The notes beneath the pieces are model-generated. The model did not search any database and was not told the origin of the DNA. It saw only the letters and a list, made by a program, of their open reading frames with translations. From positions 445,286-509,285 of the forward strand of contig NZ_LT964739.1 in the NCBI RefSeq assembly GCF_900240265.1: DNA of 64,000 nt. The letters are read 5' to 3'. This DNA comes from Galactobacillus timonensis (GTDB taxonomy: Bacteria; Bacillota_I; Bacilli_A; Erysipelotrichales; Erysipelotrichaceae). The translations under genes and the position numbers were made by a program. Positions 1 through 64,000 of the stretch are shown here, piece by piece; position 1 is the first letter of the stretch; each line of letters begins with the position of its first letter.

Positions 1-108
1 CGCTGGTCGATGGCAGCCGGTACCGCAGCCGCGGCCGAAGGATCCCTTCCATCAATAGATGCGATCCAGTCCTATCTCAGCAGTATCCGCATCGAAGAAG
101 CGCATTGA
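1..108 (+). CDS. C-terminal end of a PfkB-family sugar kinase (partial)
   Basis: An open frame enters from the left edge and stops at TGA 106-108, giving the last 35 residues of a protein. The stretch W-S-M-A-A-G-T-A-A-A followed by E-G-S-L-P resembles the C-terminal helix of PfkB-type kinases such as 1-phosphofructokinase or tagatose-6-phosphate kinase, where a small-residue helix precedes a short acidic tail. The catalytic part lies outside the window, so substrate and exact family cannot be judged. A strong hairpin 20 bases downstream closes the transcription unit. The family call rests only on this short tail. Confidence 0.45.
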   Translation, partial: RWSMAAGTAAAAEGSLPSIDAIQSYLSSIRIEEAH

Positions 109-128
109 CTTCGTTGCCAAACCGCATC

Positions 129-164
129 AAATGCCGCTACACTTGAACATGTGCAGCGGCATTT
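129..164 (+). terminator. Hairpin terminator after the partial kinase
   Basis: A 10-bp perfect stem (AAATGCCGCT / AGCGGCATTT) sits between the kinase stop and the next ribosome-binding site, with CAC/GTG able to extend the stem. The downstream T-run is poor (ATTTCTGG), so termination may be partial. Confidence 0.55.
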
Positions 165-230
165 CTGGCTCTGCACAGGAAAACGAGAACAAAGATAAGA
201 AAAGAATAGAAGAGAAAGGAAAAAATTCCC

Positions 231-1181
231 ATGAATATCCGCAGCACAAAAGTTGTCATCATTGGGGCCGGCAACGTCGGCGCCACCTGTGCCTATACCA
301 TCATCAACGAAGGTCTCTGCGATGAGCTGTGCCTCATTGACATGAACAAGGAGAAAGCCGTCGGCGAAGCAATGGATCTGACCCATGCCGTCCATTTCAT
401 GAACCGCAACATGAAAGTATCCGCTTCCGACTACTCTGCATGCAAAGATGCGGATGTCATCATTATCACCGCATCGGCTCCGATGGATACCTCCAACGAC
501 CGCCTCACCTGGCTCACTCCCAGCAAGAAGGTGATGAAGTCCATCGTCTCCTCCGTCATGGAGACAGGCTTCAACGGAACCTTCCTCGTCGTTTCCAATC
601 CGGTTGATCTGATGGCCTATTATGTCTGGAAGCTCTCCGGCCTTCCGCGCAGCCAGGTCATCGGCTCCGGCACAACGCTTGATACGGCACGTCTGTGCTG
701 TGAGGTTGGCAATCTATTCAATCTCGACTCCAGAAATGTGTCCGCCTATGTCATGGGTGAACACGGCGACTCGGAAATGGTCGCCTGGAGCACCGCAACC
801 ATCGGCGGCAAGCAGCTGACGGATGTCATGAACGACAACCGTTCCAGAGCCGGCAAAATTGATCTTGAACAGCTGCGCGTCATGACCACAAAGGCAGGCT
901 GGGAAATCTTCAACCGCAAGCACAACACAACCTACGGCATCGCCGCGAGCACCTGTGCCATTCTGAAGTCGATCCTGCTCAACGAGAACCGCATTTATCC
1001 GGTATCTGTATGTCTCAACGGCCAGTACGGCCTCAAGGACATCTTCCTCTCCGTGCCGACCATTCTCGATCGTACCGGTGCCAAGGAAATCGTCGAAATC
1101 CGTCTCAACGAAGAAGAAGAGGCAGCCCTGCGTCACAGTGCCGACGTCGTCGGTTCCTACTACGATCTTCTGCAGGACTAA
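231..1181 (+). CDS. ldh: L-lactate / L-2-hydroxyacid dehydrogenase
   Basis: NAD-dependent 2-hydroxyacid dehydrogenase of the LDH/MDH family, interconverting a 2-oxoacid and its L-2-hydroxyacid in the cytoplasm. The 316 residues match the usual length. Visible are the Rossmann motif GAGNVG (13-18), NAD-binding SNPVD (122-126, Asn123), the catalytic pair Asp151/Arg154 in GTTLDTAR, catalytic His178 in GEHGDSE, and loop Arg91. The substrate-specificity loop departs from classical LDH: the position that is Gln102 in Bacillus LDH is Met85, followed by D-T-S-N-D instead of K-P-G-E-T, and the Ala237 equivalent is Gly223. In the LDH family such changes open the pocket to larger 2-oxoacids, so a 2-hydroxyisocaproate-type activity is plausible. 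The gene stands alone between two terminators. The family call is secure; the substrate is not. Confidence 0.9.
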   Translation: MNIRSTKVVIIGAGNVGATCAYTIINEGLCDELCLIDMNKEKAVGEAMDLTHAVHFMNRNMKVSASDYSACKDADVIIITASAPMDTSNDRLTWLTPSKKVMKSIVSSVMETGFNGTFLVVSNPVDLMAYYVWKLSGLPRSQVIGSGTTLDTARLCCEVGNLFNLDSRNVSAYVMGEHGDSEMVAWSTATIGGKQLTDVMNDNRSRAGKIDLEQLRVMTTKAGWEIFNRKHNTTYGIAASTCAILKSILLNENRIYPVSVCLNGQYGLKDIFLSVPTILDRTGAKEIVEIRLNEEEEAALRHSADVVGSYYDLLQD

Positions 1182-1221
1182 TACCGGAACAGTGAACAGT
1201 TAACCTTTAAACTTTAACCTT

Positions 1222-1260
1222 CACAAAAAGGCGGATCCATCCCGAATCCGCCTTTTTGTG
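1222..1260. terminator. Bidirectional terminator between ldh and the HTH gene
   Basis: A perfect 15-bp inverted repeat (CACAAAAAGGCGGAT / ATCCGCCTTTTTGTG, 9-base loop) has T-runs on both strands. It serves ldh on the plus strand and the convergent small HTH gene on the minus strand. Confidence 0.9.
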
Positions 1261-1274
1261 TCCTGGTCTTTTCT

Positions 1275-1514
1275 TCAGTCGGAATCTTTATCAAGATCCG
1301 ACTTTTCAAACGGAATAACCGTTCCGTCCGGAAGCCTAAATTCCAGCGTGCATCGGCACAGGTCTGCCACCTTAATCAGATCCGCCGCCGTAAACGTATC
1401 ACGGCTGAACTTTCCGCTGGTCGCCTGCTTACTGACGCCTAAATATTCAGCAAAATCCTGTTGCTTGCGGCTGCTGAGCGTTAAAACAGCGCGCACCTTC
1501 TTTGATACTGACAT
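1275..1514 (-). CDS. Small Cro/XRE-like helix-turn-helix protein
   Basis: A 79-residue protein starting MSVSKK. The start at 1514 is chosen because GGGAAGG lies 5 bases upstream; longer forms would read through that site. The centre (QQDFAEYLGVSKQATSGKFS) has the helix-turn-helix pattern of XRE/Cro regulators, and the acidic C-terminus (DLDKDSD) is typical of tiny phage-like or TA-like repressors. No partner gene is adjacent: the next gene on this strand lies past a terminator. The upstream 130 bases are very AT-rich, with repeated TATATT motifs that could be its own operator. Targets are unknown. Confidence 0.7.
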   Translation of the reverse strand: MSVSKKVRAVLTLSSRKQQDFAEYLGVSKQATSGKFSRDTFTAADLIKVADLCRCTLEFRLPDGTVIPFEKSDLDKDSD

Positions 1515-1643
1515 GAATTCCTTCCCTCTCCGCAAGTGAAAAAATATTATATTTGTTTTATATCACATGTCGATATGAAAAGTTTCCACAAAATAGTATA
1601 TTTATTATATTTTCGTAATTTTCGCTCACAATAACCCGCCCGT

Positions 1644-2297
1644 TCACCGAACCGGAAAACTCTCAAGGAACGTAATCATCTGATCCAGATGTCCCGTAAA
1701 CAGCAGAACCAGAATAATAATCGTCAGAAAAATGAACCATGCACGCGCAAATGCACGGACATTGACATTCCGCGGCACAAACGAGAAAAACAGCAGAAGC
1801 AGCGCATGCAGAAGAGGTCCGCTGATCGACAGCACCGTCTTCCAGATACCGCTGACAGCACCGCTGTAGAACTTCACCAGAAGCGCACCAATGACATACG
1901 GCAGAAAGCTTAATAACAGAAGATAAATCAGATAGCCCCACATGGAAATCGGACGATAGCGGCGCGGAAGATCCTTGATTTCCTTCTGGCGCTGCTCCTT
2001 TTCCGAAAGCTCCTGCGGCTGCGAAGAGATCTCTGCCTCCTGCGGCTCCTCTGGCGTCGTTGGCGGCACTGGCGCAGACTCACTCACCGGCGCCACATGA
2101 ACCGTCACCTCTTTCGTCTCCACCGGCTCCGGGTCCTTGTGCAGCGCCATGATGGAAATACCATCATTTTCTTCCTTCACACCGGTATCCGAAGAAGCAT
2201 CTTCCACAGCTTCCGGCACACGTTCCAGCTTCGCACCGCAGTTTGCACAATACAGTGCCGTCTCTTTATTTTCAAATCCACATTGCGGACATTTCAT
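1644..2297 (-). CDS. Zinc-ribbon membrane protein
   Basis: A 217-residue protein beginning with a double-CxxC zinc ribbon (CPQCG at 3-7, CANCG at 17-21), followed by a long acidic/proline-rich linker (about 25-115) and three hydrophobic segments near residues 120-142, 150-175 and 186-206. This zinc_ribbon_2 plus membrane layout is common in Bacillota and is not tied to one biochemical role. The start has an AAGGCAGG ribosome-binding site. The gene is single, between the HTH gene and ybaK, both on the same strand. No catalytic motif is visible, so it stays a predicted membrane protein of unknown function. Confidence 0.75.
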   Translation of the reverse strand: MKCPQCGFENKETALYCANCGAKLERVPEAVEDASSDTGVKEENDGISIMALHKDPEPVETKEVTVHVAPVSESAPVPPTTPEEPQEAEISSQPQELSEKEQRQKEIKDLPRRYRPISMWGYLIYLLLLSFLPYVIGALLVKFYSGAVSGIWKTVLSISGPLLHALLLLFFSFVPRNVNVRAFARAWFIFLTIIILVLLFTGHLDQMITFLESFPVR

Positions 2298-2336
2298 ACA
2301 AAAAACCTGCCTTCAAGGTCTATGATAGTCCCTGCC

Positions 2337-2822
2337 TCAGTCAATTCCAATCGGTGCCGTAACTCCATCGGTAATTTTCAACAGATCATCCGGCGCCACT
2401 TCCACCTGCAGACCAACCCGGCCGCCCGAAACCAGCACCGTATCAAACAGCACAATCGTCTCATCATAGACCGTAACGAACTTCTTCTTCATTCCAATCG
2501 GCGAACAGCCGCCATGAATATATCCGGTCGTCTTCAGCAGTTCCTTCTGCGGAATCATTTCCACCGCCTTCACACCGACGGCACGTGCACACGCCTTCAG
2601 ATCCAGATATTCCTCAGCCGGCACAACAAAGACATAGTGATTATGATCACTGCCCTGGGTCACCAGCGTCTTGAACACCTGTTCCGGATCTTCGCCGCAC
2701 TTTTTCGCCACCGATACAGCATCAATGGCCCCGTCCTCTACCGGGTATGTATGAACCTGATACATGATGCCGGCAGTATCCAGCATCCGCATCGCATTGG
2801 TTTTATCTTCCTTCTTTGCCAT
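2337..2822 (-). CDS. ybaK: Cys-tRNA(Pro)/Cys-tRNA(Cys) deacylase YbaK
   Basis: Trans-editing enzyme of the YbaK/INS superfamily that hydrolyses Cys-tRNA(Pro) formed by prolyl-tRNA synthetase. At 161 residues it has the normal length. The conserved catalytic lysine is in FKTLV (Lys51), and the substrate-binding loop GYIHGGCSPIGMKKK (100-114) is intact. The start at 2822 has a GAGAGG ribosome-binding site. It follows the ATP-binding gene of the putative tryptophan importer after only 9 bases, so it is probably the last gene of that T-box-controlled operon. The link between tryptophan supply and proline editing is not obvious and may be incidental. Confidence 0.9.
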   Translation of the reverse strand: MAKKEDKTNAMRMLDTAGIMYQVHTYPVEDGAIDAVSVAKKCGEDPEQVFKTLVTQGSDHNHYVFVVPAEEYLDLKACARAVGVKAVEMIPQKELLKTTGYIHGGCSPIGMKKKFVTVYDETIVLFDTVLVSGGRVGLQVEVAPDDLLKITDGVTAPIGID

Positions 2823-2831
2823 AGAATCCTC

Positions 2832-3626
2832 TCACTCCGACAACAGTATACGATCATTATCGAGAGCGGTTGCGGATTCTTTAAACCTCTTCTGCAGATC
2901 CTCAATCGTCAGATGCGCCTTTTCTTCGCCCTTGACATCCAGTACGATCTTCCCCTGCCGCATCATCAGAATGCGGTTGCCGGTATCAATCGCCTGGTGC
3001 ATGTTGTGGGTCACCATGAGACAGGTCGTATGCTGGGAAGCGACAATCTGCTTCGTCAGGTTCATGATCTTTTCGGCCGCCGCTGGATCAAGTGCCGCCG
3101 TATGTTCATCGAGCAGTAACAGCTTCGGCGGAACGATTGTCGCCATCAGAAGGGTCAGCGCCTGCCGCTGCCCGCCGGAGAGTGTACCAACCGGCGTATG
3201 CATACGGTCTTCCAGCCCCATGTTCAGAGCCGCCAGCTTTTCCTGAAACAGCTTTTCGTCCCTCTTTGTGATCCGTGAAAAGGCATGGGACTCACCTGCA
3301 CGCAGGTAAGCCATCGCGAGATTCTCTTCAATCGTCATATGCGGAGCCGTTCCGCGCAAAGGGTCCTGGAACATCTGGCCCATGTACCTGGCACGCTTGT
3401 ATTCAGGGACGAAGGTAATGTTCTGTCCATCGAGAATGATCCGCCCCGAATCAATCAGAAAGCGGCCCGCAATCGCATTGAACAATGTACTCTTGCCGGC
3501 CCCGTTATCGCCGACGATCGTAATGAAATCCCCGTCTTCCGCCGTCAGGGACAGATCATCGAGCGCCGTCCTTGCATTGAGCGTTCCGGGATTGAATGTC
3601 TTGGAAATATGTTCCAGCTTAAGCAT
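2832..3626 (-). CDS. ABC transporter ATP-binding protein (TrpXYZ-type importer)
   Basis: ATPase subunit of a three-gene ABC importer. It carries Walker A GDNGAGKST (39-47), signature LSGGQ (149-153) and Walker B LLLLDE (169-174), followed by the switch histidine in MVTHNMHQA. The ATG at 3626 overlaps the permease stop by 8 bases, with GGAG 10 bases upstream; a GTG at 3632 is an alternative. Neighbour order is substrate-binding lipoprotein, permease, ATPase, all downstream of a T-box with a Trp specifier. The layout matches the trpXYZ family of predicted tryptophan/tyrosine importers. Substrate assignment rests on the riboswitch and on family architecture. Confidence 0.88.
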   Translation of the reverse strand: MLKLEHISKTFNPGTLNARTALDDLSLTAEDGDFITIVGDNGAGKSTLFNAIAGRFLIDSGRIILDGQNITFVPEYKRARYMGQMFQDPLRGTAPHMTIEENLAMAYLRAGESHAFSRITKRDEKLFQEKLAALNMGLEDRMHTPVGTLSGGQRQALTLLMATIVPPKLLLLDEHTAALDPAAAEKIMNLTKQIVASQHTTCLMVTHNMHQAIDTGNRILMMRQGKIVLDVKGEEKAHLTIEDLQKRFKESATALDNDRILLSE

Positions 3627-4518
3627 CGTCACGCATCTCCTTCCGGATTCTCTGATGAAGCGCGGCCTTGCGCCGGATTTCCGGTGCCGCTATGGCAATG
3701 GCCACGATGATCGCCGTCATCAGTCTCAGACCCTCGATCGGAACGATGCGCGTCCGCAGCACAATCGCATAGATCATGCGGTAGACGACATTTCCCACAA
3801 AGCAGCCGATGATGCCGCGGGTAAGGCTCTTCTTTCCCTGCACCAGCACTTCGCCGATGATCAGCGTAGCCAGCGCAATCGTCACGATACCCGTACCGGC
3901 ATTAATGTCACTGGAGCGCTGATACTGACCGATCAGGGCGCCGGAGAGCGCCGTAAAACCGTTGGCCATCATCAGTCCGATCGTGATCATAAACGCCGGA
4001 TTGATTGAGGAAGCCGATACCATGGCGCTGTTATCGCCTGTCGCCCTTAAGGAAAGACCGAGCCGCGTCGACAGGAACCAGCGCACAAACACCATGCACA
4101 CAACAAGCACAATCCCCGACAGTAACAGCGAAGAGAAATCGCCGCCAACCGTAAACAGGGTAAAGATCGTATCCGTCTTGAGCAGCGACAGATTGTTTCT
4201 CCAGCCCATGGCCATCAGGTTCACCGTGTAAAGGCCGGTATTGGTAACGATACCGGCCAGAATGGAAGGAACCGCTAGACGCGTCTGCAGAAAGGCTGTC
4301 ACAAAGCCAACGGCCCAGCCCGAAATCAGGGCCAGAACAATGCCGAGCCACGGATGGCCCAGGGATGCGGCATGAACCGATACCGCCATCCCCAGAATGA
4401 AGCATCCATCGGTGCTGAGATCAGCGATATCCAGGATGCGATAGCTGATAAACAGGGCAAGTGCCGTCAGCGCATAGATACTGCCGAGCTGCAGAGCCGT
4501 TTCAAGAATTCCTGCCAT
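3619..4518 (-). CDS. ABC transporter permease (TrpXYZ-type importer)
   Basis: A polytopic protein of 299 residues with about eight hydrophobic segments, resembling BPD_transp_2-type permeases (the livH/rbsC fold) of the TrpY family. Segments include ALTALALFISY near the start, the glycine-rich MANGFTALSGALIGQYQRS, and a final helix before a basic C-terminus. The start at 4518 has a GGAG site 12 bases upstream. It lies 9 bases after the substrate-binding gene and overlaps the ATPase gene, so the three are translated as a unit. It forms the membrane channel for the amino acid delivered by the lipoprotein. Confidence 0.87.
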   Translation of the reverse strand: MAGILETALQLGSIYALTALALFISYRILDIADLSTDGCFILGMAVSVHAASLGHPWLGIVLALISGWAVGFVTAFLQTRLAVPSILAGIVTNTGLYTVNLMAMGWRNNLSLLKTDTIFTLFTVGGDFSSLLLSGIVLVVCMVFVRWFLSTRLGLSLRATGDNSAMVSASSINPAFMITIGLMMANGFTALSGALIGQYQRSSDINAGTGIVTIALATLIIGEVLVQGKKSLTRGIIGCFVGNVVYRMIYAIVLRTRIVPIEGLRLMTAIIVAIAIAAPEIRRKAALHQRIRKEMRDDA

Positions 4519-4527
4519 GTGAGAACT

Positions 4528-5583
4528 TTACTCCTCTGTCGTTGTTACTTCGCTGAGTGTGCCGAGGGAATCGAAGATCGATCCATCGAGTCCAAGCGCC
4601 GCAGCCGTCTCACTGTTAACCGTAATGATTCCGCCTGGCATCACTTCATAGGTGCCTGCGTAGCCGGTCGATTCAATACCGCCGGTCAATGCCTTATAGG
4701 CAAGATCCGCCGTCTCTGTACCAAGATCCGTATAGTTGACACCGCAGGTAGCGAAGGCACCGTTGCGAACGAAGGAATCGGCACCTGTATAGTGAGGGAT
4801 GCCCGCATCCGCAAACATCGGCGCAATCGCAAGTTCCGCAGCCATGATCACATTGTCCGTCGGCGTAAATACGGCATCGACACCATCCGAAATCAGTGTT
4901 GAAGCAGCCGTGATGACTTCGTCATTGGTATTCGCCGTCGCTTCGACATATTCAATGCCCTTGGCATCGAGATATTCCTTTGCCTGTTCAATCGGCTTAG
5001 CCGAGTTGGCTTCCGACTGGGAATACAGAAGGCCGATCTTCTTCGCATCCGGATTCGCCATGAAGATCATATCCATGATCTGTTCCGTATTGAGAGCGTC
5101 GGATGTCCCGGTCACATAGTCAAGGCCGGTCAGATCTGCGCTTTCCGGATCCGAGATTGCCGCAAACACAACCGGCGTCTGGGTATCCTGAGCCGCAACG
5201 GTCATTGTCTGGGCCGCCAGGGTTGCGATCGGAATGATGACATCGACATCATCCGCAATCACCTGGGAACCGATTTGCTGCAGGGTTGTCGCATCGTTCT
5301 GTCCCGAGTAAACTTCGCCATAATCAATCGTTACGCCGTTTTCAGCCGCGAGACGGTCAAGTTCCGCCGTAATGGCATTGGCGATTTCATCGAGTGACGC
5401 GTGATCGAGCTGCTTGACGATCGCCACCTTGTAGGAGGCTCCGGAAGAAGCTGCTGCAGCCGCAGTAGAAGAAGCCGAAGATGAAGAGGAAGAAGCGGTG
5501 GCAGCGGACGAAGATCCGCACGCCGCAAGAGAGAGAGTCAAAGCTGCTGCCGCAATACGATTGATCATAGATTTGTTAGACAT
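4528..5583 (-). CDS. ABC transporter substrate-binding lipoprotein (TrpX-type)
   Basis: Extracellular binding protein of the importer. Start ATG 5583 is chosen because AAAGGAG lies 7 bases upstream; a TTG further out would place the start inside that site. A signal peptide ends in the lipobox LAAC (Cys22), followed by a Ser/Ala-rich flexible linker (about 24-50) and then a two-lobed domain beginning YKVAIVKQLDHASLDEI. This opening is typical of the ABC_sub_bind (TrpX/YtrF-like) family, which also includes tryptophan/tyrosine binders. It is the first gene after the T-box leader, in keeping with regulation of the importer by uncharged tRNA-Trp. Confidence 0.88.
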   Translation of the reverse strand: MSNKSMINRIAAAALTLSLAACGSSSAATASSSSSSASSTAAAAASSGASYKVAIVKQLDHASLDEIANAITAELDRLAAENGVTIDYGEVYSGQNDATTLQQIGSQVIADDVDVIIPIATLAAQTMTVAAQDTQTPVVFAAISDPESADLTGLDYVTGTSDALNTEQIMDMIFMANPDAKKIGLLYSQSEANSAKPIEQAKEYLDAKGIEYVEATANTNDEVITAASTLISDGVDAVFTPTDNVIMAAELAIAPMFADAGIPHYTGADSFVRNGAFATCGVNYTDLGTETADLAYKALTGGIESTGYAGTYEVMPGGIITVNSETAAALGLDGSIFDSLGTLSEVTTTEE

Positions 5584-5635
5584 AACCATTCTCCTTTGCA
5601 AGGCGGCAGATGTCAGAAGAGCTGCCCGACTCCTC

Positions 5636-5915
5636 TGAAATAAAAACGGCTTTCATCCCTCATAGGGACAAAAGCCGGTAAACTTCTGCGATACCACCCT
5701 GATTGACATGCCTTCTTGGGACATGTCCGCTCGCTTCGCGCACCATCATGCGTGTCCGACTGATAACAGGCCGGATCCCCGTCCGCCGTACTTGGATCAC
5801 TCCGTTCAGGCAGCCCTGCTGAAGTCCATTCACGAATGTCTGCCGGCTCCCTTCGCACCACCCGGGAACTCTCTTGCGGCAAGCCGCATACGCTACTCGT
5901 CTTCGTCGTTGGTTT
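5636..5915 (-). promoter_or_regulatory. T-box riboswitch, tryptophan specifier
   Basis: Leader of the importer operon. The T-box sequence AGGGTGGTATCGCAG is at 5700-5686 (minus strand). The Stem I AG-bulge element AGTA is at 5897-5894, flanked by GAAG, and the opposite side reads GAATGGACTTC (5831-5821). GAAG and CTTC pair to close the specifier loop, leaving the codon TGG (5828-5826) followed by the usual A: a Trp specifier. A distal AGAGAG motif is present in Stem I. A strong terminator (CGGCTTTTGTCCC / GGGATGAAAGCCG plus TTTTT, 5677-5642) overlaps the T-box antiterminator. Uncharged tRNA-Trp is therefore predicted to switch the importer on. Confidence 0.93.
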
Positions 5916-5927
5916 CTGTATGGCCTA

Positions 5928-5956
5928 ATGTTAATCCGGTTTTGACATGGCGTCAA
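5928..5956 (-). promoter_or_regulatory. Promoter of the T-box/tryptophan importer operon
   Basis: TTGACG (5956-5951) and TAACAT (5933-5928) on the minus strand are separated by 17 bases and lie just upstream of the Stem I start, as expected for a vegetative promoter. Confidence 0.75.
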
Positions 5957-6001
5957 CCATCCATTTTCTGAAAATGTTTTCATTACTGGCAGATTCGTAC
6001 A

Positions 6002-6030
6002 TTGTCAGCTTCCGATCCGCAATTTAAAAT
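6002..6030 (+). promoter_or_regulatory. Promoter of the mtnA-deoD operon
   Basis: TTGTCA (6002-6007) and TAAAAT (6025-6030) have an ideal 17-base spacer and sit about 30 bases before the mtnA start. The promoter is divergent to the T-box promoter. Confidence 0.75.
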
Positions 6031-6057
6031 AGAACGGTACGAAAGAGGAACTATGCA

Positions 6058-7113
6058 ATGAACGGTAAACAGCTCGATGTCATCCGGCTGGCCGACGATG
6101 CGATGAGTGTCGTCATCCTCGACCAGACGAAACTTCCAAATCATGAAGAATATCTCACCCTGAGCGAAGAGAAGCCGATGTGGGATGCGATCAAGCTTCT
6201 GCAGGTGCGCGGAGCTCCTGCGATCGGCGTCTTCGCCGGCTATGCGATGGCGGTCCTCGCCAAGCAAGAGACAGACCTGTCCTATGAAGCCTTCAAGGAA
6301 GCCTTCGACAGGCAGGCCGATTATCTCAACACCTCCCGTCCGACGGCAGTCAACCTGTCCTGGGCACTGAAGCGGATGAAAAAGTTTGTCGAAGATCATC
6401 CGGAAGATCCGAAGACGCTGGCCGACAGACTGGTGCAGGAAGCGAAGACCATTGACGAAGAAAATCTCGCCATGAACCGGAAGATTGCGGAATACGGCGT
6501 CACCCTTCTCCATGACGGTGACGGCATCCTTACCCACTGCAACGCCGGATATCTTGCCTGCCTGGGTTACGGTACGGCGACAGCGCCGATGTACATGGCA
6601 CAGGAAAAGGGCATGCACATTCATGTCTATTCCGATGAGACACGTCCCCTTCTTCAGGGCGCCCGTCTCACGTCGTTTGAGCTATACAAAGCCGGTGTCC
6701 CGGTGACAAGCATCTGTGACAACATGGCAAGCCTCGTCATGAAGCAGGGCAAAGTTCAGTGCGTCATGGTCGGCTGCGACCGCATCGCGGCAAACGGCGA
6801 TTTTGCCAACAAGATCGGAACAAGCGGCGTCGCCATTCTTGCAAAGTACTACGGCATCCCCTTCTATACCCTCGGTCCTTCGAGCACGATCGACTTCAAT
6901 ACGCCGACCGGTGCCGACATTCATATTGAGATGCGTGATCCGGAAGAAATCGGATCGATGTGGTACAAGGAGCCGATGATCCTGAAGGAGATCGACAAGT
7001 TCAATCCCTCCTTTGACGTAACGGATCACAGCCTGCTGTCCGGCATCGTGACGGAGCGCGGCATCGTCTATCCGCCGTTTGATGTGAATCTGAAGAAACT
7101 GTTCAACAGGTAA
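6058..7113 (+). CDS. mtnA: S-methyl-5-thioribose-1-phosphate isomerase family (MtnA/DrdI)
   Basis: An eIF2B-related aldose-ketose isomerase of 351 residues, normal for MtnA. RGAP (51-54) and the catalytic pair Cys161 (THCNAGYLA) and Asp241 (GCDRIAANGDFANKIGT) are present. The enzyme converts methylthioribose-1-phosphate to methylthioribulose-1-phosphate; the closely related DrdI converts 5-deoxyribose-1-phosphate in 5-deoxyadenosine salvage. The partner gene 28 bases downstream is a DeoD-type nucleoside phosphorylase, which would supply a pentose-1-phosphate. No mtnK, mtnN or later methionine-salvage enzymes are nearby, so either substrate is possible. AAGAGG lies 7 bases before the start. 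Confidence 0.9.
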   Translation: MNGKQLDVIRLADDAMSVVILDQTKLPNHEEYLTLSEEKPMWDAIKLLQVRGAPAIGVFAGYAMAVLAKQETDLSYEAFKEAFDRQADYLNTSRPTAVNLSWALKRMKKFVEDHPEDPKTLADRLVQEAKTIDEENLAMNRKIAEYGVTLLHDGDGILTHCNAGYLACLGYGTATAPMYMAQEKGMHIHVYSDETRPLLQGARLTSFELYKAGVPVTSICDNMASLVMKQGKVQCVMVGCDRIAANGDFANKIGTSGVAILAKYYGIPFYTLGPSSTIDFNTPTGADIHIEMRDPEEIGSMWYKEPMILKEIDKFNPSFDVTDHSLLSGIVTERGIVYPPFDVNLKKLFNR

Positions 7114-7141
7114 CTGAAACTATAGAAAGAGGAAAAAGGAA

Positions 7142-7870
7142 ATGACACCAAAAGAAAGTATCTCCGCTTCCATCGTCGTCAAGAATGAACTGAGCAAGGT
7201 TGTCCTGATGCCGGGTGATCCGCTGCGCGCAAAGGCGCTGGCTGACCGCTATCTGACTGACGTCGTGTGCTTCAACGACACCCGGAACATGCTGGGCTTC
7301 ACCGGCACCTACAAGGGCAAGCGGATCTCGACCATGGGCCATGGCATGGGCATTCCTTCCATCGGCATCTATACGCATGAGCTGTTTACACAGTTCGGCG
7401 TCGAATGCGTCATTCGCATCGGCTCTGCCGGCGGCCTGGACATGGATGTGGATCCGATGGATGTCGTCATTGCGGAAGCAGCTTCGAGCAATTCCAACTA
7501 TGGCAACGCCTATGGCGTACCGGGACAGCTGGCTGCCTGCGCCGACTATGACATGCTTGAAACAGCTGTCGAAGCCGCAAAGAAAAACGGTGTCAAGTAC
7601 AAGGTCGGCAAGGTTTATTCATCAGACTTCTTCTACTATCCGCAGCCGGGCCTGAACGAAAAGCTGCGTGACTATGGCCATCTGTGCGTCGAAATGGAGA
7701 CGGCGGGCCTGTATTGGGAAGCGGCTGTCAACCATAAGAAGGCGCTCTCGATTCTCTCCATTTCCGATCACCTCTTTAAACCGGAGGCACTGACCGCCGA
7801 GCAGCGCCAGAACGGTTTTACGGATATGATGGAAATCGCTCTGGAAACGGCGTGGAAATTTGCGGAATAA
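7142..7870 (+). CDS. deoD: Purine-nucleoside phosphorylase, DeoD type
   Basis: Hexameric PNP-I family enzyme (242 residues) that phosphorolyses purine nucleosides to base plus pentose-1-phosphate. The phosphate-binding MPGDPLRAK (23-31), GFTGTYKGK, GHGMGIPS, nucleoside-binding VEMETAGLY and the catalytic aspartate in ISDH near residue 203 follow the E. coli DeoD pattern closely. It is the second gene of an operon with the MtnA-like isomerase, suggesting that its sugar phosphate is passed on for isomerisation. The ribosome-binding site is AGAGGAAAAAGG. A strong terminator follows. Confidence 0.94.
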   Translation: MTPKESISASIVVKNELSKVVLMPGDPLRAKALADRYLTDVVCFNDTRNMLGFTGTYKGKRISTMGHGMGIPSIGIYTHELFTQFGVECVIRIGSAGGLDMDVDPMDVVIAEAASSNSNYGNAYGVPGQLAACADYDMLETAVEAAKKNGVKYKVGKVYSSDFFYYPQPGLNEKLRDYGHLCVEMETAGLYWEAAVNHKKALSILSISDHLFKPEALTAEQRQNGFTDMMEIALETAWKFAE

Positions 7871-7916
7871 GATCCGTCAAAGGATACGTAAACAGGCACC
7901 AAAAAACAAAAAACGC

Positions 7917-7950
7917 GAAGGCTTTGGCACATTCACCAGAGCCTTCTTTT
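7917..7950 (+). terminator. Terminator of the mtnA-deoD operon
   Basis: An 11-bp stem GAAGGCTTTGG / CCAGAGCCTTC (one G-T pair) is followed by TTTTTTA. Confidence 0.9.
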
Positions 7951-7955
7951 TTATC

Positions 7956-8456
7956 TTTATTAAATACCGGCTTTATGAATCCGCCGCGATGCTTACCGTT
8001 GAAAATACTCCTTCAGCCGGAACAGCTCATACAACGGCAAGGAATAGATATGTGTCCCGCTGGCAATATTTTCACCAACATTTTTTTGAGGGAAACAGAG
8101 TAAACACCAGGTGCTTTAGCCCTGGGCAGCTCACCAGTAATGGTTTACGGTTCGTTTCCATTTTCCAACGCAGCAGGTGTTGCATTATTCGCATGAATAA
8201 TGCAATTATTTCTGCATTTTTCATAGGAAAAACGCAAATACTCCCAGGACGGCCTGCACCTTCATGTGTTTAACTGTCAAAAAACCAGCCTATTCTTTCA
8301 TGAATCATCTTTCTTTTCTCCAAATTAAGGTGTTCTTAAGCTTTCCCAAAAGTTCCGTTAATAATCCCATGGTATTCTTTGGCAGAGAACGGAGAAAACG
8401 ATGATGGTAACAAAGCGTCATTTTATAGAGACCGATTTACAGCAGAGGTACGGTGC
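7956..8456. other. About 500 bases without a convincing gene; several hairpins
   Basis: An open frame runs through here, but it lacks a ribosome-binding site and any family resemblance, so it is not called. Two structured elements are visible. One is a region closed by GTAAAC (8100-8105) and GTTTAC (8143-8148), with competing inner pairings CCAGG/CCTGG and GGTG/CACC. The other is a perfect 11-bp inverted repeat with loop GCAT (8180-8205, TTGCATTATTC). A further TTAAG-N5-CTTAA palindrome lies at 8325-8339 before the next operon. This may be the untranslated leader or operator region of the downstream VTT/glycosyltransferase pair. No known riboswitch is recognised. Confidence 0.4.
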
Positions 8457-9053
8457 ATGAGCCGCTGTGCATTCCAAAGCATGATGCGCTGGCTGTCTCT
8501 GGCAGGACTGGCAGTATGTGTTGGAATTGCCATCTGGGGCTTTCGCTGTGGTGTCTTTACGTCACAGCAGGCGCTTGCGGCAATCGTTGCGAGAAACGCC
8601 ATAGTCAGTGCGCTGTTATTCATTCTTCTTCAGATTGTTCAGGTTGTGATTCCCATTCTTCCCGGTGGTGTCAGCTGTCTTGCGGGGGTGATTCTCTTTG
8701 GGGCATTCAAAGGGTTTCTGTACAACTATATCGGCATCTGCATCGGCTCGATGCTTGCCTTTGCACTATCGAAAAGCTATGGCCGGCCTTTGTTACAGAT
8801 GCTCTTCAGCCAGAAACTGTTAGATAAGTATGACGGCTGGACAACGGAGGCTTTGCGTTATGAACGTTTGTTTGCGCTGGCCATCTTTTCCCCAGTAGCT
8901 CCGGACGATTTCCTGTGTTATCTTGCGGGAACGACGACGATGTCATGGAGAAGCTTCACGACCATTATTCTGTTAGGCAAACCATTTGCCATTGCAATGT
9001 ACAGTCTGCTGCTGAACAGTGCCTGGAAACATCTGCTGGTGCTGGCACGGTAG
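8457..9053 (+). CDS. TVP38/TMEM64 (VTT-domain) membrane protein
   Basis: A polytopic membrane protein of 198 residues from the ATG at 8457, which has AGAGGT 8 bases upstream; an upstream TTG lacks such a site. Hydrophobic segments near 11-30, 45-65, 75-100 and 150-190 surround the VTT/SNARE-associated core (PGGVSCLAGVILFGAFKG; later FSPVAPDDFLCYLAGTTTMS with its conserved P-DD-L). VTT proteins are linked to lipid scrambling or transport (DedA/TMEM41B superfamily). The gene is 8 bases upstream of a glycosyltransferase, a pairing that suggests membrane glycolipid handling; that role is inferred. Confidence 0.85.
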   Translation: MSRCAFQSMMRWLSLAGLAVCVGIAIWGFRCGVFTSQQALAAIVARNAIVSALLFILLQIVQVVIPILPGGVSCLAGVILFGAFKGFLYNYIGICIGSMLAFALSKSYGRPLLQMLFSQKLLDKYDGWTTEALRYERLFALAIFSPVAPDDFLCYLAGTTTMSWRSFTTIILLGKPFAIAMYSLLLNSAWKHLLVLAR

Positions 9054-9061
9054 GAGGCACT

Positions 9062-10120
9062 ATGTCGGTCTTTCTTTATCAGGGTGGTTTTCGTATTGTT
9101 CAAAAAAGCGGTGTCGGTCAGGCGATTGTGCATCAGAAACAGGCGCTGGAAGCGGCCCATATCCCTGTTACAACTCAGTTTTCAGCGGATACGCAGGTTA
9201 TTCATATCAATACTGTCTTCCCCGACTCACTGTTAAAGGCGTTATGGGCCAAGCGCCATGGCATAAAAATCGTGTATTATGCCCATTCAACGATGGAGGA
9301 TTTTCGTAACTCTTTTGCCTGCTCCAATGTTCTGGCACCCTTCTTCCGCCGGTGGCTGCTGCTGTGTTATGGACAGGGTGATGTCATTCTGACGCCTACG
9401 GAGTATTCAAAGCAGCTGCTATTAAGCTATGGTCTTCATAAGCCTGTCTACAGTATCTCCAATGGTGTTGCTGCGGATTACTTCCGCTTCCAAAAGCAGC
9501 GGCGCACCGCATTTCGCCAGGCATATCATCTTGGGGCAGAGGCGCCGGTAGTTATCTCCGTCGGCCATATGATTGAGCGCAAAGGGATCCTTGACTATAT
9601 AGACCTCGCCAGGCGAATGCCGGATGTCACGTTCTTCTGGTTTGGATATACGAAGCCATGGCTTCTTCCAAAGAAAGTGAGGCATGCGATCCATTCGGTA
9701 CCTGCCAATCTGATCTTTGCCGGCTATGTGAATCAGAATCAGCTTCTGGATGCGTATTGTGGAGCAGATGTATTCGCCTTCCTTAGCAAAGAGGAAACGG
9801 AAGGCATCGTTGTGCTGGAGGCGTTAGCTGCCGGTACCCCAACCGTTGTAAGGGATATCGCAGTCTATGATGGCTGGCTCAAGGATCACGAATCGGTTTA
9901 TAAAGCCAATGATCTCGACAGCTTCGAAAGCACCATTCGTCAGATGCTAAATGGTACGCTGCCATCCTTAACCGGCAAAGGCAGAGCAGTAGCTCTGGAA
10001 CGAAGCTTCCCAAAGATCGGTCAGCAGTTGGTAAGCATCTATGCGGCCGAAGGAATTGTGAACGAAACGATAACTCAATCCCACTATTCACTGAAAAGAG
10101 CTGCCCGGGCACTATCCTGA
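9062..10120 (+). CDS. GT4-family glycosyltransferase
   Basis: A retaining GT-B glycosyltransferase of 352 residues. The start at 9062 is chosen for its GGAGG site 5 bases upstream. The N-terminal domain begins MSVFLYQGGFRIVQKSG. The C-terminal donor domain carries VISVGHMIERKGI (fold-switch region) and the EX7E motif in EETEGIVVLEALAAG (near 242-256), diagnostic of GT4. The length and the Gly-rich N-terminus are close to diacylglycerol glucosyltransferases of Gram-positive bacteria, and the adjacent VTT membrane protein supports a lipid acceptor. The acceptor is not proven by sequence. Confidence 0.85.
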   Translation: MSVFLYQGGFRIVQKSGVGQAIVHQKQALEAAHIPVTTQFSADTQVIHINTVFPDSLLKALWAKRHGIKIVYYAHSTMEDFRNSFACSNVLAPFFRRWLLLCYGQGDVILTPTEYSKQLLLSYGLHKPVYSISNGVAADYFRFQKQRRTAFRQAYHLGAEAPVVISVGHMIERKGILDYIDLARRMPDVTFFWFGYTKPWLLPKKVRHAIHSVPANLIFAGYVNQNQLLDAYCGADVFAFLSKEETEGIVVLEALAAGTPTVVRDIAVYDGWLKDHESVYKANDLDSFESTIRQMLNGTLPSLTGKGRAVALERSFPKIGQQLVSIYAAEGIVNETITQSHYSLKRAARALS

Positions 10121-10135
10121 GCAGCTCCCTTTTTA
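10098..10135. terminator. Bidirectional terminator between the glycosyltransferase gene and tex
   Basis: The stem GAGCTGC / GCAGCTC (loop about 16 bases) is flanked by AAAA on the left and TTTTT on the right, serving both convergent genes. Confidence 0.8.
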
Positions 10136-10152
10136 TTCTGTTGTTTGTGATA

Positions 10153-12462
10153 TCAGGAATGCTTCGAGCCAAAGCGGGCGAGCAATGCGGCGGTCGCATC
10201 CTCCATCGTCACCTGTTTCTTCTGTGGCTTGCGGTTATTCCGGTTATTGCCGCGGTTGTTCTTACCGTTTTTACGGTAGTTTTCGCGCTGCTTCGCCCAG
10301 GCGGCGTCACGGGCATCAAGCTTGTCCTTCGGCAGGAGCGACAGGGCAATCCGCTGCTTCGCCTCATCGATTTCCAGCACATAGACATGCACAATATCAC
10401 CGACGCTGACAACTTCACTCGGATCCGAGATACGGTTCATGGACATATGCGACACATGAACCAGGCCATCCTCATGCAGACCAATATCGACGAAGGCTCC
10501 GAAGGCCGTAACGTTGCGTACCGTACCATCCAGTTCATCGCCAACATGCAGATCCGAAAGCTCCAGAACATTGGACTTCAGAATCGGAGCCTTGAACTGA
10601 TCACGATAGTCGCGCAGCGGCTGACGGATCGCATCCTCAATATCCTTCAGCGTATAGGGATCGATGCCGAGATCCTTTACCTTGTCGTCCGGGAAGAGGG
10701 CATCCGCCTCTCCGAGCTTTGTAATGTTGCATGCCTGCATCACTTCTCGTGCAGCCTTATAGGACTCCGGATGAATCGACGTCTCGTCCAGAGGCTCATC
10801 GCCGTCAATGATGCGCAGGAAACCGGCGCACTGCGTAAATGCCTTCGGCCCGAGCTTCTTCACATCCAGAAGCTGCTTACGGTTCGTGAAGCGGCCGTTG
10901 CTGTTGCGGTAGTTGACAATTTCCTTGGCAATACCGGTATTCAGGCCGGAAATATGCGACAAAAGATCCACCGAAGCCGTATTCAGATCTGCACCGACCC
11001 GGTTGACAACCTTCATGACCGCCTCATCCAGACGCTCACTCAGCGCCTTCTGCGGCAGATCGTGCTGATACTGGCCGACGCCGATCGACTTCGGATCGAT
11101 CTTGATCAGCTCCGGAAGCGGGTCCAGAAGACGACGTGCAATGGAAACGGCACTGCGCTCCTCAATCGCAAGATCCGGGAACTCTTCCCGTGCCTCCTCC
11201 TGTGCCGACCATACGGAAGCGCCTGCCTCCGAGACAATCGCATACGTTGTATTCAGATGATTTTCCTGAATCAGCTCTGCACAGAAGCGCTCGCTTTCGC
11301 GGCTCGCCGTCCCGTTGCCGATGGCGATGGTCTGTACATGCCACTTATTGATGAGGGTCAGTACCTTGCGCTTGGACGCCTCGATGGCAGATGCATCAAC
11401 CTTGCTCGAATTTTTGAACGGATAGATCTTATCCGCCTGCAGAAGCTTTCCGGTCGCATCGATGACTGCAAGCTTGCACCCGTTGTAGTAACCCGGATCA
11501 AAGCCAAGAACGACCCGGCCCTTCAGTGCCGGCTGCGAAAGCAGCTGTTCCAGATTCTTGGCAAAGATCTCGATCGACTTGTTATGAGCGCGCTCCGAAA
11601 GATCGGAGCGAACCTCATTTTCAATCGAAGGCATCAATAGACGCTCCATACCATCCTTGATTGCTGTCTCCAATTCCTTCTGGCATACAGAAGTGCCTTC
11701 CTTTGTATAGGTACGGATCGCTTCCTTTTCCATGCCTTCCAGATCATAGGTAAAGGAAACTGTAATAACCTTCTCTTTTTCGGCACGGTCAATCGCCATC
11801 ACACGATGATCCGCAATCTGCGAAACACGCTCACTGCGGTCATAGTACATCTCATAGATCTTCTTCTCGTCGACCGCATCCTTCTTCAGCTTCGTCACGA
11901 TGACGCCGTTCTTCACAATCGCATCCTTGAACGCCCAGCGCAGCTTCGCATTGTCACTCACATTCTCAGCGATAATATCCTGAGCTCCCTGCAACGCAGC
12001 GGCTGCGTCCGGCACATTTTCACCAACGTACTTCGCAGCTTCTACAAGAACATCACCTTCCGCGGGAAGCGCCAGCATCCAGTCAGCCAGCGGCTGTAAG
12101 CCATTCTTGATCGCGACGGCGGCCCGTGTCTTTTTCTTCTGCTTATAAGGCTTGTAAAGATCTTCAACCTGAGAAAGCTTCGTGCAGGCGCTGATGGCAT
12201 TCTTGATCTCATCGGTCAGCTTTCCCTGCTGGGCGATCAGATCCAGGACAGCCGCCTTACGATCTGCCAGATTCACTTCATATTGATACTGCTTCTGGAT
12301 GGCGAGGATCTGTTCCTCATCCAGATTCTTTGTCTGTTCCTTGCGGTAGCGGGCGATAAACGGCACAGTATTGCCCTCCTCCAGCATGCTTAATACAGAC
12401 CTGACCTGATCCGGGGAAATCTTCAGATCTTTGGCCAGCGCCTGAATAATCTCTTCATTCAT
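10153..12462 (-). CDS. tex: Tex-family RNA-binding transcription accessory protein
   Basis: A cytoplasmic nucleic-acid-binding protein of about 769 residues with the Tex architecture: N-terminal helical Tex_N, a central YqgF/RuvC-like domain (VLGFDPGYYNGCKLAVID near 325), a helix-hairpin-helix region (LLSHISGLNTGIAKEIV near 500), and a C-terminal S1 domain (GDELDGTVRNVTAFGAFVDI near 650) followed by a basic Asn/Arg/Lys-rich tail. The start is placed at the second ATG (12462), because the AGGAGG site abuts the first ATG and lies 7 bases before the second. It is monocistronic. Confidence 0.96.
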   Translation of the reverse strand: MNEEIIQALAKDLKISPDQVRSVLSMLEEGNTVPFIARYRKEQTKNLDEEQILAIQKQYQYEVNLADRKAAVLDLIAQQGKLTDEIKNAISACTKLSQVEDLYKPYKQKKKTRAAVAIKNGLQPLADWMLALPAEGDVLVEAAKYVGENVPDAAAALQGAQDIIAENVSDNAKLRWAFKDAIVKNGVIVTKLKKDAVDEKKIYEMYYDRSERVSQIADHRVMAIDRAEKEKVITVSFTYDLEGMEKEAIRTYTKEGTSVCQKELETAIKDGMERLLMPSIENEVRSDLSERAHNKSIEIFAKNLEQLLSQPALKGRVVLGFDPGYYNGCKLAVIDATGKLLQADKIYPFKNSSKVDASAIEASKRKVLTLINKWHVQTIAIGNGTASRESERFCAELIQENHLNTTYAIVSEAGASVWSAQEEAREEFPDLAIEERSAVSIARRLLDPLPELIKIDPKSIGVGQYQHDLPQKALSERLDEAVMKVVNRVGADLNTASVDLLSHISGLNTGIAKEIVNYRNSNGRFTNRKQLLDVKKLGPKAFTQCAGFLRIIDGDEPLDETSIHPESYKAAREVMQACNITKLGEADALFPDDKVKDLGIDPYTLKDIEDAIRQPLRDYRDQFKAPILKSNVLELSDLHVGDELDGTVRNVTAFGAFVDIGLHEDGLVHVSHMSMNRISDPSEVVSVGDIVHVYVLEIDEAKQRIALSLLPKDKLDARDAAWAKQRENYRKNGKNNRGNNRNNRKPQKKQVTMEDATAALLARFGSKHS

Positions 12463-12555
12463 GTCCATACCTCCTGTGAAGCTGCCGCTCTATTCTATCA
12501 CAGACGACAGGATGTTCCTTTTCCGCTCCAAACGCGCCAAAAATGAAAATTTCCA

Positions 12556-12584
12556 TGAACAGAGGGCCATTTATCCGCTATAAT
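12556..12584 (+). promoter_or_regulatory. rpsU promoter
   Basis: TATAAT at 12579-12584 and a weak -35 TGAACA at 12556-12561 have a 17-base spacer, 20 bases before the rpsU start. Confidence 0.65.
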
Positions 12585-12604
12585 TTGTGGCGTACGGAGG
12601 AAAC

Positions 12605-12799
12605 ATGGCAAAGATCGTTGTTCGTGAAAACGAATCTCTCGACGATGCACTGCGCCGGTTCAAGCGTGCTGTCTCCAGAGACGGTACACTCGCTGAGTGC
12701 AAGAAGAGAGAGTTCTATGTAAAGCCGGGTGTTAAAAAGAGACTCAAGTCCGAAGAGGCTCGCAAGAATGCCCGCATGCGTAACAAGAAGAGACGCTAA
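12605..12799 (+). CDS. rpsU: 30S ribosomal protein S21
   Basis: A small basic ribosomal protein of 64 residues. It starts [20 protein letters not shown], the classical S21 opening, and ends in the basic Arg/Lys tail seen in Bacillota ([12 protein letters not shown]). The start at 12605 has ACGGAGG 7 bases upstream; an earlier in-frame ATG lacks a site and lies over the ribosome-binding region. It has its own promoter and a GNRA-loop terminator, so it is transcribed alone here rather than with dnaG/yqeY as in some relatives. Confidence 0.97.
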
Positions 12800-12806
12800 G
12801 AAAAAC

Positions 12807-12826
12807 GGAGGCGAAAGCCTCCTTTT
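12807..12826 (+). terminator. rpsU terminator
   Basis: Stem GGAGGC / GCCTCC closed by a GAAA tetraloop and followed by TTTT. Confidence 0.88.
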
Positions 12827-12951
12827 CTATTGTGCCTTACCATTTCCCGTCTTCATGACCAGCATGCATCCAATCATCGCAAACTCTAACATTTTTTATG
12901 AGTTTTATTTCATTTCCGTAACAGGACAACACACTGTCTGAAAACGGCAAA

Positions 12952-12972
12952 GGCCATGCCTTATGCATGGCC
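12952..12972 (-). terminator. Terminator of the MMPL/exported-protein operon
   Basis: Perfect stem GGCCATGC / GCATGGCC with a 5-base loop, 26 bases downstream of the exported-protein stop on the minus strand. Only TTTGCC follows, so the T-run is weak. Confidence 0.65.
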
Positions 12973-12997
12973 CTTAACCGATATAGAGGGAATGAAT

Positions 12998-15900
12998 TTA
13001 GTTGGCTGAATCGCTTCCAACCTCGGATGTCTTAATCACAAACTTCACACTGTCATTCGAGTTTCCGCTTCCCGTAAAGCTTGTATAGTCTGCGCCTGCA
13101 TCCACGATGGCATCGAGACGATCAATGACACTGGGCAGATCGTTTCCAAATACATCCGCCAGCTTCTGAATGCCTTCGCTGTCAAACTTCTGCATACCAT
13201 CGAGAAGATCCTGCGCACCATTATCCAGCTCACCAGCACCATCACGCAGCTTCAGAATACCGTCATAGAGCTCATTGGTACCATTGGAAAGCGTCGTACC
13301 GCCAGCAATCATCTTCTGATAATCCGCATTGTTCAAAATGCTTTCCAGAGCCTTGACAGCACCAGCTTCACCAGCCGCCTGACCATAATCCGCAAGGAAC
13401 TGCTTAATCAAATCCGTCAGCTGATTCACCTGATCCAGCGAGAAGGAAACTGAAGCCGTCGAAACTACATAATCACTTGCACTGCCAATAAATGCTGTAT
13501 CCGTTGTTTCAACAGAACCCGCTGCCGGAGCCTGGGACGCTGCTGCTGCCGCCGCATCAGCCTGAGCGGCCGCATAGCCCTGATTATAAGCATCGTCCTT
13601 CGCACTGTTTGCACTATCCAGCTGTGTCTGCAGATCCGCATTCTTCGCATTCGCATCAGCCAGCTGTTTCTGAACATCAGCATTCTTTGCATTGGCATCG
13701 TCCAGCTGTTTCTGCACATCTGCGTTCTTCGCATTGGCATCATCCAGCTGCGTCTGAAGTTCCGTATTCTTCTTATTGGCTTCCTCAAGCTGACTCTGTG
13801 TATCCGCAAGCTGCTTCTTCAGCTCCTCAACCTCTGCGGAAGCATCCGTATTTTCCGATGCCTGTGTCGTATCTGCTGCAGCTGCATCGCTTGTCACCTG
13901 CGCATCCTGCTTTGTTTCGGAGGCAGCGTTATCGTTCTGTGCATCCTGTGCTGGCGCAGCAGAATCTTCTGTCGCAGCAGAATCTTCTGCCGCAGCAGTT
14001 TCTTCCCCTTCCGCTGCTTCGTTGTTATCCTGTACCGTTGGTTCTTCCGGTGCAGATTCGACCGTGGCGCTTTCTTCCGGAACCTCTTCCATGACTGCGA
14101 AGCTGTTTAAGCTCAGGCCGCGGTGATGTTTCAGGATCCACTTAGCCCAGTTACTCAGCTCACCGTTCTTGATAAACCCTACCTTTTCAAGAGTATCAAG
14201 CATCTTCAGCATCGCCTGCGCATTCTCGCTGTTATAGGTGCCACCCTTCATGATCCCGGCCTTGTTCATCAGCTGCTTTGCCGAATCTTCAAGATCACCA
14301 TTGACAATAATTCCGGAATTTAGCATACTCTGCAAAGATTCCGACAACTGACCATCCGAAGTCAGAACACCCTGTGCCTCCAACTGCGAAGCAAGCTCAG
14401 CTTCCTTCTCAAGTTTTGCAAGCCCGTCCTTGTTAATGGCCAGCGCATCATTTCCCGCATCATCTTTCTTTGCTGTGATCAGGCCGACAGCCTCTGCCAT
14501 CTGAAGCATATTCATCAGATTAGGATCCTGTGCCAGCGAAATCAACTGCTTCTTCTGCAGCAGCTGCGCATACGTCGGATTTAATGTCAGCGCACCATCC
14601 TGATCGTTCACCAGAACCTTCTGATCCTTCATGGCCGTGATCATCGCATCCATCTTCTGAATTCTCGCCGCCGCATCCTTAACAAGCTTTCCATTTTCAT
14701 CCAGAAGACCCGCATCCTGCATCAGCTTCTGCGTCGCAGCCGCATAACCGCTCACGATCTGTGCCGCATTGTCCTTTACCGTACCATCCGCATTCAAAAG
14801 GCCAGCCGCCTGCAGCGCACCCGAGCCGTTCAACGTCTGCAGCAGAGTAATTAACTGTGTCGTACGCTGATCCGCATCCGCCGTCAGGTTTCCATTGGCA
14901 TCCATGATACCCGCTACCTGCAGAAGACCCGAATTCATCAGTTTATCCGCCATATTTGCCAGCATCTTCAGCTGCGCCATCGTCTGTTGATTCACTCTTC
15001 CATCCGCATTCAGAATGCCCATCGAATTCAGCATCTTCACAATCGCATCCTTGTCCGCTTCCGCCTTCGCCGAATCCTTTGCAAACGAAGCTTTCGTCGA
15101 CTGCAGATTGCTGCGAAGACTTGCATCAAACGTATTCAGGCCGCCTGCCAGCTCACCAGCACCATCCTTCAGCTTGCCGCCGCCGCTTGCCAGATCATTG
15201 GTTCCGGTCCGCAGCTTCGCCGTACCATCCTTCAGCTGCTGCGCGCCGTCCACGAGCTGCTGCGACGCATCGGTCAGCTCATTGATGCTGTCCGTGATGC
15301 TGGAAGTATCAATCTTGCCATCCTTCGCATCCTTGAGCTGCGAAATCACATCCGTGCTGGCAACCGTCAACGTCATGCCAAGCGAAAAGTCTGTCGCATC
15401 CGCCTCAATCTCCACATACTCCGGAATATTGTAGTCACCAACATTGTCCTTAAAGGAAGCGGAGTCCATATTCAGACTCTCCTTCAGACCGGGGAAAGCC
15501 ATACCAACAACGATATTCGACTTGCCTTCCGACAGCACACGGCCATTGGTAACCGTAATGTTCTTGAAATTATCAACCGGCAGAACAACACCCGAAACCA
15601 TCGCAAACGGAACCTTGATCTCCTCATTCTTACCGTTGATGGTCACGTTCTTTGTCGCATTGTTCTCGTAGTCAAAGCGGATCGTCACATGGCCGCTCTT
15701 GCCTGCCAGATCATCGGCCGATATATCCTTGCCGTCCAGCTGATAGCTCAGCTTCACGCTCACCGGCGCCTGCTTCGACGTCGTACCCTGATAGTAGATA
15801 TCGTCGCCATCTGCCTGCCACGTCAGCTTATTGCCGGACTGCGTATAGGTCTCATCGCCCTCAACATTCGTAATATCACTGAGATCCGACGTATCTGTCA

Positions 15901-16120
15901 GCGTCTGAGAACCGTCCGGGTTCTTCAGCCAGTTGCTCACAAGCGTCTTCTCAGGATTACCGCTGGCATCGGTAAAGACATAGACTGTCTCCTCCTTGCC
16001 CGCATCCGACGAAGAATCATCACTCTCTTCCGCACGCACCGTCATGCCAGATGCGACCGGCAGAATTGCCGCCATGCTGAAGGCCAGCAGCTTCTTGACC
16101 ACATGTCTTTCTTTCTTCAT
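12998..16120 (-). CDS. Very large secreted protein with LxxG heptads, degenerate repeats and coiled coil, paired with an MMPL exporter
   Basis: A protein of 1040 residues from the second ATG (16120; GAGG is 9 bases upstream of it but only 3 from the first). A signal peptide (KKLLAFSMAAILPVASGMTVRAEE) is followed by a beta-rich N-terminal domain. Leu-x-x-Gly heptads run near 276-325 (LVDGAQQLKDGTAKLRTG). About 300 residues of degenerate repeats follow, with the pattern G-[ILV]-[ILMV]-x-x-x-G-x-[LV]. Next come an acidic Ala/Glu linker, a coiled coil with near-identical 14-residue units (DDANAKNADVQKQL) and a second LxxG block near 940-985. No membrane anchor or sortase motif is seen at the C-terminus. 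LxxG blocks of this type occur in YhgE/Pip-like proteins beside MMPL exporters. It probably works with the upstream MMPL protein at the cell surface; the exact function is unknown. Confidence 0.8.
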   Translation of the reverse strand: MKKERHVVKKLLAFSMAAILPVASGMTVRAEESDDSSSDAGKEETVYVFTDASGNPEKTLVSNWLKNPDGSQTLTDTSDLSDITNVEGDETYTQSGNKLTWQADGDDIYYQGTTSKQAPVSVKLSYQLDGKDISADDLAGKSGHVTIRFDYENNATKNVTINGKNEEIKVPFAMVSGVVLPVDNFKNITVTNGRVLSEGKSNIVVGMAFPGLKESLNMDSASFKDNVGDYNIPEYVEIEADATDFSLGMTLTVASTDVISQLKDAKDGKIDTSSITDSINELTDASQQLVDGAQQLKDGTAKLRTGTNDLASGGGKLKDGAGELAGGLNTFDASLRSNLQSTKASFAKDSAKAEADKDAIVKMLNSMGILNADGRVNQQTMAQLKMLANMADKLMNSGLLQVAGIMDANGNLTADADQRTTQLITLLQTLNGSGALQAAGLLNADGTVKDNAAQIVSGYAAATQKLMQDAGLLDENGKLVKDAAARIQKMDAMITAMKDQKVLVNDQDGALTLNPTYAQLLQKKQLISLAQDPNLMNMLQMAEAVGLITAKKDDAGNDALAINKDGLAKLEKEAELASQLEAQGVLTSDGQLSESLQSMLNSGIIVNGDLEDSAKQLMNKAGIMKGGTYNSENAQAMLKMLDTLEKVGFIKNGELSNWAKWILKHHRGLSLNSFAVMEEVPEESATVESAPEEPTVQDNNEAAEGEETAAAEDSAATEDSAAPAQDAQNDNAASETKQDAQVTSDAAAADTTQASENTDASAEVEELKKQLADTQSQLEEANKKNTELQTQLDDANAKNADVQKQLDDANAKNADVQKQLADANAKNADLQTQLDSANSAKDDAYNQGYAAAQADAAAAAASQAPAAGSVETTDTAFIGSASDYVVSTASVSFSLDQVNQLTDLIKQFLADYGQAAGEAGAVKALESILNNADYQKMIAGGTTLSNGTNELYDGILKLRDGAGELDNGAQDLLDGMQKFDSEGIQKLADVFGNDLPSVIDRLDAIVDAGADYTSFTGSGNSNDSVKFVIKTSEVGSDSAN
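13600..13815 (-). repeat. 42-base tandem repeats encoding a coiled coil
   Basis: About five copies of a 42-base unit encode 14-residue blocks such as LDDANAKNADVQKQ. The two central copies are almost identical at the DNA level; the outer ones diverge. Their in-frame period makes copy-number change possible without a frameshift. Confidence 0.75.
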
Positions 16121-16148
16121 ATCCATTCACCTCTTATTTCTCTGAGGC

Positions 16149-18227
16149 TTATGCCTCTGTCTCAACTTTCTTCGTGGACTTTGTCGTCTTCATGATCAGC
16201 TTGTCCAGCATCATCAACATGCTCGGCAGAACAAAGATGACACATCCCATCGATATGACAGCGCCCCGCGCCATCAGTACACACAGCGAACTGATCACAT
16301 CAATGTCCGAATACATACCGACACCGAACGTTGCCGCAAAGAAGCTGATTGCCGAAACAACAATCGACTTCGCACTCCGCTGTACTGCATCTTCAACCGC
16401 CGCCTTCTTATCCATGCCGGCGCCCCGGTTGCGCAGATACCGCGTCGTCTCCAGAATCGCGTAGTCAACCGTCGATCCCAGCTGAATCGTACCGATGACG
16501 ATGCCAGCAATAAACGGCACCGCCCGGTTCATATAGAACGGAATCGCCATGTTCACTGTAATGCCCAGGTAGATGACCAGGATCAGAATGAACGGCAGCG
16601 ACGCACTCTTGAACACCAGTGCAATGATCACAAAGATGATGCCGATCGACCACATGGACACGGCATTGAAGTCATGCGATGTCACATCGATCAGATCCTT
16701 CGTTGCCGGCGCCTCACCGATCAGCAGCGACCCGGAATCATATTTCTTCGCAATCGACTTCAGCGAATCGACCTGCGCATTCACCTCATCACTGGCAACC
16801 GCATACTTCGAACCAATCAGAATCAGCTGCCAATTATCATTCTTCAGATTCTTCGTCAGTTTCGTAGGAAGAAGATCATCCGGAACCATGCCGCCCTTGA
16901 TCGTATCCAGACCAAGGACCCACTTCACACCGTCCACATCCTTCATCTCACGCGCCATTTCCTGAACCTTCGCCTCGGAAAGATCAGCGTTCACCATCAG
17001 GATGTGCGTCGAATTCATATCGAACTCATCCTTCAGCTTCGTATTAGCCACAACACCCGGCAGATCCTTCGGCAGCGTCGCCCCAAGATCGTAGTACTGC
17101 GGAATATGCGTATATCCATAAAGACCCGGAATCAGAAGGCACACAGCCACCACCAGATACTTGTACGCATTCTTCGTCACATGATGACCGATTCCGTTGA
17201 AGTCCGGAAGAATCGCCTTATGATGCGTCTTCCGCAAAGGCTTATCAAACACAAGAATCATCGAAGGAAGAACCGTCACACAGGCAAGGACACCGAACAG
17301 AACACCTTTACTCATGACCAGGCCCAGATCCATGCCGAGCGTAAAGCTCATGAAACACAACGCAATGAAGCCCGCAATCGTCGTTATCGAAGATCCGATG
17401 ATCGATGACAGCGTCTCACTGATTGCATTGGCCATCGCCTCATTACGCTCTTCCTTCAGAGTCAGATGATCCTCATAGCTGTGCCACAGGAAGATGCTGT
17501 AATCCATCGTCACGCCCAGCTGCAGCACCGCCGCCAGCGCCTTCGTAATGTACGAAATCTTGCCCAGAAACAGGTTGGTACCCAGGTTGTACATAATCGG
17601 AATACCGATCGAAGCCAGAAAGATGAACGGCACCAGCCACGAATCCATACAGAGACTCAGCGCAATCGCCGACAGCAGCACAGCCATCGCAACATAGATC
17701 GGCGCCTCACGGTTCGAAAGATCCTCTGTATCTACAAGCACCGCACTCATTCCCGAAAGATAGCACTGTTCACTACCTATGGCCCGGATCCTGCGTACGG
17801 CCGCCACCGTACCATCTTCAGAGGTTCCTTCATCAAACAGAATCAGCAGCACCGTACTGTCGCCGCTGTTGAATGCCTTGTACACCTGATCCGGCAGCAG
17901 CTCCACCGGCACATCAATGCTGGCAACATCATCCCACCAGATCACCGACTTCACATGATCCACGTCCGCAATCTTATCTTTCAGCTTAACGACATCCTTC
18001 GCGTCCATCCCCTGCACGATATACATGGAGAAGGCACCCGTCCCAAACTCATCTTTCAGAATATCCTGCCCCTGCATCGTCTCAATATCCTTCGGCAGAT
18101 ACGTGAGCATATCGTAGTTGACCTTCGTATGCGCATAGCCGATCGTTGCCGGTATCAACAGCAGCAGAGACGCTATCAGGATGGGTATGTGCAGCTTCAC
18201 TACCCATTTGCCAAATTTTTTCGACAT
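16149..18227 (-). CDS. MMPL/RND-superfamily exporter
   Basis: A membrane protein of 692 residues with two repeated halves, each with one helix, a large extracytoplasmic domain and a cluster of about five helices: the 12-helix MMPL layout. Motifs include TMDYSIFLWHSYEDH in the first half and STVDYAILETTRYLRNR in the second, carrying the D-Y pair used for proton relay in this family. The start at 18227 (ATG) has GGAGGGAG 5 bases upstream; a TTG codon just before it is less likely. It is first in an operon with the secreted LxxG protein and divergent to a TetR gene. It probably exports a lipid or lipid-linked envelope component. Confidence 0.9.
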   Translation of the reverse strand: MSKKFGKWVVKLHIPILIASLLLLIPATIGYAHTKVNYDMLTYLPKDIETMQGQDILKDEFGTGAFSMYIVQGMDAKDVVKLKDKIADVDHVKSVIWWDDVASIDVPVELLPDQVYKAFNSGDSTVLLILFDEGTSEDGTVAAVRRIRAIGSEQCYLSGMSAVLVDTEDLSNREAPIYVAMAVLLSAIALSLCMDSWLVPFIFLASIGIPIMYNLGTNLFLGKISYITKALAAVLQLGVTMDYSIFLWHSYEDHLTLKEERNEAMANAISETLSSIIGSSITTIAGFIALCFMSFTLGMDLGLVMSKGVLFGVLACVTVLPSMILVFDKPLRKTHHKAILPDFNGIGHHVTKNAYKYLVVAVCLLIPGLYGYTHIPQYYDLGATLPKDLPGVVANTKLKDEFDMNSTHILMVNADLSEAKVQEMAREMKDVDGVKWVLGLDTIKGGMVPDDLLPTKLTKNLKNDNWQLILIGSKYAVASDEVNAQVDSLKSIAKKYDSGSLLIGEAPATKDLIDVTSHDFNAVSMWSIGIIFVIIALVFKSASLPFILILVIYLGITVNMAIPFYMNRAVPFIAGIVIGTIQLGSTVDYAILETTRYLRNRGAGMDKKAAVEDAVQRSAKSIVVSAISFFAATFGVGMYSDIDVISSLCVLMARGAVISMGCVIFVLPSMLMMLDKLIMKTTKSTKKVETEA

Positions 18228-18247
18228 CAAACTCCCTCCAATGAAAA

Positions 18248-18307
18248 TTGACCACTAGTCATTTTTCATACGTGTATATATTTATATGTTTTTCGACTGA
18301 TGGTCAA
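18248..18307. promoter_or_regulatory. Paired TetR operator candidates in the MMPL-TetR divergent region
   Basis: TTGACCACTAGTCA (18248-18261) and, inverted, TTGACCATCAGTCG (minus strand, 18307-18294) share TTGACCA-N2-AGTC. Each is itself a near-palindrome TGAC-N5-GTC(A/G). They lie about 46 bases apart between the divergent genes, with the AT-rich promoter core between them. This fits two TetR-dimer sites controlling both directions; regulation is inferred. Confidence 0.65.
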
Positions 18308-18373
18308 TTATTTTTTCTAGACAAAAAGCGCTTACAGTGGGCTACAGTATACAAAAGGGACAAAGTGTTGTTT

Positions 18374-18982
18374 ATGGGCAAAGCAGAAGAAAACAAGCGG
18401 CAGAAAAAAGACGCCCTCATGCACGGCGCCTTCGATCTGTTCACAACAAAGGGAATAGCCAACACCTCCATCGCCGAAATAGCCGAAAAGGCAGGCGTCG
18501 GAAAAGGCACCTTTTATTCCTACTTCAAAGACAAAGGGGATATCCATGACCGCCTCGTCGTGCGCATCTCGTCTGAAGTCTTCGCCAAAGCCAAGACAGC
18601 CCTGGACCAGACCAGTCTCGACACACTTGAAGATCAGGTTCTCTTCATTGCCGATAACATCATCGACCAGCTGAAGAACGACCGCCTCACGACCCGCTTC
18701 ATCTCAAAGAACCTTTCCTGGGGCGTCTTCCAGACCTTCATGAGCACGACTGCCGACACAGCCTCCGTCGACTTCAACCGCATCTTTCAGGATGCATTCA
18801 ACCGCTCCCCCGTTAAATACAAGGACCCCTTCCTGCTCATCTATATGATCATTGAACTGGTCAACGGAACCTGCTACAGCGCCATCCTGTATCAGAAGCC
18901 CAAGCCCGTCGACGAACTGAAGCCCGACCTCTACGAAGCGATCCGTGCCATCATGCGCGTCAACGAAGTACATTCCGCCTGA
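18374..18982 (+). CDS. TetR/AcrR-family transcriptional regulator
   Basis: A regulator of 202 residues. The N-terminal HTH is canonical: MHGAFDLFTTKGIANTSIAE then GVGKGTFYSYFKDK (15-55). The C-terminal ligand domain is divergent, with a long helix around FISKNLSWGVFQTF. The start at 18374 (MGKAEEN) is chosen because upstream extension would translate the operator region; its ribosome-binding site is weak. Divergent orientation to the MMPL operon and the paired inverted operators between them suggest local repression of the exporter and of itself. Confidence 0.92.
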   Translation: MGKAEENKRQKKDALMHGAFDLFTTKGIANTSIAEIAEKAGVGKGTFYSYFKDKGDIHDRLVVRISSEVFAKAKTALDQTSLDTLEDQVLFIADNIIDQLKNDRLTTRFISKNLSWGVFQTFMSTTADTASVDFNRIFQDAFNRSPVKYKDPFLLIYMIIELVNGTCYSAILYQKPKPVDELKPDLYEAIRAIMRVNEVHSA

Positions 18983-19033
18983 TTTCGTTTTTCTTTCATC
19001 CAAGAGTCCGCAAGAATGCGCTATTCTGAAGAC

Positions 19034-19309
19034 ATGAAAAAAATAGTTCTGTTCTATATCGAAGACTGCCCCTACTGCCTGTCTGCCCGCAAAGCGATCA
19101 CCGAACTCAAGACAGAGTATCCACCTTATTCGAAGCTGCTGATTCAGCGCATCGATGAAACGGTGCACCCGGAAATTGCGGACCAGTATGACTACTACCA
19201 CGTCCCGACTTTTTTCGTCGACGACAAAAAGATCTACGAATGCACGCCTTCAGACTCCTATAAGACAATCAAGGAGAACGTCAAAAAGGTACTGGATGCC
19301 GCACTATGA
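19034..19309 (+). CDS. Glutaredoxin/thioredoxin-like small redox protein
   Basis: A protein of 91 residues starting MKKIVLFYIEDCPYC, with the redox-active CPYC motif at 12-15 (the glutaredoxin type), a cis-proline in YHVPTFFVDDKKIYE and a C-terminal helix. A slightly upstream ATG (19016) is possible; neither has a strong ribosome-binding site. It is translationally coupled to the next gene by an ATGA overlap. It probably reduces protein or low-molecular-weight disulfides in the cytoplasm. Confidence 0.85.
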   Translation: MKKIVLFYIEDCPYCLSARKAITELKTEYPPYSKLLIQRIDETVHPEIADQYDYYHVPTFFVDDKKIYECTPSDSYKTIKENVKKVLDAAL

Positions 19310-19983
19310 AGATGATCCATTCCGCCTCGGACATGGAAGAGATCATCCACGATTACGGCTTCCTCCCTTTTTTCGCCAATGCCATTAGCGGCTGGTCGAT
19401 CGAAGATCATACGCCGCCTGAACTGTGGTTTGCGGCCGACAGGGACGGACCATGGGAATGGAAGGGACCAGTGACGGCCGATGCGACCATTGCCTATGGC
19501 AAATTCTTCAACAACCGTGCCGGCTTCATCTCAAAGGAATGGATCCCCGACTTTGCCAACTACCGCCGCGACGGCTACGACTATGACAGCCGCGTCGACG
19601 AAGGCATCGCCGACACCCAGGAAAACATTCTGATCAGCACGCTAACCAGAACCAATGCGATCAAGTCGAAGGAACTGAGGGCCCTGACCGGTCTCAACTC
19701 GAAACAGGGCGGCGCCAGGTTCGACAAACACATCACGAAGCTTCAGATGCTTGCCTACGTCACTACCGCCGGTTTTACCTATGAAACAACAAAGGCCGGC
19801 GTCCCCTATGGCTGGGGCATCGCCCTCTACGCCCTGATGGAACAGGTATTCCCCCGCAGCTTCGTCCGCAGCGCCTATAAACGCAAACCGGAAAAAAGCG
19901 AGGAACGCATCATGGAATATCTGATGCAGAAGCTTGGGCCGCAGTATGAAAAGGATATTCGAACATTGATCGAGAGGCGCTGA
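19306..19983 (+). CDS. AlkZ-related protein of unknown role
   Basis: A protein of 225 residues whose start overlaps the redox gene by 4 bases. Recognisable segments are PELWFAADRDGPWEWKGP, AYGKFFNNRAGFISKEW and NYRRDGYDYDSRVDEG, followed by a winged-helix-like part (LISTLTRTNAIKSKELR, then LTGLNSKQGGARFDKHITKL). I recall these as hallmarks of the group annotated AlkZ-related, distant from the AlkZ/YcaQ DNA glycosylases. The QxQ catalytic motif of true AlkZ/YcaQ glycosylases is not evident, so glycosylase activity should not be assumed. Coupling to a glutaredoxin-like gene is the only context clue. Confidence 0.6.
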   Translation: MKMIHSASDMEEIIHDYGFLPFFANAISGWSIEDHTPPELWFAADRDGPWEWKGPVTADATIAYGKFFNNRAGFISKEWIPDFANYRRDGYDYDSRVDEGIADTQENILISTLTRTNAIKSKELRALTGLNSKQGGARFDKHITKLQMLAYVTTAGFTYETTKAGVPYGWGIALYALMEQVFPRSFVRSAYKRKPEKSEERIMEYLMQKLGPQYEKDIRTLIERR

Positions 19984-20035
19984 ACCATTCGCGCCTTTTT
20001 TCTTGCGGTATACTTGGGAAAGAAAGAGGAATTTC

Positions 20036-20965
20036 ATGCTTGATTTATGTCTGCTTGGCTGCGGCGGAACCCGCCCCATACCCGGCCGCTGGCTGACATC
20101 CCTGTATATTCAATACAACGGTCACGGTATTTTAATTGACTGCGGCGAAGGCACGCAGATTGCCATGGCCTCGGCCGGCATCTCCCCCCACAGCATTGAT
20201 CTGATTCTGCTCACGCACTTTCACGGGGACCACATTCTTGGTCTGCCCGGCCTTTTGATGTCCATGGGCATGTCCGGACGCACCGCACCCGTTACCATTG
20301 CCGGCCCCAAAGGTCTGCAGCAGGTTGTAAGCAGCCTCTGCGTTACTGCCGGCTTTCCGTTTCAGCTCAACGGCATTGAATTGAGCGGTGCCCATGCGTC
20401 GTTCGACTTTGAAAAAGATTCGCCGCTGCACATTCATGCCTTCGAAGTCCACCACAGCGTTACCTGTTACGGTTATTCTCTGGTGCTGGATCGTGCCGGC
20501 CGCTTTGATCCCGTCAAAGCCGCTGCCCTGAACATTCCCAAAAAACTGTGGAATCTGCTTCAAAAGGGAAACACCGTAACCACAGACACCGCCGCCTTCA
20601 CCCCGGATCAGGTAATGGGAAAGCCAAGAAAGGGAATCAAAGTCACCTACTGCACCGATACAACGGTCTGTGACTCCATTGTGCCAGCCGCAAAGGATTC
20701 GGATCTTTTCATATGCGAAGGAATGTATGCGGATCCCGCCCGTGCAGAAGCTGCCGAAGTGAAAAAGCATATGGTTTTCACGCAGGCAGCGCAGCTGGCA
20801 AAAGAAGCCGAAGTGAAAAAACTCTGGCTCACCCACTTCAGTCCGGCAGAAACTCATCCGGAAGAAGGAATCGATACCGCCAGAGCAGTCTTTCCAAACA
20901 CCGAGCTTGGTGAAAACGGTAAGAAGATTACTCTGAACTTTCAGGATGATCCACACCAGCCCTGA
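20036..20965 (+). CDS. rnz: Ribonuclease Z
   Basis: A metallo-beta-lactamase-fold endoribonuclease that trims tRNA 3' trailers; 309 residues, the usual short-form length. The zinc-binding motif HFHGDH (61-66) is complete, preceded by ILIDCGEGTQ, and later histidines occur in VHHSVTCYGYSL and LTHFSPAE. The start at 20036 has AAGAGGA 6 bases upstream; an earlier ATG is inside the promoter/terminator region of the previous gene. It stands alone, 52 bases after the AlkZ-related gene. Confidence 0.95.
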   Translation: MLDLCLLGCGGTRPIPGRWLTSLYIQYNGHGILIDCGEGTQIAMASAGISPHSIDLILLTHFHGDHILGLPGLLMSMGMSGRTAPVTIAGPKGLQQVVSSLCVTAGFPFQLNGIELSGAHASFDFEKDSPLHIHAFEVHHSVTCYGYSLVLDRAGRFDPVKAAALNIPKKLWNLLQKGNTVTTDTAAFTPDQVMGKPRKGIKVTYCTDTTVCDSIVPAAKDSDLFICEGMYADPARAEAAEVKKHMVFTQAAQLAKEAEVKKLWLTHFSPAETHPEEGIDTARAVFPNTELGENGKKITLNFQDDPHQP

Positions 20966-21010
20966 TCAGCATTCATATTTAGAATTTTCCTGAAAATAGT
21001 CGGATAATCA

Positions 21011-21068
21011 ATTTAAATAGATTTAAATAACATTAAATAAGAATTGATATTTTAAATAAAATTAAATA
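21011..21068. repeat. AT-rich iterated motif upstream of the AAA ATPase
   Basis: Five copies of a TTAAATA core within 58 bases (ATTTAAATA at 21011 and 21021, ATTAAATA at 21032 and 21061, TTTTAAATA at 21050), all in the same orientation and ending just before the ATPase start. They may be a protein-binding array or simply an AT-rich promoter. Confidence 0.55.
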
Positions 21069-21078
21069 TAATTATGCC

Positions 21079-22116
21079 ATGACCAAAGCAATAGAAAATC
21101 CTTTTGTTCTTGGATTCGGAAAGAAACCACAGGAGTACATTGATCGTACTGAGCAGGAAAATACCATCATTCATACATTTGCAATGCAGAATCCATCGGC
21201 ACAGACATTCATGGTTGCCGGGATCCGCGGCTCCGGGAAAACAGTTCTTCTTTCCGAGCTTTCGCAGCATTACGCGGCAGACAGGAACTGGATCGTCCTG
21301 AACCTTGCCTCTGATATGGACATTCTGTCCGCATCCGTTGCCGAATTGCAAAGCCAGCCGGAATTGCGGCGCATTCATCTGAATTTTGGCGTTACGGTTG
21401 CAGGCGTCAGCATTTCCAACCGATCCAATGAAGCACTAACAGACAACGGAGTACTGTTGAAACAAATGATCCTGGAGCTGAAAAAGAAAGGGAAAAAAAT
21501 TATTTTTCTCATCGATGAAATCATAAGCAACCCGTTCGTCCAAAACTTCTGCTCAATCTTTCAAATTCTGGTCCGCGAAAATATGCCCGTCTATCTTGTA
21601 ATGGCCGGCCTGTATGAGAACATCATGAATCTTCAGAACAAAAAGACACTTACCTTTCTCTATCGGGCCCCGAAAATACTTCTGGAACCTCTCAGCCTGG
21701 GGGCAATCGCAAACAGATACTCTTCCGTTCTTCAGATCCCCATCGAAGAAGCCGTCGCCATGGCCAAAGAAACAAAAGGATACCCGTTTGCTTTTCAGAT
21801 CCTTGGATACCTCTGTTATCAGCAAAAAGAAAACTACCAGAAGCTTCTGGACGAATACGATCAATATCTCGCTGAATATGCCTATGAAAAAATCTGGTCA
21901 GAGCTTTCAGAAATGGACCGTACCGTTATCCGCGTCATCGCCTCAGGAAAGACAGCAATCAAAGACATCCGGGAAAGCCTTGGTATTTCTCCCCAGATGT
22001 TGAATGTGTATCGAATGCGGCTGATACGACAGGGCATCGCCGATGGCAGCCACCGGGGCGAATTAACAATTACCCTGCCGCGTTTTGAAAAATTTATCGA
22101 GCTTTACGGTGTCTGA
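21079..22116 (+). CDS. AAA/archaeal-type ATPase with C-terminal winged helix
   Basis: A protein of 345 residues with Walker A GIRGSGKT (48-55) and Walker B IIFLIDEI (141-148), a sensor-like segment, then a winged-helix domain (about 280-345: DRTVIRVIASGKTAIKDIRE, SPQMLNVYRMRL). The layout resembles orphan AAA ATPases related to archaeal ATPases/ORC-like NTPases that occur as accessory genes in Bacillota. No Shine-Dalgarno sequence precedes the ATG, and base composition is more AT-rich than neighbours, suggesting acquisition. It ends 3 bases from the convergent larE stop. It has no partner nuclease or toxin, so defence or regulation is only a guess. Confidence 0.7.
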   Translation: MTKAIENPFVLGFGKKPQEYIDRTEQENTIIHTFAMQNPSAQTFMVAGIRGSGKTVLLSELSQHYAADRNWIVLNLASDMDILSASVAELQSQPELRRIHLNFGVTVAGVSISNRSNEALTDNGVLLKQMILELKKKGKKIIFLIDEIISNPFVQNFCSIFQILVRENMPVYLVMAGLYENIMNLQNKKTLTFLYRAPKILLEPLSLGAIANRYSSVLQIPIEEAVAMAKETKGYPFAFQILGYLCYQQKENYQKLLDEYDQYLAEYAYEKIWSELSEMDRTVIRVIASGKTAIKDIRESLGISPQMLNVYRMRLIRQGIADGSHRGELTITLPRFEKFIELYGV

Positions 22117-22119
22117 TAT

Positions 22120-22938
22120 TTACTGCTTCTGTTCCAGCATCCGGTTCATACTGCCGGAATGAAAGCCTTCCAGATCCAGCGTCACATAAACAAAGCCCGC
22201 CGCCTTCAGCGTCTCAACAACCTGCCGGCGCAGCGTTTCATCTTCAAAACGTGACAGATCCTTAGGAAGCACTTCGATACGGGCAAGTGAACCATGAACA
22301 CGCACCCGCACCTGACGGAAGCCATGATTCAGCATAAATGTTTCCGCCGCCTCAACCCGTTTCAGCTTCTCTTCCGTGATTTCTTCGTCATACGAAATAC
22401 GCGAAGCCAGGCAGGCAAAAGAAGGCTTATCCCAGGTAGGAAGATTCAGCTGCTTCGAAAGATCACGGATATCCTGCTTCGTCATCCCTGCTTCTTTTAG
22501 CGGACTGCGAATGCCAAGCTCCTTCAATGCGACAAGTCCTGGCCGATAGTCGCCCAGATCATCCAGGTTCGTGCCTTCCATAACGCAGGCAAGCCCATCC
22601 GCTTCCGCCTGCTTTTTTAATTCCGTAAACAGCGCATGCTTGCAAAGATAACAGCGGTTCGAAGGATTCTGCGCAACCCCGGGCTGACCAAGAACATCAA
22701 ATGTCAGTTTCTTCTGAACAATCCCTTCCTCTTTGCAGAAAGCAGCCGCCTCACTGTTTTCCCACGAAGGGAAAAACACCGATCCGGCAGTATAGGCAAT
22801 CACCTGATCCCCAAGGACCGCATGTGCCTCCTTCAGCAGATACGTCGAATCTACGCCGCCGGAAAAGGCAATCGCCGCACTGCCCGCTTCCCGCAGAATA
22901 CGATGCAGATCTTCTCTTTTTTCTTCTAAGGTTTTCAC
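22120..22938 (-). CDS. larE: LarE, sulfur transferase of nickel-pincer nucleotide synthesis
   Basis: A PP-loop ATPase of 272 residues that inserts sulfur into the pyridinium biscarboxylate mononucleotide. SGGVDS (26-31) is the PP-loop. Cys176 in FACLASR matches the sulfur-donor cysteine of the sacrificial type, but Cys96 and Cys99 (NRCYLCK) are also present, giving three cysteines as in LarE versions reported to carry an iron-sulfur cluster. The start overlaps the larC stop by 4 bases. It is last in the lar operon. Confidence 0.93.
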   Translation of the reverse strand: MKTLEEKREDLHRILREAGSAAIAFSGGVDSTYLLKEAHAVLGDQVIAYTAGSVFFPSWENSEAAAFCKEEGIVQKKLTFDVLGQPGVAQNPSNRCYLCKHALFTELKKQAEADGLACVMEGTNLDDLGDYRPGLVALKELGIRSPLKEAGMTKQDIRDLSKQLNLPTWDKPSFACLASRISYDEEITEEKLKRVEAAETFMLNHGFRQVRVRVHGSLARIEVLPKDLSRFEDETLRRQVVETLKAAGFVYVTLDLEGFHSGSMNRMLEQKQ

Positions 22939-24158
22939 TTACGATCCATCTCTTTCTTGACTTCCCAAAGCGTCTGACCGGTCTTTTTGGCGATGGCGGC
23001 GAGGTCATCATATTCAGCCTTGATACGGTCTGTACCATAGCCGGTCGACTTTTTTACACGCACCGTTCCATCCCCCACCGCAACTGTTTCCATTTCACGT
23101 TTCAATACCGCCCGGTTCATCCTCTGATAGCGCACACCAAGCGTTGTCGTATAGCGGAACAAACACCTCAGCATGGCTTCTTGATCCTGCGGTGCACACA
23201 GCACTGTTAACAACACTGCCGGCCGGTTCTTCTTCATCTGAATCGAAGATGTAAAGACATCCTTCGCACCGGCTTCAAACAGCCGTTCAACCGCAAAGCC
23301 GATTTCCTCTCCAGTCATATCATCCAGATTCGTTTCCAGTCGCTCAATCTCTTCCGGTATGTCTTTTTCTACGGTTTCACCCACGAAGGCCCGAACACAA
23401 TTGGACGCTTCAAAGTCTTTTTCGCCCATACCATAGCCAGTACGTTCCACCGTCATGACTGGCCGCACCCCAAAACTGGTGCCAAACGTTTTAAGAAGTG
23501 CGGCTCCGGTTGGCGTACACAGTTCGCCACGGAAACGCTCCTTGGCATAGGAAGGAATTCCACGCAGCAGATATTCCGTTGCCGGCGCTGGTACCGGAAC
23601 GAGGCCATGCATACAGCGAACCTCACCATATCCCGTATTGACCGGTGAAACGACAACCTGCTGCGCACCAATCGTATCCATCAGAACACAGACCGCAGTG
23701 ATATCCATGATCGCATCTTTCATGCCAACTTCATGAAAGTGAACCTCACTGACCGGCATCTGATGGGCATGGCTTTCCGCTTCAGCGATCTCTCGATAAA
23801 CATTCAGAATTTTGTCTGTAACTTCCTGTGGAAGCGGGAAGGATTCGATGGTTTGCTGAATGGATGCCATGGAAGCGTGATGATGGTGATGATGTTCCGC
23901 TTCCAGCGGATGCTCAGAATGATCACATGATTCATCGAGGCTCTTTTCCTCTTCCTTGTTGACGATGACGCGGAAATGCTTTCCGGCTATTCCGCATTTG
24001 GTGCTGTTTTCCAGTGTTACATGCACACCTTCCAGGCCGAGGTGATTGAGCTTGTCGATCACTTCGTTCTGCTTTGTTTCGTCCAAAAGGTCCAGCAGCG
24101 CACCTGCAAGCATATCGCCGGCAGCGCCCATATTGCATTCCAGATACAGTATCTTCAT
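22935..24158 (-). CDS. larC: LarC, nickel insertase of the pincer cofactor
   Basis: A protein of 407 residues that inserts nickel into the dithio-dicarboxylate nucleotide to give the NPN cofactor. The N-terminus [22 protein letters not shown] is the LarC signature, and a run of six histidines (89-94), likely nickel-binding, follows an acidic/His stretch. LarC1 and LarC2 are one continuous frame, unlike the lactobacillus gene, which needs a frameshift to join them. It overlaps larB and larE by 4 bases each. Confidence 0.94.
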
Positions 24159-24934
24159 TTTCTGTTCTCCCTGTCATATTTGGGATGATTGATCATGCTT
24201 GCCTGATAAGCAGCGCCGAACCCATTGTCAATATTCACGACACTGACGCCGCTGGCGCATGAATTCAACATGGATAGCAGCGCCGAAACGCCATGAAAGG
24301 AAGCGCCATAACCAACGCTGGTCGGAACCGCAATGACCGGGCAGTCCACCAGACCTCCGACCACACTTGCCAAGGCTCCTTCCATGCCGGCAATCGCAAT
24401 GACCACATTGGCGGACATCAGTACATCGAGGCTGCTTAACAGACGATGCAGACCGGCAACACCGACGTCGTACAGCCGGATTGTTTCATTGCCAAAGGCC
24501 TGTGCTGTTAGTACGGCCTCTTCGGCCACATTCTGATCGCTGGTTCCTCCCGTCGCAACGACAATCGTCCCCAGACCATCCGGTACAGGGACTTCCCCGA
24601 AAACAGCGGCCTGTGCCGTTTCGTTGTAATGAATCGCAAATGGGGGCTGATGGGATTCGATCTCCTGTTCCTTTTCTTTGTTCATGCGGGTTACAAGAAT
24701 TGTCTTCTGGCCGCTGTTCCATGCGGCAAGCGCAATCGCTTCAATCTGCAGTGCCGTTTTACCGGCGCCATAGATTACTTCTGCCAGCCCCTGACGAAGT
24801 GCGCGATGCGTATCCAGCCTGGCAAAGCCAAGATCTTTATAGGGCGCTTCCTTGAGCTTCAGCAGAACGTCCTCTTCCTTCAGCTGCCCCTGTTTATACT
24901 GCTGCAGCAGCTGACGCAGTTCCTTCTGATCCAT
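24155..24934 (-). CDS. larB: LarB, NaAD carboxylase/hydrolase of pincer cofactor synthesis
   Basis: A PurE-like enzyme of 259 residues that carboxylates nicotinic acid adenine dinucleotide and releases AMP. The C-terminal PurE-like domain shows [31 protein letters not shown] and [20 protein letters not shown] with the conserved cysteine next to it. The start at 24934 (MDQKELRQ) has AGGAGA 7 bases upstream; a longer in-frame form would extend further into the ATPase gene without such a site. It overlaps the upstream ATPase gene by 41 bases. Confidence 0.93.
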
Positions 24935-25631
24935 TCCAGTTCTCCTTAAGGCCATCATAAATGATGGTATGTTTCTCATTCAGTTCCAAAATCCGGTCCG
25001 GAATACTGTGCAAGAGCGTCTCATCGTGGCTTGATAACAGCAGCGTTCTGCCGGCCTGTTTCCATTGCTTTAAAAATGACAGCATCCATTGCCGCGACCT
25101 TCGGTCCAGTCCGTTCAGCGGCTCATCCAGAATCAGAACGATTGGATTCATTGCCAGAATACTGGCAAGTGCAGTCTTCTTCTGTTCTCCGCCGCTGAGA
25201 TGATAGGGTGCCCGTTCTGCAAGATCCTGAAGATCCAGCATCGCCATGACATCGTCCGTGCGCTGATTCACTTCCATCGCAGAAAGTCCCAGCTGACGCG
25301 GTCCAAAGGATATTTCCTCCCTGACGCTGGCACAGAACAGCTGCACCTCCGGATTCTGGAAGACATAGCCGATGGCCGAATGAAGCGTTTTTGATGTCTG
25401 TGGATTTTTCATTGCGGCGGCATTGATTTCTTTGCCCTGAAAATACCAGCTGCCCTGCTGAGGGAATAGCAGACTGTTCAGCAGTTTCAATAACGTTGTT
25501 TTTCCACTGCCATTGTCACCGGCGATGCCGATACATTCGCCCTTTTGAATCGAAAAGGAAACATCGCACAGAGCCGGCACATCGCCATAGCTGTAGGAAA
25601 CGTGTTCAAGCTGTATTAGTTCTTCGCTCAT
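24894..25631 (-). CDS. larO: ECF-type nickel transporter ATPase (LarO/CbiO family)
   Basis: ATP-binding subunit of an energy-coupling-factor metal importer, 245 residues. It has Walker [11 protein letters not shown]-loop FQNPEVQLF (the ECF-type Q helix), signature LSGGEQKK and Walker [13 protein letters not shown]. It is embedded between the CbiQ-type protein and larB, so nickel rather than cobalt is the expected cargo. The gene is separated by 2 bases from the upstream gene and overlaps larB by 41 bases, indicating strict co-expression with cofactor synthesis. Confidence 0.9.
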
Positions 25632-25633
25632 CC

Positions 25634-26431
25634 TTACCTCATTGAATATAGAAACAGAAGCACAAATGCACCAAGCACCGCGAGAAGTGCGATATCCCAG
25701 GCGTTTCTGCGGCTTCTTTGTTCCGTATGTATGGTTCCATCATACAGCCGGCATTCCATCGCATCTGCCGTTTGATGACCATATTCCGCCGCCTTCAGAA
25801 ACAGGGTTCCGGCAATCCCGGAAAAGCTGCGCCGGTGATCTTCGCTTTTACCGATGCTGCGAAGGCGCAGTGCCGTTAACATTTCTTCAGCTTTGCGGCC
25901 AAGAATTGCTATATAGCGCAGTGTCAGATCCAGAATAAAGACAACAATCGAAGGAATATGGATGCGGTTCAAAGAAGCGGTCAGCCGGTTCCATGGGGAA
26001 GTCACGGACACATACGTTAACATCGCCACGGACAGAAACACTTTCACCGATATGGTGATAAACGTCATGGATCCGGAAAGGAAATAAGCCGGAACCAGAA
26101 TCAGAAATGACAGCATAGCCGCTCCGGCAGCGCTGCGCATCACTTCCTGCAGCACTTCCAGCCGCTGCATGCTCAGAAACAAAAGAAACACTGCCGCTAT
26201 GCACAAAGTAAATCCAAACGCCGGCGACAGTGCCATCATGAGTATCATCGAAAATGCCGCCAGCAGTTTGACGCCGGCATGGGCCTTTTCCGAATCAGCG
26301 CGTTTATTTAAATCGATCCGTTCAAACAGCCGGACAAACGCAAGAAGCGAACGCGTAATAAAACCATCCTGTCCCTTTCCAGGGACAGGACATGGTTCCT
26401 CTTCCATCCATGACGGAAGTAAGCTGCTCAT
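25634..26431 (-). CDS. larQ: ECF transporter transmembrane T component (LarQ/CbiQ family)
   Basis: A membrane protein of 265 residues with 5-6 hydrophobic segments and the coupling helix region typical of CbiQ (RKAEEMLTALRLRSIG, then AAEYGHQTADAMECRLYDG: the two A-R-G-like coupling motifs in divergent form). It overlaps the CbiM-like gene by 4 bases. It couples ATP hydrolysis by the adjacent ATPase to metal release by the S component. Confidence 0.88.
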   Translation of the reverse strand: MSSLLPSWMEEEPCPVPGKGQDGFITRSLLAFVRLFERIDLNKRADSEKAHAGVKLLAAFSMILMMALSPAFGFTLCIAAVFLLFLSMQRLEVLQEVMRSAAGAAMLSFLILVPAYFLSGSMTFITISVKVFLSVAMLTYVSVTSPWNRLTASLNRIHIPSIVVFILDLTLRYIAILGRKAEEMLTALRLRSIGKSEDHRRSFSGIAGTLFLKAAEYGHQTADAMECRLYDGTIHTEQRSRRNAWDIALLAVLGAFVLLFLYSMR

Positions 26432-27429
26432 CTGGAGTAGACTGGTCCTTTCTTAGCGCCACCCATCAGGCGGAACACAATGATTAACAGGGAAACACCT
26501 ATCACGGCGCTGACAATATAGCCAAGAACATCCGGCATGCCGCTCACCGTATAATCAGGGAAAAGTGTACTTAATTCAAATCCGCCCGCCATTCCTGCAG
26601 GTGTATAGCCCAGAGCGCTTCCGGCGCTGGCATCCATGGCGATTTCATCCGCACCCCATTCGCCCCAGGCAGTTCCATCCGCAAGTAATCCCAGCGGCAC
26701 CAGAACAACCAGGGCCGTCAATAGAAGGTACAGCGGCTTCCTTTCGCCTGTGTCTTTGGAAGTATTCAGGACCATGGAAGGTGACGTGCGCAGGATAAAG
26801 GCAAGTACACCAGCCGTAAAGATGACCTCGGCAAGGCCGAAAATTGTCAGATGACCGATCATCATGGCCGGAATCGAAATCGAAAGACCATAGGGGCAGT
26901 ACAGTGCCTGACCAGCCGCATCATGGAATAGTGCCGGCTGAATGCCAAACTCAACGGCGGCACAGAAGGCTGCCGCATTAATTCCGGCAAACGACCCGAG
27001 CCCTGCCGCAAGTAATCTTCGCTTCGTACTGACTTCACCTTTGGTCAGTGCCTTGTAAATGGCATAGCCAAGGAATGGCAGTACAAATGCCATATTGAAG
27101 CAGTTTGCCCCAAAGGAAAGAATACCGCCATCCCCAAAGAGCAGTGCCTGCAGTAACAGTGCTACAGAAACAGCGATACACGCCGCTTCCGGTCCCAGCA
27201 GAATAGCAATCAGTGTACCTCCAACCGCATGACCCGTCGTTCCGCCGGGAAGTGGGACATTAAACATCATCGCAACGAAGGAAAAAGCGGCGCCGACGCC
27301 AATCATGGAAATTTTCTCTTTCGGAAGCTCATTTTTTACTTTGCGGATGGAATGAGCCCATACCGGAATCATCGCCGCAGTCATCACGGCGCACGTTGAC
27401 GGACTCAGATAATTTTCTGGAATATGCAT
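26428..27429 (-). CDS. larMN: Nickel-binding S component (LarMN/CbiM family)
   Basis: A membrane protein of 333 residues. The start at 27429 gives MHIPENYLSP, the CbiM/NikM N-terminus in which residue His2 and nearby groups coordinate the metal; GGAAAGGGG lies upstream and supports this start. Six to seven helices follow (GTTGHAVGGTLIAILLGPEAAC with a conserved His). An extra C-terminal extracytoplasmic part plus a last helix replaces the separate CbiN, as in LarMN fusions. It is the first gene of the operon, behind a leader with a terminator hairpin. Metal specificity (nickel) is inferred from larBCE downstream. Confidence 0.9.
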   Translation of the reverse strand: MHIPENYLSPSTCAVMTAAMIPVWAHSIRKVKNELPKEKISMIGVGAAFSFVAMMFNVPLPGGTTGHAVGGTLIAILLGPEAACIAVSVALLLQALLFGDGGILSFGANCFNMAFVLPFLGYAIYKALTKGEVSTKRRLLAAGLGSFAGINAAAFCAAVEFGIQPALFHDAAGQALYCPYGLSISIPAMMIGHLTIFGLAEVIFTAGVLAFILRTSPSMVLNTSKDTGERKPLYLLLTALVVLVPLGLLADGTAWGEWGADEIAMDASAGSALGYTPAGMAGGFELSTLFPDYTVSGMPDVLGYIVSAVIGVSLLIIVFRLMGGAKKGPVYSR

Positions 27430-27612
27430 GATCGTTTCCCCTTTCCAATCTACAAAAAAGCATGCCCATTCGCTGTGCATACCTTCGTGATATACAAATC
27501 CACGGCTTCAGCCGTTTCTGTTTCTCCCTGATTGTTTCATCCTGTCTGCAGCCCGAGCCCTGCTTCAGCAGCGCCATCCTCCGGCATCTTCAGATACCGG
27601 TTCCGCAGTTTC
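27430..27612 (-). promoter_or_regulatory. Structured leader of the lar operon ending in an attenuator
   Basis: From the promoter side on the minus strand the leader has four elements. The first is a hairpin CCGGTATC / GATGCCGG (27600-27581). Next come a CTGCT / AGCAG hairpin (27571-27560), the stretch GCAGACAGGATGAAAC (27550-27535), which loosely resembles a B12 box, and a hairpin ACGGCT / AGCCGT (27515-27502). Last is a terminator just before the larMN ribosome-binding site. This is the arrangement of a metal- or cofactor-sensing riboswitch or attenuator, but the aptamer does not match a class I can name with confidence. Confidence 0.45.
27454..27485 (-). terminator. Attenuator terminator inside the lar leader
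   Basis: GGTATGC / GCATGC stem with an 11-base loop, followed by TTTTTT, 25 bases before the larMN start. Transcription would stop before the operon unless the hairpin is prevented. Confidence 0.65.
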
Positions 27613-27616
27613 TTCG

Positions 27617-27636
27617 AATGCTAATATTTTAACATT
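27617..27636. promoter_or_regulatory. Palindromic operator candidate upstream of the lar leader
   Basis: AATGCTA-N6-TAACATT is a 7-bp inverted repeat with one mismatch, in the AT-rich region that should contain the lar promoter. The size and spacing suit a dimeric metalloregulator. The regulator is unknown. Confidence 0.4.
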
Positions 27637-27823
27637 TCAAAATGGATCCGAGGCGGTTTTTCTTCCGTTTGCTTGCGATTTTACACTTCAGCGTAACATC
27701 CCCGGTCGGAGTGCTGCGCTCACCAAGAATCAGAAAAATCCGATCCCTCACCAGATTGCCAGGAAATGTACTTTGAATCAGGCAGCGCTTATCATCCCGT
27801 TTGATATATTCAACTACATTCAG
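27629..27823 (-). pseudogene. Short open frame without a normal start, possible gene remnant
   Basis: On the minus strand a 65-codon open frame with codon choice similar to real genes runs from a CTG (27823, directly after an in-frame TAG) to TAA at 27629. It encodes LNVVEYIKRDDKRC and later FLILGERSTPTGDVTLKCK. No ATG/GTG/TTG with a ribosome-binding site fits. It may be the 3' remnant of a decayed gene. I recognise no family. Confidence 0.25.
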
Positions 27824-27873
27824 CTACATTTTCTGCACTTGCGCGAATACGTTAGAAATACACCTGCAGTAAT

Positions 27874-28416
27874 CTAACATTCTGATTCCAAAGTGCTAAG
27901 AAGTTCATCCATCGAGTCACAGAAGCGAATCATTTCCATGCTCTCCACAGGGAAGAAACCTTCCCGGGCCATATGCTGGTACTGCCTGCGCAGCGAATCA
28001 TAAAAACCATCAGGGTTATAGATGAGCACATCACCTTTGAAAGTGCCAAGTTTCTTCGCAGATACTGCTTCCGCAAGCTCTTCCAGCGTCCCCGGACCGC
28101 CAGGCAGAGTGACCAGGACATCCGCTTTTCCAATGAGCAGTTTCTTTCGCTCATCCATATTTTCAACAACAATCTGCTCATCCAGACCATCATTGTTTGC
28201 TACACCGCGGTCCACCAGAAACTGCGGCATAATGCCAATCACATACGCTCCGGCTTCTTTCGCTGCTGAAGAAAGAATTCCCATGGTCCCAACGCTGGCG
28301 CCCCCATAGATCAGCGTATGATGATGCTCACCGATCCATGTACCAATCCTCTCAGCATCCGATGCATACTGTTTCTTTGATCCAAATGTCGAGCCAAGAA
28401 ATACCGTGATGTTCAT
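27874..28416 (-). CDS. LOG-family Rossmann-fold protein (TIGR00730)
   Basis: A protein of 180 residues in the lysine-decarboxylase-like LOG family, which cleaves ribose-5-phosphate from nucleoside monophosphates (cytokinin-riboside-phosphate phosphoribohydrolase in plants and some bacteria). The fingerprint PGGPGTLEEL (105-114) and the nucleotide-binding YGGASVGTMG (37-46) are intact. TTAGGAG precedes the start. It lies 48 bases after a VTT membrane protein gene, separated by a terminator-like hairpin. The physiological substrate in this organism is unknown. Confidence 0.9.
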   Translation of the reverse strand: MNITVFLGSTFGSKKQYASDAERIGTWIGEHHHTLIYGGASVGTMGILSSAAKEAGAYVIGIMPQFLVDRGVANNDGLDEQIVVENMDERKKLLIGKADVLVTLPGGPGTLEELAEAVSAKKLGTFKGDVLIYNPDGFYDSLRRQYQHMAREGFFPVESMEMIRFCDSMDELLSTLESEC

Positions 28417-28435
28417 ATCATTTCTCCTAAAAGAA

Positions 28436-28458
28436 AACTGCAGACATTCGCCGCAGTT
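28436..28458 (-). terminator. Terminator after the second VTT protein
   Basis: Stem AACTGC / GCAGTT with an 11-base loop and TTTTCTTTT downstream on the minus strand. Confidence 0.6.
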
Positions 28459-28464
28459 AGAGAT

Positions 28465-29238
28465 CTATTCCTTCGCCGATGATACATCGGCGCCTGTGTC
28501 TTTTGTTTTTCCCGTCTGACGGCTGCTGATCCAGGAAAGAAATTTGGCGCGATTTTTCGCAACCAGATAAATCAATATCACCTGCAGACCAAACACCGCA
28601 ACGACAGCCGCAACATTCTTACGGATCAGATAATGTCCCGCGATGCAGTTGAGAAGAATCTGAACAATGCTTCCCGCCGCAACAGCCACTGTAAACGGCT
28701 TCAGTGCAATATTGATCTGCGAAGCAAAGTAAGGAATGAAACCGTTAGGGATGCCCGGAATCATATATGCCAATCCCAGCACAAACGCCGGTGAATAGTT
28801 ATTGATTTTATCAACAAGTGAATTTTTCCGGTTGGTCATTTCCATCAGATCCTTGATAACTCCCGAGAACCTGCGGGCAACCGAAAACACCAGCACATTG
28901 CCAAAGATAAAGCCAAGATACGTCATCGCAAAGGCCTTCCACCAGCCATAAATCACGCCGGCAACGACCTGGACCGCAATCCCCGGAATAAAGATACTGA
29001 TAACCTGCAGAGCGGACATCATAAATACGGAAAACAAACCCGATAGTTCACCTTCCGCATTCAGATAGGCACTGATTTCATTCTCGTCATTATCCTTCAG
29101 CAGCGTGAACAGCGTCGAAAGACGCGGCCCAAAAATCTTAACGATGATTAAAACCATCAACGTCACGACGCCGATGAGCAGAAGGATCGCCAGCAGTTTC
29201 TCTGCTTTTTTATTCCGTTTTGTTTCCTTTACCGACAT
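28465..29238 (-). CDS. TVP38/TMEM64 (VTT-domain) membrane protein
   Basis: A protein of 257 residues with a cytoplasmic basic N-terminus, a helix at about 13-33, a loop, then the VTT core: IPGIAVQVVAGVIYGWWKAFAMTYLGFIFGN and, near 150-170, AYMIPGIPNGFIPYFASQ with the conserved P-G-xP-x-G. It is a second, longer paralogue of the protein at 8457. The family belongs to the DedA/VTT superfamily implicated in lipid transport and membrane homeostasis. No partner glycosyltransferase is adjacent here. Confidence 0.88.
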   Translation of the reverse strand: MSVKETKRNKKAEKLLAILLLIGVVTLMVLIIVKIFGPRLSTLFTLLKDNDENEISAYLNAEGELSGLFSVFMMSALQVISIFIPGIAVQVVAGVIYGWWKAFAMTYLGFIFGNVLVFSVARRFSGVIKDLMEMTNRKNSLVDKINNYSPAFVLGLAYMIPGIPNGFIPYFASQINIALKPFTVAVAAGSIVQILLNCIAGHYLIRKNVAAVVAVFGLQVILIYLVAKNRAKFLSWISSRQTGKTKDTGADVSSAKE

Positions 29239-29277
29239 AACCTGCTAATTTTCCCTATTATTATGGGAAATGTCAAC

Positions 29278-29730
29278 TTATTTTCGCCGCACGCTTTTGA
29301 CGGGAAGACCAGCATTTTTCGAAAGATAACGATGCACTTCCTTCATCTGATCCTCGTTGAAGTCAATATAGGCAGGCGCCGCCCCCTTGCTGAATTCAAC
29401 GCGATGCCCCTCATCATCCACCTTAATGGACTTCAGCTTCTGATACGGATACAGCTTACCGATCATTACAATCCCATCCGGTGAAAGACCCGAGTTCAAT
29501 CCCCAGTACAGAACTCCCATAATAACCAGCAAAGCTGTCTGAATCACCCGGAAAACGCCTGAATAATTAAAGAGCCCGATCGCCGCAATGCCCCAGAAAA
29601 TACACGGAATCACCCAGCGCGGTCCAAGTTTCGTAGCCACTTCGATGCGTTTAGAATCTCTGCGCATCTTAAACAGCGTCGCCATCACGATCGCATCCAA
29701 TACATAAAAAAGCAGATCATTCCAGTTCAT
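29278..29730 (-). CDS. Small membrane protein, DUF5673-like
   Basis: A protein of 150 residues from the ATG at 29730 (MNWNDLLFYVLDAIVMATLF). It has three hydrophobic segments (about 5-22, 44-62 and 68-85) followed by a soluble C-terminal domain, SPDGIVMIGKLYPYQKLKSI and VEFSKGAAPAYIDFNEDQ. This is the pattern of DUF5673-type proteins, in which a short membrane region is followed by a PH-like bacterial domain. A longer frame exists upstream, but that part looks like a remnant of another gene (see 29731-30009). Function unknown. Confidence 0.65.
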   Translation of the reverse strand: MNWNDLLFYVLDAIVMATLFKMRRDSKRIEVATKLGPRWVIPCIFWGIAAIGLFNYSGVFRVIQTALLVIMGVLYWGLNSGLSPDGIVMIGKLYPYQKLKSIKVDDEGHRVEFSKGAAPAYIDFNEDQMKEVHRYLSKNAGLPVKSVRRK

Positions 29731-30009
29731 AGTATTTACCTGGGAATATTCTAGCAAAGAAACTGCCGCACTTTTCCGTTTCTTCCATAAAACCGCGAGT
29801 CTTAACGCTCTTCCTTTACTTTGTCTGCCCAGACTATTTCCCAGGAAATCATTGAGCAGACGCATCATCGCTCCCAGGACATATAAACGCCCGGTCATCT
29901 GAAACCAGGCTGGAACCGGAAGCGTCCCTCCCCAATAATACCCAATATGGTCCAGTGTCATCAGCACTCGTGCCAGCACCATTTCCTCTATCAACAACAA
30001 AAAAGCCAT
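29731..30009 (-). pseudogene. Possible remnant of a TraX-like membrane protein
   Basis: In frame with, but upstream of, the DUF5673-like gene lies a stretch reading VLARVLMTLDHIGYYWGG and WFQMTGRLYV. This resembles the beginning of TraX-family proteins (M-x-x-D-H-I-G ... I/T-G-R-L). After G-R-L the expected helices are lost and the sequence turns basic, as expected after a frameshift or deletion. There is no clear ribosome-binding site. Confidence 0.35.
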
Positions 30010-30057
30010 CCGGGATAATGAGCCTGGACAGCCATTGTTCCTGGAAAGTCACACAGA

Positions 30058-30471
30058 TCAGCGCATAGATTCCGCAAGAATCTGTTCCTTTAACATCACG
30101 ATCTTTTGTCGAATCTCTTCCATCACCCGCAGATATGCGGCATCGTCTTTTCCCGTAGGATCTTCCAATCCCCAGTCAAACCGCTGCTGGCAGGGCAGCG
30201 AAGGACACTGCACGCCGCACCCCATCGTCACCACAATATCGACGCTGCCAATTTCTGCCAGGGGTTTTGTATACTGGCCTTCTTTGATCATATCGATGCC
30301 ATAGTGCTCCTTCATGAGTCTGGCCGCGGCTGGATCAATCGCTTCTTTGATATTCGTTCCTGCGGAACAGCTTTCCAGCACATCTGCAGCCAAATGTCTT
30401 CCCATAGCTTCTGCAATCTGACTTCGGCACGCATTGTGCGTACAAATGAAACCAATCTTCAGTCTGGTCAT
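30058..30471 (-). CDS. arsC: Arsenate reductase, thioredoxin-coupled (low-MW phosphatase fold)
   Basis: A cytoplasmic enzyme of 137 residues reducing arsenate to arsenite. The P-loop C10-T-H-N-A-C15-R-S is intact, and the redox relay cysteines are Cys85 (VTMGCGVQC) and Cys89, with an extra Cys94. The aspartate in EDPTGKDD provides the general acid. It is the last gene of the arsR-acr3-arsC operon, 10 bases after acr3, so arsenite made here can be exported directly. Confidence 0.95.
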   Translation of the reverse strand: MTRLKIGFICTHNACRSQIAEAMGRHLAADVLESCSAGTNIKEAIDPAAARLMKEHYGIDMIKEGQYTKPLAEIGSVDIVVTMGCGVQCPSLPCQQRFDWGLEDPTGKDDAAYLRVMEEIRQKIVMLKEQILAESMR

Positions 30472-30481
30472 ACACGCATGT

Positions 30482-31525
30482 TCACCCGGGGAACCAGTTT
30501 TTCGTATGTTTCGCGATCTTCACCAGCGTCAACATCACCGGCACCTCTGTTAGTACACCAACCGTCGTTGCCAAAGCTGCAGGGCTTGTTGTCCCAAACA
30601 ACGCTACTGCAACCGCGACCGCAAGCTCAAAGAAATTCGATGCCCCGATCATTCCTGCCGGAGCCGCGATATCAAACGGAAGCCGGACCAGCTTTGCCAT
30701 TCCATAAGCCAGAAAGAAAATCAAAAACGTCTGAACAATCAGCGGTACCGCAATCAAAACAATATGCAGCGGATTGGCAAGGATCACCTGCGCCTGTGAC
30801 GCAAAGATCAGCACCAGCGTCAGCAGAAGTCCAACCGTCGTCGCCCGATCGAAACGGTGCACAAACACCCTGTCCAGATACTCCTTTCCTTTGCGCCGCG
30901 TTACGATCACTCTGGTTAAAACACCTGCCGCCAGCGGAATCACAACAAACAGAAACACACTGACAAACAATGTCCCATACGGCACCGAAACATTCGACAC
31001 TCCCAGAAGGAACTTCACAATCGGAACGAACGCTGCCAGAATAATCAGATCATTCGTCGCCACCTGCACCACCGTATAGGCAGGGTTTCCATCTACCAGC
31101 GTACTCCAGACAAATACCATTGCCGTGCATGGCGCCGCCCCAAGCAGCACCGCCCCGGCCAGATACTGTCTGGCAAGATCCGGTGAAATCCAGCGCCCAA
31201 ACACAACAAACAAAAACAAGTACGCCAGCACGTACATTGAAAACGGTTTGATCAGCCAGTTCACGATCCAGGTCACAAACAATCCCTTCGGGTTCTTTCC
31301 AACTTCCCGCACACTCTGAAAATCAACCTTAACCATCATCGGATAGATCATGATCCAGATTAAAATGGCAATCGGAATCGAAATACCATCCACTTCCATC
31401 TGCCCAAGCAATTCTGGTACAGCAGGAATAAAATGACCGATCAGAATTCCAGTCCCCATGCAAAGCAATACCCACACCGACAAATAGCGCTGAAAACAGC
31501 TGATACCCCCTTGTTGTTTCTGCAT
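30482..31525 (-). CDS. acr3: Arsenite efflux permease, ACR3 family
   Basis: A ten-helix membrane protein of 347 residues from the ATG at 31525, which has GGGGAG 7 bases upstream and lies 4 bases after the arsR stop. The conserved cysteine of the family is in GAAPCTAMVFVWS (helix 4), and the essential glutamate is in GASNFFELAVAVAVALFG (helix 9). The BASS-like fold exports arsenite using the proton gradient. Operon position between arsR and arsC is typical. Confidence 0.95.
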   Translation of the reverse strand: MQKQQGGISCFQRYLSVWVLLCMGTGILIGHFIPAVPELLGQMEVDGISIPIAILIWIMIYPMMVKVDFQSVREVGKNPKGLFVTWIVNWLIKPFSMYVLAYLFLFVVFGRWISPDLARQYLAGAVLLGAAPCTAMVFVWSTLVDGNPAYTVVQVATNDLIILAAFVPIVKFLLGVSNVSVPYGTLFVSVFLFVVIPLAAGVLTRVIVTRRKGKEYLDRVFVHRFDRATTVGLLLTLVLIFASQAQVILANPLHIVLIAVPLIVQTFLIFFLAYGMAKLVRLPFDIAAPAGMIGASNFFELAVAVAVALFGTTSPAALATTVGVLTEVPVMLTLVKIAKHTKNWFPG

Positions 31526-31529
31526 AAAA

Positions 31530-31868
31530 TCACTCCCCACACCGGCAGTCCTCTGCCCTCTTGCGGCAGCCATCGCCGCAGTTCAAATGCTCGATATAGT
31601 TACGAAACTCCATTAAAGTCTCGCAATCCAGTGAATAGAACGTATTCTTCCACTCTTTGCGGCAATGAACCAGGCCGCATTCCGCCAGAATCTTCATATG
31701 ATGCGACAGCGTCGGCTGCGTAATCCGAAAATGTTCCAGCAGCCTGCATCCGCACAGCTCACCATTCATCAAAAGTTCCACAATCTGAATCCGGTGCAGA
31801 TCTCCGAGCGCCCGGCAGATCTCAGCCGCCCGCATCGCATCCATCGTTTCTTTCTGGTCACAGTCCAT
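31530..31868 (-). CDS. arsR: ArsR-family arsenite-responsive repressor
   Basis: A winged-helix SmtB/ArsR repressor of 112 residues. The metalloid-binding cysteines sit at the start of the recognition region, ELCGCRLL (Cys39, Cys41), as in the ELCVCDL motif of E. coli ArsR, followed by the HTH FRITQPTLSHHMKIL. The C-terminus is Cys-rich (CGDGCRKRAEDCRC), offering further thiols. The start at 31868 has only a weak upstream AAAGG. An ATG at 31844 with AGAAAG is an alternative and would leave the metal site intact. The operator half-sites overlap the first start codon, so self-repression is strongly suggested. Confidence 0.93.
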   Translation of the reverse strand: MDCDQKETMDAMRAAEICRALGDLHRIQIVELLMNGELCGCRLLEHFRITQPTLSHHMKILAECGLVHCRKEWKNTFYSLDCETLMEFRNYIEHLNCGDGCRKRAEDCRCGE

Positions 31869-31912
31869 ATCACATAGACGCCTTTCTATGTGATATCTTA
31901 TTCATCGCATAG
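31867..31912. promoter_or_regulatory. ArsR operator overlapping the arsR start
   Basis: A perfect 12-bp inverted repeat ATATCACATAGA / TCTATGTGATAT (31867-31878 and 31885-31896, 6-base spacer) includes the arsR start codon. A third half-site CGCATAG follows at 31906-31912. Three CACATAG-type half-sites suit two repressor positions. Confidence 0.8.
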
Positions 31913-31962
31913 ACATTCGTCAATGTGACAGTGCAAAAAAAGAAACTGCACAGGGCAGCTCC

Positions 31963-32646
31963 TTAATGTACCGGATAATGCTGGGTCGATCCGTCTTTCT
32001 TGATCTGCAGAATGTCCACAAGCTCAAAGCCCGCATCCTCCAGAACCTTCTGCATCTTCTCAACGGAAACTTCACCGGTCGCCTTGATGACACATTCGAC
32101 GCCACGCTCTTCATTATGATAGACCGCAATGCCTTCCAGGTTCGCATCCTCATCCGCAAACAGCTTGCAGATCTTGGCAAACTCACCCGGGCGATCCTCA
32201 ACTTTAATTACGAAGCGGGTCCCTTGAATCGTATAGCCCATCAGATCGACAAAGGCCTTGAAGATATCCTTCTCCGTAATGATGCCGATCACCTTATTGT
32301 CTTGATCGACAACAGGAAGCGCCGCGATCTCGTTATTCTCCATCCGCAGCGCCGCCTCTTCCAGAAACTCATCCGGTCCGATCGACACCACATCCCGGAT
32401 CATGATGTCGGACACCTTTGTGCGATTCAGAAGATAGTTCAGCTCATAGATTGAAAGCGACGTGTTGCGGGCACCGGACGACTCTTCCACAAGCCCGCCC
32501 GTAACCAGGCCAATCAGCTTTCCGTCCCCGTCCACAACCGGCAGACGATGGAACTTTCCCTGTCCCATGATTTCGGTTGCCTTTGACAGCGAAACGTCCC
32601 CCGTAACAGTCACCGGGTTCTTCGTCATGTGATCCTTAATATACAT
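31963..32646 (-). CDS. CBS-CBS-ACT regulatory protein (AcuB-like)
   Basis: A protein of 227 residues with two CBS modules (about 1-60, starting MYIKDHMTKNPVTVTGD, and 77-135, VSDIMIRDVVSIGPDE) and a C-terminal ACT domain (about 143-215, RFVIKVEDRPGEFAKICKLF). CBS modules bind adenosyl nucleotides and ACT domains bind amino acids, so it can sense both. Its gene starts 3 bases after livF with a GGAGG site and is co-transcribed with the branched-chain amino acid importer. A link to leucine/isoleucine/valine status is therefore plausible. The acetoin role of B. subtilis AcuB should not be assumed. Confidence 0.85.
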   Translation of the reverse strand: MYIKDHMTKNPVTVTGDVSLSKATEIMGQGKFHRLPVVDGDGKLIGLVTGGLVEESSGARNTSLSIYELNYLLNRTKVSDIMIRDVVSIGPDEFLEEAALRMENNEIAALPVVDQDNKVIGIITEKDIFKAFVDLMGYTIQGTRFVIKVEDRPGEFAKICKLFADEDANLEGIAVYHNEERGVECVIKATGEVSVEKMQKVLEDAGFELVDILQIKKDGSTQHYPVH

Positions 32647-32649
32647 ACA

Positions 32650-33357
32650 TTATCCTCCCAGATATGCCTTCTGCACACGCGGATCCGACGCCAGCTGAGC
32701 GCCTGTACCCTCCAGCGTGATTTTTCCTGTTTCCAGAACATAGGCACGGTCCGCAATCGACAATGCCATGCGCGCATTCTGCTCCACCAGAAGCACCGTA
32801 ACACCCTTCTCCTTATTGATCGTCTCAATAATGTGGAAGATTTCCTTTACAAGCAGCGGTGACAATCCCATCGACGGCTCATCGAGCAGAAGAATTTTCG
32901 GCGCCGACATCAGCGCACGCCCCATCGCCAGCATCTGCTGCTCACCGCCCGAAAGCGTACCAGCCGCCTGCGTGTAACGCTCCTTCAGACGCGGAAAGAG
33001 ATCAAAGACCATTTCCTCATCCTTCTGGATGCCGTCCGCATCCTTACGATGAAAAGCACCGAGCAGAAGGTTTTCATGAACCGTCTGCTCCGCAAAGACG
33101 CGTCTGCCTTCCGGAACCTGCGCCAGACCAAGAGAAATAATCTTATCGGGCGCAATCTTTACCAGATCCTTATCATCCAGCTCAATGGAGCCCGAAGCCG
33201 GTTTCAAAAGCCCCGAAATTGCATGCATCGTCGTCGTTTTACCGGCGCCATTGGCACCGATCAGCGTAACGATCTCACCATCATCGACATGGAAGGAGAT
33301 GCCCTTCACGGCTTCGATCATGCCGTAGCGAACAACCAGATTCTCTACCTTCAGCAT
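32650..33357 (-). CDS. livF: Branched-chain amino acid ABC transporter ATPase LivF
   Basis: An ATPase of 235 residues with Walker A GANGAGKTT (34-42), signature LSGGEQQ, Walker B ILLLDEPSMGLSP and the LivF-specific region LAQVPEGRRVFAEQTVHENLLLG. It is the second ATPase of the HAAT-family importer and lies 15 bases after livG. It energises uptake of Leu/Ile/Val (or related hydrophobic amino acids) across the cytoplasmic membrane. Confidence 0.95.
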   Translation of the reverse strand: MLKVENLVVRYGMIEAVKGISFHVDDGEIVTLIGANGAGKTTTMHAISGLLKPASGSIELDDKDLVKIAPDKIISLGLAQVPEGRRVFAEQTVHENLLLGAFHRKDADGIQKDEEMVFDLFPRLKERYTQAAGTLSGGEQQMLAMGRALMSAPKILLLDEPSMGLSPLLVKEIFHIIETINKEKGVTVLLVEQNARMALSIADRAYVLETGKITLEGTGAQLASDPRVQKAYLGG

Positions 33358-33372
33358 TTCTCTCTCCCTTCC

Positions 33373-34149
33373 TTAATCGCCGAGATACGCCTTGATGACG
33401 TCCGGATTATTCTGAATATCCGCCGGCGTCCCCTGTGCCAGACGCATTCCAAAGTTCAGCACCGTAATCTTCTCGCAGATGCCCATCACGAGTTTCATAT
33501 CATGCTCAATGAGCAGAATCGAAATATGGAAATGGTCCCGCACCTCACGGATCATTGCCATCAGCTCTTCCGTCTCCTGCGGATTCATGCCAGCCGCCGG
33601 CTCATCCAGCAGAAGAAGCTTAGGCTGCGTCGCCATGGCGCGGGCAATCTCAAGACGCCGCTGCATCCCATAAGGCAGGTTGCCCGCTTCACGGTCCGCC
33701 GCCTCATCAAGGTCAAAGATCTCCAGCAGCTCCATTGCCCTTTCATCGAGCAGACGTTCTTCGTTGCGGAATTTTCCGGTACGGAACACGGAATCCAGCA
33801 TCGAATAGGAAATATGATTGTGCATCCCCGACTTAACATTATCCAGAACCGACATGTTCGAAAACAAACGAATATTCTGGAACGTACGGGCGATCCCGGC
33901 CTTGGACACATCAACCGGCGTCATATCTTTCGTATCCACACCGTTCAATAAAATCGTACCACGCGAAGGCTGATAAACCTTCGTCAACATATTGAAGACC
34001 GTCGTCTTCCCGGCGCCATTAGGGCCAATGAGACCGTCAATTTCATTGGGATAAATCGTCATATCCAGATTGTTGACAGCTGTCAGACCGCCGAAATCAA
34101 TACCGAGATTCGTAACCTCAAGAACCGGCTGAACCACTTCATTCGACAT
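33373..34149 (-). CDS. livG: Branched-chain amino acid ABC transporter ATPase LivG
   Basis: An ATPase of 258 residues with Walker A GPNGAGKTT, the LivG-type segment GIARTFQNIRLFSNMSVLDNV, degenerate signature LPYGMQRRLEIARA (L-P-Y-G-x-Q in place of LSGGQ, usual for LivG) and Walker B LLLLDEPAAGMNPQE. The start at 34149 has AGGAGG 6 bases upstream and overlaps the livM end by 11 bases. It forms a heterodimer with LivF. Confidence 0.95.
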   Translation of the reverse strand: MSNEVVQPVLEVTNLGIDFGGLTAVNNLDMTIYPNEIDGLIGPNGAGKTTVFNMLTKVYQPSRGTILLNGVDTKDMTPVDVSKAGIARTFQNIRLFSNMSVLDNVKSGMHNHISYSMLDSVFRTGKFRNEERLLDERAMELLEIFDLDEAADREAGNLPYGMQRRLEIARAMATQPKLLLLDEPAAGMNPQETEELMAMIREVRDHFHISILLIEHDMKLVMGICEKITVLNFGMRLAQGTPADIQNNPDVIKAYLGD

Positions 34150-35206
34150 GTTCCGCCTCCTTTCTGGACCGAGGCTTCAATGCACGCAGCTTCTCTTTCA
34201 TCTTCGGATTATTCGAAACGATCATAATCACAATCAGCACAATCGCATAAATAAGCATACGATACGTGGACAGGAAACGCAGCGCCTCCGGCAGCACCAC
34301 CAGTAACGTTGTCGCAATGATCGTACCGGTCATATTGCCAAGGCCGCCCAGCACCACATAAACCAGAATCAGAATCGAAAGGTTGAAGTCAAACTTGCTC
34401 GCGGCAAACGAAGAATAATTCAATGCATACAATGCGCCAGCCGCACCGGCCAGAGCTGCTGAAACAACGAAGGCAAGCGTCTTCGTCCTGGCAACCGGAA
34501 TGCCGATCGTCTCGGCCGCAATACGATTGTCACGGCACGCTTCAATCGCGCGCCCGCTCTTACTGTAAATAAGGTTGTAGATAACAAGAAGCGCAATCAC
34601 AATCAACAGAAAGCCAGCCGTAAAGTTGGATACCGTCTTGACACCGGTCGCTCCCATCGGTCCGCTGACGAGCATCTTGCCGCCATCGCCCAGTTGAACC
34701 GAATTCGTAATGAAGGAAAAATGAAGGCCGCTGCCATCCACACCGAGATACATATTGTTCAGCAGCGAGACAATGATCTGGTTGAAGGCCAGGGTCACAA
34801 TCGCCAGATAGTCACCTTCCAGCTTTAATACCGGCACCGAAATCAGCCAGCCAAAGACACCTGCCGCCAGCGTACCCACAAGCATCGAAACAATGAGCAC
34901 CACGATGCCATTCGCAGATCCGCCAAGGTTCATCATTCCCGAAACTATAACCGCCGTAAAAGCTCCAATCGACATGAAGCCGGCCTGTCCAAGGTTCAGC
35001 TCACCAGAGATACCAACATTCATGTTCAATCCCAGCGCCGCAACAATATAGCAGCACACCGGCACCAGCAGGCTCGAATACTTTCGGCCCAGAACACCGG
35101 AAGCCGAAAGAATCATCAACACCACATACAGCACGATCACCAGCGCAAAGGAAGCGGTACGATTGCCCTTCTTCCCGGAGAAAAGACCCTTCAAATTGAA
35201 TTTCAT
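34139..35206 (-). CDS. livM: Branched-chain amino acid ABC transporter permease LivM
   Basis: A permease of 355 residues with 8-10 helices. The start at 35206 (MKFNLKGLFSG) is fixed by AAGGAGG upstream. The hallmark GISGELNLGQAGFMSIGAFT (near 80-100) and the EAA-like loop (AIACRDNRIAAETIGIPVARTK region) are present. It has a longer cytoplasmic N-terminus than LivH, as usual for LivM. It is placed 13 bases after livH. Confidence 0.95.
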   Translation of the reverse strand: MKFNLKGLFSGKKGNRTASFALVIVLYVVLMILSASGVLGRKYSSLLVPVCCYIVAALGLNMNVGISGELNLGQAGFMSIGAFTAVIVSGMMNLGGSANGIVVLIVSMLVGTLAAGVFGWLISVPVLKLEGDYLAIVTLAFNQIIVSLLNNMYLGVDGSGLHFSFITNSVQLGDGGKMLVSGPMGATGVKTVSNFTAGFLLIVIALLVIYNLIYSKSGRAIEACRDNRIAAETIGIPVARTKTLAFVVSAALAGAAGALYALNYSSFAASKFDFNLSILILVYVVLGGLGNMTGTIIATTLLVVLPEALRFLSTYRMLIYAIVLIVIMIVSNNPKMKEKLRALKPRSRKEAEHVE

Positions 35207-35219
35207 CGTCGCTTCCTCC

Positions 35220-36098
35220 TTATACCTTGATCCGCTTCTTCTTGCCAAGCAGCCCGTTCGGCTTCAGAAGCAGAATCACAATCAGCACCGCAAAAACGAT
35301 CGCATCGGAAAGCTGCTGCGAAATATAGGCCTTCGACAGATTTTCAATCACACCCAGCATCAGTCCGCCGACAAAGGCACCCGGAATCGATCCGATCCCG
35401 CCAAGGACCGCTGCCGTAAACGCCTTAATGCCAGGCATCGAGCCCATCGTCGGCGAAATAGAAGGATACGTCGACGCCAGCAGCACCGCCGCCACGCCGG
35501 CAAGGGCTGAGCCGATCGCAAATGTCAGGGAAATGATGTGATCGGTATTGATCCCCATCAATGTCGCTGCCCCGCGATCCTCGGCAACGGCACGCATCGC
35601 CCGCCCCGTCTTGGTGCGGTTAATAAACAGTGTCAGTACAAGCATAATCGCGACGCATACGCAGATCGTGATGAGGCTGACCCAGGTAATGGATACGCCG
35701 CCAAGATTCAGCCCGCCTTCTTTGATGAAATTGGCAGGAAAGAATTTGGAATCGGCGCCCCAAAGGATCTGCGCCGCGTTTTCAAGAAAATAAGAAACGC
35801 CGATGGCCGTAATCAAAACGGCAAGGCTCGGTGCCTGCCGCAGCGGCCGGTACGCAAGATATTCAATGACAACGCCCAGCACCATGCACAGCACGATCGC
35901 CAGAAACGTTGAAATGCCGGCGGATTGTGAAAATGACGTCGCCGCAAAGAATGCGACATAGGCGCCAACCATGATGATGTCACCATGCGCAAAGTTAAGC
36001 ATTCGGGCAATGCCGTAAACCATGGAATACCCCAACGCAATGAGAGCGTACACGCTTCCCAGACTGAGCCCGCTGATCAGATATGTCAGAAAGGTCAT
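35220..36098 (-). CDS. livH: Branched-chain amino acid ABC transporter permease LivH
   Basis: A permease of 292 residues starting MTFLTYLISGLSLGSVYALI at the ATG 36098, which follows an AAGGAGGAG site. The helices include MLNFAHGDIIMVGAYVAFF, the usual LivH signature, and the coupling loop RAVAEDRGAATLMGINTDH. It pairs with LivM to form the transmembrane channel. A hairpin separates it from livJ, allowing more binding protein than permease to be made. Confidence 0.95.
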   Translation of the reverse strand: MTFLTYLISGLSLGSVYALIALGYSMVYGIARMLNFAHGDIIMVGAYVAFFAATSFSQSAGISTFLAIVLCMVLGVVIEYLAYRPLRQAPSLAVLITAIGVSYFLENAAQILWGADSKFFPANFIKEGGLNLGGVSITWVSLITICVCVAIMLVLTLFINRTKTGRAMRAVAEDRGAATLMGINTDHIISLTFAIGSALAGVAAVLLASTYPSISPTMGSMPGIKAFTAAVLGGIGSIPGAFVGGLMLGVIENLSKAYISQQLSDAIVFAVLIVILLLKPNGLLGKKKRIKV

Positions 36099-36145
36099 TG
36101 TGCTCCTCCTTCCCCTTTCATGCACCAAACGTATTGTAATGCAGA

Positions 36146-36182
36146 AGAAGGGCCTTCAGCGAAAGTGCTGAAAAGCCCTTCT
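36146..36182 (-). terminator. Intra-operon hairpin between livJ and livH
   Basis: Stem AGAAGGGCTTTTCAGC / GCTGAAGGCCCTTCT with a short loop, 24 bases after livJ on the minus strand. It lacks a long T-run, so it probably attenuates transcription or protects the livJ 3' end rather than stopping transcription fully. Confidence 0.7.
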
Positions 36183-36206
36183 GTAAAACACTGGAAATCG
36201 CTGTAC

Positions 36207-37421
36207 TTACTCTGCGCTTACGTAAGTGCCGTTCTGGATCACAATTGCACGCGGTCCCTTGGACACTTCACCATTTTCGTTCCATGTAATATCGCCAGTA
36301 CCGGTGATGCCCTGGAACTTCATCGTTGTAAACTGCTTAACAAGAGCGTCGCAGATTGTCGCATTGTCATCATCCGCCGTTACGCCGGAAGCTTCCAGTG
36401 CCTGAGCAATCGCATAGACTGCATCATATGCGTCGGCCGCAAACTGGTTCGGAACATCACCAAACTTGTCTTCGTAAGCCTTGACAAATGCCTGCGTCTT
36501 TTCGTCCGTGGAATCTGCAGAGAACGGTGTAAGCATGTACAGACCTTCTGCCAGAGATGTATCGAAGTTCTCCTGCGTCAGGATACCATCCATACCATCG
36601 CATCCGAAGAATGTCGGCGTATAGCCTGCGGTCTTAGCAGCCTGCAGAATCAGAGAAGCCGGCTGATAGTAAATCGGAAGGAAAACGATGTCGGCGCCAG
36701 CGGCCTGTGCCTGCTGTACCTGAACCGAGAAGTCGGGCGCATCCTTTGTGAAGGTTCCCGTATAGACTACATCCAGTCCATCCTTGGCAGCCTGATCAAC
36801 GAATGTGTTGTAAATGCCGGTGGAATAGTTATCGTCATTACGATAAATGACCGCAACCTTACTGCCGAGATCCGGATGCTCACTCAGATAGTCAGCGGAA
36901 GCGACTCCCTGGTTAGGATCGGTGAAGCACATCTGGAACACATTGCCATACGCTGTGCCTGAATCATCAAAGATCACAGCGGTCGAGGAGCCGGACGGTG
37001 TAATCGCAAATGTCTGATCCTCTTTATAAAGCGGCGAAACAGCCTGGCCGGCACCGGAAGTTGTCGTAGCCAGCGACACCTGCATGCCCCAGTCTGCCAG
37101 CGTGTTGTACGCATTTACAGCCGCCTCAGAATCTGCCTGATCGTCTTCAAACTTGAAATCAAACTGGACAGGACCGCCCTTGGCGTTGATCTCATCAACG
37201 GCAATCTGGGCAGCGTTCATAACCGCTGTACCATAAACAGCCGCATTTCCGGAAATCGGGCCGGAACCGCCAAGCTTAAACTTCTTTACTTCCGAAGTGG
37301 TAGACGCTGCTGCGTTATCGGATCCTGCTGTTGAAGCCGGGGTTGTCGAGCTTCCGGAACCGCATGCCGCCAGTGCCATGCACATAGCGACAGCCATACC
37401 CCCTTTAAATACGTTCTTCAT
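36207..37421 (-). CDS. livJ: Branched-chain amino acid-binding lipoprotein LivJ
   Basis: A periplasmic-binding-fold lipoprotein of 404 residues. The start at 37421 (MKNVFKGGMAVAM) has GGAGGG upstream; longer upstream frames are untranslated leader. The lipobox LAAC gives Cys20, followed by a Ser/Thr/Ala linker and the Peripla_BP_6 domain (KLGGSGPISGNAAVYG, ligand-binding TTTSGAGQAVSP and AVIYRNDDNYSTG). It is the first gene of the livJHMGF-acuB-like operon and delivers branched-chain amino acids to LivHM. Confidence 0.95.
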   Translation of the reverse strand: MKNVFKGGMAVAMCMALAACGSGSSTTPASTAGSDNAAASTTSEVKKFKLGGSGPISGNAAVYGTAVMNAAQIAVDEINAKGGPVQFDFKFEDDQADSEAAVNAYNTLADWGMQVSLATTTSGAGQAVSPLYKEDQTFAITPSGSSTAVIFDDSGTAYGNVFQMCFTDPNQGVASADYLSEHPDLGSKVAVIYRNDDNYSTGIYNTFVDQAAKDGLDVVYTGTFTKDAPDFSVQVQQAQAAGADIVFLPIYYQPASLILQAAKTAGYTPTFFGCDGMDGILTQENFDTSLAEGLYMLTPFSADSTDEKTQAFVKAYEDKFGDVPNQFAADAYDAVYAIAQALEASGVTADDDNATICDALVKQFTTMKFQGITGTGDITWNENGEVSKGPRAIVIQNGTYVSAE

Positions 37422-37458
37422 GTTTTCCCTCCTGCTGGTTTTTAGTGAAGATATGCCT

Positions 37459-37486
37459 ATTATACGGTGCCCGCTTTTTGTTTCAA
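37459..37486 (-). promoter_or_regulatory. livJ promoter
   Basis: TTGAAA (37486-37481) and TATAAT (37464-37459) on the minus strand with a 16-base spacer, about 38 bases before the livJ start. Confidence 0.8.
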
Positions 37487-37505
37487 CCCGTTTTTTCAAA
37501 GTTCC

Positions 37506-37549
37506 ATGAAAGTTTTTTGTAACTAAAGCATTTTCTTTCATTTGTTACA
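37506..37549. repeat. Interleaved inverted repeats upstream of the livJ promoter
   Basis: ATGAAAG (37506-37512) pairs with CTTTCAT (37535-37541), and TGTAAC (37518-37523) pairs with GTTACA (37544-37549). The two repeats are interleaved (a-b-a'-b'), which in RNA would permit alternative hairpins or a pseudoknot. In DNA they could be two overlapping operators. They lie directly after the stop of the membrane-protein gene and before livJ. Confidence 0.5.
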
Positions 37550-37550
37550 T

Positions 37551-38204
37551 TCAGCCGAGCAGTGAAAGACCGATTGCAATCATCCAGACATAGGCCAGCG
37601 TCTTTGGCATCATCAAGGCACCAATCGCCGGATGTTTCTTGGCAAAAAGTGTCACTGGCAGATAGCAGCCGAAGCTGATCGCAATCGCAATGGCCATATG
37701 AACGCCATACGCGGTACCGGCAGACAGCTCCAAAGCAATCATCGCAACCCCGACAATCGCAAACGGAATATTCCGGTACAGGGACCAGCGCAGATTCCCC
37801 TCATGGTGAAACCAGTTGTTCTGCGGAAAGAAGCAGAGCACGATACGCGCGATACCAAATCCAAATACAACCACAGCAAAAACAGGCGAAGGCCAGCCAT
37901 ACAGCATTCCATAGATCGCATACAGCAGAAAATAAAACACCGTCATAGTCACCGATGATACGGCAAGTCCAAGTCCAAGCTTCCACTCAGTACGTTCATT
38001 TTCGCCCTTCAAATAACGTTCCACGCGGGGGACGAGATGAAATGCGTCGCCCGCCCCTAGCAGCAGGGCCAGAATCCCGTACAGGATCAACACTGGCCTG
38101 CCCTGCGCTTTAGCAAAAAAGATAATCCCGGCAATCAAATCAAAGGCAAGATATGTAATGTCAAATACCGGTTCGATGATGTTCATTGGTGATTTTTTAT
38201 TCAT
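37551..38204 (-). CDS. Multi-helix membrane protein of unknown function
   Basis: A protein of 217 residues from the ATG at 38204 (MNKKSPMNIIEPVFDITYLA), with GGAAAGGGG upstream. Six to seven hydrophobic helices are predicted by eye, e.g. FDLIAGIIFFAKA, LILYGILALLLGAGDAFHL and IGVAMIALELSAGTAYG. The polar residues around GDAFHLVPR and the His-rich NNWFHHEGNLRWSLYRN are distinctive. No transporter or enzyme motif is recognised. It lies downstream of an M20 peptidase gene with a terminator-like hairpin between them, so co-expression may be partial. Confidence 0.65.
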   Translation of the reverse strand: MNKKSPMNIIEPVFDITYLAFDLIAGIIFFAKAQGRPVLILYGILALLLGAGDAFHLVPRVERYLKGENERTEWKLGLGLAVSSVTMTVFYFLLYAIYGMLYGWPSPVFAVVVFGFGIARIVLCFFPQNNWFHHEGNLRWSLYRNIPFAIVGVAMIALELSAGTAYGVHMAIAIAISFGCYLPVTLFAKKHPAIGALMMPKTLAYVWMIAIGLSLLG

Positions 38205-38241
38205 AGGTTTTCCCCTTTCCTCCCCAAGCATGCAAATAAAA

Positions 38242-38270
38242 AGAACCGCCTGGGATGTGAGTGCGGTTCT
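38242..38270 (-). terminator. Terminator/attenuator between the M20 gene and the membrane-protein gene
   Basis: Perfect 8-bp stem AGAACCGC / GCGGTTCT with a 13-base loop and TTTTTATTT on the minus strand. It sits only about 38 bases before the next start codon, leaving little room for a separate promoter. Confidence 0.8.
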
Positions 38271-38375
38271 CTTAAGAAAAAATACGTCTGCACACGATCC
38301 GATGTGCTCCATCATCATAACCCAGCGGGCAGATAAAACACAATGAAATCGAAGTGAAAAAAACATTCCTAATTA

Positions 38376-39485
38376 TTAAATCAGTGAGGCAAACATTTGG
38401 ACAGCGCGTTCCAGCAGATGATCATTGAAATCATACGCCTCGGAGTGGAGGACGGGCCACGTTTCGCCATTTCCGAGATAGAACATCGCGCCGGGGCACT
38501 GGTGAAGATAGCTGCCAAAGTCTTCGGAGGCGCGCCAAAGTTCCGGCATAGGAATCGTTGAATAGCCATTCTGCTTTGCGGCAGAAATGACCCGGTTCAG
38601 ACAGGTTTCATCGTTTCTGGTCTCCGGAAAGAGATCAGAGATGGAAACAGACAGCTTCAGATGCTGTGCGGACGCTAGCTTCTGTGCTTCGCTGCAGAGA
38701 GCCTCTTTCAGCCGGTTCATCTCCGCTTCAGCTTCCGCCCGCAGAGTGACAGAGAGCGAGCCGCTTCCGGCCGAGATGCCGAAGTTTCTGCTGCCGGCTT
38801 CGATCTGTACGACGGTAGCGAGCAGAAGTCCTTTGCTTTGATCGCGGCATGCTTCTTTCAGAAACAATACGAGGCGTGCAATTGTTTCGGAGGGATTGAT
38901 TCCCTGTTCAGGATCTGATGCATGGCTCTTCTTTCCGGCAAACGACAGCGTAAGCCCCATCGATGCCGGCTGGGTCAGGCCATGGCGATATACAACAGCT
39001 CCTTCCGGATAACCGCCGAGATTATGAAACGCATAGATTTCACGGATCCCCTTTTCCTTCAGAAGGGAGGCGCACATTTCTCCGCCCGTTCCAATTTCTT
39101 CCGCGGGCTGGAAAATAAGATACACATCGCGGCAAAGAGGCTTTCCAGTCAGTGCCATCGACAGTCCCGCCAGCGCAGCGCTGTGACCGTCATGGCCGCA
39201 TTTATGGCTGACGCCAGGCACCGTCGAGGCATAAGGAAGATCCATCGTTTCCGCAATCGGCAGAGCATCCATATCTGCCCTGAAAGCGATCGGAGCCGCC
39301 TGCGGATGTTCCGTATGACGGCAGGCATAGAACCAGCCAGGGCAGGGAACCACTTCAAAGTCCGAGTGCTGCTGAACAAAATCCATCAACACCCTGCGTG
39401 TACGTTCTTCTTTTCCAGAAAGTTCCGGATGTGCATGCATGTCATGCCGCAAGGCAATCACCTGCGCAAGTTCTTCATCGTTCAT
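38376..39485 (-). CDS. M20-family metal-dependent amidohydrolase/aminoacylase
   Basis: A protein of 369 residues in the M20D (hippurate hydrolase/IAA-amino acid hydrolase-like) family. Metal ligands are visible in RADMDALPIAE and HKCGHDGHSAALAGL (conserved C-G-H-D-x-H), then FQPAEEIGTGGEMC with the catalytic glutamate. A dimerisation domain lies in the middle (about 175-285), and the last metal histidine is in VLHSEAYDFND near the C-terminus. Such enzymes deacylate N-acyl amino acids or cleave small amides. The substrate cannot be derived from sequence. The start has TGAGG 6 bases upstream. Confidence 0.9.
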   Translation of the reverse strand: MNDEELAQVIALRHDMHAHPELSGKEERTRRVLMDFVQQHSDFEVVPCPGWFYACRHTEHPQAAPIAFRADMDALPIAETMDLPYASTVPGVSHKCGHDGHSAALAGLSMALTGKPLCRDVYLIFQPAEEIGTGGEMCASLLKEKGIREIYAFHNLGGYPEGAVVYRHGLTQPASMGLTLSFAGKKSHASDPEQGINPSETIARLVLFLKEACRDQSKGLLLATVVQIEAGSRNFGISAGSGSLSVTLRAEAEAEMNRLKEALCSEAQKLASAQHLKLSVSISDLFPETRNDETCLNRVISAAKQNGYSTIPMPELWRASEDFGSYLHQCPGAMFYLGNGETWPVLHSEAYDFNDHLLERAVQMFASLI

Positions 39486-39608
39486 ATATACCTCAGGAAG
39501 CAGTTGTCTCTAAGCTCCCAGTGTCTGCCAAAATTATCGGATATAAGAACTGATTGTCAACACCGTCATTCGCATGCATGCAGCAGGTTAACAGTCCCCT
39601 GCAAGCAT

Positions 39609-39644
39609 AAAAACCAGGTCCGCCATTTGATGCACAGACCTGGT
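39609..39644 (-). terminator. Terminator of the BspA-like gene
   Basis: Stem ACCAGGTC / GACCTGGT with a 16-base loop and TTTTTATG on the minus strand, 17 bases after the stop codon. Confidence 0.85.
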
Positions 39645-39660
39645 ATAAGAAATCAAATCC

Positions 39661-41660
39661 TCAGTTGTTATTTCCCCCGCCAGCACCGGTTGCAGGAATG
39701 AATTTCTGTGCCGATGTGATCGGGAAGAAGATACTGCCGTTTGATGTTTTTGAATGTGTGGATGCTGTTGCAGAAGGGGTTGCAGAAGGAGCTGCAGCAG
39801 CCTTCCAGCCTGCATAAAGTGTTAACGTAGTCTCTGTGCCGAAATAATCGTCCACTATTTCCTTATCTAATTGATCTCCAAACAATGTGAACTCCCGTGT
39901 ACATTCAGGATCCAAGTACCATCCGGAGAATATTACTCCCTCATAATTTGCCATATTAGAAAGGTCCGGCTGTGGTATTGGGTTTCCAAACTGCACTGGC
40001 ATATCGTCTGGAGCGCCACCAGCCTTATGATAATTAATGTCGAACTTAAAAAGATAAGTTTTAGCATCCCAATGGGCATAGAGTGTCGTGTCTCCCTTGC
40101 AAACGGTATCAGCTGTCGCTGGAATACCATCGCTTGCGGCTGAAGTAAACCAGCCGGTGAAGTTATGACCTGTAAATGTTGGCACCGGAAGCTCGCCATA
40201 TGTATTATGGACCATAACAGACTTGCGCTTGCTCTCATCCGGCAGTGTACCACCATTTGAGTCAAAGGTGATGATAGCATCTCTTTGTGCATACCATGTA
40301 CCCTTCAAGACGCTACTTGTCAGGCCGAGATGGCCAAGCCCGACAGCATCATAAGACTGAGATGCCATTTCGGAGTCACGTCCCCACTTACCATTGGATT
40401 TCACACCGGAAACGGTTGTTGAAGGGGTGGGAAATATGTTTTCTGCATCAAAAGAAGTATATTTAAAATTCGAGCCAAAGGTAATGGATTTCAGACCGCT
40501 GCAGTTCTCGAACATCCAACCCATCCACTGTGCTTTGGTATTCCAGTTTGAAACATCAATCGTAGTGAGACTCTTGCATCCTTTGAACATTTCAAACATG
40601 TCAGTTACATTGCTGGTATTCCATTTTGAAACGTCCAAAGAAGTGAGACTTTCGCAGGAGATGAACATTTGATTCATGTTTGTTACATTGCTGGTATTCC
40701 ATTTTGTAACGTCCAAAGAAGTGAGGCTTTTGCAGGCGTCGAACATTAGTTTCATGTTTGTTACATTGCTGGTATTCCAGTTTGAAACGTCCAAAGAAGT
40801 GAGGCTTTCGCAGTGGTAGAACATACAATACATGTCAGTTACATTGCTGGTCTTCCAGTTTGAAACGTCCAAAGAAGTGAGACTTTCGCAGTAAGAGAAC
40901 ATATCGGACATACTTGTTACCTTGCTTGTATCAAAGTCCTTGGTATCAATGTTCTTGATAGCCTTCATACGATAAAACAACTGATCACTATTTGCATTCA
41001 GCATTATCTTATCCGCTTTCGAGTACCAGTAAACTGTTCCGGTTGAACTGTCAAACCATGCAACAATAGAGCCGTTCTGCGATGCGGAAATATCCGCCGT
41101 CGTAACGCCAGAAGCAGGTGCCGAAGAACGGGTAAAGGCTTGAATGCTGGTATCATAGCGCCATAAGTCATGAGGATTTGCGTCACTGTTGCCTGCCAGC
41201 TTCATGATGGCTACATTGAACGCAATTCCTTGTTCCAATGTCGCCGTGGAAGTTGCAGGTGCTTTAAATACCGGCGCGGAAGAAAGGGAAGCGGATGAAT
41301 CTGCTGTCGCTTCCGGAGTTGGTTCAGCACTCGCTTCTGGTATTGCTGCCGCTTTGGGAGCAATTGTTTTCTCAGTATCAGCGGAAGATGTTGTTGCTGG
41401 CACATCCGTTGTCGCTGTTGGAGTTGCAGACGGATCTGCGGAAGCTTCTGCTGTGGCACCTGGGCTGGCAGGTGTGTCCTTGCTTGTTTCGTCTGTTGTC
41501 ACTTTACTTTGGTCACTCTGCTGTTCAGTTGGTTCTGCTGTAGGAAGAATTACTGTACCCCCCCCCCCGATGATTCACCGGTATCTTCCGCATGAATCGG
41601 ACTGGTGCTCAGAGTAAGGATCATTGCAACAGAAAAAAGACTGCAGATCAATTTCTTCAT
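39661..41660 (-). CDS. BspA-like surface protein, out of frame at a G11 tract (phase-variable candidate)
   Basis: The ATG at 41660 with GGAGAGGG upstream encodes a signal peptide (MKKLICSLFSVAMILTLSTS, then PIHA-ED). After codon 30 the frame enters 11 G residues and stops three codons later (GVQ-stop). The main frame resumes right after the tract (TVILPTAEPTEQQS); 9 or 12 G residues would join the two. The rest contains an Ala/Ser/Thr/Pro stalk and five 26-residue DUF285/BspA repeats (units such as SLTSLDVSNWNTSNVTNM). Two InlB/Listeria-Bacteroides repeats follow (GGTLPDESKR...GWF; FSGWYLDPEC), then a Ser/Thr-rich tail ending IPATGAGGGNNN. It is a likely adhesin, off in this sequence unless the tract changes or was misread. 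Confidence 0.75.
40590..40915 (-). repeat. 78-base tandem repeats in the BspA-like gene
   Basis: The phrase GTTACATTGCTGGT (plus strand) recurs at 40604, 40682, 40760 and 40838, a strict 78-base period equal to 26 codons. Copies are nearly identical in their conserved half and vary in the rest, consistent with recent duplication. Confidence 0.9.
41558..41568. repeat. C11/G11 homopolymer within the BspA-like coding region
   Basis: Eleven consecutive C residues on the plus strand (G on the coding strand) lie about 30 codons into the gene, right after the signal peptide, where slipped-strand mispairing would toggle the frame. Confidence 0.9.
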
Positions 41661-41764
41661 ACCCTCTCCTCAATGACTTGATATAATCTTCAATATATTA
41701 TCGGCCAGAACACATAAATATCAACACATTTCTTATATATGTTCCAATTTGTGTCTGCATGCAT

Positions 41765-41794
41765 GAAAAAATGCAGGCGCTTTTTATGCCTGCA
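41765..41794 (-). terminator. gltBD terminator
   Basis: Stem TGCAGGC / GCCTGCA followed on the minus strand by TTTTTT, 28 bases after gltD. Confidence 0.85.
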
Positions 41795-41821
41795 CTGTTT
41801 CGTGTGATGATTCTCGTATCC

Positions 41822-43327
41822 TTATGATTCAACCAGCTCCGAATATCCCATCAGATACCGGTCCACCTCCTGTGCACACTGACGGCCCTCTGTAATCGCC
41901 CACACAACAAGGGATGAGCCCCGGTGCATATCACCTGCCGTGAATATTCCACGTTCACTGGCAGCGTAATGATCAAGCTCCGTCTCGATGCGGCCGCGGT
42001 TTGTGACACTGACGCCGAACGCGTCACTCACATAGCTCTCGCAGCCTGTGAATCCTGCCGCAATCAGAAGAAGCTCACACGGAAGAACCTCTTCACTGCC
42101 TTCTTCCTCGACCATCTTCCCATCCTTGAAACGGACTCTGACGGTCTCGATCTCGGCGATATTTCCCTTCGCATCCGTATGCACTTCCTTGACCGTCGTC
42201 GAATAGACACGCGGATCCTTCCCAAACACATGGATCGCTTCCTGGTGCCCATAGTCAACCTTCAGCACCTTCGGCCACTCGGGCCACGGATTGTTTTCTG
42301 CCCGCTCCTTCGGCGGCTGCGGCATCATCTCCAGCGCCGTCACGGACGCACAGCCATGACGGATACAGGTGCCGATACAGTCATTGCCCGTATCGCCGCC
42401 GCCCACAACGACGACATTCTTTCCTTTCGCCGAGATGTAGCCGCCGGCCTCCTCCAGATCCTTTATGCCATGTCCCTTTGCCTTTGCAAGCGCACGCGTC
42501 GTCGAGCCAAGAAAATCGACCGCATAATAGACGCCGCCGATCTTCTGCGGATCCACGCCCGGCAGCGTCCTTGCTCTTCTTGCTCCGCAGGCCAGCACGA
42601 TCGCATCATATTCCTTCTTCAACAGTTCCGGGGTCACATCACCGTCTTTGCCAATGTTCGTATTGCACCGGAAGACAACGCCCTCCGCCTCCATCAGCTT
42701 CTGCCGCCGGTCAATCACACGCTTATCCAGCTTCATGTTTGGAATCCCAAAGCGTAACAATCCGCCAACCGCCTCATCGCGCTCAAACACCGTCACCTGA
42801 TGTCCCCGGTGATTTAACGTATCCGCCACCGCAAGACCACTGGGACCGCTGCCGATCACAGCCACCCTTCTTCCTGATCGCACCCTTGGAACACGCGGCT
42901 TCACCGTACCGTTGACGAATGCCGTCTCAATCAGAAACAGCTCATTATCGTGAATTGTTACCGGATCCGAATCCTCCCCGTTGATGCACGCCTTCTCGCA
43001 CAGCGCCGGACAAACTCTGCCCGTAAACTCCGGAAAATTACTCGTCTTCGCCAGCCGCGCATAACCATGATCAAAGTGGCCGCGATAGATCTGATCATTC
43101 CACTCCGGAACCAGGTTGTGCAGCGGACAGCCCGTCACCATCCCGTTCAGCACCATTGCCGACTGACAGAACGGAACCCCGCAGTTCATACACCGCGCAC
43201 CCTGCTTCTGACGCTCCACCACATTCAGCGGGCGATGAAACTCCTCATAGTTGCAGATCCGTTCCTCGATCGGAACATCAGCGTTATCCATGCGCACGTA
43301 TTCCAGAAAACCCGTCGCCTTGCCCAT
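41822..43327 (-). CDS. gltD: Glutamate synthase small (beta) subunit
   Basis: An NADPH-binding flavoprotein of about 501 residues that feeds electrons to GltB. The N-terminal Cys-rich region binds iron-sulfur clusters (CMNCGVPFC, GCPLHNL, GRVCPALCEKAC). FAD-binding GSGPSGLA and NAD(P)-binding GGGDTGNDC are intact, and a C-terminal FAD segment reads GIFTAGDMHRGSSLV. The second ATG (43327) is preferred, being 9 bases from the GGAGG site versus 3 for the first. It is placed 14 bases after gltB. Confidence 0.96.
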   Translation of the reverse strand: MGKATGFLEYVRMDNADVPIEERICNYEEFHRPLNVVERQKQGARCMNCGVPFCQSAMVLNGMVTGCPLHNLVPEWNDQIYRGHFDHGYARLAKTSNFPEFTGRVCPALCEKACINGEDSDPVTIHDNELFLIETAFVNGTVKPRVPRVRSGRRVAVIGSGPSGLAVADTLNHRGHQVTVFERDEAVGGLLRFGIPNMKLDKRVIDRRQKLMEAEGVVFRCNTNIGKDGDVTPELLKKEYDAIVLACGARRARTLPGVDPQKIGGVYYAVDFLGSTTRALAKAKGHGIKDLEEAGGYISAKGKNVVVVGGGDTGNDCIGTCIRHGCASVTALEMMPQPPKERAENNPWPEWPKVLKVDYGHQEAIHVFGKDPRVYSTTVKEVHTDAKGNIAEIETVRVRFKDGKMVEEEGSEEVLPCELLLIAAGFTGCESYVSDAFGVSVTNRGRIETELDHYAASERGIFTAGDMHRGSSLVVWAITEGRQCAQEVDRYLMGYSELVES

Positions 43328-43341
43328 ATCCATCGTCCTCC

Positions 43342-46300
43342 TTACGCCTTCGTCACTTCCCGGAACGCTTCCAGAACCGCATTGTCATGCGAAATGCCCT
43401 GTTCCTCGAAGCGGCTGATCGCCACCAGCATCCGCTGGTAGTCATGCGGAACGATCTTCTTGAAGTGCGGCAGATAGCTGTCGAAATCCTTCAAAACCTT
43501 ATTGGCAAGCATGGAACCCGTCGCCGCCGCATAATTCTCCAGGATCTCCTTCAGCTCCGCAATATCGTACTTCTCCTTCACCTCTTCAAGATCCGCCATA
43601 TCCTTATTCATCCGCAGATACAGCGTATGGTCCAGATCCAGCACATAGGCAATGCCACCCGACATGCCGGCCGCAAAGTTCTTGCCCGTCGGCCCCAGAA
43701 TCACCGCCCGGCCGCCGGTCATATACTCCAGCCCATGGTCGCCGCATCCTTCCGCAACCGCAACCGCACCGGAATTTCTTACACAGAACCGCTCCCCGGC
43801 CACACCGCACACATAGGCCGTACCGCTGGTGGCACCATAGAGCGCAACGTTGCCGATGATGATGTTCTGATCCGCCGCAAACTTCGCCTCCTTCGGCGGC
43901 ACAACAATCAACCGCCCACCGGACAGCCCCTTGCCGAAGCCATCATTGGCATCCCCGGTCAGCTTCAGCGTCAGACCTTTCGGAATGAAGGCACCGAACG
44001 ACTGACCGCCGCCGCCCTCGCATTCCACCGTAAATGTATTGTCAGGAAGACTATTGCCAAAGCGACGCGTAATCTCCGACCCCAGAATCGTACCGAACGC
44101 ACGGTCCGTCGAACTGACGGAAAGCGAAACCTTTGCCGGCTTCACCTTCTCCTTCTTCGCATTCAACTGCTTCTCAAACGCCGGCAGAAGCACCGACTCA
44201 TCCAGCGTCTTCTCCAGATGGAAGTCATACACATGCGCCGCATCAAAATGCGAATGTTCCGCATGCGCATATTGCGTATTCAAAATCTGTGACAGATCCA
44301 CCTTCTTTGCCCTTGCCGGCAGATCGCTGCGCATCTTCAGACAGTCGGTTCTTCCGATCATCTCCTCCACCGTACGGAAGCCGAGCTGCGCCATGATTTC
44401 CCGCAGTTCTCGCGCCGTAAACATCATGAAGTTGATCACATCCTCCGGCCGGCCGCGGAACCGCTTGCGCAGCGTCTCATCCTGCGTCGCAATGCCCGCC
44501 GGACACGTATCCTTCGAGCAAACGCGCATCATCATACAGCCAAGACATACCAGCGCCGCCGTACCGAAACCGTACTCATCCGCACCAAGCAATGCGGCCA
44601 CCGCCACATCACGGCCCGTCATCAGCTTGCCATCCGTCTCCAGACATACACGCTGCCGCAGACCGTTGGCGATCAGACTCTGGTGCGCCTCCGCAATGCC
44701 CAGCTCCCATGGCATGCCCGCATGATGAATGGACGAGCCCGGTGCCGCCCCCGTACCGCCATCGTAACCCGAGATCAGAATCACCTGCGCACCCGCCTTG
44801 GCGACACCGCTGGCAATCGTACCGACACCAGCCTCCGAAACGAGCTTCACATTGATCCGCGCATCGCGGTTCGCATTTTTCAAATCATAGATCAGCTGCG
44901 CCAGATCCTCGATCGAATAAATATCATGATGCGGCGGCGGTGAAATCAAAGACACGCCCGGCGTCGAATAACGCGTAGCCGCAACCCATGGATACACTTT
45001 CTTTCCCGGCAGATTGCCGCCCTCACCGGGCTTGGCCCCCTGCGCCATCTTGATCTGAATCTCACTGGCACTGTTTAAATACGCCGACGTCACCCCGAAG
45101 CGGCCCGAAGCCACCTGCTTGATCGCCGAATTGCGCTCCGTACCATAGCGGGCCGGATCCTCGCCGCCTTCACCTGTATCCGACTTTCCGCCAATGCGAT
45201 TCATGGCAATGGCAAGCGTCTCATGCGCTTCCCTGGAAAGGGCGCCGAACGACATTGCCGCAACCTTGAAGCGCCGCACGATCGATTCTTCGCTCTCCAC
45301 TTCTTCCAGAGGAACCGGATCCTGCTGAGGATTGAACTCCATCAGGGACCTCAGCGTAAACTGACGCTTCGGATCCTCAACCTGATCCGCATACGCACGG
45401 TACAGCGCGTAGTCATTGCGGCGCACCGCCTGCTGCAGCGTCACAATCGTCTGCGGCCTGTAAAGGTGGTCTTCCTTGTCACGCCCGCTGCGAAGTTCAT
45501 GGAAACCAACACTGTCCAGCGTCGTATCCACATCGAGACCCAGCGGATCAAAGGCATGATCATGGCGGCTCGACACATCGGCTTCGATTTCGCTGATCCC
45601 GATGCCGCCAACGCGGCTGACCGTTCCCGTAAAGTAATGATCAATCAGTTCCTGACTCAGGCCGATCGCCTCGAAGATATGCGCCGACTGGTAGGACTGC
45701 AGCGTCGAAATGCCCATCTTCGAGGCCGTCTTTACGACGCCGCTGAGCAGGGCTCTGTCATAGTCTTCGACAGCGGTATGCGGATCCTTGTCCAACAGGC
45801 CAAGATCAATCAGCTCCTCGATGCACTCATGGGCAAGATAGGGATTGATGGCACGGGCACCGAAGCCAAGCAGCGCCGCCGCCTGATGCACGTCCCGCGG
45901 CTCACCGGACTCAAGGATCAGTGAAACCGCCGTACGCTTCCGGGTACGCACCAGATGCTGCTCAACGGAAGAAACCGCCAGCAACGAAGGAATCGGCACA
46001 TGGTTCTCATCCACCCCGCGATCCGAAAGAATGATGATGTTCTTGCCGGCCGCCGCAGCCCGGTCCACTGAAATGTTGAGCTGCTCCAGCGCCCTGGCCA
46101 GCGACGTATTCTTGTAATACAGCAGCGAAATAACTTCACTGTGGAAGCCCGGCTGATCCAGGTTCTTGATCTTGAGAATGTCGACGCCGCTCAAAATCGG
46201 GTTGTTTACCTCGAGCACCGTGCAGTTGTCGCCCTTTTCCTGCAGAAGGTCACCATCGGAGCCGATGTATACCGTCGTATCGGTCACGATCTTCTCACGC

Positions 46301-47889
46301 AGCGAATCGATCGGCGGATTGGTAACCTGCGCAAACTGCTGCTTGAAATAGTTAAAGAGACTCTGTGAATGCCGCGACTCCACCGCCAGCGGCACATCGT
46401 GTCCCATCGACATCGTCGGTTCACTGCCGCTTTCAGCCATCGGCAGAATCTCATCCATCACATCTTCATAGGAATAGCCGAATACCTTGTACAGCTTGTC
46501 CCGTACCGGCTGGCTGTGGGACTCTACCTTCCGGTTGGGAATCTTCAGCTGCTCCAGATGCAGCAGGGACCGGTCCAGCCACTCACCATAGGGCTGCCGG
46601 TGCGCATACGCCTGCTTGCATTCGGCATCGGAAATGATCCGCTTCTTCTGCGTATCGGCCAGCAGAATGCGGCCCGGCTCCAGCCGCGCCTTCTTCACGA
46701 TATGCTGCGGCGGAATGTCGAGGACTCCTACCTCCGACGCAAGAATCAGACGATTATCATCCGTAATGTAGTAGCGGCTCGGGCGCAGGCCGTTGCGGTC
46801 CAGCGTCGCCCCGACCACATCGCCATCGGAAAACAGGACGGCTGCCGGCCCGTCCCACGGTTCCATCATCGTTGCATAGTAATGGTAGAAATCTTTGCGG
46901 TCCTGAGACATGAAGCGGTTGTGCTTCCACGGCTCCGGAATGAGTACCATCATCGCCAGCGCCAGATCCATGCCGTTCATGTACAGAAATTCCAGCGTAT
47001 TGTCAAGAATCGCCGAATCGGATCCGCTGCGGCTGATGACCGGGAAAATCTTGTCGATGTCCTTCTCCATCAGCGGCGACGTCATCGTCTCTTCACGGGC
47101 AAGCATACGGTCAATATTGCCGCGGATCGTGTTGATCTCACCGTTATGGGCGATCATCCGGTACGGATGCGCACGCTGCCAGGACGGTGTCGTGTTGGTG
47201 GAGAAACGCGAATGAACGATTGCGATCGCCGTCTCATAGTCCGGATCCTGCAGATCGTCATAGAAGCGCCGCAGCTGATTCACCAGGAACATGCCTTTAT
47301 ACACAACCGTCCGCGAAGACAGGGAACAGATATAGGTATCATCCGACGACTGTTCAAATTCTCGCCGCACCACATAAAGACGCCGGTCAAAGTCGATGCC
47401 CCGTGCCACATTGGCCGGGCGCTCAATGAAACACTGCATAATGTACGGCATGCAGACGCGGGCAGGTTCGCCAAGAATTTCCGGATGCACCGGAACATTT
47501 CGCCAGCCAAGAAATTTCAGCCCGTTCTTCTGCGTAATGACTTCGAGCATCCGCATCGCAAAACGCCGCTTAAGGCTGTCCTGCGGCAGGAAAAACATGC
47601 CGATGCCGTAATCACGCGGCCCGCCGACCGTAATGCCGGCTTCCGACGCCGCTTTGCTGAAGAATTTATGTCCGATCTGCAGCAGGATGCCGACACCGTC
47701 ACCGACCTTGCTCGTCGCATCCTTGCCTGCCCGGTGCTCAAGTTTCTCGACGATGTGCAGCGCATCATCCAGTACGCCATAGTCCGGATGTCCGTCAATA
47801 TTTACAATCGTCCCGATTCCGCAGGAATCCTTCTCATTCTGAAGTCCCGCATACAGACTTCGGTAATCGGTTTCTTTTCTGTTCCCCAT
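43342..47889 (-). CDS. gltB: Glutamate synthase large (alpha) subunit
   Basis: A protein of 1515 residues, the full length of bacterial GltB. The N-terminal amidotransferase nucleophile is Cys23 in KDSCGIGTI after a 22-residue propeptide. The central domain is followed by the FMN/2-oxoglutarate domain (GAKPGEGGNLPGKKVYPWVA, ISGYDGGTGAAP) with the 3Fe-4S cysteines in CLGCMMMRVCSKDTC. The C-terminal GXGXG beta-helix repeats (GDANDGFGKGLSGGRL, GGRAVILGPTGKNF) complete it. Together with GltD it makes glutamate from glutamine and 2-oxoglutarate. The ribosome-binding site is GCAGGAGG. Confidence 0.97.
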   Translation of the reverse strand: MGNRKETDYRSLYAGLQNEKDSCGIGTIVNIDGHPDYGVLDDALHIVEKLEHRAGKDATSKVGDGVGILLQIGHKFFSKAASEAGITVGGPRDYGIGMFFLPQDSLKRRFAMRMLEVITQKNGLKFLGWRNVPVHPEILGEPARVCMPYIMQCFIERPANVARGIDFDRRLYVVRREFEQSSDDTYICSLSSRTVVYKGMFLVNQLRRFYDDLQDPDYETAIAIVHSRFSTNTTPSWQRAHPYRMIAHNGEINTIRGNIDRMLAREETMTSPLMEKDIDKIFPVISRSGSDSAILDNTLEFLYMNGMDLALAMMVLIPEPWKHNRFMSQDRKDFYHYYATMMEPWDGPAAVLFSDGDVVGATLDRNGLRPSRYYITDDNRLILASEVGVLDIPPQHIVKKARLEPGRILLADTQKKRIISDAECKQAYAHRQPYGEWLDRSLLHLEQLKIPNRKVESHSQPVRDKLYKVFGYSYEDVMDEILPMAESGSEPTMSMGHDVPLAVESRHSQSLFNYFKQQFAQVTNPPIDSLREKIVTDTTVYIGSDGDLLQEKGDNCTVLEVNNPILSGVDILKIKNLDQPGFHSEVISLLYYKNTSLARALEQLNISVDRAAAAGKNIIILSDRGVDENHVPIPSLLAVSSVEQHLVRTRKRTAVSLILESGEPRDVHQAAALLGFGARAINPYLAHECIEELIDLGLLDKDPHTAVEDYDRALLSGVVKTASKMGISTLQSYQSAHIFEAIGLSQELIDHYFTGTVSRVGGIGISEIEADVSSRHDHAFDPLGLDVDTTLDSVGFHELRSGRDKEDHLYRPQTIVTLQQAVRRNDYALYRAYADQVEDPKRQFTLRSLMEFNPQQDPVPLEEVESEESIVRRFKVAAMSFGALSREAHETLAIAMNRIGGKSDTGEGGEDPARYGTERNSAIKQVASGRFGVTSAYLNSASEIQIKMAQGAKPGEGGNLPGKKVYPWVAATRYSTPGVSLISPPPHHDIYSIEDLAQLIYDLKNANRDARINVKLVSEAGVGTIASGVAKAGAQVILISGYDGGTGAAPGSSIHHAGMPWELGIAEAHQSLIANGLRQRVCLETDGKLMTGRDVAVAALLGADEYGFGTAALVCLGCMMMRVCSKDTCPAGIATQDETLRKRFRGRPEDVINFMMFTARELREIMAQLGFRTVEEMIGRTDCLKMRSDLPARAKKVDLSQILNTQYAHAEHSHFDAAHVYDFHLEKTLDESVLLPAFEKQLNAKKEKVKPAKVSLSVSSTDRAFGTILGSEITRRFGNSLPDNTFTVECEGGGGQSFGAFIPKGLTLKLTGDANDGFGKGLSGGRLIVVPPKEAKFAADQNIIIGNVALYGATSGTAYVCGVAGERFCVRNSGAVAVAEGCGDHGLEYMTGGRAVILGPTGKNFAAGMSGGIAYVLDLDHTLYLRMNKDMADLEEVKEKYDIAELKEILENYAAATGSMLANKVLKDFDSYLPHFKKIVPHDYQRMLVAISRFEEQGISHDNAVLEAFREVTKA

Positions 47890-47927
47890 GTGCTGTCCTC
47901 CTGCCGAATAATGTAAAGATGTTTTTC

Positions 47928-47950
47928 ATTCTAGCATCCGGCGACCGGAT
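47928..47950 (-). promoter_or_regulatory. gltB promoter region with palindrome
   Basis: A -10-like TAGAAT (47933-47928, minus strand) is directly preceded by the palindrome ATCCGG-CGA-CCGGAT (47936-47950), positioned in the -10/-35 spacer where a repressor would block polymerase. The -35 element is weak. Confidence 0.5.
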
Positions 47951-48038
47951 TTCTGCGGCAGTGCATCTATTGTTTCAAAGAAGATGTAAATATTTCTGAA
48001 ATAACACACCGTACTTGTTTCATATCCTTATAAAAATA

Positions 48039-48065
48039 GGCCGGATGAGTGTCGCTCATCGGGCC
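48039..48065 (-). terminator. Terminator after the reductase remnant
   Basis: Stem GGCCCGATGAG / CTCATCCGGCC with a 5-base loop, then TATTTTTAT on the minus strand, 24 bases after the stop codon. Confidence 0.85.
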
Positions 48066-48088
48066 TTCCTGATCTTTTCTAAATCCCG

Positions 48089-48433
48089 TCACTTTTCTAC
48101 CGCATACCGCAGCCAGACACCTTCATCTTCATACCGTATGACGGACAGCAGTTTCCCGTTTGTATCGGTCACAATGTCGTAGCCTTCGGATACGCATTTT
48201 CTGGAGAAACCTTCCCGGCAGCGAATCTCCGGATGGGTGGGTGTAAATTTCCTGGGCTCTGCCATCTCCAACTGTGCCGTTACGCGTCCGCTCAGTGTCG
48301 TTGGTACGTTCAGTTCTTCCATCAGAGAATAATATTCATTGGCGCCATGGATCTGTCCCATCATGGCGCAATCGATACGTCCGTCGATGGACATCATCAT
48401 GTGGCATATGATATATGGTTTTTTCATCGTCAT
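48089..48433 (-). pseudogene. Internally deleted RibD-C/dihydrofolate reductase-family gene
   Basis: The 114-residue product begins like a full RibD-C/DHFR-family reductase (KKPYIICHMMMSIDGRID, then ATLSGRV-type TTLSGRVTAQ and EGYDIVTDTNGKLL). It then jumps at about residue 96 to what looks like the family C-terminus (GVWLRYAVEK). Members are normally about 220-240 residues, so the central NADPH-binding half seems to be missing. The GGAGG site and the terminator are intact, so a short protein may still be made. It is unlikely to be an active reductase. Confidence 0.6.
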
Positions 48434-48544
48434 TGTTTTTCCTCCTTTATCAATTTCAGTTTATCCAATCAGGTCACAGCGAAAAAATGCCTGAAACAAA
48501 TATCCTCCGATACAGAAAGAGAATATCAGTTTCAGGCATAAAAA

Positions 48545-48620
48545 ATGGCGCCTCAAACAGGGCTCGAACCTGTGACCTAGCGGTTAACAGCCGCTCGCTC
48601 TGCCGACTGAGCTATTGAGG
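48545..48620 (-). tRNA. tRNA-Asn (anticodon GTT)
   Basis: A 76-base cloverleaf on the minus strand with the acceptor stem GCCTCAA / TTGAGGC, discriminator G and encoded CCA. The D-arm is GCTC AGTCGGCAGA GAGC-type, the anticodon loop CTGTTAA sits on stem AGCGG / CCGCT, and the T-loop is GGTTCGAGCC. The anticodon GTT reads Asn codons. Confidence 0.97.
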
Positions 48621-48813
48621 CGTGCTCAAATAATATACCATCGTCCCCGTGGACGGTCAACGCGGATTTTGAAATTTTAAGCCCTACGCGTGACGATTTT
48701 TCAGTTCATAAATGAAAATGGAAGAAAATCATTCCCGCCAATGAACGTCGAACATCCACCCGGCGCCCATTTTCGGATCATGAATATTCCTTCCTGTAAA
48801 ATATTGTTTCTTC

Positions 48814-49170
48814 TCAGAAGATACAGGACAACAGCGTCAGGATCGCCAGTCCGCCCTGCATCAGAATGATCTTCGGATTGCTTGTGACACTTCCATAAGC
48901 AGCGACCGCAACGATATATGCCATCAGGCACACAACGGCAGCCTTGCTGGAAAAAGCAAAAACCGCAAGCAGAATCAACACCGAAAGCAGCCCATTGTAC
49001 ACACCCTGATTCTTGAACAGAACGTTGACACTCTTCTGACTGAGCTCTTCTTTCGTCATGCCAAATACCTTTGATGTCTTTTCGGAAGTCGTCGCCACCG
49101 TCTCAAGATAAAAAATATAGAGAAACTCAATCGCCACCAGTACAGAAATAATCTTCGTTACGATATTCAT
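48814..49170 (-). CDS. DUF1304 membrane protein
   Basis: A protein of 118 residues with four hydrophobic helices. The opening helix IISVLVAIEFLYIFYLETVA and the segment LFKNQGVYNGLLSVLILLAV (conserved N-x-G-x-Y-N) mark the DUF1304 family of small integral membrane proteins. GGGGGAATG precedes the start. It is single, between tRNA-Asn and the divergent AbiE-like pair. The function of the family is unknown. Confidence 0.88.
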   Translation of the reverse strand: MNIVTKIISVLVAIEFLYIFYLETVATTSEKTSKVFGMTKEELSQKSVNVLFKNQGVYNGLLSVLILLAVFAFSSKAAVVCLMAYIVAVAAYGSVTSNPKIILMQGGLAILTLLSCIF

Positions 49171-49309
49171 ATCATTCCCCCTACCGCCATGCTATGTAAA
49201 GCAATTGAGATTATATGCCCCAGCATAAAGCATTGGAAGCAATGTGACCTTGCGAAGCAAAAGGAATAAACCAGTTCCCTCTATGAAACCATGCTTTTTA
49301 TATCAGATA

Positions 49310-49328
49310 ATATCTTATGTTAAGATAT
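49310..49328. promoter_or_regulatory. Perfect palindrome upstream of the AbiE-like pair
   Basis: ATATCTTA-TGT-TAAGATAT, an 8-bp perfect inverted repeat, lies 30 bases before the start codon and overlaps AT-rich promoter-like sequence (TATAAATAATAT). The position suits autorepression by the winged-helix protein encoded next. Confidence 0.65.
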
Positions 49329-49357
49329 AAATAATATGTTTAGATAAGGAAGCAAGT

Positions 49358-50329
49358 ATGAATACAATGGAAAACACTATAGCAAACCTGCTGCACGTTC
49401 CGGTCCGCGAACAGCAATTCAACAAGGAATTAATTCCGCTAGCTTTCACGGGCATTTATGACATCAGGTCTTTTATGGTTGAAGATCAAATAATTTTTTT
49501 GGTTCACCCCAGGGAACACGTTCCTCTTCCGGATATAAAAAAGCATATGGCAAAGCTTCGAACTATCCTTGGAAAAAACTGCATTTTATACGGCGACGGT
49601 TATACACAGTATGGTATTTCCAGGCTGATTGAGATGGGGGTGCCCTTTATTTTCGGGGATAATAATATTTACCTTCCAAACCTTGGAATCCGTATTCATG
49701 CAAAGAGCGATACCCGCCTTCCGAACATCGAAAAATTTTCTCCATTCACCCAGAAGCTGATTCTAACGGCTTTGTACCAACAGTGGACCAATATCTCAGG
49801 TAAGGAAATATCTGAGCAAATGAAGGCTTCACGCATGACTGTCAACAGAGCTCTGATTGAGCTGGAAGCATTGAATCTGCCGCTGACGGAAATCCGCGGA
49901 AAATCCAGATATTTCCGAAACAGATTCAGCAGTGCCGGGCTACTGGAAACATGCAAAGCGTATTTTATCAATCCGGTCAAAAAAACATATCGCATGATGG
50001 CAATACCGAAATCAGTCCATGTAAAAAGCAGCACCTCAGCTCTGGCTGAATATTCCATGCTCAACGACGGCCCGATTCCAGTCTATGCTGTAACTCAGGA
50101 ACAATACCGAAATCTGGAGATTCAGGACAAGGATATCGCACGGCGCGAAGATACCCCATCCTGCCTGCTCCAGATCCATAAATATCTGATCGCAAATAAC
50201 GGTGTTATCGATCCAATCAGTGCAGTTCTTTCCATACCGGATGAGGAGCGGGACGATGCGAGAGTAGAGCAGGCAATCAATATAATCCAGGAGGAGGTTA
50301 TGAATGGTATACGGATTGGAAAAGTTTAG
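49358..50329 (+). CDS. Winged-helix protein, AbiEi-like antitoxin candidate
   Basis: A protein of 323 residues. The N-terminal about 115 residues form an alpha/beta domain (VPLPDIKKHMAKLRTILGKN, YGISRLIEMGVPFIFGDN), followed by a winged-helix domain at about 130-190 (ISGKEISEQMKASRMTVNRA, then ELEALNLPLTEIRGKSRYF) and a C-terminal alpha/beta part. The order and the partner suggest the DNA-binding antitoxin of a type IV AbiE-like toxin-antitoxin system, although the classical AbiEi N-terminal layout is not matched closely. The coding end overlaps the next gene by 26 bases. AT-richness exceeds that of neighbours. Confidence 0.6.
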   Translation: MNTMENTIANLLHVPVREQQFNKELIPLAFTGIYDIRSFMVEDQIIFLVHPREHVPLPDIKKHMAKLRTILGKNCILYGDGYTQYGISRLIEMGVPFIFGDNNIYLPNLGIRIHAKSDTRLPNIEKFSPFTQKLILTALYQQWTNISGKEISEQMKASRMTVNRALIELEALNLPLTEIRGKSRYFRNRFSSAGLLETCKAYFINPVKKTYRMMAIPKSVHVKSSTSALAEYSMLNDGPIPVYAVTQEQYRNLEIQDKDIARREDTPSCLLQIHKYLIANNGVIDPISAVLSIPDEERDDARVEQAINIIQEEVMNGIRIGKV

Positions 50330-51080
50330 AGAGTACTTTTCAAAGTATTCTGACCAGTATGTGCTGATCGGCGGAGCTGCCTGTGATTTGATTATGGAAA
50401 ACTATGCAAGGCCTTTTCGCGCAACCAGAGACCTTGATCTGGTCCTGCTTGTCGAAGCATTAACACCTGACTTCGGGCAGACATTCTGGCAGTTTATTGA
50501 AGACGGGAAATATCGCAATAAAAGTATCAGCTCACAAAATCCACATCTTTTCCGGTTTGATAAACCGGAAATTTCCGGATATCCGTATATGCTGGAACTG
50601 TTCTCGAGGAGCGCTTTTGATCTGCGCATGCCTGATTCCAGTCTAACGCCGCTGCATTTTGATGATAGCATCTCCAGTTTATCTGCCATCCTGCTCAATG
50701 ATGCATATTACGCGATGTTGATGAACGGCAGAGTAGAGATTGATGGAGTACGCATCCTGGCACCTGCGTATCTCATCCCATTTAAAGCAAAGGCCTGGCT
50801 GGATTTGACCAGTCACAAGCGAAGCGGATTCCACGTCGACGAAAAAGATATCAAAAAGCACAAAAATGATATAGTACGGCTTTCATCTGTTCTAAGCGGA
50901 AATGATACAGTTCAAATCCCAAGAGAGGTAATGGAAGACATGTCTGATTTTATTCGGGAATATGAACAGGCACCAGCAGACCTTAAGTCTCTAAAGATTC
51001 ATGGAATCACAAATCAGCAGATTATCGACAGGTTGAAGAAAATCTATTGTCAATTCCCCGATCCGCCGCTGCAGCAATAA
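50304..51080 (+). CDS. AbiEii/AbiGii-like nucleotidyltransferase (toxin candidate)
   Basis: A protein of 258 residues with a nucleotidyltransferase fold. The signature LIGGAACDL (21-29) and FRATRDLDLVL with catalytic Asp43 and Asp45 match the GG-x-A ... R-x-T-x-DLD motif of AbiEii/MenA-type enzymes. The later motif FKAKAWLDLTSHKRS with KHKNDIVRL matches the conserved K-A-x-A ... K-x-x-D segment. MenA-type relatives transfer nucleotides to tRNA 3' ends. Its start lies inside the upstream gene behind a strong AGGAGGAGG site, so the two are coupled. Toxicity is inferred from family and context. Confidence 0.72.
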   Translation: MVYGLEKFREYFSKYSDQYVLIGGAACDLIMENYARPFRATRDLDLVLLVEALTPDFGQTFWQFIEDGKYRNKSISSQNPHLFRFDKPEISGYPYMLELFSRSAFDLRMPDSSLTPLHFDDSISSLSAILLNDAYYAMLMNGRVEIDGVRILAPAYLIPFKAKAWLDLTSHKRSGFHVDEKDIKKHKNDIVRLSSVLSGNDTVQIPREVMEDMSDFIREYEQAPADLKSLKIHGITNQQIIDRLKKIYCQFPDPPLQQ

Positions 51081-51175
51081 TCAAGTCGAGCATCGTCCTT
51101 CCCTCATATACCAGGCACAACCGCCCGTTACCGCATGGAGCCGCAGGATACGGACACTGAATTCAACAATAGAGC

Positions 51176-51225
51176 AAACAAAAAGCCAGGAAACCGGGCA
51201 GATTCTTCCGCCTAATATTCCTGGC
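51176..51225 (-). terminator. nusG operon terminator
   Basis: Stem GCCAGGAA / TTCCTGGC around an about 25-base inner region, followed on the minus strand by TTTTTGTTTG. Confidence 0.75.
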
Positions 51226-51241
51226 TCTATCTTTTTGAAAC

Positions 51242-51841
51242 TCAGTCAACCTTCTGCAGATCGTTGTAACCGATGTCGGTCGGCGTCTCACGGCCAAACA
51301 GCATCGTCATGACGGATGCAACCTGCGTCTGATCGTTCATCGAAGAAATGCGGCCTTCCATTCCGGAGAACGGGCCCGTAAGAATACGGACCGTATCGCC
51401 AACCTTGAAATCCACATCCACCTTCTTGTCGCTCTGACCCATCCGGCGAAGAATCGAATCCATCTCAACCGGCGAAACAGGGAACGGCTTCGCACCGCCG
51501 CCTGACGAACCGATAAATCCCGTTACACCCGGCGTATTACGAACAACATACCATGCCTCATCGGTCATCTTCATTTCCACGAAGATATATCCCGGGAACA
51601 TGTTGCGCATGGTCTCAACCTTCTTGCCGTCCTTCTTGATCTCGATGTCCGGCTCCTCGGCTACGACAATACGGAACAGACTGTCCTGAATACCCATCGA
51701 CGCAACACGCTTCTCAAGGTTCTCCTTCACACGATTCTCATGACCGGCGTAGGTATTGACAACATACCAGCGCTTCTCATGTTCATCATCGATCGCCTTG
51801 CGGACCGCCGGATTTTTTTCAAAAAAGCTATCTTCTGCCAT
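51242..51841 (-). CDS. nusG: Transcription termination/antitermination factor NusG
   Basis: A protein of 199 residues starting MAEDSFFEKNP at ATG 51841 (a TTG two codons earlier overlaps the ribosome-binding region). The NGN domain (RWYVVNTYAGHENRVKENLE, NMFPGYIFVEMKMTDEAWYV) is followed by the KOW domain (FKVGDTVRILTGPFSGMEGRI). It binds RNA polymerase and links transcription to translation. It is third in the usual rpmG-secE-nusG operon. Confidence 0.97.
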   Translation of the reverse strand: MAEDSFFEKNPAVRKAIDDEHEKRWYVVNTYAGHENRVKENLEKRVASMGIQDSLFRIVVAEEPDIEIKKDGKKVETMRNMFPGYIFVEMKMTDEAWYVVRNTPGVTGFIGSSGGGAKPFPVSPVEMDSILRRMGQSDKKVDVDFKVGDTVRILTGPFSGMEGRISSMNDQTQVASVMTMLFGRETPTDIGYNDLQKVD

Positions 51842-51843
51842 AA

Positions 51844-52029
51844 TCAAGCTCCAATACCAATAAACTTAAGAACGTAGGTCACAAGGAAATCACACAGCAC
51901 GAAGAACAGCGCAAAGAATGCCGTAAAAATCACAACCTCGCCAAATCTTCCAAACAGATCTTCCTTCTTCGGCCAGCGAATACGCTTGGCTTCCTTCTTG
52001 ATACCGCTCCAGCTGAATGTCTTATCCAT
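51844..52029 (-). CDS. secE: Preprotein translocase subunit SecE
   Basis: A single-helix membrane protein of 61 residues: an amphipathic N-terminal segment with the conserved KRIRWPKKEDL (about 16-26) and one transmembrane helix (VVIFTAFFALFFVLCDFLVTY). It clamps SecY. It lies 2 bases before the nusG start and 12 bases after rpmG, the classic order. Confidence 0.96.
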   Translation of the reverse strand: MDKTFSWSGIKKEAKRIRWPKKEDLFGRFGEVVIFTAFFALFFVLCDFLVTYVLKFIGIGA

Positions 52030-52041
52030 AGTGCCGTCTCC

Positions 52042-52194
52042 TTATTTCGTTTCTTTATGCAGCGTCTTCTTCCCGCACTTCGGGCAGAACTTCATCAATT
52101 CCAGACGCTTCGTACTGGTTTTTCGACGCGTCGTCGTATAGTTGTTCGACAGACAAACCGTACACGTCAATATTACCTTTTTCGAATCAGCCAT
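52042..52194 (-). CDS. rpmG: 50S ribosomal protein L33
   Basis: A 50-residue protein read on the minus strand, starting [14 protein letters not shown]. It carries two Cys pairs (CTVC and CPKC), so it is the zinc-binding form of L33, with the expected [20 protein letters not shown] core. The start has GAGG 9 bases upstream. It is first gene of the rpmG-secE-nusG group. Confidence 0.96.
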
Positions 52195-52257
52195 AATTAA
52201 AAAACCTCGAAACGCGCTATTACTCTAGCATTCGCATCGAGGACGGTCAACCGCAAA

Positions 52258-52659
52258 TTAGCTTCGCCCGCTGAATTCATGATGACACTGCGGACAGGTA
52301 ATTGAAACACTTCCATGTCCCCGCGGCACCCGAACGATCTGTGCACACTTCGGACACAGAAAGTATCTGTACTTCCGATCCGTCACATTCTTCCACAGGA
52401 TCTTCGTCCCGCGCACTACAACACGCTGCGCCTTCGTATACTTCTGATTCTCGATCGAACGCTTTACGATGTTCTTTGAGAAAAACCGGAACAGTTCATA
52501 CACGAGAAGCGCATCCGTCACCAGCACAAGATAGGGCAAACTGACAGCCGCCCCGACAACCTCCACGACCAGCGAAGAACCCACCAGAAACAGACCGTAC
52601 CGGTCCGTACCATAGCGCCCCTGCATCCAGCCGCTCATCCGCTGCACAAGTTTGTTCAT
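52258..52659 (-). CDS. Small membrane protein with C-terminal zinc ribbon
   Basis: A protein of 133 residues from ATG 52659 (MNKLVQRMSGWMQGRYGTDR), overlapping the phosphatase stop by 4 bases. Two hydrophobic helices (about 20-60, GLFLVGSSLVVEVVGAAV and YLVLVTDALLVYELF) are followed by a soluble domain with a C-terminal zinc ribbon (CPKCAQIVRVPRGHGSVSIT then CPQC). It is last in a four-gene operon with a glycosyltransferase, a HAD hydrolase and a histidine phosphatase. Function unknown; small zinc-ribbon membrane proteins of this shape are common in Bacillota. Confidence 0.75.
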   Translation of the reverse strand: MNKLVQRMSGWMQGRYGTDRYGLFLVGSSLVVEVVGAAVSLPYLVLVTDALLVYELFRFFSKNIVKRSIENQKYTKAQRVVVRGTKILWKNVTDRKYRYFLCPKCAQIVRVPRGHGSVSITCPQCHHEFSGRS

Positions 52660-53306
52660 CCTCTGCCTTCTTTCTTCCAGAGCACAAAATCCTGTGGCTT
52701 CTTCGGCAGACATAGAAGATCCCACTTCCCGTCCGTCCACGTAAATTCGAAGATACTGCCATTGGGAATCGGAAAGCCGCCGCCCTGGGCCCTGCGCAGC
52801 TCATCAATCGAAATACCGAACAGCTCCGCAATCAGATGCTCACCATAGCTCCCGTGGGAAACCGTCAGCACCGTCTCGCCGCTGTAGGCTTCTGCCGCAA
52901 TACCATCGTAGGCACGATGAATCCGCTTCGCGATCCGCTCCCAGTTTTCTCCCCCAAGATCCGAAAAATCATAGTTATTCTTCACGTGGCTCGCAACCGT
53001 TTCGGCTACCTTCGGATCCAAAAGACACTGTCCCTCCAGCTCGCCGAAGTCAAATTCCTCAAGATCCTTTAACTCCACCAGCTGCACATTGTGACGCTCC
53101 ACGATGATCTCTGCCGTCTGACGTGCGCGGCCGGCTGGCGAACAGTAGGCTCTGGTAAACGGAACATCTCTTAATGCCAGCGACGCCTTTTTCGCATCTT
53201 CGATCCCCTCTGCAAGCAGAGGTGAATCACAGCGCCCCTGCAGACGGCGCAGCGTATTGAATCGCGTCGTCCCATGGCGGACAAAGTAGAAGGTCACCTT
53301 CTTCAT
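52656..53306 (-). CDS. Histidine phosphatase-family protein
   Basis: A protein of 216 residues with the branch-1 histidine phosphatase signature FVRHGTTRFN (catalytic His10) and RLQGRCDSPL. The second arginine is in YCSPAGRARQTAEII, and the second histidine is in LTVSHGSYGEHL. These enzymes act on phosphomonoesters (phosphoglycerate, sugar or nucleotide phosphates). The start overlaps the HAD gene by 4 bases. The substrate is not apparent. Confidence 0.92.
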   Translation of the reverse strand: MKKVTFYFVRHGTTRFNTLRRLQGRCDSPLLAEGIEDAKKASLALRDVPFTRAYCSPAGRARQTAEIIVERHNVQLVELKDLEEFDFGELEGQCLLDPKVAETVASHVKNNYDFSDLGGENWERIAKRIHRAYDGIAAEAYSGETVLTVSHGSYGEHLIAELFGISIDELRRAQGGGFPIPNGSIFEFTWTDGKWDLLCLPKKPQDFVLWKKEGRG

Positions 53307-53956
53307 AATAGACGCAGCGCTTCCCGCAGCGAATGCACCGTGCGATAGCCGCTGTCACCCTTATCCTTATGCCTGTCCAGCAGAATGCAGTTCATACCCA
53401 CGGAAGAAGCACCTTCCATGTCTCTGGTCGAATCGCCGATCATGATGCCGTCATTGCCTTCGACTGCTGCCGTTGCCAGTGCCTTTTCAAACAGCTCCCT
53501 GCGCGGCTTGTAGGCACGTACACTGTCTGCCGAAATGACGGCATTGGCGTGCAGGCCGTTGCGGCGCAGACAGATCTTCACATACTCCTCGCTGTTATTG
53601 GTGATGATATAGATCGGATTCGTGCACTGCTCAAAGAAGTAGCGCACATCCGAGTACAGCGGCGCATACATCCAGAAGCTGACGTTCAGCCGCTGCATCT
53701 GCAGCAGATCTTCCTTCAGTCCCTTTTCGCGCACCGCCTTCTCCAGAATCCGCATGCACAGTTCCTCTTCCGGAACAAAGTTCTCCTGATAAGCGTGCTC
53801 CTCCATCACGCCCAGCTCACTGAACCACCAGCGAACTGCCTCCTGCTGCGACGCAAAGCTCGCTCCCTTTGTGAAGCGCTCCATCATCTCTTCAATGTCC
53901 GGTCCGCTCGTCTGAAGAATCGTCCCCGTATAATCCAGAAATACTGCCTTTGCCAT
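53303..53956 (-). CDS. HAD-superfamily hydrolase
   Basis: A protein of 217 residues with HAD motif I FLDYTGTI (Asp8), motif II in IITNNSEEY, the lysine in AYKPRRELF and motif IV GIMIGDSTRDMEGA. Motif I is D-x-T where the second Asp of typical phosphatases (DxDGT) is Thr10, so it belongs to the D-x-T/haloacid-dehalogenase-like branch rather than the Cof type. The start overlaps the stop of the glycosyltransferase gene. Likely a small-molecule phosphatase or dehalogenase-like enzyme. Confidence 0.88.
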   Translation of the reverse strand: MAKAVFLDYTGTILQTSGPDIEEMMERFTKGASFASQQEAVRWWFSELGVMEEHAYQENFVPEEELCMRILEKAVREKGLKEDLLQMQRLNVSFWMYAPLYSDVRYFFEQCTNPIYIITNNSEEYVKICLRRNGLHANAVISADSVRAYKPRRELFEKALATAAVEGNDGIMIGDSTRDMEGASSVGMNCILLDRHKDKGDSGYRTVHSLREALRLL

Positions 53957-55353
53957 TACCTGTCCAACTCCTTCTCCTCAGCGGTTTTCTTCCTCGATTC
54001 CTTACCCTCAGCCGCCTTTTTCGTCTTGTCCTTCTTCGGAAGCTCCGGCTCCGTCTGAACCGCCCTGAGCATCTGCTTGAGATTGCTGTTGATCTCATGT
54101 ACCGAAAACATCACATCCCTGCGGTGCTCCTCATCAAACCCCTTGAAACATATGTTTTCAAAGTCCTTCAGCGCAAAGCCGAGCTGCTTCAGCACAGGCT
54201 CCGCCTCAGGCGTCAAAGACACCGGAATGTTCTTGCCAAGATAGTCCACCTTGGCCAGCCCCTTCAGTGCCAGTTTCTCCACCGAAGCGACACAGCCCGT
54301 CGTCCCCTGATGCGTAAAGTCCGCAATTTCGCCCAGCGCCATCGCCTTTCCATGGAACATCAGCGCATTGAGCACCTTCACATCGTCGACCGCCAGTCCG
54401 CTCACCGTCGCAACGGTCCGCAACTGCTGATCGTAAACCTCATCCATGTAGTACATCATGGTCGCCATATTATCGACCAGCGACGTATTCACAACATCCA
54501 CATCCTTCTCTTTGCCTACGCGCGTCCTTCCCTTGCCATTGGCAAGATCATCCGTCGCAAAGGCAAACATGAAGCGCACATGGTTCAAACGCTCCCCGAT
54601 CGTATTGTCCACATCGTATAGATTTTGATAAAAGCTGTCGTAATACTCGACGATCCGCTCCTTCATCTGCCGCACCGTCTTCATATCACCGGCCGCGCTG
54701 GCAACGAGAGACCCTTCATTTTTCACATAGTAATAGACCGGCACCGGCGTCGCCGCAATCCGCTGACAGTGCAGCAGATACTCGAGATTGAACACCGTAT
54801 CCTCACACCAGTTCAGCTGCTCATCCATGACCAGCTTCTGTTTCCGGATGATCGAGCGCCGGTACAGCTTGTTCCAAAGAACTCCATAGTAGAAATCCGC
54901 CGGCTTGTTCATCAGATACGACGCATATTCCTTCTGCGTCATCACATCCGTCGAATCAATGTCATATTTCACCGACAGATAGGTGCCAACCACCCGGTAG
55001 AAGGCGGCAACCACCAGATCCGCATCGTGTTCCTCAGCGACACGTACCAGCGTTTTCGTCGAATCAACCGGCAGATAGTCGTCCGAATCCACAAACTGCA
55101 GAAAATCACCCTTTGCCAGCGAAATACCATGGTTGCGCGCATTTGATACGCCGCCATTGGTCTGATGAACCGGATGTACGCGTCTGTCCTTTGCCGCATA
55201 GGCATCCAGGATGGATCCGCTGCCGTCCCTGGAACCATCGTCAACCGCAATCAGCTCAAAGTCCGAAAACTCCTGTGCAAGAATACTGTCGATACAGCGT
55301 TTCAGCCCCTTCTCCGCATTATATACAGGCATGATGATGCTTACTTTCGGCAT
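53956..55353 (-). CDS. GT2 glycosyltransferase fused to a MarR-like domain
   Basis: A protein of 465 residues. Residues 1-230 form a GT-A family 2 domain: MPKVSIIMPVYNAEKGLKRC, AVDDGSRDGS, VSNARNHGI and the metal-binding DSDD (89-92). About 300-432 resembles a MarR winged-helix domain: helices ending in LNALMFHGKAMALGEIADF, a recognition-like GTTGCVASVEKLALKGLAKV, a wing and the post-wing LTPEAEPVLKQLG, then a C-terminal dimerisation-like helix with HEINSNLKQML. A basic Lys-rich tail ends the protein. The start has GGGGGG 4-5 bases upstream. It is first of a four-gene operon. The fusion is unusual. Confidence 0.8.
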   Translation of the reverse strand: MPKVSIIMPVYNAEKGLKRCIDSILAQEFSDFELIAVDDGSRDGSGSILDAYAAKDRRVHPVHQTNGGVSNARNHGISLAKGDFLQFVDSDDYLPVDSTKTLVRVAEEHDADLVVAAFYRVVGTYLSVKYDIDSTDVMTQKEYASYLMNKPADFYYGVLWNKLYRRSIIRKQKLVMDEQLNWCEDTVFNLEYLLHCQRIAATPVPVYYYVKNEGSLVASAAGDMKTVRQMKERIVEYYDSFYQNLYDVDNTIGERLNHVRFMFAFATDDLANGKGRTRVGKEKDVDVVNTSLVDNMATMMYYMDEVYDQQLRTVATVSGLAVDDVKVLNALMFHGKAMALGEIADFTHQGTTGCVASVEKLALKGLAKVDYLGKNIPVSLTPEAEPVLKQLGFALKDFENICFKGFDEEHRRDVMFSVHEINSNLKQMLRAVQTEPELPKKDKTKKAAEGKESRKKTAEEKELDR

Positions 55354-55426
55354 TGCGGCCCCCCTTATCCTTTACAATGATACTATTATAGCGGAATCTT
55401 GAGCACAGCTTGGAGAGGTGAAAATC

Positions 55427-56098
55427 GTGAATCTCTTTGATATTATCGGGCCTGTCATGGTCGGCCCGTCCAGTTCCCATACCGCCGGAGCCTGCCGCAT
55501 CGGCGAAGCCGCCCGCCGCCTCATGGCCGAACCCGTCGCTGAAGCCGGTCTGTATTTTCATGGCAGCTTTGCGACCACCGGCCGCGGACACGGCACCGAC
55601 AGGGCACTGGTTGCCGGCCTGTTAGGCATGGACGTCGACGATCAGCGGATCCCCGATGCCTTCGACTACGCGAAGAAGGCAGGCATGAACGTAACCATCG
55701 GAACGATTGATCTGGGTCCGGATGCCCACCCCAACTCCGTACTGCTCAAGCTCACCGGGACATCGGGCCATCATCTTGAAATCATCGCCTGCTCCACGGG
55801 CGGCGGCCAAGTGGAAATCCGTGACATCGATGGCCTCAAGGCCCACTTCTCCTGCAACCATCCAACCCTCATCGTCCAAAACAACGACACGCCCGGCATC
55901 GTCGCCTTCGTCACCGGCCTGCTGTATGAGCGCCGCATCAACATTGCGACCATTCAGCTCGACCGTGACAGCCGCGGAGGCCATGCCGTAACGGTACTGG
56001 AACTGGACCAGGAAGTGCCGAAGGATATTCTTGACCGTCTCAACAATGAGCCGGCCATCGTCAAAGTCACCTACTATAGTCTGGAAGGAAATCAGTAA
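55427..56098 (+). CDS. sdaAB: L-serine dehydratase, beta subunit
   Basis: The beta chain of iron-sulfur L-serine dehydratase (serine to pyruvate plus ammonia), 223 residues. The GTG at 55427 is preferred, as GGAGAGG lies 8 bases upstream; the earlier GTG at 55418 abuts that site. The signature NLFDIIGPVMVGPSSSHTAG is at the start, and an ACT domain is at the C-terminus (LIVQNNDTPGIVAFVTGLLY). The alpha gene follows after 2 bases. The divergent neighbour is the GT2-MarR gene. Confidence 0.95.
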   Translation: MNLFDIIGPVMVGPSSSHTAGACRIGEAARRLMAEPVAEAGLYFHGSFATTGRGHGTDRALVAGLLGMDVDDQRIPDAFDYAKKAGMNVTIGTIDLGPDAHPNSVLLKLTGTSGHHLEIIACSTGGGQVEIRDIDGLKAHFSCNHPTLIVQNNDTPGIVAFVTGLLYERRINIATIQLDRDSRGGHAVTVLELDQEVPKDILDRLNNEPAIVKVTYYSLEGNQ

Positions 56099-56100
56099 CT

Positions 56101-56979
56101 ATGTATACCTCATTTGCCACATTGCTCGAACAGTCGAAAACGACAGACAAACCCCTCTGGCAGCTGATCCAGGAAGAAGACTGCGGCGAAGAAGCCATTA
56201 CCAAAGAGGCATCCTTCGTAAAGATGCGCGAAATGTATCGTGCCATGAAACGCTCCAGAGACAGCTACAACCCGAAGCAGATGTCTGCCTCAGGCCTGGT
56301 CGGTGATGAGGCCGCAAAGCTTCATGCCTATCACCAGAAGCACTCCCTGGTCGATGACTTCGTGGGCGAAGTCATGGAAAATGCCCTCAAGGTCGCTGCC
56401 TCAAACGCGTGCATGCACGTCATCGTCGCCGCCCCGACAGCCGGTGCCTGCGGCGTACTTCCTGCCGTACTGCTGGCAGCCCAGGATCATTTCAACTTCA
56501 ATGAAGAAGACATGGTCAAGGCCCTCTACGTTGCCGGTGGTATCGGGGGCATCATTGCCAAGAGAGCATCCATCTCCGGCGCCGCTGGCGGCTGCCAGGC
56601 CGAAATCGGCTCGGCAAGCGCCATGGCTGCGGGAGCCTTAGTCTTCCTGCATGAAGGAACCAATGACATGATCGCAGATGCCTCTGCGATCGCATTGAAG
56701 GGACTGCTGGGACTTGTCTGTGATCCGGTCTGCGGCCTGGTCGAAGTGCCGTGCGTCAAGCGCAACGTCATCGGCGCCGTCAACGCTGTTACAAGTGCCG
56801 ATATGGCGCTGGCCGGCATCACCTCCCGTATTCCTGCGGATCAGGTATTTGATGCGATGGGTATCATCGGCAGCCGCATGCCGATGGAAGTAAGGGAAAC
56901 GGCACTGGGCGGACTTGCTGCAACCCCGGAGGCACATAAGATTGCCGAACGTCTGAAACAGCAGGAAACGAAAAAATAG
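56101..56979 (+). CDS. sdaAA: L-serine dehydratase, iron-sulfur alpha subunit
   Basis: The catalytic chain, 292 residues. Cysteines that can ligate the [4Fe-4S] cluster are seen in the segments APTAGACGVLP, AAGGCQAEIGSASAMA and CDPVCGLVEVPCVKRNVIG; the last is the family hallmark. It acts with the beta chain in an oxygen-sensitive enzyme typical of anaerobes. It ends at 56979, before a terminator shared with convergent psuG. Confidence 0.96.
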   Translation: MYTSFATLLEQSKTTDKPLWQLIQEEDCGEEAITKEASFVKMREMYRAMKRSRDSYNPKQMSASGLVGDEAAKLHAYHQKHSLVDDFVGEVMENALKVAASNACMHVIVAAPTAGACGVLPAVLLAAQDHFNFNEEDMVKALYVAGGIGGIIAKRASISGAAGGCQAEIGSASAMAAGALVFLHEGTNDMIADASAIALKGLLGLVCDPVCGLVEVPCVKRNVIGAVNAVTSADMALAGITSRIPADQVFDAMGIIGSRMPMEVRETALGGLAATPEAHKIAERLKQQETKK

Positions 56980-56993
56980 AGAAAGAGAAAAAG

Positions 56994-57041
56994 AAACCGC
57001 AGGATTACACGGAAGAACGTTCCATGCAATTCTGCGGTTTT
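56994..57041. terminator. Bidirectional terminator between sdaAA and psuG
   Basis: Stem AAACCGCAG / CTGCGGTTT with an inner GGAA / TTCC arm, and T/A-runs on both strands. Confidence 0.8.
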
Positions 57042-57058
57042 CACATGCTCTATTCTGC

Positions 57059-57985
57059 TCAGTCCTCTTTCATTGCGCAGAAAGCCTTCGCAATCTGAGA
57101 GGCAACCTTGGCATTGTTGTAAACCAGGTGGATGTTGGAGTTCAGCGAATCGCCGCCCGTAATGGAAGCGACCTTGGCGAGCAGGAACGGTGTGCACTCC
57201 TTGCCCTTAATGCCCTTCTCATCCATTTCCTTGATGGCTTCGTCAATGGCATTGTTGATGACCTTGTCATCCATGGCGAATTCCTGCGGGATCGGATTCG
57301 TCACTAGCATGCCGCCCTTCATGCCCAGATCATGCTGAACAAGGAAGGCCTTGGCGCACTCTTCCGGAGTGTCCAGTTCATAGTCAACCTTGAGTCCCGA
57401 GTGACGCGTATAGAATGCCGGCAGCTCCTTGGTGCCATAGCCGATGACCGGAACACCGTGCGTCTCCAGATACTCCATCGTCAGGCCGAGATCGAGAATT
57501 GCCTTTGCACCTGCGCAGACAACCATGACCGGCGTATTTGCCAGCTCTTCCAGGTCGGCGGAAATATCAAACGTCTGCTGCGCACCGCGGTGAACGCCGC
57601 CAATGCCGCCGGTTGCGAAGAACTTGATGCCTGCCATATGGGCAATCATCATCGTCGTCGTAACGGTTGTTGCACCATCCTGGCCCTCTGCACAGAGAAC
57701 AGCGAGGTCGCGGCGGCTTGCCTTGGCAATTGCCGTACCCTTCTTGCCGAAATATTCAATCTCTTCCGGCGTCAGACCTGCCTTCAGACGGCCGCCGATA
57801 ATGGCGATCGTAGCCGGAACGGCACCGTTTTCACGAATGATCTTTTCAACATTGAGCGCCGTCTCAACATTCTGCGGATACGGCATACCATGCGAAATGA
57901 TCGTCGACTCCAGAGCCACGACCGGCTTACCGGCCTTCACGGCCTCTGCAACTTCAGGATTTACATCAAGATACTTGTTCAGCAT
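57059..57985 (-). CDS. psuG: Pseudouridine-5'-phosphate glycosidase
   Basis: A protein of 308 residues splitting pseudouridine 5'-phosphate into uracil and ribose-5-phosphate. Recognisable are VALESTIISHGMPYPQN (near 25-41), the lysine in GKKGTAIAKASRRDLA, FFATGGIGGVHRGAQ and the nucleotide segment GTKELPAFYTRHSGL. AGGAGGAG precedes the start. It follows psuK by 20 bases, so the two form a pseudouridine breakdown operon: kinase then glycosidase. Confidence 0.96.
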   Translation of the reverse strand: MLNKYLDVNPEVAEAVKAGKPVVALESTIISHGMPYPQNVETALNVEKIIRENGAVPATIAIIGGRLKAGLTPEEIEYFGKKGTAIAKASRRDLAVLCAEGQDGATTVTTTMMIAHMAGIKFFATGGIGGVHRGAQQTFDISADLEELANTPVMVVCAGAKAILDLGLTMEYLETHGVPVIGYGTKELPAFYTRHSGLKVDYELDTPEECAKAFLVQHDLGMKGGMLVTNPIPQEFAMDDKVINNAIDEAIKEMDEKGIKGKECTPFLLAKVASITGGDSLNSNIHLVYNNAKVASQIAKAFCAMKED

Positions 57986-58005
57986 AGGTTCTCCTCCTTA
58001 TATAG

Positions 58006-59094
58006 TTACTGCTGACTCTCTAACAGTTTCTGCTTCATCGCTTCAACGGACAGCTCCGGATTGATCGTCTCCTCGCCTTCAACAGCGATCGCCGCTGCCG
58101 CGCTGGCAAATGCCGAAGCGTCCGCGAGGTTCGTCCCTTCCAGATACGCCCAGCCAAGCGCCGCCATGAATGCATCGCCGGCACCGGTCGCATTTTTGAT
58201 ATGGGCCCTGCAGCAGGGAACCAAAATCGCTTCCTTCTGATCCGCCGCATACACGCCTTCGCTTCCCAGCGAGATGAAGACGCGGTGCAGACCCGTATCC
58301 AGTAACGCCTTCGCCGCCTTTTTCAGATCGCGCCTGTTATGGATTTCGATGCCGCTGAGATGCTCCGCCTCCATCCGGTTGGGCTTCAGCGTATTCAGCT
58401 TCCCGAGCACCGGCTTCAGCTTGTCTGCCTTCACCGTCGACACCGGGTCCGCAAAGATCGGCGCCGTCACATGATCCGCAATGTAGGCAATCGTATCCGC
58501 AGGCAGATTCGTATCAATGATCACCACCTGCGCATTGTTCAGCAGCGTCAGATTCTGAGAAATGTAGCGCGGCGTAATCTCTTCGCAGATCGCCATATCA
58601 TTGACGGCCAGCGCCATATCACCATCCGGCCCGCCCATAAAGAGATAGGTCGAGGTGCGGCCGCCCTTTACCTTGCGTGCATGGGAGATGTCAATGCCCA
58701 GATTAGCGCAGCTCGACTCAATGAGACGCGCATAATCATCGTCACCGAATGCCGTCAACATACGTACATCAACACCCAGCAGCGTCATATTATGGGCAAT
58801 GTTTCTGCCAACGCCGCCAAGGCTCGTCGTCACCGTTCCCGGATTGGAATCCTTCGGAATCAAGGGAGCCGCCGAACGCCCGCCGATATCGATGTTCACA
58901 CCGCCGACAACGGCCACATAGGTACCCGAGCGAAGAACATATCCCTTGCCGGCGATATATCCCTTCTTCATCAGATTGGAAATATGGACGGCTGCAGAGC
59001 TGCGGCTGATTCCCATCTTCTGCGCAAGTTCCTCCTGCGAAATCATCGGATTTTCTTCAATCAGCTGCAGAATCTGACGCTCTCTCTGTGTCAT
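58006..59094 (-). CDS. psuK: PfkB-family pseudouridine kinase with N-terminal HTH
   Basis: A protein of 362 residues. The first about 60 residues form a MarR/Lrp-type winged HTH (RQILQLIEENPMISQEELAQ, MGISRSSAAVHISNLMKKGY). The rest is a ribokinase-like domain with GGVNIDIGG, TSLGGVGRNIAHNMTLLGV and the catalytic motif NATGAGDAFMAALG. It phosphorylates pseudouridine for PsuG. The HTH makes it a likely self-regulator; GCTTA/TAAGC half-sites lie over its transcription start. The ribosome-binding site is AGGAG. Confidence 0.93.
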   Translation of the reverse strand: MTQRERQILQLIEENPMISQEELAQKMGISRSSAAVHISNLMKKGYIAGKGYVLRSGTYVAVVGGVNIDIGGRSAAPLIPKDSNPGTVTTSLGGVGRNIAHNMTLLGVDVRMLTAFGDDDYARLIESSCANLGIDISHARKVKGGRTSTYLFMGGPDGDMALAVNDMAICEEITPRYISQNLTLLNNAQVVIIDTNLPADTIAYIADHVTAPIFADPVSTVKADKLKPVLGKLNTLKPNRMEAEHLSGIEIHNRRDLKKAAKALLDTGLHRVFISLGSEGVYAADQKEAILVPCCRAHIKNATGAGDAFMAALGWAYLEGTNLADASAFASAAAAIAVEGEETINPELSVEAMKQKLLESQQ

Positions 59095-59109
59095 AGTTTC
59101 TCCTAAACT

Positions 59110-59167
59110 TTTGCTTAGCTGTAAGCGTTTGCTTAGAACAGTATAGATGCAATTCCACCGCTGTCAA
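59110..59167 (-). promoter_or_regulatory. psuKG promoter with GCTTA/TAAGC operator
   Basis: On the minus strand, TTGACA (59167-59162) and TATACT (59145-59140) with a 16-base spacer make a strong promoter. Just downstream are TTTGCTTAG direct repeats (plus strand, 59110-59118 and 59128-59136) and alternating half-sites GCTTA (59113), TAAGC (59122) and GCTTA (59131), forming two overlapping palindromes. They lie between the -10 element and the start codon. Confidence 0.75.
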
Positions 59168-59170
59168 TAC

Positions 59171-59998
59171 TCAGATCACGCCAATATGCCTGAACGCATT
59201 CCAGATCCCGTCATCCAGAATATCCGTCGTCACAAAATCAGCCTTTTCCTTCACATGTTCGAACGCGTTGCCCATTGCGATCCCCGTTCCGCAGGCCTCA
59301 ATCATCGGAATATCGTTCTCACTGTCACCGATCGCGCAGGCATCGTTCCAGTCTGCGCCATAGAAGTCGAGTACTCTGCGGATGCCCGTCGCCTTCGTTA
59401 TTTCCTTATAGTTCAGTTCGCAGCCCGTTCCGCTCTCACTTTTCAACGTGACCAGCAGCGAATACTTCGGATCGACCTTTGCCCGGATCGGCTCCATGTC
59501 GTCAATGATTTTGGTCGTAAAGCCGCAGATCTTGTAGATCTTTTCCTGCGGATCCATGTACCCTGCCGGGTACATGCCGTTGTCCATCATCTGCTGAACC
59601 ATGACGGAACGCGGCTGCTTCCCCGCCGAAAAGTAAGGAAGAAGAAACTCGTACGCCTCCTCATTGACGTAGGCACCTGCCTGCCCCTCCAGAGACCATC
59701 CGAAGCCGTTTTCTTCCAGGAAGTGTTCAATCGCAAGTACATCCTCAGGATCCAGCGGCCGATCATAGATCCGCTTATGTTCCGCATACACCATCGCACC
59801 CGCGCCAAACACGAAGCCGTCCAGCGGATCATTCAGATATTTGCTGCACTCGGCCAGGGAACGTCCCGTGCAGAGAAACACCTTCGACCCGTTGGCCCGT
59901 GCCAGATCAATTGCCTTTCTTGCCGAAGCCGGAACTCCGGCAATCTGAGAACTGTAGAGCGTCCCATCCACATCCAGAAAGATATATTTCTTCTCCAT
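59171..59998 (-). CDS. Cof-type HAD-IIB phosphatase
   Basis: A protein of about 275 residues starting MEKKYIFLDVDGTLYSSQ. Motif I DVDGT, motif II CTGRS, the lysine in the ISKATGIRR-type segment (KEITKATGIRRVLDF) and motif IV AIGDSENDIPMIEAC plus MGNAFEHVKEKADFVT are the Cof/HAD-IIB set. These hydrolyse sugar phosphates and flavin or PLP phosphates. The exact start is uncertain among three nearby ATGs (60028, 60004, 59998). It lies directly upstream of psuK on the same strand, but psuK has its own promoter. Confidence 0.92.
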   Translation of the reverse strand: MEKKYIFLDVDGTLYSSQIAGVPASARKAIDLARANGSKVFLCTGRSLAECSKYLNDPLDGFVFGAGAMVYAEHKRIYDRPLDPEDVLAIEHFLEENGFGWSLEGQAGAYVNEEAYEFLLPYFSAGKQPRSVMVQQMMDNGMYPAGYMDPQEKIYKICGFTTKIIDDMEPIRAKVDPKYSLLVTLKSESGTGCELNYKEITKATGIRRVLDFYGADWNDACAIGDSENDIPMIEACGTGIAMGNAFEHVKEKADFVTTDILDDGIWNAFRHIGVI

Positions 59999-60222
59999 CT
60001 TCATCACCATCCATCTTCCATTATGCAATTTTCGCCATCATTCTAGCGGCTCTATGTAAAATTCTTTCCTGAATCTCCATTATTTCTGCAGAATTCCAGA
60101 TTGAAATACGCTGGCAGTACAAATAGAGGTTTTAACAGTTACCGACAAAGTTCTGTTCTCCAGAATATCTTTATTATTGATAAAAAGTTAACAATCGTCC
60201 AAATCTTGTTCACTTCCGGCGA

Positions 60223-60252
60223 TTGCCTGAGTCATGAATGCATACTTATAAT
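60223..60252 (+). promoter_or_regulatory. Promoter of the Tat operon
   Basis: TTGCCT (60223-60228) and TATAAT (60247-60252), 18-base spacer, 31 bases before the first tat gene. The upstream 200 bases (60030-60220) hold no gene that I can support. Confidence 0.65.
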
Positions 60253-60283
60253 TTGCTCACAAGTAGCAAAGGAAAATCGAGTA

Positions 60284-60586
60284 ATGAGGATAGGCTTCTG
60301 GGAACTGATCGTTATTTTAATTGTCGCCCTGCTCGTGATCGGGCCGGACAAACTGCCGGAAACGATGCGTGAACTGGGCAAAGGACTGCGGGCCATGCAG
60401 AATGCTGCAGGCAAGCTCAGCGACAGCATCTCTCTGGATGATGATGACGTTCAGCCGAAAAAGGAAACGATGGCAAAGAAAGACACCTGGATCTGCCCGA
60501 AATGCGGTGAAAGAAATACGGGACATTTCTGTGCCAACTGCGGAACCGCTAAGCCTGTTGCTGATGTGAAGGAGGAATCGCTATGA
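60284..60586 (+). CDS. TatA/B-like protein with C-terminal zinc ribbon
   Basis: A 100-residue protein. The N-terminal TatA/B module has the short transmembrane helix, FWELIVILIVALLVIGPDKLP (6-25, split here as FWELIVILIV and ALLVIGPDKLP), with the F/G-P-x-x-L-P hinge and an amphipathic helix (TMRELGKGLRAMQNAAGKL). An acidic linker leads to a double-CxxC zinc ribbon (Cys71, Cys74, Cys83, Cys86). AAAGG lies upstream of the ATG at 60284. A zinc ribbon on a Tat component is not part of the standard family. It is first of a four-gene Tat operon and overlaps the second gene by 4 bases. Confidence 0.85.
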   Translation: MRIGFWELIVILIVALLVIGPDKLPETMRELGKGLRAMQNAAGKLSDSISLDDDDVQPKKETMAKKDTWICPKCGERNTGHFCANCGTAKPVADVKEESL

Positions 60587-60801
60587 GAATCGGTGCACCT
60601 GAACTGTTAATTATTCTGCTTATTGTGTTGGTCCTTTTTGGTCCGCAGCAGCTTCCTAAGCTGTCGAAGATGTTTGGTAAGAGCGTCAAGAACTTCAAGG
60701 AAGGCATGAAGGAAGAGGACCAGGAGGAAGCTGAAAGCGTCAAGGTTGAAGCTGCAGCCGCAAAGAAAGCTGAAGCGGTCAATTCGGAAAACAAGGCTTG
60801 A
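60583..60801 (+). CDS. tatA: Twin-arginine translocase subunit TatA
   Basis: A pore-forming Tat component of 72 residues. The opening MRIGAPELLIILLIVLVLFG is followed by PQQLPKLSKMFGKSVKNFKEG (hinge plus amphipathic helix) and a charged Ala/Glu/Lys tail. GAAGGAGG supports the start. It is the second, plain TatA copy of the operon, next to the zinc-ribbon version, so the system has two TatA/B-like proteins and one TatC. Confidence 0.94.
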   Translation: MRIGAPELLIILLIVLVLFGPQQLPKLSKMFGKSVKNFKEGMKEEDQEEAESVKVEAAAAKKAEAVNSENKA

Positions 60802-60804
60802 ACA

Positions 60805-61569
60805 ATGTCTGACCTGTCATCTTCCGAAAATGGCACAATGACCCTTCGCGGCCACCTCAGAGAGCTTCGGAAGCGGATCATCATCTGTGCCATTGCTTTT
60901 ATTGCTGGCTTTCTGATCTGTTTTTCGTTTGCCCGCCAGATCATCACAGTACTCACCGACATGGGTACAGGGTACGGCTACCACTTCATCTACCTGGCTC
61001 CTCAGGAGCTGCTGATGGTCTACTTCAATGTTGCAATGCTGGGTGGACTGATTATTGCGCTGCCGGTGATTGCTTCTGAGATCTACCAGTTTGCAAAACC
61101 CGGTCTTTCCAGCCAGGAGACGCGTTCCTTTTTTTGGTCTCTTGTGTTCGGTGCCATCTGCTTTGTGATCGGCATTCTCTTTGCCTACAAGATCTCTTTG
61201 CCCTTCATGCTGTATTTCCTGATTTCATTTGGTGCCGACGGAGTGATACACGCTTCCATCAGTATTCAGGAATATCTGAGTTTCGTCCTTACCGTTTTTA
61301 TTATCTTCGGCTGTGTTTTTGAAATGCCGGTGATATCTGTTCTTCTCGCCCGCCTGGGGATCCTGAAACCAGAATGGATGCTTAAAGGAAGAAAAGTGGC
61401 TATTGTGATCATCTTCGTGGTCGCCGCCATTATTACCCCGCCGGATGTAGCGAGTCAGATCCTTGTCGCGGTGCCAATGATTGCCCTTTACGAGATCAGC
61501 ATTGCACTGGTCCGCATGTTCTATCAAAAGCATGCTGCTGAAAAATCCGATGCCGCGGAAAGCGAATAA
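60805..61569 (+). CDS. tatC: Sec-independent translocase subunit TatC
   Basis: A six-helix receptor of 254 residues that binds the twin-arginine signal. Conserved parts are LRGHLRELRKRIIICAIAF at the N-terminus, the periplasmic LAPQELLMVYFNVAMLGG and PVIASEIYQFAKPGLSSQE (with the conserved E and P), and FEMPVISVLLARLGI. The acidic residue contacting the RR motif is in the N-terminal H-L-R-E-L-R-K-R segment. It is third in the operon, immediately after tatA. Confidence 0.96.
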   Translation: MSDLSSSENGTMTLRGHLRELRKRIIICAIAFIAGFLICFSFARQIITVLTDMGTGYGYHFIYLAPQELLMVYFNVAMLGGLIIALPVIASEIYQFAKPGLSSQETRSFFWSLVFGAICFVIGILFAYKISLPFMLYFLISFGADGVIHASISIQEYLSFVLTVFIIFGCVFEMPVISVLLARLGILKPEWMLKGRKVAIVIIFVVAAIITPPDVASQILVAVPMIALYEISIALVRMFYQKHAAEKSDAAESE

Positions 61570-61613
61570 GCAGCTGCCCAATAATTCATTCGTGAGAGGA
61601 GAAGAAAAATAAC

Positions 61614-62603
61614 ATGGATGAGAAAATGATTTCCCGCAGAGACTTCCTGAAGGGACTGGGAGCCGGTGTCATCAGCGTTGCGGCTGTCGGAACCCTTGCA
61701 GGCTGCTCCACCGCTAATGCCAATGCGGCCGCTTCCGCAACCCCGGAATCCACTTCAGAAGCGGCGGCTCCTGCCGCCCCAACGCATCCCTTTGCCTGGC
61801 ATGAGCTCGACAAAGACAAGGTTCAGGAGATCGGCTTCGATGGCTTCTACAACCTGAACGGCTGTGCCCGCGGAACATTCAATGCGATCGTCGGTCAGAT
61901 GGCAGATCTGTATGGCTATCCATACAACCAGATCCCGACGCAGATGTTCTCGAATGGCCACGCTGGCTACACCACAGGTTCCCTGTGCGGATGCCTTGGT
62001 GGAGCATGTGCCGCGATCGGTCTCTTTGTTGATCCAAAAGATCAGGATGCGATCGTTAAGGAACTTGAGGACTGGTACAGCAACACAGAGTTCCCGATTT
62101 ATCAGCCGAAGATGGAACTTATCACGACCGTTTCCCACAGCGTAAACTGCTCCGATTCCGTTGGAACCTGGATGGCTGCGGCTGGTGTCACGGACCGCAG
62201 CGATGAAAGACGCCAGGCACGCTGTGCAGGTCTCGTCGCCGATGTTGCAAAGAAGACAGTGTCTCTTCTGAATGTTTACTTCGGTCTCGAAGAGCCGGAA
62301 GCTACAGCCGCTCCTACCGAAGAAGCACTGGCAGATAACGAATATGTAGCGAGCGCCCAGGGCATGGATGGTGATGTCAAGGTTAAGGTCACCATGGATA
62401 ATGGCGCAATCTCCAATGTCGAAGTTCTCGAACAGAATGAAACCGCCGGCATCGGCACCAAGGCTGTTGACGAACTTCCGTCCAAGTTTGTAGGCATGTC
62501 CACTGCCGAAGAAATCGACTCTGTTGATGCGGTCTCCGGTGCAACGATCACCAGCAACGCCATCAAGGAAGCTGTCAAGAGCTGCCTCCTGCAGGTGAAA
62601 TAA
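61614..62603 (+). CDS. Tat-exported lipoprotein with C_GCAxxG_C_C-like and FMN-binding domains
   Basis: A protein of 329 residues encoded 44 bases after tatC. A twin-arginine signal SRRDFLKGLGAG (7-18) leads into the lipobox LAGC (Cys31), so it is a Tat-dependent lipoprotein. The central domain has scattered cysteines (84, 125, 127, 132, 179, 204) in the pattern of the C_GCAxxG_C_C redox family. The C-terminus is an FMN-binding domain with DAVSGATITS (305-314); Thr313 is the likely flavin attachment site. No ApbE flavin transferase is nearby. Being in the tat operon, it is the probable dedicated substrate and an extracellular electron-transfer protein. Confidence 0.85.
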   Translation: MDEKMISRRDFLKGLGAGVISVAAVGTLAGCSTANANAAASATPESTSEAAAPAAPTHPFAWHELDKDKVQEIGFDGFYNLNGCARGTFNAIVGQMADLYGYPYNQIPTQMFSNGHAGYTTGSLCGCLGGACAAIGLFVDPKDQDAIVKELEDWYSNTEFPIYQPKMELITTVSHSVNCSDSVGTWMAAAGVTDRSDERRQARCAGLVADVAKKTVSLLNVYFGLEEPEATAAPTEEALADNEYVASAQGMDGDVKVKVTMDNGAISNVEVLEQNETAGIGTKAVDELPSKFVGMSTAEEIDSVDAVSGATITSNAIKEAVKSCLLQVK

Positions 62604-62624
62604 CGCATTCGTTTCATTTTCTTG

Positions 62625-62648
62625 ATCCGGGTTCGTCCCGGATTTTTC
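62625..62648 (+). terminator. Terminator of the Tat operon
   Basis: Stem ATCCGGG / CCCGGAT with loop TTCGT and a following T-run (62643-62647). Confidence 0.9.
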
Positions 62649-62781
62649 TTCTGCAATCAGCCAGATCCTGATGCATAAAGCTCAGCGTTTATAAAATTTC
62701 TCTCCGATTCTCAATTTTTTCTGCAGAACCTTCAGAGCAATCTAAAATATAGGCAGAAAACAAGCAGAAGGGGAAAATCAT

Positions 62782-63861
62782 ATGCTCAGAATCGGAATGC
62801 TGACGAGCGGAGGCGACTGCCAGGCGCTCAATGCCGCGATGCGCGGTATCTTCAAGGGAATTACCCGGAACACAACAGAGCCTGTCGAATTCTACGGTTT
62901 CGAAGACGGCTACAAGGGACTGATGAATTCCCGCTTCCGCCTTCTGACCGAAGATGATTTTGCCAACATCCTCACCGTCGGCGGAACCATTCTCGGAACA
63001 TCACGCGTCCCGTTCAAGACCATTCATGATCCGCTGCCGGACGGCCGCGACAAGGTCGCCAGCATGAAGCAGACCTACTACAAGCTGCAGCTCGACTGTC
63101 TCGTTGTCCTTGGCGGCAACGGTTCCGTCAAGACGGCGAACCTCCTTTCACAGGAAGGTCTCAACATCATCACGTTGCCGAAAACAATCGACAATGATCT
63201 GTGGGGAACGGATATGACCTTCGGCTTCCAGTCGGCGGTCGATATCGCTACCCGCTGCATCGATGAAATCCATACCACCGCATCCGCCCACGGCCGCGTC
63301 TTCATCGTCGAAGTGATGGGCCATAAGGTGGGCTGGCTGACGCTCAATGCCGGTATCGCCGGCGGCGCCGATATCATTCTTCTTCCTGAGATTCCGTATG
63401 ATCTGAACAATATCGTCAACGTCATCGAAAACCGTGACCGCAACGGCAAGCGCTTCACGATCATTGCGGCGGCGGAAGGCGCCATCTCCAAGAGCGACGC
63501 CAAACTGAGCAAAAAGGACTATCAGAAGAAACTCGAAAAATATACGTTCCCGTCCGTTTCCTATGAGCTTGCGGATCAGATTACAAAAAAGACGGGCCGC
63601 GAAGTCCGGGTCACGGTCCCGGGTCATATTCAGCGCGGCGGCGCCCCGGTAGCCTATGACCGCGTCTTCGCTTCCCGGATCGGTGCCGAAGGCGCCAAGT
63701 TCATTCTCAAGAAGAAATTCGGCGTCATGGTCGGATATAAGAACCGCGAAATCATAACTGTCCCGCTCGATCAGGTTGCCGGAAGACTGAAGACGCTCGA
63801 CCCCAACGCAGACATCATCAAGGAAGCCAAATTTATCGGAATCTCCTTCGGTGACGATTAA
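62782..63861 (+). CDS. pfkA: 6-phosphofructokinase
   Basis: A glycolytic enzyme of 359 residues. The phosphate loop GMLTSGGDCQALNAAMRG (5-22), GGNGS (111-115) and PKTIDNDLWGTD (133-144) are diagnostic. The phosphoryl-donor position is Gly114 (ATP-type rather than the GGDD of pyrophosphate enzymes). The second discriminating site is Lys134, where classical bacterial ATP-PFK has Gly, so it belongs to the mixed G/K group. The Asp in GGDG is Asn113 here. AGAAGGGG precedes the start. The stop codon is followed within 2 bases by the end of a group II intron. Confidence 0.93.
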   Translation: MLRIGMLTSGGDCQALNAAMRGIFKGITRNTTEPVEFYGFEDGYKGLMNSRFRLLTEDDFANILTVGGTILGTSRVPFKTIHDPLPDGRDKVASMKQTYYKLQLDCLVVLGGNGSVKTANLLSQEGLNIITLPKTIDNDLWGTDMTFGFQSAVDIATRCIDEIHTTASAHGRVFIVEVMGHKVGWLTLNAGIAGGADIILLPEIPYDLNNIVNVIENRDRNGKRFTIIAAAEGAISKSDAKLSKKDYQKKLEKYTFPSVSYELADQITKKTGREVRVTVPGHIQRGGAPVAYDRVFASRIGAEGAKFILKKKFGVMVGYKNREIITVPLDQVAGRLKTLDPNADIIKEAKFIGISFGDD

Positions 63862-63863
63862 AC

Positions 63864-64000
63864 ATCGAGTAGGAGGCGGTGATTAACCGCCGTCCTCTCA
63901 CACCACCGTACGTGCCGTTCGGCATACGGCGGTTTCAGTACTTAGAACACAAGTTGCAGTTGAACTGCAGAATATTTAGGATGAACAGACTCGAAGTATC
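63864..64000 (-). mobile_element. 3' end of a group II intron (partial)
   Basis: On the minus strand the intron ends ...CTCCTACTCGAT at 63864. Domain V is recognisable as a hairpin CCGCCGTATGCC / GGCACGTACGGTGG (63932-63902), the conserved GCCGTATGC...GCACGTACGGT of bacterial group II introns. It is followed by domain VI, GAGGACGGCGGTT / ACCGCCTCCTAC with a bulged A. The rest of the intron, including most of its reverse transcriptase, lies beyond the right edge. The exact 3' junction is inferred from the usual A-Y end. Confidence 0.8.
63935..64000 (-). CDS. C-terminal fragment of the intron-encoded reverse transcriptase (partial)
   Basis: The last 21 codons before TGA 63937-63935 encode ...FNCNLCSKY, consistent with the end of a group II intron maturase, and the stop lies just upstream of domain V, as expected. 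The fragment is too short for independent identification; the call depends on the adjacent domain V. Confidence 0.4.
   Translation of the reverse strand, partial: DTSSLFILNILQFNCNLCSKY

What the first reader, a model, noticed from the sequence alone, without database searches (positions are those of the whole stretch)
60284..62603. Self-contained Tat operon: zinc-ribbon TatA, TatA, TatC and one flavolipoprotein substrate
A TatA/B-like protein ending in a four-cysteine zinc ribbon is not a standard Tat component. The operon ends with a single Tat-signal lipoprotein combining a Cys-rich redox domain and an FMN domain with the SGATIT attachment motif. The zinc ribbon lies on the cytoplasmic side and could check cofactor loading or recruit the substrate. 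This looks like a dedicated export line for one extracellular electron-transfer protein.
Basis: partly seen in the sequence, partly recalled or inferred. Interest (0 to 1): 0.75.

Follow-up and report, generated by a model that had tools for sequence, protein, structure and literature searches.

The report
Zinc-finger Tat operon with flavo-iron-sulfur cargo
A Firmicute-type bacterium carries a small protein-export operon in which one exporter part has gained a zinc finger, and whose last gene makes a surface electron carrier with a flavin domain where its relatives carry hemes; both variations look real, but the job of the zinc finger is untested.

Summary
Window 60284-62603 is a compact operon: a TatB-like protein with a C-terminal four-Cys zinc finger, TatA, TatC and a twin-arginine lipoprotein.

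In Clostridia, 10 of 16 heme-less cores examined lie within 3 kb of tatC (6 groups at 70% identity); in 3 of those a separate FMN_bind lipoprotein gene follows tatC, and in a tat-less locus a triple-FMN gene precedes the core. Best reading: Tat exports the folded iron-centre protein, which is lipid-anchored and flavinylated outside.

The zinc finger is invariant in 39 ribbon-bearing clusters (11 groups at 70% identity; two named Solobacterium), but absent from the other 81 of 120 clusters listed and from 113 TatA/B-like frames in surveyed Clostridia loci, so this cargo class does not need it. 'One substrate only' could not be tested: the window's genome is not held. New variant of known kinds; the ribbon's role is unproven.

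The parts
60223..60252 (+). promoter-like site upstream of the operon (TTGCCT-18-TATAAT)
   Evidence: 4 such sites found against 2.6 +- 1.6 in shuffles, so weak
60284..60586 (+). TatB-like protein, 100 aa: membrane helix, amphipathic helix, linker, C-terminal zinc finger
60488..60553 (+). zinc finger (residues 69-90, WICPKCGERNTGHFCANCGTAK)
60583..60801 (+). TatA, 72 aa
   Evidence: TIGR01411 64.9 bits over cut-off 53.9
60805..61569 (+). TatC, 254 aa
   Evidence: TIGR00945 200.7 bits over cut-off 132.7
61614..62603 (+). cargo: twin-arginine lipoprotein, split-Soret-type core plus FMN_bind domain, 329 aa
61632..61706 (+). Tat signal SRRDFLK (residues 7-13) to lipobox LAGC (Cys31)
   Evidence: read from sequence; PF10518 18 bits, under cut-off 22.7, TIGR01409 21.2 bits, over cut-off 16.7; RR in 31 of 32 relatives, lipobox by my pattern in 18 of 32
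61791..62285 (+). split-Soret-type core (residues 60-224), Cys84, 125, 179, 204
   Evidence: 1h21 E 1.4e-24, fold match 2.6e-12, Cys invariant in 32 of 32
62343..62591 (+). FMN_bind domain (residues 244-326), expected attachment Thr311 at 62544-62546
   Evidence: 8p2b E 1.1e-10, fold match, Ser/Thr at 311 in 32 of 32
62624..62644 (+). terminator-like hairpin after the operon
   Evidence: 2 found against 2.7 +- 1.7 in shuffles, so placement only

Best explanation
The operon encodes a TatB-TatA-TatC exporter together with a cargo of a kind that is genomically tied to Tat: a lipid-anchored electron-transfer protein with an iron centre in a split-Soret-type core and a covalent FMN in a C-terminal domain. 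The core needs its metal centre before export, so it folds in the cytoplasm, crosses by Tat through its SRRDFLK signal, is lipidated at Cys31 and is then flavinylated at Thr311 by an ApbE enzyme outside the membrane. The flavin module takes the place of the two-heme tail of split-Soret cytochromes. The zinc finger on the TatB-like protein is a conserved add-on of one group of bacteria on the cytoplasmic side, most likely a small protein-docking module that gathers Tat parts or cargo at the membrane. Shown: gene order, domain identities, conserved ligands, genomic linkage, ribbon conservation. Inferred: metal and FMN content, export route, order of events, electron partners, docking role.
For: Core and FMN domain by sequence and fold; ligands and flavin site invariant in 32 relatives. 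Heme-type relatives: in 37 of 40 fetched loci the core is followed by CxxCH-like motifs. Heme-less cores: tatC within 3 kb in 10 of 16, six groups at 70% identity; a separate FMN_bind gene close by in 4 of 16, directly after tatC in 3 of them, three groups. Of the 43 of 299 genomes with a core, 10 have one within 5 kb of a listed tatC (compared by eye). The three heme-less cores with no Tat signal (L180-L182) have no tat gene in about 10 kb. Ribbon.
Against: No iron, FMN or export was measured. Of the 60 best-scoring TatC places in Clostridia only 2 have a core within 5 kb, so Tat there mostly serves other cargo. No fused core-FMN protein was found in the surveyed loci, nor beyond model position 220 in 391 genomes. 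Lipobox by my pattern in 18 of 32 relatives. NF047622 is matched far below its cut-off (148 against 400 bits). Ribbon role: no direct evidence.
Confidence: 0.6

Rival explanations
1. Private export line: the zinc finger recognises this cargo or checks its cofactor, and the Tat operon serves only this protein.
For: Same operon; ribbon strictly conserved; nearest folds are protein-binding fingers, at low Z; a second likely ribbon-cargo pair by shared contig length; few Tat-signal hits in 12 relatives with the core.
Against: The same cargo class is tied to tat loci without any ribbon; the link of ribbon to cargo is seen in the window plus one inferred case; the window's genome could not be searched.
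Confidence: 0.15
2. Ordinary general Tat operon: it serves several substrates, the cargo gene is merely the resident one, and the zinc finger is a neutral or stabilising tail of one bacterial group.
For: Zinc-ribbon tails on membrane proteins are common, one more lies in this window (1644-2297); a closely similar tatB-tatA-tatC set in Oribacterium has neither ribbon nor this cargo.
Against: Invariant W, Cys, Pro, Phe and Gly in 39 clusters argue against a neutral tail; heme-less cores lie by tat genes far more than chance would give.
Confidence: 0.3
3. The cargo works in sulfur or selenium compound redox, not in electron transfer to an extracellular acceptor.
For: Sulf_transp-TusA-Sulf_transp and a LysR gene adjoin the heme-less core in 6 loci (L109 by Pfam; L110, L116, L214, L215, L216 by eye); the core is probably a selenoprotein in 11 loci.
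Against: No such genes are recognised by eye near the window's operon (not scanned by profile); the window's protein has Cys, not an in-frame TGA.
Confidence: 0.3

Closest known systems
Split-Soret cytochrome c, Desulfovibrio desulfuricans ATCC 27774 (PDB 1h21; NCBIfam NF047622)
   Same: Core over residues 60-224, all four motif Cys aligned; Tat signal; same fold.
   Different: Match ends before the chain's last 56 residues, where the hemes sit (recalled); FMN_bind domain instead; below the family cut-off.
C_GCAxxG_C_C family (PF09719, TIGR01909)
   Same: Over the PF09719 cut-off (48.8 against 27 bits); the four Cys.
   Different: Longer, exported, fused to FMN_bind; TIGR01909 below cut-off (18.9 against 47.4).
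ApbE-flavinylated FMN_bind proteins (8p2b, RnfG, NqrC)
   Same: FMN_bind over cut-off with the D-x2-SGAT motif.
   Different: Fused to a split-Soret core and carried by a Tat signal; the terms PF09719, C_GCAxxG and Tat or twin-arginine do not occur in the two survey papers (passage searches).
TatABC translocase
   Same: tatB-like, tatA and tatC in one operon.
   Different: TatB-like protein short (100 aa) with a zinc finger; below the TIGR01410 cut-off.
NZF / RanBP2-type zinc fingers
   Different: Cys pairs closer together (NZF spacing recalled); Pfam 15.6 bits against cut-off 27.

Membership tests
Tat translocase (TatABC) | TatC over curated cut-off | tested here: met
   TIGR00945 200.7 against 132.7 bits
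Tat translocase (TatABC) | TatA over curated cut-off | tested here: met
   TIGR01411 64.9 against 53.9 bits, second gene
Tat translocase (TatABC) | TatB over curated cut-off | tested here: not met
   First gene TIGR01410 50.6 against 56.5 bits; over PF02416; called TatB-like only
Tat substrate | twin-arginine signal at the N-terminus | tested here: met
   SRRDFLK; TIGR01409 21.2 bits over 16.7; PF10518 18 bits, under 22.7; RR in 31 of 32 relatives
Tat substrate | TatC-dependent export | not testable with these tools
   needs an experiment
Split-Soret cytochrome c (NF047622) | score over the curated cut-off | tested here: not met
   147.8 against 400 bits
Split-Soret cytochrome c (NF047622) | core fold with four motif Cys | tested here: met
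   1h21 E 1.4e-24, Foldseek 2.6e-12, Cys in 32 of 32
Split-Soret cytochrome c (NF047622) | two c-type heme motifs after the core | tested here: not met
   no CxxCH in the window protein (sequence); present in 37 of 40 fetched relatives' loci
FMN_bind (ApbE substrate) | domain over cut-off with Ser/Thr attachment site | tested here: met
   71.4 against 22 bits; Thr311, Ser/Thr in 32 of 32
FMN_bind (ApbE substrate) | covalent FMN; ApbE in the same genome | not testable with these tools
   genome not held; ApbE in 5 of 5 relatives searched
NZF/RanBP2 zinc finger | Pfam model over cut-off | tested here: not met
   PF00641 15.6 against 27 bits
NZF/RanBP2 zinc finger | fold | tested here: inconclusive
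Dedicated single-substrate Tat line | no other Tat substrate in the genome | not testable with these tools
   genome not held; in the 64-kb window the cargo is the only credible one of 12 rows of a relaxed scan

The most novel reading that the evidence does not exclude
TatB of one group of Firmicutes has gained a strictly conserved zinc finger that acts as a cytoplasmic docking or gating module, and this group's Tat line is centred on a heme-to-flavin version of split-Soret cytochrome c: an iron-centre core whose electron outlet was exchanged from c-type hemes to ApbE-attached FMN, in cis (window) or in trans (L109, L214, L215, L217), in organisms that probably lack cytochrome c maturation.
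Probability: 0.25. Interest if true: 0.7.

Novelty: new variant of a known kind. Interest (0 to 1): 0.5.

Why it matters
It makes two questions testable. Does anything on a TatB tail select cargo? Ribbon and ribbon-less TatB of one type exist and can be swapped. Can a redox protein change its electron outlet from heme to flavin by exchanging a module? The heme-tail form, the fused FMN form and the two-gene form all occur in related bacteria. It also sets a little-known flavo-iron-sulfur protein family, probably a selenoprotein in many Clostridia, beside tat and sulfur-transport genes, which gives leads to its function.

Full report
What is there. Searches confirm four genes in one direction at 60284-62603, overlapping by 4 bp or 3 and 44 bp apart, with a terminator-like hairpin after the last. 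By eye the neighbours are unrelated: a HAD-type hydrolase on the minus strand before, a phosphofructokinase-like gene after, then a group II intron RNA match at 63864-63934.

The exporter. The second and third genes pass curated cut-offs for TatA/E and TatC. The first lies between TatB and TatA (50.6 and 49.8 bits, both under cut-off), so I call it TatB-like. Its AlphaFold2 model (mean pLDDT 65) shows a membrane helix, an amphipathic helix, a disordered linker and a small folded finger at pLDDT about 84. The nearest solved folds are mostly NZF and RanBP2 fingers, at low Z, up to 3.4.

The ribbon. In the first search 6 of 88 clusters have the four Cys. A profile search listed the best 120 of 635: 39 with the ribbon, all at 152 bits or more, and 81 without, all at 118 or less (the six of the first search are among the 39; the 515 unlisted were not seen). 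In the 39, W, both CxxC pairs, P, F and G do not vary; they form 13 groups at 90% and 11 at 70% identity, and 26 of them are one group, whose two members with an organism name are Solobacterium (that this genus is in Erysipelotrichaceae is recalled). Oribacterium (G001, through L001) has tatB-tatA-tatC in the same order, without ribbon and without this cargo beside it. The ribbon profile matched 50 of 299 genomes of Oribacterium's phylum at E <= 1e-12, Oribacterium's own being far the best. No four-Cys ribbon was found in any of 113 TatA/B-like frames in the loci L049-L128 and L149-L217.

The cargo. SRRDFLK and a lipobox, then a core that matches split-Soret cytochrome c (1h21) at E 1.4e-24 over residues 60-224, then an FMN_bind domain that matches 8p2b at E 1.1e-10 over 244-326. 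The model (mean pLDDT 85.5) finds the same two structures by fold. In 32 aligned proteins (the window's and 31 of the 120 listed of 391 found) the four Cys and the flavin Ser/Thr do not vary; twin arginine in 31, Arg-Lys in one; a lipobox by my pattern in 18, so the lipid anchor is not general. [quoted passage not shown] that the four Cys hold iron here is by homology.

Heme and flavin outlets. NF047622 matches 43 of 299 genomes at E <= 1e-5, none over the curated cut-off. I fetched 40 loci from 34 of these genomes and read them with five earlier loci from five more; four of the 43 genomes were not read. In 37 of the 40 the core is followed by CxxCH-like motifs 16-23 and mostly 33-43 residues on; one gene in L176 at a contig end has only the first, three genes of L178 have a CxxxCH or CxxxxCH second motif, and a fourth gene of L178 has none. 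The other three (L180-L182) have no heme motif and no Tat signal. The five earlier loci (L086, L103, L109, L110, L116) have no heme motif. A second sample, 391 genomes of the class searched with A2 at E <= 1e-40, gave 7 more. One search checked all: 16 genes with a core and no heme motif (L086, L103, L109, L110, L116, L180-L182, one in L178, L211-L217), none of them fused to FMN.

Neighbours of the 16. tatC within 3 kb in 10: L086, L103, L109, L110, L116, L212-L216, with gaps of 59 to 2885 bases; these are six groups at 70% identity. No tatC in the fetched stretch: L180-L182 (no signal), the L178 gene, L211 and L217. An FMN_bind gene lies close in four: directly after tatC in L109, L214 and L215, where it has its own lipoprotein-like signal, and just before the core, with three FMN domains, in L217 (for L109). 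The two domains fused in the window are thus neighbours in the same cluster elsewhere, a usual sign of shared function. Signal variants: of the 10 with tat genes, two have Arg-Arg, seven Arg-Lys and one (L110) Arg-Gly. L103 was first met through a TatC place, but its core is also.

Against a general rule. Of the 60 best-scoring TatC places (59 genomes) only L086 and L103 have a core within 5 kb. Comparing the listed coordinates by eye, 10 of the 43 genomes with a core have one within 5 kb of a listed tatC; the TatC list was cut, so this is a lower bound. Among heme-type loci five (L149-L153) were picked because tatC is near; of the other 32, five have a tatA-like gene alone (L167, L168, L169, L173, L174). 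So Tat in these bacteria mostly serves other cargo, while signal-bearing heme-less cores are mostly found by tat genes.

Number of Tat substrates. Not countable for the window's genome. In the window a relaxed scan gave 12 rows; the cargo is the only one with an SRRxFL motif in a credible gene (judged by eye). In the 12 genomes G235, G057, G096, G169, G066, G400, G422, G454, G501, G559, G571 and G629, TIGR01409 at E <= 10 gave 23 hits, 0 to 5 a genome, 7 over the cut-off; seven of the 23 are the core itself, and the core is missed in five genomes. This hints at few substrates and proves nothing for the window.

Other features. In 11 of the cores of those 12 genomes the first motif Cys position is an in-frame TGA, most simply selenocysteine; G629 has Cys, as has the window. 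A C-GCAxxG-C-C selenoprotein is listed in PMC9312934 (one table passage seen). Six loci carry a Sulf_transp-TusA-Sulf_transp set and a LysR gene beside the core (L109 by Pfam; L110, L116, L214, L215, L216 by eye). ApbE is present in 5 of 5 genomes searched.

Mechanism. Tat carries folded proteins, often with cofactors put in beforehand, and ApbE attaches FMN outside the cytoplasm (both recalled). A split-Soret diheme cytochrome is in a list of Tat substrates of Shewanella oneidensis (PMC3623810, one passage). Electron donor and acceptor of the window's protein are unknown. The role of the ribbon is inference: strict conservation, a fold class that binds proteins and a position on the cytoplasmic side (topology recalled) favour docking.

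Literature, in the open-access library only. 'TatA' + 'zinc ribbon' + 'twin-arginine': 0 papers; 'TatB' + 'zinc ribbon': 0; 'split-Soret' + 'Firmicutes': 0; 'split-Soret' + 'FMN-binding': 1, in which the passages shown are separate gene lists; 'Erysipelotrich' + 'twin-arginine': 6, none on this subject by title and abstract start. PF09719 and Tat or twin-arginine do not occur in two flavinylation surveys (passage searches of PMC8238504 and PMC11334425). This is weak evidence of absence.

Verdict. The solid new content is the ribbon TatB as a conserved variant of one group, and a flavin-for-heme version of the split-Soret protein tied to Tat. The private-line idea stays open.

Noticed in passing
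window 63864-63934 (-): Group II intron RNA end (Rfam RF00029, 46 bits) right behind the phosphofructokinase-like gene, running off the window.
   Followed up: no
window 1644-2297 (-): A second membrane-type protein with a zinc ribbon, here at its N-terminus (MKCPQCG...CANCG), seen by eye.
   Followed up: no
L109, L110, L116, L214, L215, L216: Sulf_transp-TusA-Sulf_transp genes and a LysR regulator sit beside the heme-less, probably selenocysteine-bearing core and tat genes; an unexplained lead to sulfur or selenium metabolism.
   Followed up: partly
L214 8725-10098 (+), L215 3226-4569 (-), L216 4907-6244 (-): A protein of about 450 aa with a heavy-metal-binding-like N-terminus (GMxCxxC, by eye) next to the same clusters.
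   Followed up: no
L167, L168, L169, L173, L174: A tatA-like gene without tatC lies near a heme-type split-Soret gene, as if these had their own TatA.
   Followed up: no
L113, L120, L126: Two tatC-like genes or frames side by side in one locus; one search shows both on one open frame of 565 aa in G222.
   Followed up: no
L178 4636-8884 (+): Four split-Soret-type genes close together in G212; three have a CxxCH and a CxxxCH or CxxxxCH motif, one has no heme motif.
   Followed up: no
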